The notes under the pieces: model-generated
Database searches by the model: none
Seen by the model: the letters and a program-made list of their open reading frames with translations, nothing else
Told to the model about the DNA's origin: nothing
Program-made: the position numbers and the translations under genes
Assembly: GCA_016208235.1 (NCBI GenBank)
Contig: JACQYN010000021.1
Span: forward strand, 1 to 47,623
Length of the DNA stretch: 47,623 bases
Source: Deltaproteobacteria bacterium
Lineage (GTDB): Bacteria > Desulfobacterota > Desulfobaccia > Desulfobaccales > 0-14-0-80-60-11
Direction of reading: 5' to 3'
In this document: positions 1 through 47,623 of the stretch, piece after piece
Layout of the letters: every line of letters starts with the position of its first letter
Numbering within the stretch: the stretch's first letter is position 1

Positions 1-725
1 AACTCCTTCTGGAATTGGCCGAGGCGGGTTTCAATCAAAGACCGGCTGAGATTCAGCGAGGTCTTCAAAATCGAGGACGCAGCCGTAGTTTCCCGATCGA
101 GTTTCTTCAAGTCCACCAAAACCCCCACCATTAAAACCGGGGCGCCTCGGGGCCGGACGGTGATAGGCACCAGAAAGCCATAGTATTCGGATGAGGAGGT
201 TTTAGGCAGTGTAACTTCACAGATGTTGGGGACCCATTTTTTCCTGGTGGCCAGTTCCGTCGGGGGCTGGGCCAGAGTGGGGCATTGCCACAGGCTCTCC
301 ACCTCCTTCTCGGCGAAGGGGATGCAGCAATTAAGCAAAATCTTGCGATGCTGGGGGTCCAGGAGAAAGGTCGTCCCCACGCTCCCCACCGGCTGCACCG
401 CAATCTGGCGAAATTCCGTATCCGCCAACACCTCTTCCCAAGGAGTGGATTGATTAAGGACTAAAAAGAGGGACAACTCCTGGGCCACATCCAGGGCCTT
501 CTGGCGCATCTGGCTGCGCACCAGGTTGTGCTGTTCCTCATGGAGTCGCATTCCTTCCCTGGCCTTGATATTTTCCAGGGAACGGTCAAAGTCGCCTTTC
601 AGTTGCCGGGAGAAAAAGCCAACCCCCAGGATGAGGGTGACCAGGGGGAGGAGCCAACCCACTATGCCCAAAAGGAGAACGCGAAATTTAAAGGTTTTGG
701 TTAAAGGAACCTGCAATTTAGTCAT
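1..725 (-). CDS. Membrane-anchored sensor protein, N-terminal part (runs off left edge)
   Basis: Reading the minus strand from an ATG at 725 gives an uninterrupted frame to base 1 (about 241 codons). The ORF track omits it because it has no stop inside the window. It begins MTKLQVPLTK. A single strong membrane helix follows at about residues 17-38 (LLLGIVGWLLPLVTLILGVGFF), then a charged, helical extracytoplasmic stretch and a region that could be a Cache/PAS-like sensor. No kinase motif is reached, so the output domain lies outside the window. It is 165 bp downstream of a substrate-binding protein gene on the same strand; such pairs often form a ligand-sensing system. Membrane sensor is moderately sure, histidine kinase is only a guess. 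Confidence 0.6.
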   Translation of the reverse strand, partial: MTKLQVPLTKTFKFRVLLLGIVGWLLPLVTLILGVGFFSRQLKGDFDRSLENIKAREGMRLHEEQHNLVRSQMRQKALDVAQELSLFLVLNQSTPWEEVLADTEFRQIAVQPVGSVGTTFLLDPQHRKILLNCCIPFAEKEVESLWQCPTLAQPPTELATRKKWVPNICEVTLPKTSSSEYYGFLVPITVRPRGAPVLMVGVLVDLKKLDRETTAASSILKTSLNLSRSLIETRLGQFQKE

Positions 726-890
726 TAACGGTTACTCTGAATTGCCGCTCTTCGGTCAACGCCATTACGCCCCCGTCTCGGTCCACCTGGCCGTTAAAAA
801 CATATCTTCCCCTGCCCGCGAAATAGATATATTTCCCTAAGGGCGCCACTCTCTCCACCTTCTCCTGTCAGAAACTTCCCGAACCACATT

Positions 891-1910
891 TTACTGGCTT
901 TCCTGATAAAAATGATGCGCCTGGCAAACCAACCGCCTGGGCAACAAAAGACCCAGTTCCTGGGCTACTTTCAGGTTAATGGTCAGCTTCTTGATTTGGG
1001 GAGACTCGGGCGGCACCTGGTCCAGGGGCACCCCCTTCAACACTTGGGCGGCCTGCCGCCCCGATTGGCGGCCCATGTCCATAAAGTCACAGTGATAGGC
1101 CAATAGGGGGCCATGAGCCACGGAATGACCGTCCGGCACCATCACGGGGATAGCGGCCTGCAAGGCGGCATCGCAAATAAGCTTCAGGTTCTTGGGTTTC
1201 CTAAGCACCGGATCGAAGGGGATTAACAAGGCTTCGATTCCTTGGTCGATCAGATCCGTGAGTACCTGGTGCAGAGGTTCGGGACGATCGTCTGGAACTG
1301 TGCGGGAAAAGGGAATGAGACCTATTTTCGGGCTCTCTGTCTCTGTGGCCTTGCCGCACGCCACCGCCTGGGGGGTGGCGGTGCAGAAAAGGATTCCCAG
1401 CCGTTTTAATCCTGGCCGAGCTAAAAGTAAAAACCGTAATTGCTCCAAAACGGGAACTTCCGCACTGGTGCCCGTAAAGCGAATAGCCTCGGGAGGAGCC
1501 GGGCGGGAAAGACCGGTGGCGTCGGGAAAGCCCACGTTTGTGTAAACTATGGGGATCTGGCTGTTCCGGGTGACTTCCAAAGCAATCAAAGTGGGCACCG
1601 TGCCCACGGTGATGAGCAGGCGAATCCCCTTTTCCTGGAATTCCCGGGCCGCGGCCGCGGCTTCATCCCTTTCCCCCCGGACGTTCCTTATTTCCAGGCG
1701 GATATTGAGCCCGTCCTGGTAGCCTTCCTCCCGCAGCCCCTCCATCACCCCCTGGGTGCTGTCTTCAAAACTTTTAGGCTCACTTACCCACTGGATTACC
1801 CCCACCAGAGGGAGATGGGGGAAAAGCACCTGGTGGCCCACATAAATCCCGGAAAGAACCAGGATCAGGCCCAGAACAATGCGGATGGAATATTGGCGCC
1901 AAAGGTTCAT
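891..1910 (-). CDS. ABC_sub_bind-family substrate-binding protein
   Basis: The 339-residue protein opens with an N-terminal hydrophobic segment at residues 10-25 (signal peptide or anchor). It then has the periplasmic-binding fold seen in the TrpX/ABC_sub_bind family: PLVGVIQWVSEP, GLREEGYQDG, LLITVGTVPTLIAL, IPIVYTNVGFPDATGL and, near the end, DMGRQSGRQAAQVLKG. These features match the family known for tryptophan/tyrosine or other small ligands, but the ligand cannot be read from sequence. No permease or ATPase gene follows. The next gene on the strand encodes a membrane sensor, so the protein may present a ligand to the sensor rather than feed a transporter. The start has a TTGAGG-type ribosome site upstream. 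Confidence 0.8.
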   Translation of the reverse strand: MNLWRQYSIRIVLGLILVLSGIYVGHQVLFPHLPLVGVIQWVSEPKSFEDSTQGVMEGLREEGYQDGLNIRLEIRNVRGERDEAAAAAREFQEKGIRLLITVGTVPTLIALEVTRNSQIPIVYTNVGFPDATGLSRPAPPEAIRFTGTSAEVPVLEQLRFLLLARPGLKRLGILFCTATPQAVACGKATETESPKIGLIPFSRTVPDDRPEPLHQVLTDLIDQGIEALLIPFDPVLRKPKNLKLICDAALQAAIPVMVPDGHSVAHGPLLAYHCDFMDMGRQSGRQAAQVLKGVPLDQVPPESPQIKKLTINLKVAQELGLLLPRRLVCQAHHFYQESQ

Positions 1911-2109
1911 TTTAGACCAATCCTCAACTAGTTATCGATCCCAGTGATATTTTTCTTTAATGAAATTTCTTAAACTTATGAACTAAATGGTGGGCAAGTA
2001 TCTTACATTTTGATTAATTCAAACATCAGGGGCTCCACACGGTATAGTATAAACAGAATTTTAAGTAAAACTCAAAATATTCCTTATAGCTTGAAGGCCA
2101 AACAGGCCT

Positions 2110-3309
2110 ATGGTAAAATTTCGTACGGGGGAGTTAAAGCTTCAGATGGTTAATCTGGGGGAACTGCGCCAAATTCTTGACCGCCAGGAGGAATCCTGGC
2201 TTTCCCTCTATGCCACGCGCAGCACCCAGGCCATCCGGCGGCGCTTTGAAGAGCGCATCGCCGAGGGCCACCGGCAGAACTTTGCGGTGGACGCGGACCG
2301 CATCCTCCATTCCCGGGCCTATACCCGTTATATCGACAAGACCCAGGTCTTTTATCTCATCGACCATGAGCACATCAGCCACCGGGTCTTGCACGTGCAG
2401 CTCCTCTCCAAGATCGCCCGCACCATCGGCCGCTTCCTGCGCCTGAACGAGGACCTCTTGGAGGCCATCGCCCTGGGCCACGATATCGGCCATCCCCCCT
2501 TCGGCCACGACGGGGAGCGCATCCTTTCCGCCATCTGCGAATCCCAGGGCATAGGTCCCTTTCTCCATAGCCTCCAGGGGGTATGGTTCCTGGAAAAGGT
2601 GGAGAAGGGCGGCCGGGGGCTCAATTTGACCCTCCAGGTTCTGGACGGCATTCTCTGTCACGATGGGGAGACCCACCTGGAGCGCCTGGCCCCGGACCGG
2701 GAAAAGACCTTTGCCCATCTGGAGGAGGAGATGCGCGCCAAGCTGGCCGACCCCCGGATCCCCCTCAAGCCCATGACCCTGGAAGGCTGCGTCGTGCGGC
2801 TGGCGGACACCATCAGTTATATCGGCCGGGACCTGGAAGACGCCGTTACCCTCAATCTGGTGCAGCGGGAGGAATTGCCCGCCCTGGTCGTTCAACGCCT
2901 GGGCCGCACCAATGGGGCTATTGTTTACAGCCTGGTGGCCGATCTCATCACCCACAGCTTTGAAAAGAATTACGTGGGCTATAGCCCGGAGGTGGGCCAA
3001 GCCCTGAAATCTCTGAAGGCCTTTAATTACGAGCGTATCTACAATAATCCCCGGATTAAGGCGGAAACCCCCAAGATCGAGGGCCTCTTTGACTCCATGT
3101 GGATTCGCTTCCTGCAGGATGTCCGGGAGCGCCGACTTGAATCCCCCATCTGGCGGGATTTTTTGTCCTTCATGGACCCCGTTTATCTGGAAAATCAACA
3201 GCTTCCGGAGATCGTCCGGGATTTTATCGCCTCCATGACTGACGCCTATTTCCTCAGGCAGAGCGCAGAGCTTTTCTTTCCCCAGACCATGCCCGGGAGG
3301 TTCGCTTGA
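2110..3309 (+). CDS. HD-domain dNTP triphosphohydrolase-like protein
   Basis: The 399-residue protein belongs to the deoxyguanosinetriphosphate triphosphohydrolase-like branch of the HD superfamily, which removes triphosphate from dNTPs. Visible metal ligands are His91 (ISHRVLHVQ), the HD pair at 124-125 (ALGHDIGHPPFGHDGE) and a later Asp in VVRLADTISYIGRDLEDAV. Family members set dNTP pools and may limit phage or mutation; the exact substrate is unknown. The ATG at 2110 lacks a good ribosome site. An internal ATG at codon 13 (2146) follows GGGGGAG at a longish spacing, so a 387-residue product is possible. It is the first gene of a compact plus-strand run. A TATAGT box at 2043 is a possible -10 element, without a convincing -35. 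Confidence 0.85.
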   Translation: MVKFRTGELKLQMVNLGELRQILDRQEESWLSLYATRSTQAIRRRFEERIAEGHRQNFAVDADRILHSRAYTRYIDKTQVFYLIDHEHISHRVLHVQLLSKIARTIGRFLRLNEDLLEAIALGHDIGHPPFGHDGERILSAICESQGIGPFLHSLQGVWFLEKVEKGGRGLNLTLQVLDGILCHDGETHLERLAPDREKTFAHLEEEMRAKLADPRIPLKPMTLEGCVVRLADTISYIGRDLEDAVTLNLVQREELPALVVQRLGRTNGAIVYSLVADLITHSFEKNYVGYSPEVGQALKSLKAFNYERIYNNPRIKAETPKIEGLFDSMWIRFLQDVRERRLESPIWRDFLSFMDPVYLENQQLPEIVRDFIASMTDAYFLRQSAELFFPQTMPGRFA

Positions 3310-3317
3310 GGCCGGAT

Positions 3318-4079
3318 ATGCGCCTGATGACCTTCAATCTCCGGTTTGCCACGCCCATAGACGGCCCCAATGAATGGGAGTACCGTAAAGAGTTGGTAGT
3401 GGAGATCATCCTGGCCCACGGCCCCCACCTTCTGGGCACCCAGGAAGGCACCGTGCCCCAGTTGGAGTATCTGGCCCCGCATCTGCCCAATTATAAGCCC
3501 CTGATCGCCCACCGCCAGATTGACCCCACCTGCCAGTATCCCACCATTTTTTACCGGGAAGACCTGTTTCGGGTGGCGGATTCCGGGGAATTCTGGCTGT
3601 CCGAGACCCCCACGATGCATCGCAGCAAGAGCTGGGACAGCGCCTTCCCCCGCATGGTCACTTACGGCCTTTTCCAGGAGAAAACGCGGGATTTGTGGTT
3701 TTACTTCATCAATACCCATCTGGATCACATCTCCGCCCTGGCCCGCCTGCAGGGAGCCCGGATGATCCGGGAGCATTTCTTCCCCCGGCAGAAGCCGCTG
3801 ATTCTCGTGGGAGATTTTAATGAGCCGCCGGACTCCCCGGTTTACCGGGAATTCCTGGACGGCGACGGCCTGGTGCAAGATACCTGGCGGGCCCTTTACC
3901 CCCCCGGAGTGGAAGCCACCTCCCAACACAATTTCGACGGCATTCCCCGGGGGAGCCGCATTGACTGGATTTTGGTATCACCGCCTTTCAAGGTCAAGGA
4001 AGCCTTGATGGTTACCGATAATCAGAAAGGGCGCTATCCGTCCGACCACTTTCCCTATGCCGTAGAGGTGGAGTATTAA
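3318..4079 (+). CDS. Endonuclease/exonuclease/phosphatase-family protein
   Basis: This has the EEP fold of Mg-dependent phosphoesterases (DNase I, exonuclease III, sphingomyelinase, Ccr4-like). Motifs in order are MTFNLRF, the catalytic Glu in LGTQEG, NTHLDH, GDFNEPPDSP, SRIDWILV and the terminal SDHFP. No signal peptide is seen, so it is probably cytoplasmic. The ORF track starts at a TTG at 3306 that overlaps the upstream stop. I prefer ATG 3318, which has TGAGG six bases upstream. It is coupled to the HD dNTPase gene and stops one base before the L,D-transpeptidase start. Substrate cannot be assigned; lipid, nucleic-acid and sugar-phosphate phosphodiesters are all possible. Confidence 0.85.
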   Translation: MRLMTFNLRFATPIDGPNEWEYRKELVVEIILAHGPHLLGTQEGTVPQLEYLAPHLPNYKPLIAHRQIDPTCQYPTIFYREDLFRVADSGEFWLSETPTMHRSKSWDSAFPRMVTYGLFQEKTRDLWFYFINTHLDHISALARLQGARMIREHFFPRQKPLILVGDFNEPPDSPVYREFLDGDGLVQDTWRALYPPGVEATSQHNFDGIPRGSRIDWILVSPPFKVKEALMVTDNQKGRYPSDHFPYAVEVEY

Positions 4080-4080
4080 G

Positions 4081-5064
4081 ATGCTTGGACTGGTATTATC
4101 GATCTGTCTTTGCTGTCTGGCCGCGGCGGCTACGGCCGGCGCGAACATCACGGAGGTCAACCTCTACCAACAGCTGGCCGGGTGCGAAGAGCAGTACCTG
4201 GTGGAAAAACGGATCACCGTGGACCGCCTGGCCCAGGAGAAGGGATTGCGCTGGCCCGTGGTAGTCAGACAAAATAATCTGAAAAAACCCTATCGCTTGA
4301 AAAAGGGCATGACCCTGAAAATCGACAACACCCACGTTGTGCCCGACGATTTGAGCCACGGCCTGGTCATCAACCTGCCGGAGTTGAACCTCTACTATTT
4401 CAAGGATGGCGCGTATCAGCGGCGCTATGCCCTGGCGGTGGGCAAGCCTTCCTGGCCGACCCCCACCGGGAACTACAAGATCAACGACAAACGCAAGAAC
4501 CCCACCTGGAACGTCCCGGAGTCCATCCAGGAGGAAATGGATGAAGAGGGTTATGAGGTGGTGGAAAAGGTGCCGCCCGGGCCCAAAAATCCCCTGGGGA
4601 AGTTCTTTATGGGCACCACCGCCGACGGGGTGGGCATCCACGCCACCAACCGCCCCTGGAGCGTGGGCTACTACGTCTCCCATGGTTGCATTCGCATGCT
4701 CCCCGATGAAATCGAGAAGCTCTTCCCCCAGATCCCCATCGGGACGCCGGTGAAGATTATTTACCGGCCCATCAAGATGGCTCTCACCGCCCAGGGGCGC
4801 ATCTTCCTTGAAGCCCATCCCAACATTTACCAAAAGAAGATGAAACCCCTGGCCCTGGTGAAGGACTTGGCCGGGAAAAACCGGCTGGAGGACCGCATCG
4901 ACTGGGACCTGGTGGCCAAAGTCCTGAAGACCCGGGAAGGCGTCGCCCGGGACATCACCAAAGACCCGCCGGAGGCCAAAGCCACCACCACCGCCACTCC
5001 CGCCCCTCGCCCCCAGGAGAATACCCTTTTCCCTTTACAGGGGAAAGAAGCCAAGTTAGAATAG
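4081..5064 (+). CDS. Secreted L,D-transpeptidase (YkuD domain)
   Basis: The 327-residue protein has a signal peptide (residues 1-20, hydrophobic and ending ATAGA). A LysM-like segment follows at about 40-90 (VVVRQNNLKKPYRLKKGMTLKI), then a YkuD catalytic domain at about 97-230. The catalytic signature is YVSHGCIRM, with nucleophile Cys near 203 and the paired His in VGIHATNRP. Such enzymes make 3-3 crosslinks in peptidoglycan or attach proteins to it in the periplasm. The C-terminal tail is Pro/Ala/Thr-rich. The start sits one base after the preceding stop, so the gene is translationally coupled. Its place before two small genes, one of them exported, suggests an envelope role. Confidence 0.92.
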   Translation: MLGLVLSICLCCLAAAATAGANITEVNLYQQLAGCEEQYLVEKRITVDRLAQEKGLRWPVVVRQNNLKKPYRLKKGMTLKIDNTHVVPDDLSHGLVINLPELNLYYFKDGAYQRRYALAVGKPSWPTPTGNYKINDKRKNPTWNVPESIQEEMDEEGYEVVEKVPPGPKNPLGKFFMGTTADGVGIHATNRPWSVGYYVSHGCIRMLPDEIEKLFPQIPIGTPVKIIYRPIKMALTAQGRIFLEAHPNIYQKKMKPLALVKDLAGKNRLEDRIDWDLVAKVLKTREGVARDITKDPPEAKATTTATPAPRPQENTLFPLQGKEAKLE

Positions 5065-5094
5065 GTCCCTGCTGACTTTTGCGGGAGAAGACCG

Positions 5095-5355
5095 GTGCCG
5101 GACAAGGATACCCCCCCGGAGCGCCTGCAGGCCCTGCGGCAAGAGAACCGGAATCTGCGATTTCTCCGGTTTCTGGTGGACCTGGCCCTGATGGAGATCC
5201 GGGCCGGCAGCTTCACCCTGGATGAAGCGGAGAAGGTGATGGAGAATGTCCGCAGCCAGGCCCTGCAGCTCTTCCCCGGCAAAGAAACGGCCTTTGACTG
5301 GATCTACCGGCCCCGGTTCCGCCGGGCCATCACCGAAACCTTTAAACTCCATTGA
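5095..5355 (+). CDS. Small conserved-looking protein of unknown function (86 aa)
   Basis: It starts at GTG 5095 behind GCGGGAGAAG, a good ribosome site. The 86-residue product is charged and helical (ERLQALRQENRNLRFLRFLVDLALMEI) and ends RPRFRRAITETF. It has no signal peptide, cysteine pair or known motif that I recognise. The tight spacing (30 bp after the transpeptidase, 15 bp before the next gene) and typical codon use support a real gene. I cannot assign a function. A cytoplasmic adaptor or regulator is possible but unsupported. Confidence 0.65.
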   Translation: MPDKDTPPERLQALRQENRNLRFLRFLVDLALMEIRAGSFTLDEAEKVMENVRSQALQLFPGKETAFDWIYRPRFRRAITETFKLH

Positions 5356-5370
5356 CAGAGGACGGAAAAG

Positions 5371-5895
5371 ATGCGCTTGAGCCGCTTTAGTCGAATCGTG
5401 CTGGGCATGCTGATCGTGCAGGGATTATTGCTGGCGGGTACGGGCCTGGCCCAGACCCAGAAGCCCGCTTGCGGTCCGGATCACGCCATCCTCTACAAGA
5501 GGGCGGTGGGCTTGTTGGATAAGGCGGAGAAGAAACTGGCCGCCAAATACACTGCGGAGGCCAAGTCCCTGCTGAAAGAGTCCAATTCTCTATTCACCAT
5601 CCTGGTGAAGGAGTGCGGTCCGGAACAGAAAGCCCGGACCTTGACCCCCCAGGAGGAGCAGCAGGAGGCGGTGAACAAAAAGCTGGCCGCGGATGAACTG
5701 GTCCAGGCCGAGCGCCTGGAAAAATCCGCCGCGGAAAAGCTCAAGAAGAGCGACCAGACCGCCCAGCAGGAGCTCGCCGTAAAATACGCCCGGGAGGCCA
5801 AGGGGGAATCCGAACTGGCCCAGGTGCGCTCCATCAAAGCCGGCATTTATTCCCTTCGCAATCAGCAGATGATCTTCCGGTTCCTGGCGAAATGA
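5371..5895 (+). CDS. Exported helical protein of unknown function (174 aa)
   Basis: It starts at ATG 5371 after GAGGACGGAAAAG. Residues 1-27 form a signal peptide (VLGMLIVQGLLLAGTGLAQ). The mature part is alpha-helical and rich in Lys, Ala and Glu, with repeats resembling each other (LDKAEKKLAAKYTAEAKSLLKES; LKKSDQTAQQELAVKYAREAKGE), suggesting two antiparallel helical hairpins. Two cysteines (KPACGPDH, KECGPEQ), each in a CGP(D/E) context, may pair in the periplasm. No catalytic motif is visible. The neighbouring L,D-transpeptidase suggests an envelope location, but the role is unknown. Confidence 0.7.
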   Translation: MRLSRFSRIVLGMLIVQGLLLAGTGLAQTQKPACGPDHAILYKRAVGLLDKAEKKLAAKYTAEAKSLLKESNSLFTILVKECGPEQKARTLTPQEEQQEAVNKKLAADELVQAERLEKSAAEKLKKSDQTAQQELAVKYAREAKGESELAQVRSIKAGIYSLRNQQMIFRFLAK

Positions 5896-5932
5896 TCGTC
5901 TGCCCCTGCCCGGTCGCCACGGGAGCGGGAAT

Positions 5933-6580
5933 TTGCATCTAAGCGTCACTGCCGAACAGGTGGGTCCCCTGGCGGTCCTCACTTATCTGGTGGCCTACCC
6001 GGAGACGGGCGAGGCTCTCCTGATCGATCCCGGCGGCCCGGCCCCGGCCTTGGCTACCCAGCTCCAGAAAAACGGCTGGCGGCTGAAGTGGATCGTTAAC
6101 ACCCACGGCCACGCAGATCATATCGCCGGCAACGACCGCTGGGCCGCCCGAACCGGAGCCCGGATCGTCATGCACCGCCTGGATTGGGAGTTCTTCAGCC
6201 GTCGGGAGATGCAAGACGCGGCTCTATCTGAGGGTTTTCCACCTTTGACCCGGGTGGATCTGCCGGTGGAAGACGGCATGCGGCTCCCCCTGGGCCGGGT
6301 GGAGGCCGTGGTCTTGCACACCCCGGGGCACACCCCCGGCGCCATCTGCCTTTACTTTCCCGGCCACCTGTTCACCGGGGATACCTTGTTCGTGGACGCG
6401 GCCGGACGCACCGATCTGCCGGGGGGGTCCCTGGAAGAATTAATCCAATCCCTCCAGGACAAAATCATGCCTCTGCCGGATGAAACCCGCATCTGGCCGG
6501 GCCATGATTACGGAGAAACTCCCACCTCCACCCTGGGCCGGGAGAAGTCCACCAACCCTTATCTCACCGATTTTTTTTAA
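5933..6580 (+). CDS. Metallo-beta-lactamase-fold hydrolase, glyoxalase II-like
   Basis: The 215-residue MBL-fold protein has the full metal set: NTHGHADHIAGN (HxHxDH), HTPGHTPGAICLY, GDTLFVDAAGRTDLPGG and the terminal WPGHDYG. The pattern is that of small hydroxyacylglutathione-hydrolase-like (YcbL-type) enzymes, which cleave thioesters such as S-lactoylglutathione. A persulfide dioxygenase is an alternative, less likely from the motifs. The start is TTG 5933, preceded by GGGAGCGGGAAT. No ATG gives a complete fold. It ends the plus-strand run and converges with the large kinase gene. Confidence 0.85.
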   Translation: MHLSVTAEQVGPLAVLTYLVAYPETGEALLIDPGGPAPALATQLQKNGWRLKWIVNTHGHADHIAGNDRWAARTGARIVMHRLDWEFFSRREMQDAALSEGFPPLTRVDLPVEDGMRLPLGRVEAVVLHTPGHTPGAICLYFPGHLFTGDTLFVDAAGRTDLPGGSLEELIQSLQDKIMPLPDETRIWPGHDYGETPTSTLGREKSTNPYLTDFF

Positions 6581-6663
6581 ACAGCCCTCAGTGCCGAAAG
6601 CCCCTCCCCAGAGGCCGGTCCGCCCCGCTCTGATGAGCCACGAAAATTTTACGCCTTGATATT

Positions 6664-9600
6664 TCAAGGGTTTTTCTGTAGGTCACCATGCCCCAGAGGG
6701 TTGTCCGCAGCATTCTCTGAGGGAGACTGTTGTTGCCCCGGGGTGTTGGACTCCGGCAGATATACAGTCACCCGGGTGCCTTTGTGGGGCTCGCTGTCGA
6801 TGACGATTTCTCCCTGGTGCGCTTGGATGATTTTCTGAGAAATAGCCAGCCCCAGGCCGCTTCCCTTGGGCTTGGAGGAAAAGAAGGGCTGGAAGATTTT
6901 TTCCTGAACCTCCGGCGGGATTCCCACTCCAGTATCGCTAATTTGCATAAATATCAGGCCTTCCCGCCGACCGGTGGTAATGGTCAGGGTCCCCCTGGTC
7001 TCCATGGCCTCAATGCCATTCTTGGCGATATTCAGGATCACCTGACGCAGATGAGCCGGGTCAAATTGCATCTCCGGGAGGTTGGGGTCCAATTCCAACA
7101 CCAACTCGATATTACTTTCCCGGAGACTCGGTTCCAGGCGCTGGCAGGTTTCCTGGATCAGGGCATTGAGATTTCCCATGGTCTTTTGGGGTTCGGAAAA
7201 TTTGGCATAGCTGCCAACCTCAACCAGGAAATCTTCCAGCCGTCTGACTTCATCCACGATAATCTGAAGCTTTCCCAGGTTTTTTTGCGGGTCCTGAGCA
7301 ATATCTTTCAGAACCTGGCGGGCAAATCCCCCGATGAGCATTAAGGGGTTTTTAATTTCGTGACTAATGTGGGCCGCCATCTTGCCCAGGATGGCCAGGC
7401 GTTCACTCCGTAAGAGTTCATCCTCCATACGTTTCCGTTCCCGCAGATCTTTAAAATGGCCGATCATGCCGATTTCCCGGTCGTTTTCTTTAAGCACCCG
7501 CGCGGAAAGCCAGATGGGCACCAAAGCGCCATCCTTATGTCGCATCCACGTTTCATAATTCTCGAGGATGCCCTCTCCACCGTAGAAAGAATCGCGGATT
7601 TTAGTGTTGATTTCCTGGAGTTGGCCCGGTGCATAGATTTCCTTGACATTCACTTTGCCCATGACTTCTTTCGGTTCATAACCGAGGATTCTGGCGGCTG
7701 TGTCATTAAAGGTGCGGATCACACCTTCCATGTCGTGGGCTACGATTCCGTCCATACAGGTATCGATCAACAGGTGTTGAAAGTAAATGCCGCGCTCCAC
7801 CTCGGCGGTCAATTCCTCTTCGGCTCGCTGGCGCTTGATCTGCGACCACATGCCGTTCATCAATAAAGTCAACTGCCGGACGTCCGATTCATCATAATCC
7901 TCATCCTTGTTTCCCACACCCGCCACCGCCACTATGCGGGCACCGTCAAAGACCGGGATGTTCAGGTGGCGCCGGATTTCCACATGCCCTGCGGGGTAGC
8001 CTTTCTTATAGGGGTTGGGGGCGGCATAATCATTGGTAATAATGGGCCGCCGCTGCCGCACGGCTTCACCCCAGAGCCCGGTGGTCTCCAGGGGATAGAT
8101 GAAAGGCTTATCAGTAATGGCGCATTCCTCCATGGCCGTCTTGGACCAGGCTTGCATCGTCAGAACGGTCTCCTCCTCATTCATGAAAGCCAGGTAACCG
8201 ATCGTGCTTTTGGTCAGCCGGACCCCTTCTTCCAGGGCGAAATCGGTAATCTCTTTGAGAGCTGCCTTGGTCATCTGGCTAATTTGCCATACCGCTTCGA
8301 GACGGGACTCATCAAGGCGCAGCGCCTCCTCCATGTTGGCGGTGCGCACTGCCAGTCCCAATTGCCCGGCCAGGGATTGAAAGAACTCCACGTGTTCTCT
8401 GGTAAAAAACCCTTTCTGGCTACTGGCCGCGGTCAAAACCCCGAGAGTCAGGGTTTCAGTAGTTATGGGCGCCAGCACCGCGGAGCCCATGGTTTCCTCT
8501 TTCAGAAGCCCCTGGAGACGATCCGCCACTTCCGAGGAATCCGTTACGGAAATCACCTGGGAGGTACGTAAACATTGCCCCAAAAAGGATTCCGGATCAG
8601 GTTTGACCACCATCTCCCGGGCCTGGGAGGGGAGACCCCGGAGACCTCTGATATGCAGGAAGCCTTCTTCATCTAACAGCCGCACGGCACATTTCTCCAC
8701 CCCCAGCTGTTCCCCCAGCACTCCCAACACACCTTCCAGGAGATCGGGAATATAAAGAGAAGAAGCTAACCTGCGGGCCGCTTCATAGAGCACCGAGAGC
8801 TCCGCCACGCGTCTTTTTAGTTGTTGTTCACTTTCCTCCAGGGAGCTGGAAATCCGACCGAAGAGATCAAAAACATCTTCCATCCGGGAACCCACTGAGG
8901 AGAAGTAACCTTCCACTATTACCCGGGCCGCCGCCGGGCCGATGGAGCCGGCAATGGTACGCTCTATAAAGCCTGCCAGCCGGAGCTTTTCCCGGTCCCC
9001 CCACTCGGATTCGGAAATCGCCACCTCCTGGAGAAAGGCCCGCTGCGCCTCTGCAGCCTTCCGGGGGCCGATGAGCTTCTCCATGAAGCTGGTCAAATGG
9101 TCCAGGCTGGGAAAATAAGTATAGCGTTTCTCTAAAGGCAGCTCTCTTTCCTGTTCAAAGACTTCGACAAAACGCCGGGACTGCTCCTCCTCCACCGGAG
9201 TGGGCACCGTTAGCAAGGAAACGCTTACAAAGGCGCCGGCATTGACTATCAGGGACCAGAAAAAGGCATGGGAGAGCTTATCCAGGCCGGTCAGGCCCAA
9301 AAAAGCAGTGGGATTAAGAATGGCCAGGCCGAAGGGGCCCGCATTTAAAATACTCTGAGGGAACCAGCCTGCTTCCACCAGATAGGGGAGGACCAGGGTA
9401 TAGGCCCAAAGGAAAAACCCTGACATCAATCCCGAGATCGCCCCCCAGCGGGTGGCTTCCCGCCAATACAGGGCCCCCAGCATGGCCGGCACCAATTGCA
9501 TCACCCCGCAAAAGGCGATCAGCCCGATATCCACCAGCATGACCGTAGGAAAGATCAGGTGATAACCGAAGTACCCTAAGAGAATCAACAACAGGATGGC

Positions 9601-10767
9601 GCCCCGTTTGATGGTCAACAGATGGGGAGTGATCCGCTCTTGCAGTCTTAGCCGAATGGCCAGAGGCATCACCAGGCTGTTGACGAGCATAGTGCTCACC
9701 GCGATGGAGGCCACCGCCACCATGGCGGTGGAGGCCGACAACCCTCCCAAAAAGACCAGCAAAGCCAGATAGGGATGCCCGGTTTGCAAAGGAATGCGGA
9801 GAACAAAGGTATCGCCTTGTTCCGGCGGCAGACCCAGCAGCAGTCCCCCGAAGGCGATGGGCAGGACAAACAGGTTTATCAACAGCAGGTACAGGGGAAA
9901 GAGCCAGATCGCGGTCAGAATATGCCTTTCTTCGGTATTCTCCACGACCGCCATGTGGAACATCCGGGGCAGAAAGTGAATGGCCCCCATCGCCAGGAGC
10001 GTGAGCACCAGGAGCAGGGAATAGCTGTTCTGAGGCCCGGTGTTCACCAGGAGAAGCTGCTGAAATTCGGGGCTCTGCTGGATACGCGTGAAGATTTCTC
10101 CCCAGCCCGGGAAAAGACTAAATGTCACCAGGATGCCTAAACTAAAGAAAGCCAGGAGTTCGATGAGAGACTCAAACACCACCACTGCCACCAGCCCTTC
10201 GTGGCGTTCTGTGGGGTCCAGATGACGGGCCCCAAACAGGATTCCGAACATGACCAGCAGCAAGGCCACATAAAAGGCGGTATCTTGATAAATGGGGATG
10301 GCAAGGGGAGGGGTAATTTCTTTATGAACCAGGATGTTAAAGGTGTCGGAGATGGACTTGAGCTGGAGGCTGATGTAAGGAGTTATGGCAAAAAGCACTC
10401 CCACGGTGGCGAGCGCCCCCAAAAAGGCCCCTTTGCCATAACGCAGCGTCAGGAAGTCGGACATCGTGGTCAGGTTGTTTTCCTTGCAGATACGTAAAAG
10501 CTTGCGCAAGCCAAACCACCAGGAAAAGGCGATGATGGTGGGGCCCAGATAGATGGTGAGAAAGGTCACGCCCGAGGTGGCTGCCTTGCCGACGCTGCCG
10601 AAAAAAGTCCAGGCGGTGCAATAAGCCGCCAGAGAAAGGGCGTAGATATAGGGATTGGCGATAATACTCTTGCCCCGGGCCCTTTGCCTGTCCCCATAAT
10701 ACGCAATGGCAAAGAGCATTAAGAGATAACCAAAGGCGGCGGCGGCTACCAGACCTGTATTGAGCAT
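6664..10767 (-). CDS. Sodium/solute symporter-domain sensor histidine kinase (SSF-STAC-GAF-GAF-PAS-HK)
   Basis: The 1367-residue protein joins a transporter to a kinase. Residues 1-520 are an SLC5/SSF-type permease with about 13 helices (AAYCTAWTFFGSVGKAATSGVTFL). Residues 525-620 resemble a STAC linker. Two GAF domains follow (about 650-815 and 825-970), then a PAS (about 990-1105) and a dimerisation helix with phospho-acceptor His near 1135 (HISHEIKNPL). The ATPase comes last (NIAKNGIEAME, DTGVGIPPE, GSGLGLAIS). The layout recalls CbrA-type kinases, which sense or transport a nutrient. The second GAF holds a conserved-looking TNDYAAPNPYKKGYP stretch. It is cotranscribed with the 67-residue membrane protein 11 bp upstream. 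No adjacent receiver gene lies in the same operon; the divergent receiver at 11550 is a candidate partner. Confidence 0.93.
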   Translation of the reverse strand: MLNTGLVAAAAFGYLLMLFAIAYYGDRQRARGKSIIANPYIYALSLAAYCTAWTFFGSVGKAATSGVTFLTIYLGPTIIAFSWWFGLRKLLRICKENNLTTMSDFLTLRYGKGAFLGALATVGVLFAITPYISLQLKSISDTFNILVHKEITPPLAIPIYQDTAFYVALLLVMFGILFGARHLDPTERHEGLVAVVVFESLIELLAFFSLGILVTFSLFPGWGEIFTRIQQSPEFQQLLLVNTGPQNSYSLLLVLTLLAMGAIHFLPRMFHMAVVENTEERHILTAIWLFPLYLLLINLFVLPIAFGGLLLGLPPEQGDTFVLRIPLQTGHPYLALLVFLGGLSASTAMVAVASIAVSTMLVNSLVMPLAIRLRLQERITPHLLTIKRGAILLLILLGYFGYHLIFPTVMLVDIGLIAFCGVMQLVPAMLGALYWREATRWGAISGLMSGFFLWAYTLVLPYLVEAGWFPQSILNAGPFGLAILNPTAFLGLTGLDKLSHAFFWSLIVNAGAFVSVSLLTVPTPVEEEQSRRFVEVFEQERELPLEKRYTYFPSLDHLTSFMEKLIGPRKAAEAQRAFLQEVAISESEWGDREKLRLAGFIERTIAGSIGPAAARVIVEGYFSSVGSRMEDVFDLFGRISSSLEESEQQLKRRVAELSVLYEAARRLASSLYIPDLLEGVLGVLGEQLGVEKCAVRLLDEEGFLHIRGLRGLPSQAREMVVKPDPESFLGQCLRTSQVISVTDSSEVADRLQGLLKEETMGSAVLAPITTETLTLGVLTAASSQKGFFTREHVEFFQSLAGQLGLAVRTANMEEALRLDESRLEAVWQISQMTKAALKEITDFALEEGVRLTKSTIGYLAFMNEEETVLTMQAWSKTAMEECAITDKPFIYPLETTGLWGEAVRQRRPIITNDYAAPNPYKKGYPAGHVEIRRHLNIPVFDGARIVAVAGVGNKDEDYDESDVRQLTLLMNGMWSQIKRQRAEEELTAEVERGIYFQHLLIDTCMDGIVAHDMEGVIRTFNDTAARILGYEPKEVMGKVNVKEIYAPGQLQEINTKIRDSFYGGEGILENYETWMRHKDGALVPIWLSARVLKENDREIGMIGHFKDLRERKRMEDELLRSERLAILGKMAAHISHEIKNPLMLIGGFARQVLKDIAQDPQKNLGKLQIIVDEVRRLEDFLVEVGSYAKFSEPQKTMGNLNALIQETCQRLEPSLRESNIELVLELDPNLPEMQFDPAHLRQVILNIAKNGIEAMETRGTLTITTGRREGLIFMQISDTGVGIPPEVQEKIFQPFFSSKPKGSGLGLAISQKIIQAHQGEIVIDSEPHKGTRVTVYLPESNTPGQQQSPSENAADNPLGHGDLQKNP

Positions 10768-10778
10768 AATCTTTCAGT

Positions 10779-10982
10779 TTACTCCCGGGAGGGTAACCGG
10801 CTAAAGGCATAAAGGCCGGCAATGGCCAAGATCCAGACTAGATGGATGTATAAAACCAGACCCGGTATCCCTCCCAGCGAAGCCTCGCGGTTAAAAATTT
10901 GCATCAAAGGAGGGTTCAGAAGGAGAAAGACAAAGATTCCTAACAATGCCCAAAGCTTGCGCTTCTTAGTCCCGGCAGGCAT
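10779..10982 (-). CDS. Small two-helix membrane protein preceding the transporter-kinase
   Basis: The 67-residue protein has two predicted membrane helices (LWALLGIFVFLLLNPPLMQIF and IPGLVLYIHLVWILAIAGLYAF) and ends SRLPSRE. Upstream of the ATG is GAGGAG at good spacing, and the kinase begins 11 bp after its stop. Many SSF transporters are paired with small DUF485/DUF3311-like membrane proteins. A small membrane protein called CbrX is also reported before cbrA in Pseudomonas, so by analogy it may be a subunit or assembly factor of the kinase's permease part. The membrane nature is clear, the role is inferred. Confidence 0.75.
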   Translation of the reverse strand: MPAGTKKRKLWALLGIFVFLLLNPPLMQIFNREASLGGIPGLVLYIHLVWILAIAGLYAFSRLPSRE

Positions 10983-11549
10983 AATTTTACTCCTCGGGAT
11001 CCCCCTGAGTCATATGGGAGCATCCTTGTATATATTATTAACCATATAATGCCTTGAAACAAGAAGTCATTCTGCTCATTGAGCAACACCAGGGAGAAAT
11101 CAGCATTGACCGCAGAATCGGACAGGGTATCACCTACCTCCTCCGCCTGCCCCTGAGTTCCACCTGACCCCCCGCAGAGCGGCTTCTGTTCACGGAAAAT
11201 CCCTGGATTTGCCTTTCTCCGAAATTTTAATGGGACCTGGACAACAGCCGATAAGAAATTAGGAGCAATTCCTAGGTTAAGACCCACCGGCGTATTCAGC
11301 CCGGGCCCATACTTCTTCCCTGGAGGCTGTCCAAGTCAATGGCAAGGTGACGCCCCTTTCTTTCCAGAATCCTGAAGAAGTGGAGAGGCCCGGATGTCTA
11401 GATATCATCAACCAACGGCTTGGGGTTGGAAATCATGGGAGTCCACAGATTAAGGGCTATGCCAGGGGGATTACCGGATTATCTCCCCTTGGTCTGGAAG
11501 GCGCCCCCCAGGGGTTCCCGGCCATCCCCCGGGAAGGGGTTCTGCTGCC
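10983..11549. other. 567-bp intergenic stretch between divergent signalling genes
   Basis: The stretch separates the minus-strand kinase operon from the plus-strand receiver gene. The 60 bases next to the kinase operon are AT-rich (TATATTATTAACCATATAATG) and are the likely promoter area for it, though I could not fix a clear -35/-10 pair. Bases 11042-11167 hold a decayed histidine-kinase end (listed separately). From about 11170 to 11540 I see no convincing gene. The open frame at 11347-11712 overlaps the receiver gene out of frame and matches nothing I recognise. Confidence 0.5.
11042..11167 (+). pseudogene. Remnant of the C-terminal end of a histidine kinase
   Basis: Codons from 11051 to a TGA at 11165-11167 read ALKQEVILLIEQHQGEISID, then RRIGQGITYLLRLPLSST. 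This is the last beta-hairpin of a HATPase_c domain, typically IEQHxGxIxVxSxxGxGTTFxxxLPL. A stop lies just upstream (11039-11041), and no start codon or rest of a kinase is present, so it is a relic rather than a gene. It has the same strand as the receiver gene 383 bp downstream, as expected if a kinase-receiver pair lost its kinase. The match is short but specific. Confidence 0.6.
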
Positions 11550-12209
11550 ATGGGCTGGCCTGATGCCCCCCTTTCCATTTTGGTCGCTGAAGATGATGAG
11601 ACCCTATCCGCAGCCTTGGCGGAGTTTCTCAGGGGGAAGGGCCACCGGGTGGACCTGGCTCCCCACGGCGGCGAAGCCCTGGTTTTATTGGAGAAACAGG
11701 CTTATCCCCTGATCATCACCGATCTGGTGATGCCCGAAGCTGACGGTCTGACGGTGCTCAGGGCCGCCCGCCAGCGGGACCCGGCCACCCTGGTGGTGAT
11801 TATGACCGGCTACGCTTCATTAGACAGCGCCGTTGGCGCCATCCGGGAAGGGGCTTATGATTATCTGTGCAAGCCTTTCAAATTGCAGGAAATTGAGATT
11901 GCCGTGACTAACGCCACCCGGCTCATCCATCTGCGACGGGAGAATCAAAGATTACTCCATAAACTCGACGATTTGACCGCCAAGCTGAGGGAAGTGCAGG
12001 AATTGCCTCAGCTTCTCGGGGGGGAAGCACGCCCCGGAACGCACTCCCGGACGCTGTGGTCCCCCGGCCCCGTCCCTTTGAAGGATTATTCCCCCGAGGA
12101 ACAACACCAGCAGTATTTGGGGGACTTGGAGCGGCTCCGGGATCTGTATCGAGAAAATATGTTGACCAAAGAAGAGTACCAAAAGATCAAAGAACGGCTC
12201 CTTATTTAA
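11550..12209 (+). CDS. Response regulator with receiver domain and C-terminal SHOCT-like motif
   Basis: The 219-residue protein has an N-terminal receiver domain (residues 9-125) with all phosphorylation residues: acidic pair in ILVAEDD, Asp58 (ITDLVMPEADG), Thr86 (MTGYAS) and Lys108 (CKPF). A linker follows, then a C-terminal helical hairpin at about 188-219 (YLGDLERLRDLYRENMLTKEEYQKIKERLL) that resembles the SHOCT oligomerisation motif. There is no DNA-binding, enzymatic or sigma-54-interacting domain, so it probably acts by protein contact. GAAGGGG precedes the ATG. The HD-GYP gene starts 21 bp downstream, making a c-di-GMP partner plausible. Confidence 0.88.
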   Translation: MGWPDAPLSILVAEDDETLSAALAEFLRGKGHRVDLAPHGGEALVLLEKQAYPLIITDLVMPEADGLTVLRAARQRDPATLVVIMTGYASLDSAVGAIREGAYDYLCKPFKLQEIEIAVTNATRLIHLRRENQRLLHKLDDLTAKLREVQELPQLLGGEARPGTHSRTLWSPGPVPLKDYSPEEQHQQYLGDLERLRDLYRENMLTKEEYQKIKERLLI

Positions 12210-12230
12210 AATGCGTATAGGTTAGCCATC

Positions 12231-13502
12231 GTGTCGAGTCAACCTAAATCCCCCCTGGCCTTCAACCCGCGGAAATCCGCCCCCAAGGCCGAATCCTTCC
12301 AAATGGCTTTGCCGGGAGGGAATTTTACCTTGACTCTCACCTTGGAGCCCCTGGCTCAGTCCGACCCCCAGCCTCCCGAACTGATTAGCTTGAACGATTT
12401 GTCTGATCTCTTCTCCAGTCTCCTGGATTCCCTTTCGCCGGACCAACGCCAGGGCCTCAATCTTTCGCCGCCGCCCACGTCGATGCAGGAGAATCCCGCA
12501 GGATTATTTTATTGGGCCAATTCCATTATGCAGCGCCTGGGCCGGGTCAATAGCGGTGAAGATTTCTACATGCAACTCCTCAGGCTGGTGGTCAAAATCA
12601 CCAAAGTCCGCCAGGCCGCGTTTTTCGGGAAAAACGGGAATGGGCGTCTGCGCCTCCTGGCCAGCCTGGATCGCCAGAACCTGCCCCATGGTTATTTGGA
12701 AGCCGCCAAGGAAGTGGTCCAAAACGGCGCTCCCCTTCTCTTTACCCCCCGGGGCCAGGAGAAATCCCCGCCGATCCTGGCGGTGCCCTTAGCCCAGGAG
12801 GGTAGTCTTAGCGGCGTGTTACTGCTCGGCGACCGCCCGGATAGGCCCCTGGACCGGGATGATCTCAACCTGGTGACCATGCTGGCCGAAAACCCCTCAC
12901 TGGTTTCCGATAACCTGGCCCTTCACGAAAAAAACACCATTTCCCTTCTGGAATCCATTAAAGCCCTGGTGCGAAGCCTGGAAGCCCGGGATCCTTATAC
13001 CGGCCAGCATTCCTCCAGGGTCACCGAGATCGTCTCCCACTTCGGGCGCCACCTGGGAATGCCCCCCGTAGAACTGGAATTATTGAAGACCGCCAGCTAC
13101 CTCCACGACATCGGCAAAGTGGGGATCAGCGATTTCATCCTGTTAAAACCCGGGCCCCTGACCCCGGAGGAACGGGGGATCATCGAAACCCATCCCCTGA
13201 TCGGAGGCAAAATTGTGGAGCCGCTGGGACTGCGGACCCAGGAAAAGGACGTCATCCTCTACCACCACGAGCGCTGGGATGGCCGCGGTTATCCCCGGGG
13301 CCTGGCAGGGAAGGAAATTCCCTTTGTCTGCCGCCTTCTGACCCTGGCGGACGTCTATGACGCCCTCACCACCGACCGCCCCTACCGGCGCCGCTGCAGC
13401 ATTCCCGAAGCCCTGACCGAGATCCGCGCCCATGCCGGCACCCAGTTCGATCCGGAACTGACCCTGGAATTCGTGGACATGCTCTCCACCCAAACCGCCT
13501 GA
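12231..13502 (+). CDS. GAF/HD-GYP domain protein (probable c-di-GMP phosphodiesterase)
   Basis: The 423-residue protein starts at GTG 12231. An unstructured N-terminus of about 90 residues is followed by a GAF-like domain (about 100-230) and a C-terminal HD-GYP domain (about 240-420). The HD-GYP ligands are present: SLEARDPYTGQHSSRV, SYLHDIGKVGISD, THPLIGGKI, YHHERWDGRGYPRGLAGKEIP and LADVYDALTTDRPYR. The family hydrolyses cyclic di-GMP or related dinucleotides. It is cytoplasmic, with no membrane helix. It sits 21 bp after the receiver-SHOCT gene, suggesting phosphorelay control of second-messenger turnover. Confidence 0.9.
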   Translation: MSSQPKSPLAFNPRKSAPKAESFQMALPGGNFTLTLTLEPLAQSDPQPPELISLNDLSDLFSSLLDSLSPDQRQGLNLSPPPTSMQENPAGLFYWANSIMQRLGRVNSGEDFYMQLLRLVVKITKVRQAAFFGKNGNGRLRLLASLDRQNLPHGYLEAAKEVVQNGAPLLFTPRGQEKSPPILAVPLAQEGSLSGVLLLGDRPDRPLDRDDLNLVTMLAENPSLVSDNLALHEKNTISLLESIKALVRSLEARDPYTGQHSSRVTEIVSHFGRHLGMPPVELELLKTASYLHDIGKVGISDFILLKPGPLTPEERGIIETHPLIGGKIVEPLGLRTQEKDVILYHHERWDGRGYPRGLAGKEIPFVCRLLTLADVYDALTTDRPYRRRCSIPEALTEIRAHAGTQFDPELTLEFVDMLSTQTA

Positions 13503-13667
13503 CCATAACTTTTTCTGATAAGTCCCAACCACATGGCAATTTTTGGGGGCAATCAGTAAGATTTGATGGTAAAATCCGTTCAAAGGTAGCTCAGGATTAC
13601 CCGGGTCTGGACCTGCAAATTTTCACTTACCCCGTCACTCGCCAGGGAGCGGAAAAAGAGAACTCGC

Positions 13668-14471
13668 GTGACTTCCGGTAAACCTCTCTCCCCAGAGCAG
13701 ATGCTGGAGCGCTGCTGCCAAGAAATGGTGCGCTTTTACCGCCACTCTGCCACGGGCCGCCGCTGCACCGGCATCGTTCACAATATGAACACTCCCCTCC
13801 AGGTCCTTTCTTTCCATCTGGAACTCCTGGAGCAAAAATCCCGGGAAGAACTTGATTGCCTGAAAGGATGCCCCCCGGAGATCTCGGAAAAGCTGTACTC
13901 CTTATACCAATACCGCCAGGATAAACTGCGGCAGTTTTATCAAGAGGTGGAAAGCCTTCGCCTCCAAGCCCGCCGCATTGTCACCCAGGGGGTTCATGAG
14001 GAGAGCCAGGAAAGGCATCATCTGGACCTCAACCAGGTCTTTCAAGAGGAACTGGAGCTGTACCGGGCCCATTCCTTTTTTAAGCACCAGGTGGAAAAGG
14101 ACTTTCGTTTTGCGGAAGGCCTGCCCCCGATTCACGGCCACTATATCGATTTCAGCCAGACCTTTCGCAACCTGGTGGATAATGCCCTGGAGGCCATGGA
14201 AGGAGCGGAGGTCCGGAAATTGACGGTGGAAACCGCGGTGGAGAAGGGTCACCTCTTCCTCCGGGTGGGCGATACGGGCGCGGGGGTTCCGCCGGAGATC
14301 AAACCCTGGCTCTTTGAGCCTTTTACCACCTCCAAGGCCCACCATAACCCGCCCCATGCCGGCCTGGGCCTCTTTATGGCCCGGCGCCTCTTGGCCCCCT
14401 ACCAGGGACGGATCCAGGTGGAAAGCAAACCGGGGAAGACCTGGGTCACCGTGATCCTGCCTCTGGGTTAA
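13668..14471 (+). CDS. Soluble histidine kinase without an obvious sensor domain
   Basis: The 267-residue protein starts at GTG 13668. The phospho-acceptor region is unusual: TGIVHNMNTPLQVLSFHLELLEQK, with His38 followed by N-M-N-T-P-L rather than E-x-x-N-P-L. A long coiled-coil-like helix pair follows, then the ATPase core: NLVDNALEAMEGAEV (N box), GDTGAGVPPE (G1), FEPFTTSK and AGLGLFMARRLL (G2). It lacks a sensory domain and membrane helices, so input must come from a partner protein. Located 165 bp after the HD-GYP gene, it is a candidate kinase for the receiver-SHOCT protein. Confidence 0.85.
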   Translation: MTSGKPLSPEQMLERCCQEMVRFYRHSATGRRCTGIVHNMNTPLQVLSFHLELLEQKSREELDCLKGCPPEISEKLYSLYQYRQDKLRQFYQEVESLRLQARRIVTQGVHEESQERHHLDLNQVFQEELELYRAHSFFKHQVEKDFRFAEGLPPIHGHYIDFSQTFRNLVDNALEAMEGAEVRKLTVETAVEKGHLFLRVGDTGAGVPPEIKPWLFEPFTTSKAHHNPPHAGLGLFMARRLLAPYQGRIQVESKPGKTWVTVILPLG

Positions 14472-14472
14472 G

Positions 14473-14679
14473 TACGGTTTTCAGTTTTCGGTGAAAAGAT
14501 TTTTAGGCTTTTCGCGAATTGGGAATGATTTGAAAGAAAGACAATCTGGTGGGACGGGCCTCTGTGCCCGCCTTAAACTTGCCTTGCCGCCACAACTTTT
14601 ATTATTTCCCCCAAACTCTCTTATAGTTTATTGACAATCCTCATTCTTCTTAACCGAAAACCGAAAACTGAAAACCGTA
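14473..14679. repeat. Inverted pair of 20-bp heptad arrays enclosing a single REP hairpin
   Basis: TACGGTTTTCAGTTTTCGGT (14473-14492) recurs as an exact inverted copy at 14660-14679, within the period-7 array AACCGAAAACCGAAAACTGA that begins at 14652. Between them, at about 14552-14572, is a GGGACGGGCCTCTGTGCCCG hairpin matching half of the double-hairpin elements at 26.8 and 29.0 kb. The unit fills the space between the soluble kinase and the convergent M48 gene, where it could also act as a transcription barrier. Confidence 0.7.
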
Positions 14680-15852
14680 TTACGGGCGGTCCAGATTAGC
14701 GGATTGCAAAAAGACCTCCGCGGCCCTTCCGGCCTGGAAGTACCGGGCGATTTCTTTCATCCGGGCCATCCTTTCCAGGGACGCGGGGTGGGAATCCAGG
14801 AAGGAGGCCCGGTAAAAGGGGTCCTTTTCCACTGCCGCGGCCAGCCGTTCCATGACCGCCAACGCCCCCTCCACATCATAGCCCGCCTGAAAGGCATACC
14901 ACATCCCGTAAGCATCGGCCTCCCGCTCATCTCCCCGGGAAAAGGCGCTCACCGTGGCCTGGGGAATCTCCCGGAGCAGATCTCGATCAAAAACGGGGAG
15001 GTACCATAACTTTAGAAGATAACCCAGAGTATAGGTGATAAAGGCCGAGACTGTGTCTACGGCCAAGGTCAGTTGGCGTTGGCCGGCCCGGCGCAACCGG
15101 TGCCCCAGGACCTGGTGGGCCAGTTCATGGCCGATGACCAGGGCCAGCTCATCATCGGTACGGCAAAAATTGACGTAGCGCCGGGAGAGAATGATCCTCC
15201 CGGGCGCGGCCCAGGCGTTGATTTCATTGGCAATCCGGGGGTGGGTGGCCACCAGGATGGCGTATTCCCCGGGCAGATGCTGGGGATAAAGGGTTACCGT
15301 GCGTTTTTCTTCTTCCCGCTGGACCAAAAGCTCCACCGGGCCGCTGAGATATTGCTCCCGGAGGTCCATGCGCACGTATTTAACCGCCAATAACAGAGAC
15401 ACCAATAGTTCTCCGGGGATGCTGCCGCCGCACACCGCCCGGGTGGTTTGCAGATACCTGTCCCCCTCCGCCATCCAGGGATATAGGGGCCAGTTGTGCG
15501 CGGCCAGGATCACGTCTCCGGGCTTGAGGCCCGCGTCCTGGGCGGGAGAAGGACGCCAGACCTGGTCGATAACGACTTGGTCCCGGGCGGTGACCCACCA
15601 ATTGAAGCCCAGGAAGGGATAGGTGCGGCCGTGGACTTGGGGGACCTTGCCCAACAGCCGCAGAAAGACCCGGGAGGTGCGTTCCAAAGCCCAGGATTGG
15701 GGAGGATGGCGCCGGCTGGCAGCAAGCTGCAAGTCCTCTTGCTCGCCCGCGGTGGGGTGGGGACCGGTCACCTCCGCACAACCTGCCAGCAGCAGGAGGG
15801 TAAGTAAGATCCGGATCAGCCTCCCAGGTTTTATGGCAATTTCCCTTTCCAA
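14680..15852 (-). CDS. M48-family metalloprotease lipoprotein with PDZ-like domain
   Basis: The 390-residue protein has a lipoprotein signal (LLTLLLLAGC, lipobox Cys near residue 25). A PDZ-like segment follows at about 90-180 (VVIDQVWRPSPAQDAGLKPGDVILAAHNWPL), then an M48 peptidase domain with zinc motif IGHELAHQVLGH at about 238 and the third ligand in DEREADAYGMWY near 307. It is presumably anchored facing the periplasm and degrades damaged envelope proteins, like BepA/LoiP-type enzymes. A downstream SHPASLERMARM motif, also usual in the family, is present. The gene precedes no close partner; the TPR-barrel gene upstream is separated by a repeat-filled gap. Confidence 0.9.
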   Translation of the reverse strand: MEREIAIKPGRLIRILLTLLLLAGCAEVTGPHPTAGEQEDLQLAASRRHPPQSWALERTSRVFLRLLGKVPQVHGRTYPFLGFNWWVTARDQVVIDQVWRPSPAQDAGLKPGDVILAAHNWPLYPWMAEGDRYLQTTRAVCGGSIPGELLVSLLLAVKYVRMDLREQYLSGPVELLVQREEEKRTVTLYPQHLPGEYAILVATHPRIANEINAWAAPGRIILSRRYVNFCRTDDELALVIGHELAHQVLGHRLRRAGQRQLTLAVDTVSAFITYTLGYLLKLWYLPVFDRDLLREIPQATVSAFSRGDEREADAYGMWYAFQAGYDVEGALAVMERLAAAVEKDPFYRASFLDSHPASLERMARMKEIARYFQAGRAAEVFLQSANLDRP

Positions 15853-15887
15853 GGCTGCAACCTATGTTGCCGACCTACAGATTTTTC

Positions 15888-15950
15888 TGTAGGGGCGAAC
15901 CTTGTGTTCGCCCCCGCCATTTAAGGGCGAACACAAGGTTCGCCCCTACA
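15888..15950. repeat. Perfect 26-bp inverted repeat made of two hairpins (REPIN-like)
   Basis: The arm starting TGTAGGGGCGAACCTTGTGT (15888-15913) is exactly mirrored at 15925-15950 with an 11-bp spacer. Each arm itself folds as GGGCGAAC-loop-GTTCGCCC. This is a double-hairpin REPIN architecture, and it could also stop transcription from the TPR-barrel gene. Confidence 0.8.
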
Positions 15951-16022
15951 TTTTCTTAGTTTTTATTGTTACTTGGCAGATTGATGGTGCATAAAACGCA
16001 CCTTACGAAAACCCCCTTCTTT

Positions 16023-16042
16023 TAACCGAAAACCGAAAACCG
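16023..16042. repeat. Short ACCGAAA heptad array
   Basis: AACCGAAAACCGAAAACCG has period 7 and the same motif as the array at 14652-14679. It lies directly at the 3' end of the TPR-barrel gene. Confidence 0.6.
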
Positions 16043-16045
16043 TCT

Positions 16046-19000
16046 TTAAAAGGCGTAACGGAAAGATAGTCCCACCGTCAGCAGGCGATAGTTGTCCACC
16101 CATTCCCGGAAATAAAAGACGTAGGGATCGAGGAAGAAGTTATGGACCGGTTCCCATTCCAAGGGCCGGGCCCCAATCGCCGTGCTGTCCCACTCCCTGC
16201 ACCGTGCCCTGGAGGATCAGGGTGGGCAGCCGGAAGAACTGGCGGTGAAAATTCAGACCCAGACCCAGGGCCAGGTACTGCCCGGGGCTGAAGTAGGCCT
16301 CCCGGCGGGTTTGATAGGCCGCCAGGTAAAAGTGGGGGTTAAATTCCAACTGCATGCGGGGCTGCCGCAGGGCCTGCCAGGAGAGGCCCTGATAGACGGT
16401 GAGACGGCGGTTCTGATCCGAAAAGAGGGCCCCGCCCAGGTTGCCCTGCCAATCCAGCCCCGGGCGGAATTGGTGGTTATAGGCCAGATCCACCTGGTGC
16501 ACCCCGGTTATCTGGGCCTTTTCCAGATTCTGCACTCCCTGGTAAAGACGGGGATAGATATGGGGGTCCTGGTCAAAGATGTCCCGGCGGCTGTAGGTCA
16601 AGGTGGCTTCGGTGCGGGAGCCCAGGGACGCGGCTGCGGCCAGGGACCCGAAGAGACGGTTCCGGTGTTCCTTGTGGGTGGAACTCAGGTTGAGGCCTTC
16701 GGGAAAATCGGGGTTTATGCCGGGTACCGCTCGCCGGTCATGATCAACCCGCTTCCAGTAGCGCCGGCCGATAATCTCCCCGCTGAGCCGCAGCCGGTCC
16801 CCCACTGAGAGCGGCCCCAGCCCCAGGGCCACCTCGCCCCGGCGCAGGCGGCTGGCCACCTGTTCCGGCAATTCGGTTCTCTCGCGGGAAATCCGGGCAC
16901 CGGGGTTGGTGGTGTTTTGATTGTATTCCCGGTATTCCACCGCCAATTGCACAGGCAGGACCTTGGTGATCCAGAAACCGCCCGCAAGACGGAAGATGCC
17001 GCCATAGAGCTTGTTGCTGTCCGTGAACCCCAGGGCTTCCGGGAGGACCAGGATTTTGCCCTCCAGGGGCAACTGCATCAGGGAAGCCAGGGAACGGCCC
17101 AAATATTCCCGGTCGTAGCGGGAAAATATAAGCCCGGGCCCAATCCCCCCGGCTCCGGTCCCGCCGGGCCCGGGCGATCCGGGCCGCCTGGGAATCCGGC
17201 TGGCTCCGGATGATTCCCTCATAAACCCCGGCGGCCCTCTTATCCCCCATGCCCTCCAGGACCCGGGCCTGTTCCATGAGCAGCTCTTCCCGGGGCACGC
17301 GGCCGGAAAGCTTCTCCAGGGTCTTCAGAGCTTCTTTGTAGTTCCGCTCCAGCCGGTTGGCTTGGGCCGCCAGGAGCAGGGCCTGGGGATAACAGGGATG
17401 TCCCTCCGGGATTTTTCGGGTGGCCGCCTTGACCCCTTCATATTGCCCCTGCTGCAAATAGAGGCGGGCGACGGCCAAGGCCGCGGCCGGATCATTTCCT
17501 TGTTTTTGCAGGGTCTTGAGGACCTCGCTCCAATCCTGGCGCCTCATTTGGCAATTGAGCTTCAGGGCGGCGATCCGCTGATCTCCAGGCCTGAGGGCCA
17601 AGGCCCGGTCATAATAATGGGTAGCGGCCAGGGAATCCCCCAGTTCCCGGGCCAGCTCCGCCAGGGCCAGGAGTTCTCCGGGACTGTCCGGCCAGCGGTG
17701 GTGGCGGTATTCCTTTAAGACGTGGAGGAGATAATCCAGTTTCCCCCCCTGGCGGCCCAGGTTGCCGTCGAAAAAGGCCAAAGCCGCGACATACTCCGGG
17801 CCGTCGGCCCGGATGCCGGGGATGCGCCGAACCATGCGGGACAGGTCCTCATAGCGGGGCAAACGAGGTAGAAGATAGCTGAGAATGAGGAGAGAAGGGT
17901 GATGATAGCGGTTTTTTCGCAAGTTAAGGATTACCAGATCACAGGCGGTGCGAATGATCTCCCCGTTTTTCTCCAAATCCGGGTGGCGGCACAAAACCCG
18001 GGCCACCCAGGCCCGTTCTTCCAGGTCCAAGGCGGTCGGGGGCGGCCCTTCCTGGAGCCAGCTGCGGGCCTCCGCCCAATCCCGGGCCAGGCGGTGTTTT
18101 CCGGGAAATTGGGAGCAGAAGAGGCGCAGGGCCCAGCGCTGGGCCTCCGGCCAATCCCGGTGCGCCAGTGTTGCTTCAATATGGGCCGTCAACAGGACCC
18201 GGTCTCCCGGCTGGTCCAGGCGCACCCCGGCCTGGCCCACCCTTAAGGCCCGTAGAACCTCCAGGGCTTCCGGGGCCCGGCCCAGGTAGACCAAGACCCG
18301 AGCCATCTCCAGGGAGGCCTCCCGGTGGCGGGGCTCTTTTTGGAGAAAGGCCTGATAATGCCCCAACGCGGCCTCCAGGTCCCCCAGCCACAGACAGAGC
18401 CGGGCCTGCTCCCGGAGGAACTGGGGCTCCTGGGCCCGAGGGCAGTCTTTGAGTTCCCGGGCCGCGTCTTGCCAGCGGCGGTTGCTAAGGAGGAGGGCGA
18501 CGCGCTTGAGGCGCAGGGCCAGGCTGTCCCGGCGTTTCAGGATCGCCCCGTATTGGGACAGGGCCTTCTCCCTGGTCTCCGGCCGGAAGGAGAGAACCTC
18601 GGCCAACTGTTCTTGCACCGCCTCATCATCGGGTTTCTCCTTAAGATAGGCCGAGAAGTAGTGGGCCGCCCGGGCCCAGTTCTCCTGATAAAGATTGAGC
18701 TGTCCCAGGAAAAGGAGGACCTTGGGGTTCTTGGGGTCCCGGCGATGCAGCGGGCCCAGCGTTTCCAGGGCCTCGCCATAGCGCCGGGCATAGGAATAAG
18801 TCAGGGCCGCTTCCCAGGCCAGATCCCCTTTGAGCAATTGCCGCCGGGAGGCCTCATCCCAGAAGCCCGCGGCCCTGGCAAAATGCCGCTTCTGGGCATA
18901 AAGCCGGGCCAGGTTGACGATGGTTTCCTGGTGAGTGTCTCCGGCCTGCCAGGCGGCTTCATAGACCTTAAGCGATTTCGCGAAATCCCGGACCAGCAGC

Positions 19001-20036
19001 AGTTCCAAGGCATACCAGCGCAGCAACTCCGGCTCCGGTTTGTTCTGCGCCAGGGGACCCAGCACTGCCACGGCCTCCGCGTGATTTCCTTTTTGGGACC
19101 AGAGGCGGGCCAGGGCCAGGGCGTATTCCGGCTTTCCCTGGTAACGCCCGTAAAGCCAGAGGTAATGGCCCAGGGCCTGGTCCACCTGCTGGGCCGCGTC
19201 CGCGGCCTGGGCCGCCTCCCGGCGCAAGGCCGCATCCTCCGCGCCCCGCTCCAGAAGACGCTGATAAACCTGGGCGGCGGCCTGGTAATCCTGCTGCCAG
19301 TAGTGGAGCAGGGCCAGGCGGTGCAGGGCCTCCTGGTTTTCCGGAAACTGCCCGGCTTCCTCCTCCTGGAGGGGCATGGCCTCCTTAAATCTTTCCGCGG
19401 CCACCAGCAGGTCCAGCAATTGGCGGCGCACCAGGGGATCCCGGGTCTCCTGGTAGAGGCGCTGGTAGTAATCGATGGCCGCGGCCTGATCCGCCGCGCC
19501 CCGGGCCGCGAACTCGGCGGCGAACTGGAGGATCTCCCGATCCTGGGGATGTTCCCGGAGATACGCAGCCAACAGGGCCAAAGCCGCGGCCCGGTCTCCC
19601 AGCAGCTCCAGGGCCTGGGCCTGGCCCTTAAGGGCCCCGGTGGCCCGGCCATCTTGGTCCCAAACCCGGCGGAAGACCTCCAGGGCCGCCTGGGGTTGAC
19701 GGGACTCCAGGGGCCCTTAAGGGCCCCGGTGGCCCGGCCATCTTGGTCCCAAACCCGGCGGAAGACCTCCAGGGCCGCCTGGGGTTGACGGGACTCCAGG
19801 CAGAGCCAGCCCAATAAAACACCATACTGGGAATTATCCGGTTCCCGGGTCCAGGCCTTGCGGGCCAGTTCCAGGGCTGGGAGGATTTCTCCCCGCCCGG
19901 ACGCTTCCCGGGCGGCCCGATGGAGGTTGGCAGAAGAACGCCAGAAATCCGCGTCCCGGCGCCAGGCGGACCACAAGATCAGGCCCAGGAAGATTAAGGG
20001 CAGGAACCACGCCAGCCAGCGTCTTTTAACCACCAT
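16046..20036 (-). CDS. TPR-rich periplasmic/outer-membrane-barrel protein (BcsC/PgaA-like), three frame breaks
   Basis: One gene is read in four frame segments. The start at 20036 gives an N-terminal membrane segment (WLAWFLPLIFLGLILWSAW) and the first TPRs. A second frame carries most of a long TPR solenoid (through about 17130). A third carries a beta-barrel (GGIFRLAGGFWITKVLPVQLAV onward). The last encodes the barrel end, finishing LTVGLSFRYAF at a TAA at 16046-16048; a terminal Phe is typical of outer-membrane barrels. Breaks lie at the 89-bp duplication 19623-19800, near 17120 (GGG run) and near 16160-16215. The design matches BcsC/PgaA/NfrA-type exporters that guide a polysaccharide through the periplasm and outer membrane. 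The start overlaps the upstream GT2 gene by 11 bp. As written it cannot give a full product. Confidence 0.8.
19623..19800. repeat. Exact 89-bp tandem duplication inside the TPR gene
   Basis: Bases 19623-19711 and 19712-19800 are identical. Because 89 is not a multiple of three, the copy shifts the frame. Removing one copy joins ALEVFRRVWDQDGRATGALKG directly to QAQALELLGDRAAALALLAAY in frame. Confidence 0.9.
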
Positions 20037-21603
20037 AAACCCGCCTCGGGTCCAGGTCCGGACTCCATTGGAGTTTGGCCCCCGCGGTCAACACCAGGTC
20101 CGCCAGCACCCAGATAATGACGGCTGAGAAGACGGCATTGAAGACGATGAGCCGGGGCAGGACCCAGCCCAGCCAGAGGGAGAGAAACGGCAAAATAAGA
20201 TGCAGAATAATAACCCCGAAGTGGAGGGTCAAAGGCAACCAGACCCCGGATTCGGCGAAGGGGTGGCGGTTGTTGACCCGATACGCGGGTTTGCGTCCTG
20301 GGGGATAGAATAAGGCCGCCAGGGTCGCGGCTCCATAAACCGGAAAAAGACCGAACAGCATCTTAAACTGCTTAAGAGCGTTCCCCCGGACAAACAGGTA
20401 GCGGAACATCAGGATGGTGGCCCCCAGATAGGCCCCCCGGAGCGCCCAATACACCGTTTCCTGGCCCAACAGGCTGGAGTCGCCCCCCAGGTAAACCAAC
20501 AGGGGAATCACGCAAAAAATGGGGAAAACCAGACCGCTTACGAGGTAACTCAACATGATCAGCAAAAAATGGCGGCGTTGCCGGAAACTAAGGCCGGATT
20601 TGAAGAGGGGGTTATCCCAGAAGAAAAGCCGCATGGTGTCCAGACACCACTGGAACCGCTGGCGATAGACCCCGGCCAGGGTCTGGGGCGCCAGGCCCCG
20701 GGACAGGGCATAAGGGAAATAGATGCCCTTCCAGCCCCGGCTCAACAGTTCATAGGAGGTGGTGACGTCCTCCACGATGTTCCAGGTGGCAAACCCGCCC
20801 ATCTCCTCCAAGGCCCGGCGCCGGTAGAGCACCCCGGAACCGCAGGAGATCACGGCGTTGGCCTGGTCGTTGCTCAGTTGCACCGCGTCGTAAAAGACCT
20901 CATCCCCGTTATAGAAGGGGTCCCCTTCCGGCAGGAAAAAGGCTTGCTTGGTCTGGACAAAAGCCACCCGAGGCAGCCGGAAAAAACCCGCCAACCGGGA
21001 GAGAATGTCCGGCGCCGGCACCTGGTCGGCGTCCAAGACCAGGATCAACTCGCCCCGGCTGCGGCTGAGGCCGAAATTGAGGTTGCCGCTCTTGGAATCC
21101 AGCAAGGGCAGCCCCGCTTGCGGGCGGGAAAGATAATGGCCTCCCAGGGAGCGGGCCAGGTCCGCCACCTGCGGGGAGCCGGCGTCGTCCAGGACATAGA
21201 CCTGGACCGGGGCATAGGCAATCCCGGTCACCGCCCGGAGGGTAGTGCGGATCACCTCCAGGGGTTCGCCGCAGCAAGGAACGAAAATATCTATGGGATA
21301 AGCCGCGGTGGGCTCCAGGCCTTCGGGGGGATGGAAGCGCAGGTGCCAGACGTCGCCGGCCAGAATAACCAGGAGAAAGAAGGCCAGAGCCTCCGCGCCC
21401 AGGAATAGCACATCTTGTATTCCCGGGTTTCTGAAGACCACCAAGCCCACCCACAAGATATATGCCGTTCCCAAGATTAGGGTCAGGAGGGAGAAGAACA
21501 GGGCGCGCAAACGCCGGGGCCGGTCTTCCCGGTCCCGGTAACGCCGGCAGGGGAGGCGGTCGAGGCACTCCGCCAAAAAAAATGAAAAAGGATTCTTGCT
21601 CAT
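20026..21603 (-). CDS. Cellulose-synthase-like family 2 glycosyltransferase
   Basis: The 525-residue membrane GT2 has two N-terminal helices (ALFFSLLTLILGTAYILWVGLV; VLFLGAEALAFFLLVILAGD). The catalytic domain carries VYVLDDAG (near 136), the DxD-type DADQVP (near 189), a TED-like NIVEDVTTSY and the acceptor/product motif YRQRFQW (near 313), in place of the usual QxxRW. Several C-terminal helices follow. This is the BcsA/PgaC type that polymerises and extrudes a beta-linked glycan across the inner membrane. No PilZ domain is present, so direct c-di-GMP gating is not evident. GAGAGGA precedes the ATG. It is translationally coupled to the TPR-barrel gene, its likely export partner. The polymer is unknown. 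Confidence 0.9.
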   Translation of the reverse strand: MSKNPFSFFLAECLDRLPCRRYRDREDRPRRLRALFFSLLTLILGTAYILWVGLVVFRNPGIQDVLFLGAEALAFFLLVILAGDVWHLRFHPPEGLEPTAAYPIDIFVPCCGEPLEVIRTTLRAVTGIAYAPVQVYVLDDAGSPQVADLARSLGGHYLSRPQAGLPLLDSKSGNLNFGLSRSRGELILVLDADQVPAPDILSRLAGFFRLPRVAFVQTKQAFFLPEGDPFYNGDEVFYDAVQLSNDQANAVISCGSGVLYRRRALEEMGGFATWNIVEDVTTSYELLSRGWKGIYFPYALSRGLAPQTLAGVYRQRFQWCLDTMRLFFWDNPLFKSGLSFRQRRHFLLIMLSYLVSGLVFPIFCVIPLLVYLGGDSSLLGQETVYWALRGAYLGATILMFRYLFVRGNALKQFKMLFGLFPVYGAATLAALFYPPGRKPAYRVNNRHPFAESGVWLPLTLHFGVIILHLILPFLSLWLGWVLPRLIVFNAVFSAVIIWVLADLVLTAGAKLQWSPDLDPRRVYGG

Positions 21604-21748
21604 ACAAGAATCCTCTCACCGCGCGCCGAGGCCGGAAAATCATCCTGTAAACATTTAGGCCTATTAGAATCAGCCATTTTCCCTCCCTGGGTGGCTGTCG
21701 GGCCTAACAATAATAAACAATTTTCAACACTTAGGAAGACGGTACCCT

Positions 21749-21777
21749 TTAATACACCCTTCCCAAGATCGTGTAAA
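21749..21777 (-). promoter_or_regulatory. Sigma-70-like promoter for the GT2/TPR operon
   Basis: On the minus strand TTTACA (21777-21772) and TATTAA (21754-21749) are 17 bp apart. The implied leader is about 140 nt and contains a small CAGCCA...TGGCTG hairpin near 21675-21700. Confidence 0.5.
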
Positions 21778-21804
21778 GAGTTTTGTAAAAAATTTTAAAA
21801 ACTG

Positions 21805-22812
21805 CTAATTCGCGGCAGAGGCGGGGAGTCCGTGGTATTCTTTGTACCACTTAATAAAGCGGGGAATGCCCACGGCGATGGGGGTGGTGGGGTGAAAACC
21901 CAGCTTTTCTTGGGCCCGGCGGATATCCGCGAAGGTGGCCGGCACGTCCCCGGGCTGGATGGGCAGTAATTCCTTTTGGGCCTCCACCCCCAACTCCTGC
22001 TCCAGGAGGGCGATCACCCGGGTCAACTCCTCGGATTGGTGATTGCCCAGGTTGAAAATTTCGAAGGGGGCCAGGCCCGGGACCATGAGCGCGGCCAGGG
22101 TGCCCTGGACGATGTCGTCAATATAGGTGAAATCCCGTTGCATCTGCCCATAATTAAAGACTTTGATGGGCTTGCCGGCCAGCATGGCCGCGGCGAAGAG
22201 CCACATGGCCATATCCGGCCGGCCCCAGGGGCCGTAGACCGTAAAGTAACGGAGACCCACGGTGGGCAGGCCGAAGAGGTGGGTATAGGCATGGGCCATC
22301 AGCTCATCCGCCCGCTTGGTGGCGGCATAGAGGCTGATGGGCGTGTCCACCCGCTGTTCCTCCGAGAAGGGCAGTTCCGTCAGCCCCCCATAGACACTGG
22401 AGCTGGACGCGTAGACGAACCGCTCCACCGGCAGGCGTTTGGCCAACTCCAGGAGATTAAGAAAGCCTTCCAGATTGGCCTTCTGGTAGGAGAAAGGGTT
22501 GATGAGGGAATAGCGCACCCAGGCCTGGGCCGCCAGGTGGCAGATTTTTTGGGGGGCGTGGGCTTGAAAGAGTCCCTCCAGGGCCACCAGGTCGGTGAGG
22601 TCCGCGGTGATGGAGGTAAACCCGGGAAATTTCCTTAATTCCCGGTCCCGGTCTCTTTTCAGGGCCGGGGAATAATAGTCGCTGTAATTATCCAGGCCCA
22701 CCACCGGGGCGCCGGCGGCCAACAAGGCCCGGGCCACGTGATAGCCGATGAAGCCGGCGCTGCCGGTGACCAGAAAGGAATATTCCTTGATTCGGGAAGT
22801 CCAGGATGTCAT
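21805..22812 (-). CDS. NAD-dependent nucleotide-sugar epimerase, UDP-glucuronate 4-epimerase-like
   Basis: This extended short-chain dehydrogenase/reductase has a Rossmann motif VTGSAGFIGYHVA, the catalytic Tyr-Lys in LYAATKRAD (near 161), and SSSSVYGG before it. GLDNYSDYYSPALKRDR is characteristic of UDP-glucuronate/UDP-GlcNAc 4-epimerase relatives, and LRYFTVYGPWGRPDMA also fits. It probably supplies a nucleotide sugar for surface polysaccharide, consistent with the GT2 gene downstream on the same strand. The ORF track begins at GTG 22845. I choose ATG 22812 (MTSWTSRIKEY) because a strong promoter ends right before it. Length about 335 residues, normal for the family. Confidence 0.88.
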   Translation of the reverse strand: MTSWTSRIKEYSFLVTGSAGFIGYHVARALLAAGAPVVGLDNYSDYYSPALKRDRDRELRKFPGFTSITADLTDLVALEGLFQAHAPQKICHLAAQAWVRYSLINPFSYQKANLEGFLNLLELAKRLPVERFVYASSSSVYGGLTELPFSEEQRVDTPISLYAATKRADELMAHAYTHLFGLPTVGLRYFTVYGPWGRPDMAMWLFAAAMLAGKPIKVFNYGQMQRDFTYIDDIVQGTLAALMVPGLAPFEIFNLGNHQSEELTRVIALLEQELGVEAQKELLPIQPGDVPATFADIRRAQEKLGFHPTTPIAVGIPRFIKWYKEYHGLPASAAN

Positions 22813-22818
22813 GCCCGG

Positions 22819-22847
22819 ATTATAGTAAATAGATAGGGCAATCACAA
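22819..22847 (-). promoter_or_regulatory. Promoter giving a leaderless epimerase mRNA
   Basis: Minus strand: TTGTGA (22847-22842), 17-bp spacer, TATAAT (22824-22819). Seven bases downstream of the -10 is the A of ATG 22812. There is no ribosome-binding site between them, so the transcript would start at or next to the start codon. Confidence 0.6.
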
Positions 22848-22927
22848 TCTTATACTAAAAGCCCTAGTAATCAGTTGCCAGTTTCCCTGAAAAACCAATA
22901 TTGATAACTGGTGGATCTCTGATTTAC

Positions 22928-22955
22928 TGACCACTGGCCACTGACTACTGGCTAC
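22928..22955. repeat. CAGTNNN-class heptad array (minus orientation)
   Basis: TGACCAC-TGGCCAC-TGACTAC-TGGCTAC forms four period-7 units. A shorter inverted partner, AGTAATCAGTTGCCAGTT, lies at about 22866-22883. The array fills the gap between the divergent epimerase and the helical-protein gene. Confidence 0.7.
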
Positions 22956-23073
22956 CATTTCCTGGAAATAACCTCTTGGGCAAATATAACCTTGGGATTG
23001 GCAGGCTCCTGGATTGCCACGGCTGCGGCGCGTGACTATCTTTTGGGAAAATCCACAGGGAGGGAGGCCCATC

Positions 23074-23688
23074 ATGTCCATCCATCCGGTACTCAAGGAA
23101 CACTCCGGGGAACTCGAAGCCATTGTAGGGAAATTGGTCGCCGGCGCCGGGGCAGCCCGAGACGCGTTTAACCGCCATAGCCGGAGACGCATGGAGGAAC
23201 TGCGAACCCTGAACCGGACCGCGGCCCAGGAGCTGGAGGCCGCGCTGAAAAAACTGGATAAGGAGATGGCCTTGAAATCCGAAGGGGAGCGGGCGGCCTT
23301 AACCCGCCTCTCCAGTATTTATACGCATATGCAGATTATCGCCCAAAACCTGGGCGCCCTGGTGGACCCTATCCAGAAAAAGATTAAAGACGGGGTCCTG
23401 TTCTCCGATAAAGCGGTATCCCAAACCAACTATCTCTTTGACACGCAGGCAGGGATGTTGCGCTCCGTGCTGGACATCATCAAGACCGACAACGAGTTTC
23501 TCAAAAGGTACGCGGAAACGGAAGCCCGGAACTTGATCCAGGCTTGCATCAATTTCGCCACGGAACACGAAACCCGGTTGATTGAGGGTCTCTGCCTGCC
23601 CCAGGCCGCGCCCCTGTTTCTGGCGATCCTCGACAATATGCGGTCAATGGGCCAGCACGAGGTGGAAATCGTCCAGCTCTTGGCGTGA
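23074..23688 (+). CDS. All-helical cytoplasmic protein of unknown function
   Basis: The 204-residue protein starts at ATG 23074 (MSIHPVLKEHSGELEAIV) behind GGGAGGGAGG. The ORF track's earlier start at 23014 has no ribosome site. The sequence is almost wholly helical with heptad-like hydrophobic spacing (ELEAALKKLDKEMALKSEGERAALTRL; NFATEHETRLIEGLCLP). There is no signal, membrane helix or catalytic motif. The pattern is loosely reminiscent of PhoU-like or methyl-accepting-type helical bundles, but I cannot assign a family. It is flanked on both sides by CAGT-class heptad repeats. Confidence 0.7.
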   Translation: MSIHPVLKEHSGELEAIVGKLVAGAGAARDAFNRHSRRRMEELRTLNRTAAQELEAALKKLDKEMALKSEGERAALTRLSSIYTHMQIIAQNLGALVDPIQKKIKDGVLFSDKAVSQTNYLFDTQAGMLRSVLDIIKTDNEFLKRYAETEARNLIQACINFATEHETRLIEGLCLPQAAPLFLAILDNMRSMGQHEVEIVQLLA

Positions 23689-23720
23689 AAAGGAAGGTTG
23701 GGGAGGTGGCCAGGGAAAAA

Positions 23721-23777
23721 CAGTGGTCAGTAGTCAGTTATCAGTTATTCAGATACTGACCACTGACCACTGGCCAC
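23721..23777. repeat. Facing pair of CAGT-class heptad arrays (hairpin)
   Basis: CAGTGGT-CAGTAGT-CAGTTAT-CAGTTAT (23721-23748) faces TGACCAC-TGACCAC-TGGCCAC (23757-23777). The arms are inverted relative to each other and can pair. They sit between the convergent helical-protein and cyclophilin genes. Confidence 0.75.
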
Positions 23778-23809
23778 TATTTAGTCCCTGACCCTCCCCC
23801 CACAAGGCA

Positions 23810-24418
23810 TCATTTCTCTACTACCGTAGCTTTGACAATAATCACCGGCTCCCCGGGCACATTCTGGTGCATCCCCCGGTTACCGGTGGCCACCGCCTTG
23901 ATTTTGTCCACCACCTCCTGGCCCTTCACCACTTTCCCGAACACCGCGTAGCCCCAACCCTGGGGGCTCTTGTCCCGGTGGTTGAGCATCTTGTTGTCCG
24001 CCACATTGATGAAGAACTGGGAACTGGCCGAGTGGGGGTCCATCGTCCTAGCCATGGCTATGGTGTAAGTATCGTTGGTCAGGCCGTTGTCGGCTTCATT
24101 CTTAATGGGGGCCCGGGTGGGCTTCTGGGTCATATTGGCGTCAAAGCCGCCGCCCTGGATCATGAAACCGTTGATCACCCGGTGGAAAATGGTGCCGTTG
24201 TAAAACCCGTCTTTGACGTATTGGAGAAAATTGGCCACCGTGTCCGGCGCCTTTTCAGGGTTGAGTTCCAGGACGATTTCGCCCATGCTAGTTTCCAGTT
24301 TGACCAAAGGTCGTCTCCTTTCTGCCGGCGCGGCAAGCCCCAGGGCAGGGATTAAGATTAGAGAAAGACTGATCACCAGGATCAGATTCCCCCAAAACTG
24401 TATTTTCCGTCGGTCCAT
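23810..24418 (-). CDS. Exported cyclophilin-type peptidyl-prolyl isomerase
   Basis: The protein is about 202 residues from ATG 24418, chosen because AGGAGGAAAG lies just upstream; the ORF track's 24439 start overlaps that site. A signal peptide spans about residues 8-30 ([18 protein letters not shown]). The cyclophilin core follows: [29 protein letters not shown] with active-site Arg, [13 protein letters not shown], and [18 protein letters not shown]. The family catalyses cis-trans isomerisation at proline and, with a signal peptide, would help periplasmic protein folding. It is monocistronic. Confidence 0.93.
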
Positions 24419-24801
24419 TCTTTCCTCCTGATTTTCCAACTAATACTTTCTCATTACTATACGGGAGGATAAGGAAGAAGGCCAGGATTAGCGGATCGGT
24501 TCATGGACTGTTGGTTAGGCGCCGCAGATGCGACGCTTGAAAAAAGCCGCTTCTAATCGGCCAGCGGGATGATCGGGGAACCTTTCCTCCGCCATTTCGC
24601 TGCCTTATTTTAAATCAGGGGGTGGTAATCGTTTATCATGAACTTATCTTCATAAATTATTACCGATGGTCAGCATCATCGGTTGATCTGGGGGAGAGAT
24701 CATCTTTTTTCTTCTGGGCCTTTTATCTGGTTAGGCGGTGACTTACCCTCCATTAACTTTGAACCTTGAACCTCGAACTTTGAACTTTCAAAAGGAGGCT
24801 C
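24419..24801. other. 383-bp intergenic region before transketolase
   Basis: The space lies between the divergent cyclophilin and transketolase genes. It has an AT-rich core around 24610-24665 (TTTATCATGAACTTATCTTC) bracketed by GGTAAT and ATTACC, a possible promoter or operator area for tkt, but no clear -35/-10 pair is visible. A TATAGT box near 24459 on the minus strand may serve the cyclophilin. The last 47 bases carry the AACCTTG heptad array. I see no gene. Confidence 0.4.
24755..24789. repeat. AACCTTG heptad array upstream of transketolase
   Basis: Five units: AACTTTG-AACCTTG-AACCTCG-AACTTTG-AACTTTC. The array ends 12 bp before the start codon, next to the AAAAGGAGG ribosome site. A near-identical five-unit array lies before the DUF488 gene. 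Confidence 0.8.
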
Positions 24802-26652
24802 ATGGCCATGTCAGAGCAGGAGCACCTGGGCCGGTTGACAAAACTGGCCGTCTTGATCCGCTATTATATCCTGGCCGCCACCACCGCGGCCGGCTCCGGC
24901 CACCCCACCTCCTCCCTGTCGGCCACGGAGCTGATGACCGCGCTCCTCTTCGGCGGCTTTTTCAGATACAATGCCGACCACCCGGACCACCCCAACAATG
25001 ACCGCCTGATCTTTTCCAAGGGCCATGCCTCCCCGTTGTTTTACGCAATCTGGGCCGCGGCCGGGAAGCTCTCGGAAGAGGAACTGATCAAGACTTACCG
25101 CAAGTTCGGCAGCCCCCTGGAAGGCCACCCCACGGTGAGTTTTCCCCATACGGAGGCGGCCACCGGCTCCCTGGGCCAGGGACTGTCCATCGGCTTAGGC
25201 ATGGCCCTGAACGCCAAGTACCTGGACCGGCTCCCGTACCTGACGTACGTGCTCCTGGGAGACAGTGAAATGGCGGAAGGCTCCCAGTGGGAGGCCATCC
25301 AGCTGGCCGCCCATTACGAGCTGGATAATCTCATCGGCATCCTCGACGTCAACCGCCTGGGCCAGCGGGGGGAGACCATGTACGGCCACGACCTCCAGGC
25401 CTACGAGCAGCGCCTCGCCGCGTTCGGTTGGGAGACCATCCTGGTGGACGGCCATTCCTTTGAGGAGATACTGCCCGCGTATCAGCAAGCCGCGCTAGTG
25501 AGCGGCAAACCGGTGATGATCATCGCCAGGACTATTAAAGGCAAAGGCGTCTCCTTCCTGGAAGACCGAAACGGCTGGCACGGCAAGGCCCTGAAACCGG
25601 AAGAATACGCCCGGGCATTAACAGAGCTGGGAGAAATCGACAGGTCCGTCAGAGGGGAAATCCCCAAGCCCCATGACCAGAAACCTCTGGAACCCCAACC
25701 CCGGAAGGCGCAGCCCCTTTCTTACCCGGCGGATAAACCCGTAGCCACCAGGACCGCTTACGGCCATGCCCTGGCCCGGATTTACCCGGAATTTCCCCGG
25801 ATCGTCAGCCTGGACGGAGAAGTGAGCAACTCCACCATGGCCGAGATCTTTCAGAAAGCCTATCCCGAGCGGTTCTTCGAGGTTTATATTGCCGAACAGA
25901 ACATGGTGGGGATGGGCTTAGGCCTGTCCCGGCGGGGGAAAATCCCCTTTGTCTCCACTTTTGCCGCTTTTTTTAGCCGGGCTTATGACCAGATCCGCAT
26001 GAGCCAGTATTCCGACCCCAATCTCAAATTCGTGGGCTCCCACGCGGGCGTGTCCATCGGCGAAGACGGTCCGTCGCAGATGGGCCTGGAAGATATCGCC
26101 ATGTTCCGGGCGGTGTTGGACAGCGTGGTGCTTTATCCCGGCGACGCGGTGTCCACCGAAAAGTTGGTGGAGGCCATGGCCCGCCATCGGGGCATCGCCT
26201 ATCTCCGCACCACCAGGATGGCCACCCCCGTTGTTTATGCGCCGGAGGAGGAATTCAACATCGGCGGCTGCAAAGTTCTGCGCCAGAGCGACCGGGACGC
26301 GGCCACGGTCGTTGCCGCGGGTGTGACCCTCCATGAAGCCCTGGCGACTTATGAAATTTTGCAGAAAGAAGGTATCTTCATCAGGGTGATCGACCTCTAC
26401 AGCATCAAACCCCTGGATCTGGCCGCGCTTCAGGACGCGGCCCGGGAGACCCGGTGCTTGATCACCGTGGAAGACCATTACCCGGAAGGGGGCCTGGGGG
26501 AGGCGGTGTTGAGCGCCCTGGCCCCTATGTCCACCCCGGTTCATTCCCTGGCCGTGCGCCGGAAACCCAAAAGCGGTAAGCCCGGAGAACTGCTGGATTA
26601 TGAAGACATCTCCGCCGGGGCTATCATCCGTAAGGTTAAAGAACTCTTATAA
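24802..26652 (+). CDS. tkt: Transketolase
   Basis: The 616-residue enzyme moves two-carbon units between ketoses and aldoses using thiamine diphosphate, linking pentose phosphates to glycolysis. It has the short animal/archaeal-like length. N-terminal thiamine-domain features are AAGSGHPTSSLSATELM, SKGHASPLFYA, LGQGLSIGLGMALNAKYL and GDSEMAEGSQWEA (near 152). The pyrimidine domain has EVSNSTMAEIF, YIAEQNMVGMGLGLSRRGKIPFVSTFAAF and SHAGVSIGEDGPSQMGLEDIAMFR. The C-terminal domain has IRVIDLYSIKPLD and ITVEDHYPEGGLGEAV. A GGAGG ribosome site precedes ATG 24802. It opens a region of pentose-phosphate genes (rpiB, gnd, zwf, pgl), separated by repeat-rich gaps. Confidence 0.95.
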   Translation: MAMSEQEHLGRLTKLAVLIRYYILAATTAAGSGHPTSSLSATELMTALLFGGFFRYNADHPDHPNNDRLIFSKGHASPLFYAIWAAAGKLSEEELIKTYRKFGSPLEGHPTVSFPHTEAATGSLGQGLSIGLGMALNAKYLDRLPYLTYVLLGDSEMAEGSQWEAIQLAAHYELDNLIGILDVNRLGQRGETMYGHDLQAYEQRLAAFGWETILVDGHSFEEILPAYQQAALVSGKPVMIIARTIKGKGVSFLEDRNGWHGKALKPEEYARALTELGEIDRSVRGEIPKPHDQKPLEPQPRKAQPLSYPADKPVATRTAYGHALARIYPEFPRIVSLDGEVSNSTMAEIFQKAYPERFFEVYIAEQNMVGMGLGLSRRGKIPFVSTFAAFFSRAYDQIRMSQYSDPNLKFVGSHAGVSIGEDGPSQMGLEDIAMFRAVLDSVVLYPGDAVSTEKLVEAMARHRGIAYLRTTRMATPVVYAPEEEFNIGGCKVLRQSDRDAATVVAAGVTLHEALATYEILQKEGIFIRVIDLYSIKPLDLAALQDAARETRCLITVEDHYPEGGLGEAVLSALAPMSTPVHSLAVRRKPKSGKPGELLDYEDISAGAIIRKVKELL

Positions 26653-26677
26653 AAGAACTTGAAAAAGTCATAATTAT

Positions 26678-26893
26678 GTCATTCTGAGGGAACGAAGCGA
26701 CCGAAGAATCTCAGAAAAACCAGATGCTTCGCTTCATCTGAAAATGCCTTTTAACAGGCACACTTGGAGGCGGCCAGGGACGGCCGCCCCACCAAGAATC
26801 CTTTTGATGGTGGGGCGGGCCTCTGTGCCCGCCATACTCAAATTTTCATGCGTTATGGTAAGCTTTAGGTCATGATGGCTTACTCAGAATGAC
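26678..26893 (+). repeat. GTCATTCTGAG-bounded element with nested REPIN-like double hairpin
   Basis: GTCATTCTGAG at 26678 is mirrored by CTCAGAATGAC ending at 26893. Inside, at 26769-26833, two hairpins (GGCGGCC...GGCCGCC and GGCGGGC...GCCCGCC) are separated by 25 bp. The left 156 bp reappear, inverted and diverged, at 29021-29178. The element makes up most of the 301-bp gap between tkt and rpiB; I see no gene there. Confidence 0.75.
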
Positions 26894-26953
26894 AAAAGCG
26901 AGTTGTGAAGTTTTCGTATAAGGCCCGACTGGAGCTAAAAAAGGGAGAACGCG

Positions 26954-27415
26954 ATGCGCCTGGGGATCGCCGCCGACCACGGCGGCTTTGAGCTCAAAGA
27001 GCAGCTGGTTGAGGAACTCCGGGAAATGGGGCATGAGGTGGTGGATTTCGGCGCCCGGGAGTATGACCCGAAAGACGATTACCCCGATTACGTGGTGCCC
27101 CTGGCCCAAGCCGTGGCCCGGGGCGAGGTGGAGCGGGGGGTGGCCATCTGCGGCAGCGGCGTGGGGGCCTCCGTGGCCGCCAACAAGGTGCCCGGGGTGC
27201 GGGCCGCGTTGATCCACGAGGTCTTCTCCGCCCACCAAGGGGTGGAGGATGACGACATGAACGTCATATGCCTGGGAGGCCGGGTGACCTGCTATGCCCT
27301 GGCCTGGGACCTGGTGCAGACCTTTCTCAAAGCCCGGTTCAAGGAAGGCGAGCGCTTTCTGCGCCGTCTGGACAAAGTGGCCCGGTTGGAAAAGATAGAG
27401 GAACAGGATTGGTAG
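26954..27415 (+). CDS. rpiB: Ribose-5-phosphate isomerase B
   Basis: The 153-residue protein belongs to the RpiB/LacAB family, which interconverts ribose 5-phosphate and ribulose 5-phosphate in the cytoplasm. Diagnostic segments are GIAADHGGFELKEQL, VVDFGAREYDPKDDYPDY, the catalytic Cys in VAICGSGVGASVAANKVPGVRAAL and the phosphate-binding HQGVEDDDMNVICLGGRV. Length is normal. AGGGAG precedes the ATG. It lies between tkt and the oxidative pentose-phosphate genes, completing the non-oxidative branch except for ribulose-phosphate epimerase and transaldolase, which are not in the window. Confidence 0.95.
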   Translation: MRLGIAADHGGFELKEQLVEELREMGHEVVDFGAREYDPKDDYPDYVVPLAQAVARGEVERGVAICGSGVGASVAANKVPGVRAALIHEVFSAHQGVEDDDMNVICLGGRVTCYALAWDLVQTFLKARFKEGERFLRRLDKVARLEKIEEQDW

Positions 27416-27421
27416 TTAATC

Positions 27422-27440
27422 TGTTTCCCGTTTTCCGTTT
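27422..27440. repeat. Degenerate CCGAAAA-class heptads (inverted)
   Basis: TTTCCCG-TTTTCCG-TTTT has period 7 and is the reverse complement of the ACCGAAA/CGGAAAA class. It lies just after rpiB. Confidence 0.45.
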
Positions 27441-27496
27441 TAAAGATTTACTCATGGAGGCCTTTGGCCCATCCATAAATTATAAAAAATCGTAGA

Positions 27497-27514
27497 GCGG
27501 GCGTCCCCGCCCGC
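27497..27514. repeat. Single REP hairpin
   Basis: GCGGGCG-TCCC-CGCCCGC is a perfect 7-bp stem, followed by CCATCATTTGATGG, a second small palindrome. It resembles half of the double-hairpin elements elsewhere in the window. Confidence 0.6.
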
Positions 27515-27548
27515 CACCATCATTTGATGGCGGTGCACAGCCCCCATT

Positions 27549-27583
27549 AACTTTAAACCTTGAACCTTGAACTTTGAACTTTC
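27549..27583. repeat. AACCTTG heptad array upstream of DUF488 gene
   Basis: Five units: AACTTTA-AACCTTG-AACCTTG-AACTTTG-AACTTTC, preceded by CCATT exactly as in the array at 24755. It ends 18 bp before the start codon. Confidence 0.8.
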
Positions 27584-27601
27584 CGAAGAAGAGCATTTAA
27601 C

Positions 27602-28153
27602 TTGATCGCCTCCCAATCCCTTAAGCCGGTCATCCTGACCATCGGCCATTCCACCCACCCCCTGGAGGCCTTTATTAAACTGCTCCACGCCCACGGGGTC
27701 ACTCTGGTGGCGGACGTGCGCACCGTGCCCCGCTCCCGCCACAACCCCCAATTCAACCGGGAGACCCTGCCGGAGCAACTTAAGCTCGCGGGTATGGGCT
27801 ATGCGCACCTGCCGGGGCTGGGGGGCCTGCGGCATCCCCGGGTTGATTCCTCCAACCGGGGCTGGCATAACGCCTCTTTCCGGGGATATGCCGACTACAT
27901 GCAGACCCCGGAGTTTGCGGAAAACCTGGAGGCCCTGATCCAAATGGCCCAAAAGGACCGCCTCGCCTTGATGTGCGCCGAGGCCGTGCCCTGGCGCTGC
28001 CACCGCTCCCTGATCGCCGATGCTCTTTGGGTCCGGGGCATCCCGGTGGAACACATCCTGGGCCTCAAGGGCCGCCAGGTCCACCGGCTCACCGGCTTTG
28101 CCCGGGTTCAGGGCTTGGAGCTTACCTATCCGGAGGAAGAAGTCCAGGATTAA
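27602..28153 (+). CDS. DUF488 family protein
   Basis: The 183-residue protein starts at TTG 27602. It shows the DUF488 pattern: ILTIGHSTHPLEAFIKLLHAHGVTLVADVRTVPRS, FNRETLPEQL, YAHLPGLGGLR and the conserved Cys-His-Arg in LALMCAEAVPWRCHRSLIADAL. The family is widespread and small. Its function is unsettled, with nucleic-acid or base-modification roles proposed from context. No membrane segment. It lies among carbon-metabolism genes without an obvious link. The TTG start is supported only by a purine-rich GAAGAAGAG upstream, so a slightly shorter product is possible. Confidence 0.88.
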   Translation: MIASQSLKPVILTIGHSTHPLEAFIKLLHAHGVTLVADVRTVPRSRHNPQFNRETLPEQLKLAGMGYAHLPGLGGLRHPRVDSSNRGWHNASFRGYADYMQTPEFAENLEALIQMAQKDRLALMCAEAVPWRCHRSLIADALWVRGIPVEHILGLKGRQVHRLTGFARVQGLELTYPEEEVQD

Positions 28154-28217
28154 AGACTAGTGGGGAAATGGGGGAAAACTGATAGAATGTCCCCAATTTA
28201 GCCTGGATTATCTCGAG

Positions 28218-28994
28218 ATGACGCCAACTAAAGCAAATAATTTCCAAAACCAGGAGGAAACCGCCTACTTCGGCTATCGCCGGGTCCCAGCCGGGGAAAA
28301 GGGCCGCTTGGTGCGGAAGCATTTCACCACCGTGGCCGCCCGCTACGACCTGATGAACACCCTCCTGAGCCTCGGCCTTCACCACCTGTGGAAACGGACC
28401 GCGGTGAAGATGTTGGGGCTTAAGCCCGGGGACCGGGTTCTGGACGTCTGCGGAGGGACCGGGGATCTGGCCCTCTTGGCCGCCCGGATAGTGGGCCGCG
28501 CAGGCCGGGTCCTGATCTATGATATCAACCGGGCCATGCTGGCCGCGGGCCGGCCCAAGGTGGCCCGCTCCCCCCTGGCCGGGAGCATCCTCTACCTTCA
28601 GGGGGACGCGGAGCGCCTCTCCTGCGCGGATAATATTTTTGACGCGGCCATGGTGGGCTTCGGTATCCGCAACCTCACTCGCCCGGACGCAGGCTTCCGG
28701 GAGATGCACCGGGTCCTGAAGCCGGGGGGCAGGCTCATGTGCCTGGAATTCTCCCAACCCACCTGGGCCTGGTTCCGTTGGCTCTATGACCTTTATTCTT
28801 TTTATTTCATGCCCCTGGCCGGGAGAATCGTGGCGGGCTCCTCCCAGGCCTACACCTATCTCCCCGAGTCCATCCGCTTGTTCGCCAAACCGGGGGAATT
28901 GAGCGCGCTCTTGGAAGACCTCGGCTTTTCCCAAGTGCGGTACCGCCGCCTCATCAACGGCATCGCCGCGGTGCACGTGGGGGTCAAGAGCTGA
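28218..28994 (+). CDS. ubiE: Demethylmenaquinone methyltransferase (UbiE/MenG)
   Basis: The 258-residue class I methyltransferase transfers methyl from S-adenosylmethionine to demethylmenaquinone. Motifs are FTTVAARYDLMNTLLSLGLHHLWKR (UbiE signature 1), the SAM site VLDVCGGTGDLALLAARI, and the second signature GFGIRNLTRPDAGFREMHRVLKPGGRLMCLEFSQP. The late motif AYTYLPESIRLFAKPGEL also fits. Anaerobic respiration with menaquinone agrees with the SdhC-type cytochrome b encoded downstream. Spacing of 64 bp from DUF488 leaves it possibly in its own unit; the ribosome site is weak. Confidence 0.93.
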   Translation: MTPTKANNFQNQEETAYFGYRRVPAGEKGRLVRKHFTTVAARYDLMNTLLSLGLHHLWKRTAVKMLGLKPGDRVLDVCGGTGDLALLAARIVGRAGRVLIYDINRAMLAAGRPKVARSPLAGSILYLQGDAERLSCADNIFDAAMVGFGIRNLTRPDAGFREMHRVLKPGGRLMCLEFSQPTWAWFRWLYDLYSFYFMPLAGRIVAGSSQAYTYLPESIRLFAKPGELSALLEDLGFSQVRYRRLINGIAAVHVGVKS

Positions 28995-29364
28995 TTTTGA
29001 GGCAAGGGGCCAGGGGGGGCGGCGGGCACAGAGGCCCGCCCCACCTTAAAGAAGAATTTTTCTAGTGGGGCGGCCATCCCTGGCCGCCTCCAACTGTTTC
29101 TGGGGAAGGGTTTTTCAGATGAAGGGAAAGAATCTTGTTTTTCTGAGATTCTTCCCTCTCTCGCTCCCTCAGAGTATCCTATTGATGCTTATCTCAGAGT
29201 TCTCCTTAATGGGTATTTGGGTCCGGAAAATAAGGCAGCCGGCCCTGTTCTCCGGATCACGAAGATAAAGACGCGCCTTTCCCTATGGACGGCCTATAAT
29301 GGCGTTCCTATATTTTATTAGGCCCCGGCTGCACTGGTGGGGGTTGGGGAGGTAGGTCTCGTTT
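28995..29364. other. 370-bp repeat-rich gap before gnd
   Basis: The left half (29021-29178) is the composite repeat listed separately. Bases 29180-29364 hold no recognisable gene. They include CCTATAATGG (about 29292) that could be a -10 box for gnd, without a clear -35, and GGGGAGGTAGGTCTCGTTT before the ATG as ribosome site. Confidence 0.4.
29021..29178 (-). repeat. Inverted copy of the 26678 composite element, with REPIN-like double hairpin
   Basis: 29021-29040 folds as GGCGGGC-ACAGAG-GCCCGCC and 29069-29088 as GGCGGCC-ATCCCT-GGCCGCC. The continuation (CTGAGATTCTTCCCTCTCTC...) is the reverse complement of the AGAATCTCAG half at 26678-26760, diverged by scattered changes. The outer GTCATTCTGA end has decayed to GGATACTCTGA. 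Confidence 0.75.
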
Positions 29365-30783
29365 ATGAGTAATAAGGGCTGCGACCTCGGCTTGGTGGGC
29401 CTGGGCGCCATGGGCCGGAACCTGGTGTTGAACCTGGCGGACCACGGCGTTGCCGTGGCCGTCTATAACCGCACCCCGGCCAGGACCCGGGAATTCATGG
29501 ACCGGGAAGCAGGCGACCGGGATATCCGCGCCGGTTATACCCCGGCGGAATTTGTGGGGCATCTGCAGCAGCCCCGGGCCGTCATCATTATGGTGGCCGC
29601 GGGGGAGCCGGTGGACGCGGTGATTGACGAACTCCTGCCCCTTCTCACCTCCCGGGACCTGCTCATCGATGGCGGCAATTCCTATTTTAAGGATACCGAC
29701 CGCCGGGGCCGGGCCCTGGCGGCCAAGGGGCTGCTTTACCTGGGACTGGGCATCTCCGGGGGTGAGCAGGGGGCTCGCCACGGCCCCAGCCTGATGCCCG
29801 GCGGGCCCCGGGAGGCCTATGACCGGGTGCGGCCCATCCTGGACGCGGTCGCGGCTAAAGTCCAGGGGGAGCCCTGCGTCGCCTACCTGGGGGGCGGCGC
29901 GGCCGGCCATTACGTGAAGATGGTCCATAACGGCATCGAGTACGCCGTCATGGAGCTGCTGGCCGAGAGCTACGACCTGCTGCGCCGGGGCCTGGGCCTG
30001 AACCCCGGGGAGGTGGCCGGAATTTTCGAAGAATGGAACCGGGGGGAATTGGCCTCTTACCTGGTGGAAATCACCGGCCCCATTCTCCGGCGGTTAGATG
30101 AAAAGACCGGCGAGCCTTTAATTGATCTGATTCTGGACCAGGCCCGGCAAAAAGGCACGGGCAAATGGACCTCCCAGGAGGCCATGGACCTGCAGGTCCC
30201 CACCCCCTGCATCGACACGGCGGTGATGATGCGGGACCTCTCCGGCTTTAAAGCCGAACGGGACGCGGCCAGCGGGGTGTTGGAGGGGCCCGCCCCGGTT
30301 TTCCCGGGGGACCGGCAGGCTTTTGTGGGACAGTTGGGCCGCGGACTTTACGCCGGTATGGCGCTGGCCTTCGCCCAGGGCCTGGCCCTGTTGCGCCAGG
30401 CCTCCCAGGCCTATGATTACGGGTTGGAACTGGCGGAAGTGGCCCGCATCTGGCGGGGAGGCTGTATCATCCGCGCGGCCCTGTTGGAGGACATCTGGGC
30501 CGCGTTCCGGGCCGACCCGGAGTTGCCTAACCTGCTGCTGGCCCCCCACCTGGGCTGGGAGGTCATGGCCCGGATGCCGGACTTGCGGGCCGTGGTCCGG
30601 GCCGCCGGGGACTTAGGGATTCCCGCGCCGGGCTTGATGGTTTCCCTGGCCTATTACGACGCTTTTCGCAGCGCCCGTCTGCCTTCGAATCTGATTCAGG
30701 CTCAGCGGGACTATTTCGGCGCCCACGGCTTTGAGCGGACGGATCTCCCCGGCGCCTTCCACACCAAGTGGACCAACGATTGA
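29365..30783 (+). CDS. gnd: 6-phosphogluconate dehydrogenase (decarboxylating)
   Basis: The 472-residue full-length enzyme oxidises 6-phosphogluconate to ribulose 5-phosphate and CO2, reducing NADP. Motifs are the Rossmann GLVGLGAMGRNLVLNLADHG, LIDGGNSYFKDTDRR, the signature LYLGLGISGGEQGARHGPSLMPGG, and the substrate/catalytic KMVHNGIEYAVMELLAE with its conserved Lys. The C-terminal helical domain has GTGKWTSQEAMDLQVPTP. The VYNRTP segment after beta-2 fits NADP preference. It is directly followed (9 bp) by zwf, so the two form an operon. Confidence 0.96.
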   Translation: MSNKGCDLGLVGLGAMGRNLVLNLADHGVAVAVYNRTPARTREFMDREAGDRDIRAGYTPAEFVGHLQQPRAVIIMVAAGEPVDAVIDELLPLLTSRDLLIDGGNSYFKDTDRRGRALAAKGLLYLGLGISGGEQGARHGPSLMPGGPREAYDRVRPILDAVAAKVQGEPCVAYLGGGAAGHYVKMVHNGIEYAVMELLAESYDLLRRGLGLNPGEVAGIFEEWNRGELASYLVEITGPILRRLDEKTGEPLIDLILDQARQKGTGKWTSQEAMDLQVPTPCIDTAVMMRDLSGFKAERDAASGVLEGPAPVFPGDRQAFVGQLGRGLYAGMALAFAQGLALLRQASQAYDYGLELAEVARIWRGGCIIRAALLEDIWAAFRADPELPNLLLAPHLGWEVMARMPDLRAVVRAAGDLGIPAPGLMVSLAYYDAFRSARLPSNLIQAQRDYFGAHGFERTDLPGAFHTKWTND

Positions 30784-30792
30784 GGAGGCTTT

Positions 30793-32349
30793 ATGGCGAC
30801 CGATCATCCGGCAGAGCCTACGGTTTTCGTGATTTTCGGGGCCGGCGGCGACCTGGCCTGGCGCAAGCTGATTCCCGCGCTCTACAACCTTTTCCTGGAC
30901 CGATGGCTGCCGGAAAAGTTCCTGATTCTGGGCCAGGGCCACCGTCATCTGAGCGACGCGGAATTCAGCCACCAACTGCGCCAGGGCGTGGACAAATTCT
31001 CCCGCCGGGGGAAGACCGAGGACGCGGCGTGGGACCTTTTTGCCGTCCATCTCACCTTCATTGCCTCGGAATTGGATGATTCTCAAGGCTATACCCAGCT
31101 CGCCAAGGACCTGGCAGTCAAGGATAAGGAATGGAACGTCAGGGCCAACCGGGTCTTCTATCTGGCGGTGCCGCCCCCCATGATCGGCGTCGTTACCCGG
31201 GAACTGGCCAAAGCGCGCCTCAACCTGGACCGCCAGCAGGCCCGCATTGTGGTGGAAAAACCTTTCGGCCAGGACCTGGCCTCAGCCCGGGAACTGAACC
31301 GCACCCTCGCCCAAACCTTTGACGAATCCCAAATCTTCCGTATTGACCACTACTTAGGCAAGGAGACAGTACAAAATATCCTGGCTTTCCGTTTTGCCAA
31401 CACCCTCTTTGAACCGGTGTGGAGCCGGCGCTACATCGATCACGTGCAGATCACCGTGGCCGAGCAGGTGGGCGTGGAGAACCGGGGGCATTACTACGAC
31501 GCGGCCGGGGCCCTCCGGGACATGATTCAAAATCACCTGTTGCAGATTCTCTGCCTCATCGCCATGGAGCCGCCCATTTCCTTCAACGCCGATGAAGTGC
31601 GCAACAAAAAGGTGGACGTGCTCAAAGCCGTCCGCCCCATTCTCCCGGAGCAGGTACAGCATTTCGCGGTGCGGGGGCAATACGGCGCGGGTTGGATCGA
31701 GGGCCAGCATATCCCCGGCTACCGGGCCGAACCCAACGTGGCCCCGGATTCCGCCACCGAAACCTATGCCGCGGTCAAACTCCTGGTGGACAACTGGCGC
31801 TGGCAAGGGGTGCCCTTCTATCTGCGCACCGGCAAGCGCCTCCAGGCCCGCATCTCCGAGGTCTCCATCCAATTCCGGCCTGTGCCCCACCACACCTTCC
31901 CGGCCACCGCGGTGCTGGACTGGCGCCCCAACCGCCTGATCATCGCCATTCAACCCGAGGAGGGTATCTTGCTGCGTTTTGAAGCCAAGTACCCCGGCCC
32001 CACCATGCGCCTCTCTCCGGTGATCATGCAGTTCTACTACCGGGAGGCCTTCCGCACCATTCCTCCCGAAGCTTACGAAACCTTGCTTCTGGATATCATG
32101 CGCGGTGATGCCACCCTCTTCATGCGGGCCGACCAGGCAGAAGCCGCCTGGGCGGTGCTCACCCCGGTTCTGGAGACCTGGGGGGCCATCCGGCCTACTG
32201 ACTTTCCCAACTATCAGGCCGGCACCTGGGGCCCGGAAGCCGCAGACATTTTGATCGCCCAGGACGGGCGCAACTGGGTGATGCCCACCTTCCTGCAGTG
32301 CCAGGAGGACATCGCGGTCTGCCGGGTCACCATGACGCCTTCGTCTTAG
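30793..32349 (+). CDS. zwf: Glucose-6-phosphate dehydrogenase
   Basis: The 518-residue enzyme oxidises glucose 6-phosphate to 6-phosphogluconolactone. The N-terminal nucleotide fold has VIFGAGGDLAWRKLIPALYNL, a mild variant of GASGDLAxRKL. The active-site signature is FRIDHYLGKETVQNILAFRFAN (near 182), and VVVEKPFGQDLASA and PFYLRTGKRL follow. A GAGG site precedes the ATG 9 bp after gnd. Its product is hydrolysed by the lactonase whose gene lies 930 bp downstream, after the redoxin-like gene. Confidence 0.96.
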   Translation: MATDHPAEPTVFVIFGAGGDLAWRKLIPALYNLFLDRWLPEKFLILGQGHRHLSDAEFSHQLRQGVDKFSRRGKTEDAAWDLFAVHLTFIASELDDSQGYTQLAKDLAVKDKEWNVRANRVFYLAVPPPMIGVVTRELAKARLNLDRQQARIVVEKPFGQDLASARELNRTLAQTFDESQIFRIDHYLGKETVQNILAFRFANTLFEPVWSRRYIDHVQITVAEQVGVENRGHYYDAAGALRDMIQNHLLQILCLIAMEPPISFNADEVRNKKVDVLKAVRPILPEQVQHFAVRGQYGAGWIEGQHIPGYRAEPNVAPDSATETYAAVKLLVDNWRWQGVPFYLRTGKRLQARISEVSIQFRPVPHHTFPATAVLDWRPNRLIIAIQPEEGILLRFEAKYPGPTMRLSPVIMQFYYREAFRTIPPEAYETLLLDIMRGDATLFMRADQAEAAWAVLTPVLETWGAIRPTDFPNYQAGTWGPEAADILIAQDGRNWVMPTFLQCQEDIAVCRVTMTPSS

Positions 32350-32558
32350 GCCGCAGCAGGCATTAGCTAGTTTCCATTTTTCTGTTTTTTGCTAAAAGAA
32401 TTAATATAACCAATAGGTTAACCAGTAAGTTTACAGTATCTGCAAGGAAGGATGTTCGGCGATGGCATGTGCATATGGCTTCGCCATTTTCTTTAACCCA
32501 CCGCTAACACATGTCGCTTCCCAGGGTCAAAACCTAAAGAAGTCTCCCTAAACAGTTT

Positions 32559-32587
32559 TTGGCGGTAGGCCCAGATTGCCGTATAAT
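32559..32587 (+). promoter_or_regulatory. Sigma-70-like promoter for the redoxin-like gene
   Basis: TTGGCG (32559-32564), 17-bp spacer, TATAAT (32582-32587). The predicted start near 32594 leaves a 40-nt leader to ATG 32636. The 286-bp gap after zwf otherwise shows only AT-rich sequence and no repeat. Confidence 0.6.
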
Positions 32588-32635
32588 TCAGGAATAAATG
32601 AAGGCGATGGAACGAACTGAGTTGGAGATCAAGAA

Positions 32636-33190
32636 ATGGGATTGTTTTACAGGATCGCGGTGCTGATCCTATTATTCATGAGGCTTGGCGCTTTGCCCAC
32701 GGAATCCTGGGGTTCCGGGCCAACGTTAGGGAAGCGGGCTCCAGACTTTCAGGTGGAATCCGGGGACAACCAAACACTCTCCCTGGATATGATTCGGGGT
32801 AAGGTGATTGTTCTCTTTTATGAATCCAGAAACGTGATCAAGAAGAATATCAAATTAAAAAATGAATTAAAACGGTTATACCTGGCGCAGCCGGCCAACA
32901 TCCAAAAAGATATTTTCCGGCTGGTGGTAATTGACTGTTCCGAAGCTTACTGGCCCACCACCCCCATCTGGAAAAGCAAGCTCAAGGAGCACTCCAGGAA
33001 AGAAGGATTCACCATTTATGGCGATTGGAACAAGAGAATGTTTGCGGACTATCATATGAAACGTGAGGAAAGTAATTTTCTCATTATTGACAAGCGAGGC
33101 GTTATCAGATATTCGGCTGCTTACAAGGTAGAAAACAGCCAATTTGAGAAAATCAAAGGTGTCTTATCCTCCTTGGTTCAGGAGAAATAA
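32636..33190 (+). CDS. Exported redoxin-like (AhpC/TSA-fold) protein lacking active-site cysteines
   Basis: The 184-residue protein has a signal peptide (VLILLFMRLGALPTESWG) and a thioredoxin/peroxiredoxin-like fold: PTLGKRAPDFQVESGDNQTLSLDMIRGKVIVLFYESRNV, IKEL-type helices, and a C-terminal NFLIIDKRGVIRYSAAYKVEN. Where WxxCxxC or PxxxTxxC should be, it reads FYESRNVIKKNIKLKNEL. The only cysteine is in VIDCSEAY, so it is probably not a redox enzyme; it may bind a ligand or partner. It is more AT-rich and Lys/Asn-rich than its neighbours and has its own promoter, suggesting later insertion between zwf and pgl. Confidence 0.78.
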   Translation: MGLFYRIAVLILLFMRLGALPTESWGSGPTLGKRAPDFQVESGDNQTLSLDMIRGKVIVLFYESRNVIKKNIKLKNELKRLYLAQPANIQKDIFRLVVIDCSEAYWPTTPIWKSKLKEHSRKEGFTIYGDWNKRMFADYHMKREESNFLIIDKRGVIRYSAAYKVENSQFEKIKGVLSSLVQEK

Positions 33191-33282
33191 AAAAACTCAA
33201 GCAGCGCCAGAGTATTTCCCCCGCAGGAGAATGTTGGCCACCTGCTCCACCACCTAGCCCGGGGCCGCTGCCCTCCGCGCCG

Positions 33283-34006
33283 TTGATCCTGCAGACCTTT
33301 CCCGACCTGGAGTCCTTGAGCCGGGCTGCGGCCGGACTCTTTGCCCGGCTGGCGGCAGACGCGGTGAACACCCGGGGCCGCTTCAGCGTGGCCCTCTCCG
33401 GGGGGCTCACCCCTCGCCGCGCCTATGAAATCCTGGCCCAACCTCCCTTCCGAGAGCAACTCCCCTGGGACCGCATCCACGTCTTCTGGGGAGATGAGCG
33501 CTGCTTGGACCCGGCCGATCCCCGGAGCAACGCCCGCCTGGCCCGGGAAGCCTTGCTGGATCACGTGCCTCTGCCCCAGGCGCAAATCCACCCTTTCCTT
33601 TGCCATCCTTCACCCGCGGCCGGGGCCCGGGAGTATGAAGTTTTTCTCCGGGATTTCTTCGGGGAAGCGCCGTCGCGCCTGGACCTGGTGTTTCTGGGAC
33701 TGGGGGAAAACGGCCCACACCGCTTCCCTTTTTCCTGATGACGCGGCGCTGGAGGAACAAGGGCGCTGGACCGCGGCCGTGCACGCCCCCGGGGAGGACC
33801 TGCACCGGGTTACCCTCACCCCGGCCTTGATCAATCAGGCCGCGGTGGTGGCCTTTTTGGTGGCGGGCGCGGCCAAGGCCGGGGTGCTAAGGGAAGTAAT
33901 ACAAAAGCCCCGGGACCCCCGGCGTCTGCCCGCCCAACTGATCAATCCGGAGAACGGCGAACTCTATTGGCTGGTGGACCGGGAAGCCGCGGGACAGTTG
34001 CATTGA
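33283..34006 (+). CDS. pgl: 6-phosphogluconolactonase, one frame break
   Basis: This is a DevB/SOL-type lactonase hydrolysing 6-phosphogluconolactone. The first frame starts at TTG 33283 (MILQTFPDLESLSRAAA) and shows FSVALSGGLTPRRAYEIL, IHVFWGDERCLDPADPRSNARLAREALL and LDLVFLGLGENG. An extra C in the run 33714-33716 diverts it to a stop at 33738. Removing one C restores GLGENGHTASLFPDD, then ALINQAAVVAFLVAGAAKA and the end at 34006. The combined length, about 240 residues, is normal. It completes the oxidative pentose-phosphate branch with zwf and gnd. A sequencing error is the simplest explanation, a real pseudogene the other. Confidence 0.85.
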
Positions 34007-34131
34007 AAAAACAGGGGCTAAGAAATGGTGGCCGGCCTTTGGACTGGCCGCAGACCGGCTCCGCCATTATTCTGAAGGTTTTATCGCGGTCGTATATGTC
34101 CGCATTTATTGAGGATACAGTGTAGTCCCCA

Positions 34132-34206
34132 TGGAGCCGGCACGGGGATTCGAACCCCGGACCTGCTGATTACGAATCAGCTGCTCTACCGCTGAGCTAT
34201 GCCGGC
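34132..34206 (-). tRNA. tRNA-Thr (anticodon CGU)
   Basis: Minus-strand cloverleaf: acceptor GCCGGCA/TGCCGGC, D arm GCTC-AGCGGTA-GAGC, anticodon stem GCTGA/TCAGC with loop TTCGTAA (anticodon CGU), T arm CGGGG-TTCGAAT-CCCCG. CCA is encoded (34132-34134). It reads ACG codons. Confidence 0.95.
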
Positions 34207-34245
34207 TGCTTTGCAAATTGCGGCGCTAAATCGATATTCCCTAAA

Positions 34246-34274
34246 AAGATATGCCACGATCCTGAAGCCGTCAA
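34246..34274 (-). promoter_or_regulatory. Promoter of tRNA-Thr
   Basis: Minus strand: TTGACG (34274-34269), 17-bp spacer, TATCTT (34251-34246). The transcript would begin near 34239, about 33 nt before the tRNA. Confidence 0.6.
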
Positions 34275-34362
34275 GCAGAATTGGCGGTCAGCTCCCCCTG
34301 GTCTCCAGCTGCCGGCGGCGCAGTTTCCGGGCGACTTTATCTCATCCCTGCCTTTTAGTATC

Positions 34363-34391
34363 TTGACGCTGAGGGCCGGTCCGGGTTATAT
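34363..34391 (+). promoter_or_regulatory. Promoter of tRNA-Val
   Basis: TTGACG (34363-34368), 17-bp spacer, TTATAT (34386-34391). The implied start near 34398 lies about 5 nt before the mature tRNA. It uses the same -35 as the divergent tRNA-Thr promoter. Confidence 0.65.
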
Positions 34392-34402
34392 GTGTAAGTC
34401 AC

Positions 34403-34477
34403 AGGCACGTAGCTCAGGGGGAGAGCACTACCTTGACGCGGTAGGGGTCAGGGGTTCAAATCCCCTCGTGCCTACCA
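34403..34477 (+). tRNA. tRNA-Val (anticodon GAC)
   Basis: Cloverleaf: acceptor AGGCACG/CGTGCCT, D arm GCTC-AGGGGGA-GAGC, anticodon stem CTACC/GGTAG with loop TTGACGC (anticodon GAC), T arm AGGGG-TTCAAAT-CCCCT, encoded CCA at 34475-34477. It reads GUC and GUU. Confidence 0.95.
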
Positions 34478-34485
34478 GGATTTTC

Positions 34486-34519
34486 AAGGGGTTATGGTCT
34501 GGGACTATAACCCCTTTTT
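34486..34519 (+). terminator. Rho-independent terminator of tRNA-Val
   Basis: AAGGGGTTAT (34486-34495) pairs with ATAACCCCTT (34507-34516), followed by a T run, 8 nt after the tRNA end. Confidence 0.88.
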
Positions 34520-34872
34520 GCTTTCCGGCATCCTTTCCATTATGGCCGCCGGCTTCCCTCCAGGATGGCCGCCTCCTAACCGGAGTGGCAGAATTGGGAA
34601 AATTGGTTTAAAAATGTCAAATAAACCCGATGCCCATTGGGGCTTCCATCTCCCAGGTGCGTCCCAAAGGGCTTCATCCAGGCTACAAACAGTTTTCAAG
34701 GTTCTTTGTAAGAGAATTTTGGACAAACAAATCAGAAATTATCTGATTTCAAGTCATTATTGCACCTGTTAAGTAATCTCTACAGTTTTTACTAGAGACT
34801 TGGGGCTAATTTTTTTTATCCTCCCTTGGGACAATCAAAGAGGGGAATGGATCAGATGAAGAGGAGCAGCCT
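34520..34872. other. 353-bp gap before the carboxyltransferase gene
   Basis: No convincing gene. The small frames listed here overlap the tRNA and terminator. Near the right end is the AAATCAG palindrome (listed) and an AT-rich run (CTACAGTTTTTACTAGAGAC) that may hold the promoter, but no spacing fits well. GAGGAG precedes the ATG at 34873. Confidence 0.4.
34729..34749. promoter_or_regulatory. Palindromic operator-like site upstream of the transcarboxylase genes
   Basis: AAATCAG-AAATTAT-CTGATTT has 7-bp arms around 7 bp, in an AT-rich context 124 bp before the start codon. A dimeric repressor could bind it. It is not followed by a T run, so it is not a good terminator. Confidence 0.35.
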
Positions 34873-36476
34873 ATGAAGACCGTGGCTGAGAAGATAAAGG
34901 AGTTGCAGGAGAAGGAGGCTAAAGTTCGGGGCATGGGTGGGGCCAAGGCGGTGGAGAAGCAGCACGCCAGCGGCAAGCTCACCGCCCGGGAGCGGTTGGA
35001 CCTCTTTTTCAGCACGCCAGCGGCAAGCTCACCGCCCGGGAGCGGTTGGACCTCTTTTTTGATCCCGGCACCTTCCGGGAGACCGATATCTTTGTGACCC
35101 ATCGCTGCGTCAATTTCGGCATGGAGAAGGTGGAGATCCCCGCGGACGGCGTGGTCACCGGCTTCGGCAAGGTGAACGGCCGCACCGTGTTCGCGTTTGC
35201 CCAGGATTTCACCAGTCGCGCCGGCTCGCTGGGGGAGATGCACTCGAAGAAAATCTGCAAGGTCATGGACCTGGCCTTGAAGGCCGGGGCGCCCTTCGTG
35301 GGCTTCAACGACTCCGGCGGCGCCCGCATCCAGGAAGGCGTGGACTCCCTGGCCGCGTACGGCCAGATCTTCTACCGGAACGCCATCGCCTCCGGGGTCA
35401 TCCCCCAGATCTCGGCCATCATGGGCCCCACCGCGGGGGGCGCGGTCTACTCCCCGGCCATGACGGACTATATCTTCATGGTGAAAAACACCTCCTACAT
35501 GTTCATCACCGGGCCGGACGTGATCAAGAGCGTCACCGGCGAAGAGATCACCTTTGAGGACCTGGGCGGCGCGCTGGCCCACAACCAGAAGTCCGGGGTG
35601 GCCCATTTCGCGTGCGAGTCGGACGCGGACGCCATCGAGCAGATCAAAAAGCTCCTGGGCTATCTCCCCAGCAACAACATGGAAGACCCGCCCATCGCGC
35701 CTTGCGCGGACCCGGCTAACCGGCAGGATGCGGCCCTGGACAGCATTGTCCCGGACAGCCCCCGGGCTTCTTATGACATGCACGACGTGATCCGGGCGAT
35801 AGTGGACGACGGGGACTTTTTCGAGCCGCACCACTACTTCGCCCAGAACATCATCACCGCGTTCGCCCGGCTGAACGGCCGGCCCGTGGGCATCATCGCC
35901 AACCAGCCCAAGGTCCTGGCCGGCTGCCTGGACGTGGACGCGGCGGACAAGGCCTGCCGCTTCATCCGCTTTTGCGACGCGTTCAACGTGCCGCTCTTGA
36001 CCATCGCCGACGTACCCGGGTATCTGCCGGGGAGCGACCAGGAGTGGCGGGGCATCATCCGCCACGGGGCCAAGCTTTTGTGGTGCTACTCCGAGGCCAC
36101 GGTGCCCAAGCTGACCTTGATCACCCGCAAAGACTACGGCGGCTCGTATCTGGCCATGTGCTCCCGGGACCTGGGCGCGGACATGGTGCTCGCCTGGCCC
36201 ACCGCGGAGATCGCGGTCATGGGCGCGTCGGGCGCGGCCAACGTCATCTTTAGAAAAGAGATCGCGGCCGCCGCGGACCCTGCGGCCAAGCGCCAGGAGA
36301 TCATCGATAATTATGAGAACCTGCTCTACAACCCCTATATTGCTGCGTCCCGGGGTTTTGTGGACCAGGTCATCGTCCCCCGGGAGACCCGGCCCCGGCT
36401 GATTGAGGCCCTGGAGGCCATGTGCACCAAGCGGGAGACCCTGCCGGCCAAGAAGCACGGGAATATTCCGGTTTAG
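34873..36476 (+). CDS. Acyl-CoA carboxyltransferase subunit (PccB/MmdA type), one frame break
   Basis: This is a biotin-dependent carboxyltransferase acting on propionyl-/methylmalonyl-CoA. The first frame from ATG 34873 reads MKTVAEKIKELQEKEAKVRG and HASGKLTARERLDLFF. The 50-bp duplication 34960-35059 shifts frame. Removing it continues with FDPGTFRETDIFVTHRCVNFGM to the stop at 36476, about 517 residues, normal for the family. Both oxyanion-hole regions are present: FNDSGGARIQEGVDSLAAYG with GPTAGGAVYSPAM, and ADVPGYLPGSDQEWRGIIRHGAKLLW with MGASGAANVIF. With the biotinyl subunit downstream it matches the 12S part of transcarboxylase, which transfers CO2 between methylmalonyl-CoA and pyruvate. 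Confidence 0.88.
34960..35059. repeat. Exact 50-bp tandem duplication inside the carboxyltransferase gene
   Basis: 34960-35009 and 35010-35059 are identical. Fifty bases shift the frame by two. Deleting one copy restores the conserved HASGKLTARERLDLFFDPGTF. Confidence 0.9.
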
Positions 36477-36480
36477 GGGC

Positions 36481-36508
36481 CAGTAGTCAGTGGCCAGTGA
36501 TCAGTGAA
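36481..36508. repeat. CAGT-class heptad array
   Basis: CAGTAGT-CAGTGGC-CAGTGAT-CAGTGAA, four period-7 units starting 5 bp after the carboxyltransferase stop. Confidence 0.7.
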
Positions 36509-36579
36509 TACCGGCTGTATTTCTCCCCCTCCCCTGGTGGGAGGGGGCTGTGGCATAAGCGTTGACTTATACAATATTT

Positions 36580-36661
36580 GTCATTCTGAACGGAGCGAAG
36601 CGGAGTGAAGAATCTCGCTTTTTCCAGAACATTTGAGATTCTTCGCTGCGCTCAGAATGAC
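36580..36661. repeat. GTCATTCTGA-bounded palindromic element (82 bp)
   Basis: GTCATTCTGAACGGAGCGAA at the left is mirrored by TTCGCTGCGCTCAGAATGAC at the right, with GAAGAATCTC/GAGATTCTTC inside. Flanking TTT/AAA extends the symmetry. No coding capacity. Confidence 0.8.
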
Positions 36662-36816
36662 AAAAGAGCCTTAGGTTAGCGCTTATGAGGGGTTGAGGGG
36701 AGGATGGCGAAAGACGCCACCCCCACCCCGGCCCTCCCCCCTCAAGGGGGAGGGAGGATTCTGAGGAAGAGGAAATAGACTAGAGCCTTTGATAAAGGGC
36801 GTACAGGAGATTCGAT

Positions 36817-37020
36817 ATGCCCATAAAACCGCAAATTTTAGCGGCCATCAGCGGCGGGATTTCCGCGTATTTGGCCGATGAGGAAGCCGCGTGCCAGGCC
36901 GCGGCCTTAAGCATGGCCGCGGCCCAAGTCCCGGGTCCGCCGCCCAACCTCTGGGGCCTGGCGGGCCGCAGCGAAGCCATGCAGATGCGGATGCTGATGC
37001 AGCGCCGGAGTTTGAGATGA
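36817..37020 (+). CDS. Small protein between carboxyltransferase and biotinyl subunit (67 aa)
   Basis: ATG 36817 follows ACAGGAG at good spacing. The 67-residue product reads MPIKPQILAAISGGISAYLA, then DEEAACQAAALSMAAAQ, a Pro-rich linker and a Met/Arg-rich tail (MQMRMLMQRRSLR). One amphipathic helix near the N-terminus may touch the membrane or a subunit. Similar short ILAAISAAISAYL-type proteins commonly sit between the carboxyltransferase and biotin-carrying genes of decarboxylase/transcarboxylase complexes, where a subunit or assembly role is assumed. That assignment is inferred from position and motif only. Confidence 0.65.
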   Translation: MPIKPQILAAISGGISAYLADEEAACQAAALSMAAAQVPGPPPNLWGLAGRSEAMQMRMLMQRRSLR

Positions 37021-37023
37021 AGA

Positions 37024-37058
37024 AGCTGTCAGCTATCAGCCATCAGCTTTCAGCTAAA
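37024..37058. repeat. AGCTNTC heptad array
   Basis: AGCTGTC-AGCTATC-AGCCATC-AGCTTTC-AGCTAAA, five period-7 units, a fourth sequence class. It starts 4 bp after the small-protein gene stop. Confidence 0.8.
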
Positions 37059-37108
37059 GAATAGCGATAAGGGCGCGCCCTGTGCGCCATTAATGGTGCG
37101 TGGAACTA

Positions 37109-37136
37109 CGGAAAACGGAAAACAGAAAACGGAAAA
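37109..37136. repeat. CGGAAAA heptad array
   Basis: CGGAAAA-CGGAAAA-CAGAAAA-CGGAAAA, related to the ACCGAAA class. Confidence 0.75.
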
Positions 37137-37140
37137 CAGT

Positions 37141-37191
37141 TATAGGGCGGCCCGTGGCCGCCATCAATCGGCGTGCACGGCACGCCCTATA
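37141..37191. repeat. REPIN-like double hairpin with terminal inverted repeats
   Basis: TATAGGGCG (37141-37149) mirrors CGCCCTATA (37183-37191). Inside are GGCGGCC-CGT-GGCCGCC and GGCGTGC-ACG-GCACGCC. It is adjacent to the biotinyl-subunit start at 37208 and may form a strong structure in its leader. Confidence 0.75.
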
Positions 37192-37207
37192 AGCTAAGGA
37201 GTAACCC

Positions 37208-39156
37208 ATGGCTGGAAAAAACCCCGTCAAGTTCACGGACACCACCTTCCGGGACGGCCACCAGTCGCTGTTGGCCACCCGGATGCGCACCGAAGACATC
37301 GTGCCCTTCATGGAACGCATGGACCAGATGGGCTACTGGGCCATCGAGGTCTGGGGCGGCGCGACTTTTGACACCTCCTGGGGGACGACCCCTGGGACCG
37401 CATCCGCACCATCAAGGGGATCCTGAAGAAGACCCCCACCATGATGCTGCTTGGGGGCCAGAACCTGGTGGGCTACCGCAATTACGCGGACGACGTCACC
37501 TACCGCTTCGTGCGTTACGCCGCGGAGGCAGGCGTGGACGTCTTCCGGGTCTTCGACGCGCTTAACGACATGCGCAACTGGGAAGTGTCGGTGAAGGCCC
37601 TGATGGACGCCAAGAAGCAAGGCCTCATGGCCCACTTCCAGGCCGCGGTCTGCTACTCGCTCACCCAAAGGCGCATGGGCGGCCCCATCTTTAATCTCGA
37701 CTACTACACCAAGTTCGCCAAGCGGTCCGAGGAGATGGGCGCGGACAGCTTCGTGCTCAAGGACATGGCCGGCATGTGCTCCCCCAACGACGCCTACGAG
37801 ATCATCAAGGCGCTCAAAGAGACCATCAAGATCCCGGTGGAGTTCCACACCCACTACACCTCCGGCCAGGGTTCCATGAGTTATCTCAAAGCCATCGAAG
37901 CGGGCGTGGACGTGTTGGATACGTGCTTAAGCCCCTTTGCCCTACGCACCTCGCAGCCCGCGATAGAGCCCTTGATCGTCAGCGTGGAGCAAACAGGCCG
38001 GGAAACGGACATGGACCTCGCCAAGCTCATCGAGATCGGCCAGGACCTGGAGAAGGTGGCGGTGAAGTACCGGGACCTGTTGGACACCTCCAAGATGGCC
38101 CAGATCGACACCGGCGTGCTGCTGCACCAGATCCCCGGGGGCATGTATTCCAACCTGGTGAACCAGCTCAAAGAAGCCAACGCCCTGGACCGCATCCTGG
38201 AGGTGATGGCGGAGCTGCCCCAGACCCGGGAAGAGCTGGGCTACCCGCCCCTGGTCACCCCCACCTCCCAGATCGTGGGCATCCAGGCGGTGATGAACGT
38301 GCTCTTCGGGCGCTATAAAATGGTGCCCGCGGAGGTCAAGGGCCTGGCCTACGGCCTCTATGGCAAGACCCCGGCGCCCATGGACGCCAAGGTCCAGAAG
38401 ATTATTTTGAAGGGCTACGAACGGGGGGAGAAGCCCACCACCAAGCGGCCCGGCGAAATCCTGGAGCCGGAATGGGACAAGGCGGTGGCCGACACCAAGG
38501 GGCTGGCCAAAAACGATGGCGACGTCCTCATCTATGCGCTCTACCCCACCACCGGCGCCCGGTTCCTCAAGTGGAAGTACGGCCTGGAGGAAGTGCCCGC
38601 GGAAGTCAAGGCCAAGACCCTGGAGCAGGTGAAGCTGGAAGACGACGTTTACACTACCATCAAGGCCAAGAAGCTCTTCGCCAAGGTGAAGGAATACCTC
38701 GATTCCCTGGAAAAGCCGCTGCCGGGAAAAGGCCCGGGCCTGCGCACCTTCAACGTCTTCGTGGAGGGGCAGTACTATGAGGTGGAAGTGGAGTGCACCT
38801 CCGGCGCGCCGGTGATCACCGGGGTCACTCCGGGGATGATGGCCGCGCCCGCGGCGGCGGCCGCGCCCCGGCCCGCGGCCGCGCCCGCGGCGGCCCCCAG
38901 ACCTGCGGCTGCGGCTCCGGCCGCTGAGCTGGCCGCCGGCGAAGTGCCGCTGCGCGCGCCCATGCCGGGGATGATCATCAGCTACAGCGTCAAAGTCGGG
39001 GACAAGGTGGCCACCGGCGACCTGGTCTGCGTGCTGGAGGCCATGAAGATGCAAAACAGCCTCCCCGCACCCGCGTCCGGCACCATCAAAGCCATCAACT
39101 TCGAACCCGGCGCGTCCGTAGCCAAAGACGCCATCATCCTGGTAATCGGGAAATAA
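37208..39156 (+). CDS. Pyruvate/oxaloacetate carboxyltransferase with biotinyl domain (PycB/OadA type), one frame break
   Basis: The N-terminal catalytic half ([48 protein letters not shown]) runs into a frame change near 37374-37378. The second frame resumes as [38 protein letters not shown] and is open to 39156. The expected FDTCLRFL-type residues are missing, so about 10 bases appear lost there. The pyruvate site includes the metal and carboxylysine regions ([38 protein letters not shown]). After an Ala/Pro linker the C-terminal lipoyl-like domain carries biotin Lys in [11 protein letters not shown]. This equals the 5S plus 1.3S parts of transcarboxylase. An oxaloacetate-decarboxylase or two-subunit pyruvate-carboxylase role is possible, but the neighbouring carboxyltransferase favours transcarboxylase. 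Confidence 0.88.
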
Positions 39157-39255
39157 GAACACGGCAGGGGGAGGGGCAGGGGCCATAAACCCTTACCCTT
39201 CCCCAGTTTCCTTATTGGCAAAAAGTAAGTCCAGACTCCGATTAAGGAGGCAGTC

Positions 39256-39537
39256 ATGGTCAAGGTATTGTTGGAGCGAGAAATCAAAGGCGAACATGTG
39301 GGCGAGATTATCCGCCTTTTGCGGCATTTAAGGGTTTTGGCCATGCAACAGCTGGGATACATCTCCGGCGAAACCCTGCATGCCGTGGATAATCCTAATT
39401 ATTATCTGGTGATCAGCAGCTGGGAATCCCTGGAACATTGGCAGGATTGGTTCAATAATCCGGAACGCCAGAAACTGCAGGAGAAGATTGACAGTTACAT
39501 GGAATCACCGACACGCATAAGGGCCTTTACTTATTAA
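39256..39537 (+). CDS. Antibiotic-biosynthesis-monooxygenase-fold (ABM) small protein
   Basis: The 93-residue protein follows AAGGAGG. The dimeric ferredoxin-like ABM fold is visible: MVKVLLEREIKGEHVGEIIRLLR, then QQLGYISGETLHAVDNPNYYLVISSWESLEHWQDWFNNPERQKL. Such proteins degrade or bind quinones, heme or other aromatics, or are uncharacterised. No cofactor residues can be assigned. It is between the biotin enzyme and sdhC, 99 bp and 222 bp away respectively, and may be monocistronic. Confidence 0.85.
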   Translation: MVKVLLEREIKGEHVGEIIRLLRHLRVLAMQQLGYISGETLHAVDNPNYYLVISSWESLEHWQDWFNNPERQKLQEKIDSYMESPTRIRAFTY

Positions 39538-39759
39538 GAGGCTGATTTCCCAAGACATTTTGCCTCCGGCGCCAAGACGTGCCCTGCATCGAACGACATA
39601 ATTACCCATGCCAGTTCAAGCTCCACCCTCAACTGGGTTTCCAGTTTGACATGCAAATGTTATTCTAACCAAATGTCATTGGGGATTTGCCCAGATCCCT
39701 AGCGGGGTCTCATTCCGGGGTGCAACTTCCCTAAAAACTGAATAAGAAGGGAGAAGGAA

Positions 39760-40410
39760 ATGATCTGGGTGGCCCGGATCTTCAGCACTTCCATCGGCAA
39801 GAAGCAGCTGATGGCCGTAACCGGCATACTTTTTCTGGTGTTCCTGACAACCCATCTTCTCGGCAACTTGAGCATTTATGGGGGCATAGAGGCCTTTAAC
39901 GCCTACGCCGAACATCTCCACGCCCTGGGCAAGTTGCTGGTGGTGGCGGAGGTGGGGCTGGTCGTCGCCTTAATAATTCACGTCACACTCGCCATTATTC
40001 TTTTTTTTGAGAACCGCAAGGCCCGGCCCATCAAGTACGCGGTGGACAAAAGCGGCGGCGGGGGCCGCACTTTATCCTCCCAAACCATGCCGTTCACCGG
40101 TTTGCTGATCCTGGCCTTCGTGGGCCTCCACCTGGCCAACCTTTCCCACCATATCGTCGATCAAACGAACCGGACCATCTTCCAAATCGCCTACGAGGTC
40201 TTTGCCAACAAAGGAATCCTGATATTTTATCTGGCCTCCATGGTGGTTGTGGGTTTGCATGTGCGGCACGGCCTCTGGAGCGCGTTTCAGACCATCGGGG
40301 CCAACCATCCCAAGTATATGCCCTTTATCGAATGGCTGAGCATCTTCTTTGCCGTCATCGTCGCGGTCGGCTTCGGCTCTCTGCCCCTTGCCATACTCGC
40401 GTTGAAATAG
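39760..40410 (+). CDS. sdhC: Succinate dehydrogenase/fumarate reductase cytochrome b subunit
   Basis: The 216-residue membrane anchor has five predicted helices. Histidines in TTHLLGNL, AEHLHALGK, IIHVTLAI, LHLANLSHH and LHVRHGLW fit a B-type (Bacillus/Wolinella-like) diheme cytochrome b that exchanges electrons with menaquinone. GGGAGAAGG precedes the ATG. It is followed at 12 bp by the flavoprotein gene. The start of the operon is supported by a 222-bp upstream gap; a TTGACA at 39646 lacks a matching -10 box. Confidence 0.93.
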   Translation: MIWVARIFSTSIGKKQLMAVTGILFLVFLTTHLLGNLSIYGGIEAFNAYAEHLHALGKLLVVAEVGLVVALIIHVTLAIILFFENRKARPIKYAVDKSGGGGRTLSSQTMPFTGLLILAFVGLHLANLSHHIVDQTNRTIFQIAYEVFANKGILIFYLASMVVVGLHVRHGLWSAFQTIGANHPKYMPFIEWLSIFFAVIVAVGFGSLPLAILALK

Positions 40411-40422
40411 GGAGGTCCTTCA

Positions 40423-42332
<1,910 letters not shown>

Positions 42333-42336
<4 letters not shown>

Positions 42337-43097
42337 GCGGCAAAAACATCAACCTTACTCTCAAAATCTGGCGGCAGAACAGCCCCGAGGACCGGGGAAG
42401 GTGGGAAATCTTCCAGGCCAAAGATATCTCCACGGAAGCCTCGTTTCTGGAAATGCTGGACATCGTCAACGAGCAGCTCGCGCTGGCGGGCAAGGAACCC
42501 GTGGCCTTCGACCATGACTGCCGGGAGGGTATCTGCGGCACGTGCGGCTGCGCGGTGAACGGCCGCCCCCACGGCCCGGACCGGGAAACCACCCTCTGCC
42601 AGCTCCACATGCGCCGCTTCCAAGAAGGCGACACCCTGGTGATTGAGCCTTACCGGGCCCGGGCCTTTCCGGTGATCAAGGACCTGGTGGTGGACCGCAG
42701 CGCGTTTGACGGCGTGATTCAGGCCGGGGGCTTTGTGTCGGTGAACACCGGCCAGGCCCAGGATGCGAACAACCTGCCCGTACCCCGGGACGACGCCGAA
42801 AGGGCCATGGACGCGGCCGCGTGCATCGGCTGCGGCGCGTGTGTGGCGGCCTGTCCCAACGCCGCAGCCATGTTGTTTGTGAGCGCCAAGGTCTCCCACT
42901 TGGCGGTGCTGCCCCAGGGCCGCACGGAAGCCGCGCGGCGGGCCCTGTCCATGGTGGCGCAGATGGACGCCGCCGGCTTCGGCAACTGCACCAATCACAA
43001 AGAGTGCGAAGTGGAGTGCCCCAAGGGGATTTCCATCAGCAATATCGCCCGCTTGAACCGGGAATTTATCAAGGCCGGGTTGGCCTCCAAGGAATAA
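42333..43097 (+). CDS. sdhB: Succinate dehydrogenase/fumarate reductase iron-sulfur subunit
   Basis: The 254-residue subunit carries three clusters. The [2Fe-2S] site is [20 protein letters not shown]...TLCQ, the [4Fe-4S] is [17 protein letters not shown], and the remaining cluster uses [16 protein letters not shown]. It passes electrons between FAD in SdhA and heme in SdhC. It overlaps sdhA by ATGA, so the three genes are co-translated. The stop is followed by a repeat-filled gap, then the hdr genes on the same strand. Confidence 0.95.
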
Positions 43098-43099
43098 TA

Positions 43100-43120
43100 C
43101 CGTTTTCGGTTTTCCGTTAA
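43100..43120. repeat. CCGTTTT-class heptads
   Basis: CCGTTTT-CGGTTTT-CCGTTAA, three period-7 units, inverted relative to the CGGAAAA class. Confidence 0.55.
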
Positions 43121-43186
43121 AGGACTGAAATAAGTAATTGGAATCGTTGCAGCAGAAACCGAACGAGGCGAAAGTCTATTTAAGGT

Positions 43187-43265
43187 GTCATTCTGAACGG
43201 AGCGAAGCGGAGTGAAGAATCTCGTATCTTGAGATTCTTCGGTCGCTTCGCTCCCTCAGAATGAC
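43187..43265. repeat. GTCATTCTGA-bounded palindromic element (79 bp)
   Basis: GTCATTCTGAACGGAGCGAA on the left mirrors TTCGCTCCCTCAGAATGAC on the right with GAAGAATCTC/GAGATTCTTC inside. Close relative of 36580-36661. Confidence 0.8.
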
Positions 43266-43496
43266 AAAATATGCATTTTTGCAGAGGTCTGAATTGGTAA
43301 AAATTCCGGCATCTCCAGGCAAAGTGAAAATTGCTTATGTGAAAGGACCTGGGGCTGGGAAAAATTGGCTTAAACGCGATTTTCGCTAAGATTGCGGATA
43401 TTATCGCCAAAATATCTCAGCCGGATATTCCTGAAGCCCTGGAAAAATGATATGTTAACATGAATATGTATACACATGAAATTGGAAAGAATGCTT

Positions 43497-44075
43497 ATGC
43501 CCAAAACCACGGATAACACCCTGCGCCCTTCCTTCACCCTGGCGGAAAAGCTGGCCCAAGGGAATTTGTCCGCTTCCGCTTGTTACCAGTGTAAGAAGTG
43601 CTCCAGCGGCTGTCCTTTGACCTTCGCCATGGACCTTCTGCCCCATCAGGTGATTCACCTGTCCCTGTTGGGCCAGGAAGAGAAGGTTCTGACTTCCAGT
43701 ACCATTTGGGTCTGCTCCGCGTGCGAGACCTGTACCACCCGCTGCCCCAACGGCATCGATATCGCCGGCGTCCTGGATTGGCTCAAGGAAGAAGCCCTGA
43801 AGCGGGGGATAAGCGTGGCCCAACCGGAAGTGGCCACCTTTCACCGCTATTTTCTGGAGAGCATCAAGGCCGGCGGGGGCCGGGTCGCCGAGGCGACCCT
43901 GGTGCGCCGCTTCACCCTCTTCAAGCTGCGGCGCAAATTCGATATCAATGAGTTGAAAGAGAATATGAAGCTGGGCTGGCAGCTCATGAAGCGGGGACGC
44001 ATGCGCCTGCTGGGGTCCCATGCTCCCAAAGGGCAGGCGGAAATCAAAGAAATCTTGAAGCTGATAAAGTCATGA
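43497..44075 (+). CDS. hdrC: Heterodisulfide reductase subunit C-like iron-sulfur protein
   Basis: About 192 residues from ATG 43497 (MPKTTDN), which has GGAAAG about 7 bases upstream. The ORF track uses 43476, adding MKLERML with no ribosome site. Two [4Fe-4S] motifs are clear: CYQCKKCSSGCPLTF and CSACETCTTRCPNGI. A long C-terminal helical tail follows. HdrC relays electrons between HdrA and HdrB. It overlaps hdrB by the ATGA at 44072. Confidence 0.9.
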   Translation: MPKTTDNTLRPSFTLAEKLAQGNLSASACYQCKKCSSGCPLTFAMDLLPHQVIHLSLLGQEEKVLTSSTIWVCSACETCTTRCPNGIDIAGVLDWLKEEALKRGISVAQPEVATFHRYFLESIKAGGGRVAEATLVRRFTLFKLRRKFDINELKENMKLGWQLMKRGRMRLLGSHAPKGQAEIKEILKLIKS

Positions 44076-44932
44076 CACCCATGAAAATTACCTATTATCC
44101 GGGTTGCTCCCTGGAAAACACGGCGGTGGATTACGCCGCGTCCATTGCGGGCATCACCCCCCTCCTGGACCTGGAGTTGGAGGAGATCACCGATTGGAAT
44201 TGCTGTGGGGCCACCGCCGCGCACAGCATCAACCATGAACTGGCCCTGGCCCTGCCAGCGCGCAATTTAATGACCGCCCAGAAGATGGGCCGGGACGTGG
44301 TGGCCCCTTGCGCCTTATGCTTTAACCGCCTTAAGGTGGCGGAAAAGGCCCTGAAAAACCCGGAAGGGAACCCCTTGGGCCTCTCTTATCAGGGCGCCAT
44401 CAAGATCTGGGACCTGTTGGATTACCTGACCCAGGAAACCTATTTACAGGTCCTCTCCCAGAAGGTGGTCAAGCCCCTTAAGGGCCTGAAGGCCGTGGGG
44501 TATTACGGCTGCGTGGTGGCCCGGCCTCCGGATATTACAGATAAGAAGGATTACGAGAATCCCCAAAATATGGAGCGCCTGCTTACGGTCCTGGGGGCCA
44601 CCCCCCTGGATTGGTCCTACAAGACCGATTGCTGCGGCGCGGGCCTGGCCCTGTCCCGGCCGGATATCATCGACACCCTGACCCAGCGTCTCTATGAGCG
44701 GGCCCTGGCCGCAGGGGCCGAATGTTTCGTGGTTTCCTGCCAGATGTGCCAGGCCAATCTGGACCTGACCCAGGAGCGCATCTCCAAGAAATTCGGCAAG
44801 CATTACGATCTGCCGGTTTTATATTTTACCGAATTGATCGGCCTGGCCCTGGGCCATCCCCAGGTTAAGGAATGGCTGGCCAAGCACCTGGTGAATCCTC
44901 TGCCCTTGCTCCAAAAGAAGGGCCTCATATAA
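44072..44932 (+). CDS. hdrB: Heterodisulfide reductase subunit B-like CCG-domain protein
   Basis: The 286-residue protein has two CCG (cysteine-rich) domains. The first is DWNCCGATAAHS with APCALCFNR, the second YKTDCCGAGLALS with SCQMCQANLD. In methanogens these bind the noncubane iron-sulfur clusters that reduce CoM-S-S-CoB. Desulfobacterota lack that disulfide, so the partner here is unknown. Both complete CCG sets suggest an active cluster site. It is coupled to hdrC and lies 39 bp before hdrA. Confidence 0.92.
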   Translation: MTPMKITYYPGCSLENTAVDYAASIAGITPLLDLELEEITDWNCCGATAAHSINHELALALPARNLMTAQKMGRDVVAPCALCFNRLKVAEKALKNPEGNPLGLSYQGAIKIWDLLDYLTQETYLQVLSQKVVKPLKGLKAVGYYGCVVARPPDITDKKDYENPQNMERLLTVLGATPLDWSYKTDCCGAGLALSRPDIIDTLTQRLYERALAAGAECFVVSCQMCQANLDLTQERISKKFGKHYDLPVLYFTELIGLALGHPQVKEWLAKHLVNPLPLLQKKGLI

Positions 44933-44971
44933 CGGAAAAATCCAACTTCAAGCAAACCTGAACAAGTGATC

Positions 44972-47623
44972 ATGAATAAAGTCAAAAAAGACGCCACGTC
45001 AAAGAAAGTAGGAGCCGCGATGGTGGTGGGGGGCGGCATCGCCGGCATGCAAGCCGCCCTGGATCTGGCCAATTCCGGTATTTTCGTGCACCTGGTGGAA
45101 AGCAAGCCCGCCATCGGCGGGGTAATGGCCCAGTTGGACAAGACCTTCCCCACCAACGACTGTTCCATGTGCATCATTTCGCCCAAGCTGGTGGAATGCG
45201 GCCGCCACCTGAACATCAAGATCCATACCCTGGCCGAGGTGCAGGAAATCGCCGGGGAGCCGGGCAATCTCACCGTCACCCTGGCCAAAGAGCCCCGTTA
45301 TATAGATTCTACCAAGTGTACCGGCTGCGGCGATTGCGCCAAGGTCTGTCCGGTGGTCATGCAGGATGAGTTCAACATGGGCATGGCCGATTGGAAGGCC
45401 ACCTACCGCCTCTATCCCCAGGCCATTCCCGCCACCTTTGCCATCAAGAAGCTGGATCGGCCTCCCTGCAACCTGACCTGTCCCGCGGCCATCAATGTGC
45501 AGGGTTACGTGCAGCTCATCAAGATGGGGAAGTATGAAGAGGCCGTCAAGCTGATCATGGAGCGACTGCCTCTCCCCGGGGTTTTGGGCCGGGTCTGCCC
45601 CCATCCCTGTGAAGAAAAGTGCCGCCGCCGGGAATTGGACGAGGCGGTGGCCATCTGCAACCTGAAACGCTTTGCCGCGGACCAGGTGGATTTAACCAAA
45701 TTGCCCGTACCGTTGGTGGAGGCGCGGCCCGAAAAGATAGCCATTATCGGCTCCGGCCCCGCGGGGCTGGCTTGCGCCTATCATCTGGCCCTCCGGGGGT
45801 ACCGCCCCACCATTTTCGAGGCCCTTTCCAAAGCCGGGGGCATGCTCCGGGTGGGGATTCCGGACTACCGCCTGCCCAAAGACGTTTTGGACCAGGAGAT
45901 CAACAACATCCTCCGCCTGGGGGTGGACCTGAAGACCAATACCGCCCTGGGCCGGGACTTCACCCTGGACGGGCTCTTTGACGAAGGCTATAAAGCCGTC
46001 TTCCTGGGCCTCGGCTGCCACCTGGGCAAACCCCTGGGGATCCCTAAGGAGGATACCCCGGGTGTGGTCCAGGGGGTGGATTTACTGAGACGCCACAACC
46101 TGGGTGAACCCCAGGAAGTGGGGAAAAGACTGGCGGTCATCGGCGGCGGCAACGTGGCCATTGACGTGGCCTGCACCGCCAGGCGGCTGGGGTCCCAGGT
46201 GACCATCGTCTATCGCCGCGGACGTTCAGAGATGCCCGCGTTTCACCATGAAATCGAACAAGCCCTGTGCGAAGGGGTGGAGATTATCTACCTGGCCGCG
46301 CCCTTGGAGGTGGTGGTCAAAGACGGCAAGGTCGCGGGGCTCCGCTGCCAGCGGATGCGGTTAGGAGAACCGGACGCGTCCGGCCGCCGGAAACCCGAGC
46401 CCATTCCCGGGGACGTCTTTGAGCTGCCGGTGGACATGATCGTCCCGGCCATCGGCCAGGAAGCGGCCCAGGGCCCCCTGAAGGATTGCGGCGTCAACCT
46501 CTCCCGCTGGGGCACCATCGAAGTGGACGAAGTGACCTACCAGACCTCCCGGGCCGGGGTCTTTGCCGCCGGGGACGTGCACACGGGCCCCTGGATCGCG
46601 ATTGAGGCCGTTGGGGGCGGCATCGAAGCCGCGGAATCCATTGATCGTTATCTGCGGGGCCTCGATCTGGCCGCGGGCCGTTCCCAAGGCAAAGAAGCTC
46701 ACCAGCGATGGGCGGAAATCCCCAAGGATGAGGAAGGCCGGCCCCGGCAAGAGATGCCCACCCTGCCCCCGGAGCACACCTGCAAGGTCTTTGACGAGAT
46801 CGCCCAGGGCTACAGCGTGGAGCAGGCCCACGCCGAGGCGGACCGCTGTCTCAATTGCGGCATCTGCTCCGAATGTATGGAGTGCGTAAGGGCTTGTAAG
46901 GCCGGAGCCGTGGACCACAGCCAGGAACCGGAGATTGCCCAACTGGAAGTGGGCGCGGTGGTTCTGGCGCCGGGATTTAAGACTTTCGACGCCCGCCAAA
47001 AGCCGGAATTCGGCTACGGCCGTTATCCCAACGTCATCACTTCCCTGGAATTCGAGCGCATTCTCTCCGCCACCGGCCCTTATGCCGGGCACGTGAAACG
47101 CCCCGGAGACGGCGCCGAACCCCGGAAAATCGCCTGGATTCAATGCGTCGGCTCCCGGGACCCTTCCATCTGCCGGGATTATTGCTCTTCGGTGTGCTGC
47201 ATGTACGCCACCAAGCAGGCCATCATCGCCCGGGAACACGATAAGCGGATCGAGCCCACCATCTTCTATATCGACATCCGGGCCCACGGCAAGGGTTTCG
47301 ACCGCTACTACGAACGGGCCAAAGCGGATCAGGGGGTGCGCTACGTGCGCTCCATGATTTCCCGGGTCACCCAGGATCCCCGCACTCAAAACCTGGAACT
47401 CACTTACGTGGATGCGGACAACCGCATCCAGACGGAAGAATTCGACCTGGTGGTCCTGTCCGTGGGTCTGACCCCCCACCCCAGCACCGGGAAGTTGGCG
47501 GAGGTTTGCGGAATCGCCACCAACCCCTGGGGGTTTGTGGCCAACCCGCCCTTTGAGCTGGTCTCCACCGACCGGGAAGGCATCTTCTCCTGCGGCGTTT
47601 ATCAAGCCCCCAAGGATATCCCG
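44972..47623 (+). CDS. hdrA: HdrA-type flavoprotein with inserted GltD-like NAD(P)H module (runs off right edge)
   Basis: The frame from ATG 44972 is open to the window end (884 codons seen). Order: HdrA FAD half (MVVGGGIAGMQAALDL; TFPTNDCSMCIISPKLVECGRH); a first [4Fe-4S] motif (CTGCGDCAKVCP, near 115); a GltD-like insertion from about 165 with its own iron-sulfur start (CNLTCPAAINVQGYV, CPHPCEEKC), FAD site IGSGPAGLACAYHL (near 259) and nucleotide site IGGGNVAIDVACTARRL (near 389); a second motif CLNCGICSECMECVRAC (near 625); then the other HdrA half (WIQCVGSRDPS, YCSSVCCMYATKQA). The GltD part sits between the two ferredoxin-like motifs. Such proteins are linked to flavin-based electron bifurcation. 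The C-terminus and stop are missing. Confidence 0.93.
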   Translation, partial: MNKVKKDATSKKVGAAMVVGGGIAGMQAALDLANSGIFVHLVESKPAIGGVMAQLDKTFPTNDCSMCIISPKLVECGRHLNIKIHTLAEVQEIAGEPGNLTVTLAKEPRYIDSTKCTGCGDCAKVCPVVMQDEFNMGMADWKATYRLYPQAIPATFAIKKLDRPPCNLTCPAAINVQGYVQLIKMGKYEEAVKLIMERLPLPGVLGRVCPHPCEEKCRRRELDEAVAICNLKRFAADQVDLTKLPVPLVEARPEKIAIIGSGPAGLACAYHLALRGYRPTIFEALSKAGGMLRVGIPDYRLPKDVLDQEINNILRLGVDLKTNTALGRDFTLDGLFDEGYKAVFLGLGCHLGKPLGIPKEDTPGVVQGVDLLRRHNLGEPQEVGKRLAVIGGGNVAIDVACTARRLGSQVTIVYRRGRSEMPAFHHEIEQALCEGVEIIYLAAPLEVVVKDGKVAGLRCQRMRLGEPDASGRRKPEPIPGDVFELPVDMIVPAIGQEAAQGPLKDCGVNLSRWGTIEVDEVTYQTSRAGVFAAGDVHTGPWIAIEAVGGGIEAAESIDRYLRGLDLAAGRSQGKEAHQRWAEIPKDEEGRPRQEMPTLPPEHTCKVFDEIAQGYSVEQAHAEADRCLNCGICSECMECVRACKAGAVDHSQEPEIAQLEVGAVVLAPGFKTFDARQKPEFGYGRYPNVITSLEFERILSATGPYAGHVKRPGDGAEPRKIAWIQCVGSRDPSICRDYCSSVCCMYATKQAIIAREHDKRIEPTIFYIDIRAHGKGFDRYYERAKADQGVRYVRSMISRVTQDPRTQNLELTYVDADNRIQTEEFDLVVLSVGLTPHPSTGKLAEVCGIATNPWGFVANPPFELVSTDREGIFSCGVYQAPKDIP

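Follow-up and report, generated by a model that had tools for sequence, protein, structure and literature searches.

Circular permutation of the GltD module within the split ferredoxin of an HdrL-type protein and its apparent exchange between related genes

The window, i.e., the whole stretch of 47,623 nucleotides analysed here and the entire contig C46 of a 3.08 Mb assembly in 272 contigs, ends in an open reading frame that probably encodes a subunit of a flavin-based electron-bifurcating reductase of the HdrL type (double HdrA with inserted GltD), of which it covers the first ~60%. In this protein, a GltD module occupies the loop that precedes the final four cysteines of the ferredoxin inserted in HdrA. 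Sequence comparison indicates that this module is circularly permuted relative to canonical GltD and NfnL. On balance, we favour the reading that the split ferredoxin serves as a socket, in which the permuted cassette, whose two ends would meet at the module's own [4Fe-4S] cluster, is swapped between HdrA scaffolds, repeatedly switching between NADPH (YRR) and NADH (LE) with the bifurcating core unchanged. The split-ferredoxin layout is already published as HdrL, type III HdrA and the HdrA of Moorella thermoacetica (PMC2702500, PMC12054007, PMC9430772), the initial annotation having mentioned related fusions in anaerobes, and the window alone therefore leaves the picture of this architecture unchanged. 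Apparently new in the searchable literature are the YRR and LE types, the fact that the type follows the GltD tree, and the mosaic HdrL genes; in the literature searched, neither a circular permutation with respect to GltD nor the composite motif and cassette exchange described below were found.

The open reading frame starts at 44966 (GTG) or 44972 (ATG, the start chosen in the initial annotation), runs on the + strand to 47623 and is still open at the contig end. Residues are numbered from V1 at 44966. The nearest named relatives of the protein come from Desulfobaccales/Desulfobacca and other deltaproteobacterial MAGs. The features of the locus are as follows.

39760..43097, + strand: sdhC-sdhA-sdhB, b558-type succinate dehydrogenase / fumarate reductase, just upstream of hdrC
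43476..44075, + strand: hdrC-like gene, below the NCBIfam equivalog cut-offs
44072..44932, + strand: hdrB-like gene with two CCG-type cysteine motifs, matching the MFR SdhE and HdrB models below cut-off
44966..45448, + strand: N-terminal part of HdrA, to residue 161, with the FAD-binding Rossmann start, the DCSMC cluster motif (C66, C69) and the first ferredoxin half
45317..45349, + strand: first half of the split ferredoxin, C118, C121, C124 and C128 (CTGCGDCAKVC, CTGCGDCAKVCP), aligning with CTGCGQCSEVC of 5odc
45458..46864, + strand: inserted, circularly permuted GltD module, residues 165-633
45467..45622, + strand: N-terminal [4Fe-4S] cysteines of GltD, C168, C172, C211, C215 and C219, in a Fer4_20 match and 100% conserved
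46127..46237, + strand: pyridine-nucleotide site of GltD, GGGNVAID plus VTIVYRRGRSEMPA, of the YRR type (predicted NADPH)
46835..46858, + strand: EADRCLNC (C628, C631), the GltD module's own CxxC pair according to the permuted query and the position census
46865..46897, + strand: second half of the split ferredoxin, C634, C637, C640 and C644 (CSECMECVRAC), from the alignment with uninserted paralogs and 5odc
46865..47623, + strand: C-terminal part of HdrA, the rest of the TrxR-like domain with E697 and K750, running off the contig end

Contig C205 of the same assembly starts within the same HdrL gene. The overlap of its locus L089 with window positions 46472-47623 covers 384 residues at 98% protein identity and 1096 of 1152 identical bases (~95%), from which we infer that both contigs carry one chain of ~1,500 aa. 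The continuation on C205 comprises 999 aa and holds, past the window, an HdrA N-domain followed by a TrxR-like half that lacks the ferredoxin insertion and, at the C-terminus, a two-cluster ferredoxin. The second HdrA half and this ferredoxin are also present in the full-length paralogs C242 and C99, giving the length of the Moorella and HdrL proteins. The complete chain is predicted to contain three FAD sites, the third contributed by the second HdrA half beyond the window. The initial annotation had proposed two FADs and one NAD(P)H site per chain; the NAD(P)H site is retained, and the FAD count has to be raised to three. The occurrence of one HdrL gene on two contigs at ~95% DNA identity also suggests that strain heterogeneity probably broke the assembly inside this gene.

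Two uninserted HdrA paralogs of the same genome (C5 and C145, 1,025 aa), in which the ferredoxin halves are adjacent, define the insertion site. They align to residues ~10-160 and ~625-886 of the window protein with nothing between, placing the insert junction at residues ~160/634, and an uninserted paralog aligns with HdrA of M. thermolithotrophicus (5odc) without a break through the inserted ferredoxin (CTGCGQCSEVCP...CIECGLCAKVC). In the window protein, a domain search detected a 4Fe-4S motif at residues 112-130, ahead of the GltD-type domains Fer4_20 (165-241) and Pyr_redox_2 (257-550). Inserted homologs from 32 other genomes in several phyla break near residues 157-161 of C5. The site is common to all 82 inserted homologs compared, and the alignment of these 82 sequences shows no variation at fifteen cysteines, those of both ferredoxin halves and of the GltD cluster set. 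These invariant cysteines, together with the adjacent halves in C5 and C145, argue that the insertion is not a chance arrangement. The window protein is thus an HdrA with a GltD domain inside its inserted ferredoxin, as first annotated, and the two motifs quoted at that time are indeed 510 residues apart when counted from the first cysteine of each (C118 to C628). Placing all inserted HdrAs in a single clade was rejected (AU p 0.001), although the concatenated halves of mosaic genes may mislead such a test; quick single-segment trees gave 5 insertion changes on the N-part and 17 on the C-part.

The AF2 model of the window protein, built with 62 aligned sequences, has a mean pLDDT of 90.1 and a pTM of 0.85. 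In a Foldseek comparison with solved HdrA chains, the alignment extended over 875 columns and the TMt reached 0.91 (8rwn_A, 428 residues). With ~410 HdrA residues available for matching in the window protein, this value would leave little room for a missing or displaced ferredoxin. Judged from the TM-score and the alignment length, the two distant halves probably fold together into one ferredoxin, and two separate, complete ferredoxins, the outcome named beforehand as decisive against the arrangement, were not seen. The GltD part of the model superposes on 9bov_A with an rmsd of 2.0 Å at 47% sequence identity. A model of the GltD module alone, predicted without alignment, reached a pLDDT of only 36 and was set aside.

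In sequence searches, the structures of GltD, NfnL, DPD and StnC match residues 165-565, and HdrA structures match the outer parts. Together with the Fer4_20 and Pyr_redox_2 domains, this bears out a complete GltD-like fold between the two motifs, albeit a permuted one. In canonical GltD, NfnL and DPD, the segment GYxxExAxxEAxRCLxC is N-terminal and precedes PC...CP. The equivalent segment of the window protein, GYSVEQAHAEADRCLNC, is found at the C-terminal end of the module, and EAxRCLxC is missing from its N-terminus. Since this element is N-terminal in canonical GltD, the inserted module is circularly permuted. When the tail was moved to the front of the query, phmmer scores rose by 7-19 bits against every canonical GltD structure (4ylf, 300 to 315; 5jca, 266 to 279; 2vdc, 198 to 217; DPD, 144 to 161). 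In the canonical GltD of the same genome (C140), the homolog of residues 582-629 likewise lies upstream of the homolog of residues 164-561. A position census placed EAxRCLxC upstream in 21 canonical GltDs and downstream in 80 of the 82 HdrA-borne modules of the main alignment, the remaining two carrying the variants EARKCLNC and ETERCLSC at the equivalent place. Among newly fetched proteins, it is downstream in 9/9 HdrA-borne modules and in 20/22 others (of the last two, one is unclassified and one canonical). None of the census proteins has both an upstream and a downstream copy.

This permutation bears on the six-cysteine motif CLNCGICSECMECVRAC (C628, C631, C634, C637, C640 and C644). About a dozen other fusion proteins terminate within ~20 residues after RCLxC, so the CxxC pair cannot belong to a following ferredoxin. 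By this comparison the motif is composite: CLNC (C628, C631) is part of GltD, and the ferredoxin half is CSECMECVRAC only. Of the two motifs initially paired as halves of one ferredoxin, CTGCGDCAKVCP keeps this role entirely and CLNCGICSECMECVRAC keeps it for C634-C644 only, C628 and C631 being reassigned to GltD. The two [4Fe-4S] clusters of GltD would be bound by C168, C172, C211, C215, C219, C628, C631 and one non-cysteine ligand, a lysine, an assignment that we take over from DPD by homology. The tally is then seven cysteines plus Lys for the two GltD clusters and 4 + 4 cysteines for the ferredoxin. The window module thus carries the seven cysteines and one non-cysteine ligand, as well as the FAD and NAD(P)H Rossmann motifs, of GltD, NfnL and DPD. 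StnC, 9bov and 9n5u contain the permuted module as well, their match extending through the EAxRCLxCG tail. The same genome also uses it elsewhere, fused to HdrC/HdrD-like Fe-S and CCG domains (L158 on C235 and L100 on C42).

NADPH sites typically carry a pair of arginines where the second Rossmann strand ends, and NADH sites typically carry acidic residues there. At this position, YRR occurs in 55 and LE in 27 of the 82 sequences, which we predict to represent NADPH and NADH use, respectively. GxGxxG versus GxGxxA was considered as an NAD/NADP rule and set aside, as it fails to separate the two groups. The YRR/LE state changes 3 times on the GltD tree, and still 3 times when the motif itself is cut out, in contrast to 12-14 changes on the HdrA trees. 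The nucleotide type tracks the GltD tree and not the HdrA trees.

The genome contains five HdrL copies (window/C205, C99, C236, C242 and C7/C222), among them mosaics with breakpoints near the split-ferredoxin junctions. The identities of N-part, GltD and C-part of the window protein are 61/50/77% to C236, 65/73/50% to C99 and 81/86/52% to L012. C242 shows 84/53/79% to L015, and between C242 and C236 the GltD parts share 74% identity. A breakpoint scan located the switch in the window protein at residues 619-633 and a foreign segment in C242 at 169-657 or 156-660, with chi-square values of 72-186 compared with shuffle maxima of 11-23; the breakpoint positions are precise to ~5-40 residues, and identities of 50-85% mark the events as old. 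The mosaic types recur in independent assemblies: the window type in L009 and L010, the C242 type in L217 and, with the same foreign-segment pattern, in the independent genome of L214, and the C236 type in L023, L026, L212 and L213. Related HdrL genes thus appear, from these sequence patterns, to have exchanged the GltD cassette by recombination near the two ferredoxin junctions, carrying the YRR/LE specificity along. As for the fifth copy, C222 and C7 (L098/L099) overlap by 141 identical bases inside the HdrL gene, and an mvhD-like match follows it.

E697 and K750 of the window protein correspond to E356 and K409 at the flavin of M. thermolithotrophicus HdrA, and these bifurcation markers are found at the first flavin in 81/82 homologs. 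The position of the non-cysteine cluster ligand is occupied by Lys (LKRF) in the window protein and nearly all homologs, and not by the Glu found at the bifurcating FAD of NfnL. With Lys in place of Glu, as in StnC, the GltD FAD itself probably does not bifurcate. The predicted role is that of an entry port for NADPH, which the split ferredoxin connects with the bifurcating HdrA flavin and with HdrBC. NADPH would reduce the GltD FAD, and electrons would pass via the two GltD clusters to the split ferredoxin, now an internal wire, and on to the HdrA FAD at E697/K750, where they would bifurcate. One branch would lead to HdrC/HdrB and the other to a low-potential carrier, for which the C-terminal ferredoxin may be the exit; the whole reaction might also run in reverse (confurcation). 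The markers at the second flavin are kept in the window and C236 HdrL and lost in C242 and C99 (D/E). This variability (C205, L095, L096 and L097 compared) suggests that paralogs may vary in how many bifurcating flavins they have.

The putative partner genes hdrC and hdrB are present at 43476-44932, with scores under the equivalog cut-offs. hdrCB also accompanies most homologs, usually with mvhD. No mvhD match was found on C205; the gene is present beside C222 and most homologs. L010 has the sdhAB-hdrCB-hdrL linkage as well. The MFR SdhE model gives the HdrB-like protein a slightly higher score than the HdrB model does, which, together with the adjacent sdhCAB, hints at a link to succinate/fumarate metabolism.

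The relative with activity measurements, the HdrA of M. thermoacetica in the HdrCBA-MvhD-MetVF complex, has ~1,490 aa, eight [4Fe-4S] clusters, three FADs and one NAD(P)H site; it has been reported to oxidise NADH, with an NADH:benzyl viologen activity of 190 U/mg (PMC9430772). Like the window chain, it has a first ferredoxin/TrxR unit broken by GltD, a second TrxR-like half without ferredoxin insertion, a C-terminal ferredoxin, and three FAD plus one NAD(P)H sites, and its markers E696/K750 compare with E697/K750 here. However, the Moorella operon contains mvhD and metVF, whereas here hdrCB-hdrL lies beside sdhCAB with no mvhD following on C205, and the nucleotide motif of the window is of the predicted NADPH type. 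HdrL of Desulfobacterium autotrophicum, a fusion of heterodisulfide reductase and glutamate synthase for which an NADH site was predicted (PMC2702500), resembles the window protein as a large HdrA/glutamate-synthase fusion of a sulfate reducer. The loci given there are mvhD-linked, one of them also dsrABC-linked, and two encode selenoproteins, in contrast to C205 with no mvhD. In type III HdrA of ANME-1 and Bathyarchaeota, GltD likewise lies between the halves of the Fd-reducing ferredoxin, and NAD(P)H was proposed as the donor (PMC12054007). Type III is described there as a type I HdrA plus GltD, while in the window protein GltD is combined with a type II-like double HdrA. That study inferred NAD from GXGXXG. 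In the sequences compared here, YRR and LE types alike contain GxGxxA-like motifs and can be told apart only at the YRR/LE position. StnC of Sporomusa ovata and NfnABC-type large subunits (8oh5, 9bov, 9n5u) share the permuted GltD with its C-terminal EAxRCLxC-like tail, but there it is fused to NuoG/FdhF-like domains instead of lying inside HdrA. StnC has Lys170 at the non-cysteine cluster ligand, binds NADPH and has a non-bifurcating FAD; the window protein also has Lys.

The two motifs could instead belong to separate Fe-S units. The first would then be what is left of the HdrA ferredoxin, and the second a ferredoxin tail that came with the GltD module, as is found in some stand-alone GltD proteins. 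Other GltD fusions (L181, L094) do carry a tail RCxxCxxCxxCxxCxxxC followed by their own second motif, and NCBIfam PRK12771 (GltD plus tail) aligns up to residue 661. However, the window protein has no second complete motif after the tail, and HdrA sequence resumes beyond C644 (KAGAVDHSQEPE... versus PTGAVDFSQ...). The 100% conservation of the eight ferredoxin cysteines in the 82 sequences and the superposition of the model on HdrA across the whole split region (TMt 0.91) also speak against separate units, which we consider improbable. Still less probable is a vestigial or purely structural GltD module in a protein that exchanges electrons with free ferredoxin like an ordinary HdrA. The intact ferredoxin half-motifs would permit this, though nothing argues for it directly, and conservation across many phyla extends to the FAD and nucleotide sites and to each of the seven GltD cluster cysteines; the NADH:benzyl viologen activity of the Moorella enzyme also stands against it.

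A more serious alternative, though one we regard as unlikely, is that the insert abolishes ferredoxin chemistry and bifurcation, leaving an enzyme that simply passes electrons from NAD(P)H to HdrBC (disulfide or quinone-side). Ferredoxin might be kept out by the insert (PMC12054007), and the SdhE-like HdrB and adjacent sdhCAB would fit a direct succinate/fumarate link. Against this, the E/K markers persist at the first flavin of nearly all homologs, the window copy has them at its second flavin too, and the C-terminal two-cluster ferredoxin could still provide a ferredoxin exit. The mosaic pattern, finally, might reflect an assembly or binning artefact, since the assembly is of the metagenome type, with numerous similar copies and with contigs that end within HdrL genes, but every mosaic type recurs in independent assemblies, making such an origin very improbable. 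If the cassette exchange favoured here is correct, anaerobes rewire electron bifurcation via a plug-in nucleotide port while keeping the bifurcating flavin. YRR versus LE would then be a simple sequence rule for predicting whether members of a widespread and hardly characterised enzyme family use NADPH or NADH, and the exchange would account for CLNCGICSECMECVRAC, otherwise misread as one cluster site.

Two further observations concern the HdrA start and the intergenic region. In several HdrA/HdrL paralogs, the second cysteine of the TNDCxMC motif is replaced by an in-frame TGA (TNDCAM-TGA), consistent with selenocysteine; this is seen in L096 (C99), L091 (C145) and many other loci, and the window copy has Cys. 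The gap between sdhB and hdrC (43098-43475) contains a long palindromic repeat, GTCATTCTGAACGGAGCGAAGC ... GCTTCGCTCCCTCAGAATGAC, which is probably a dispersed REP-like element.
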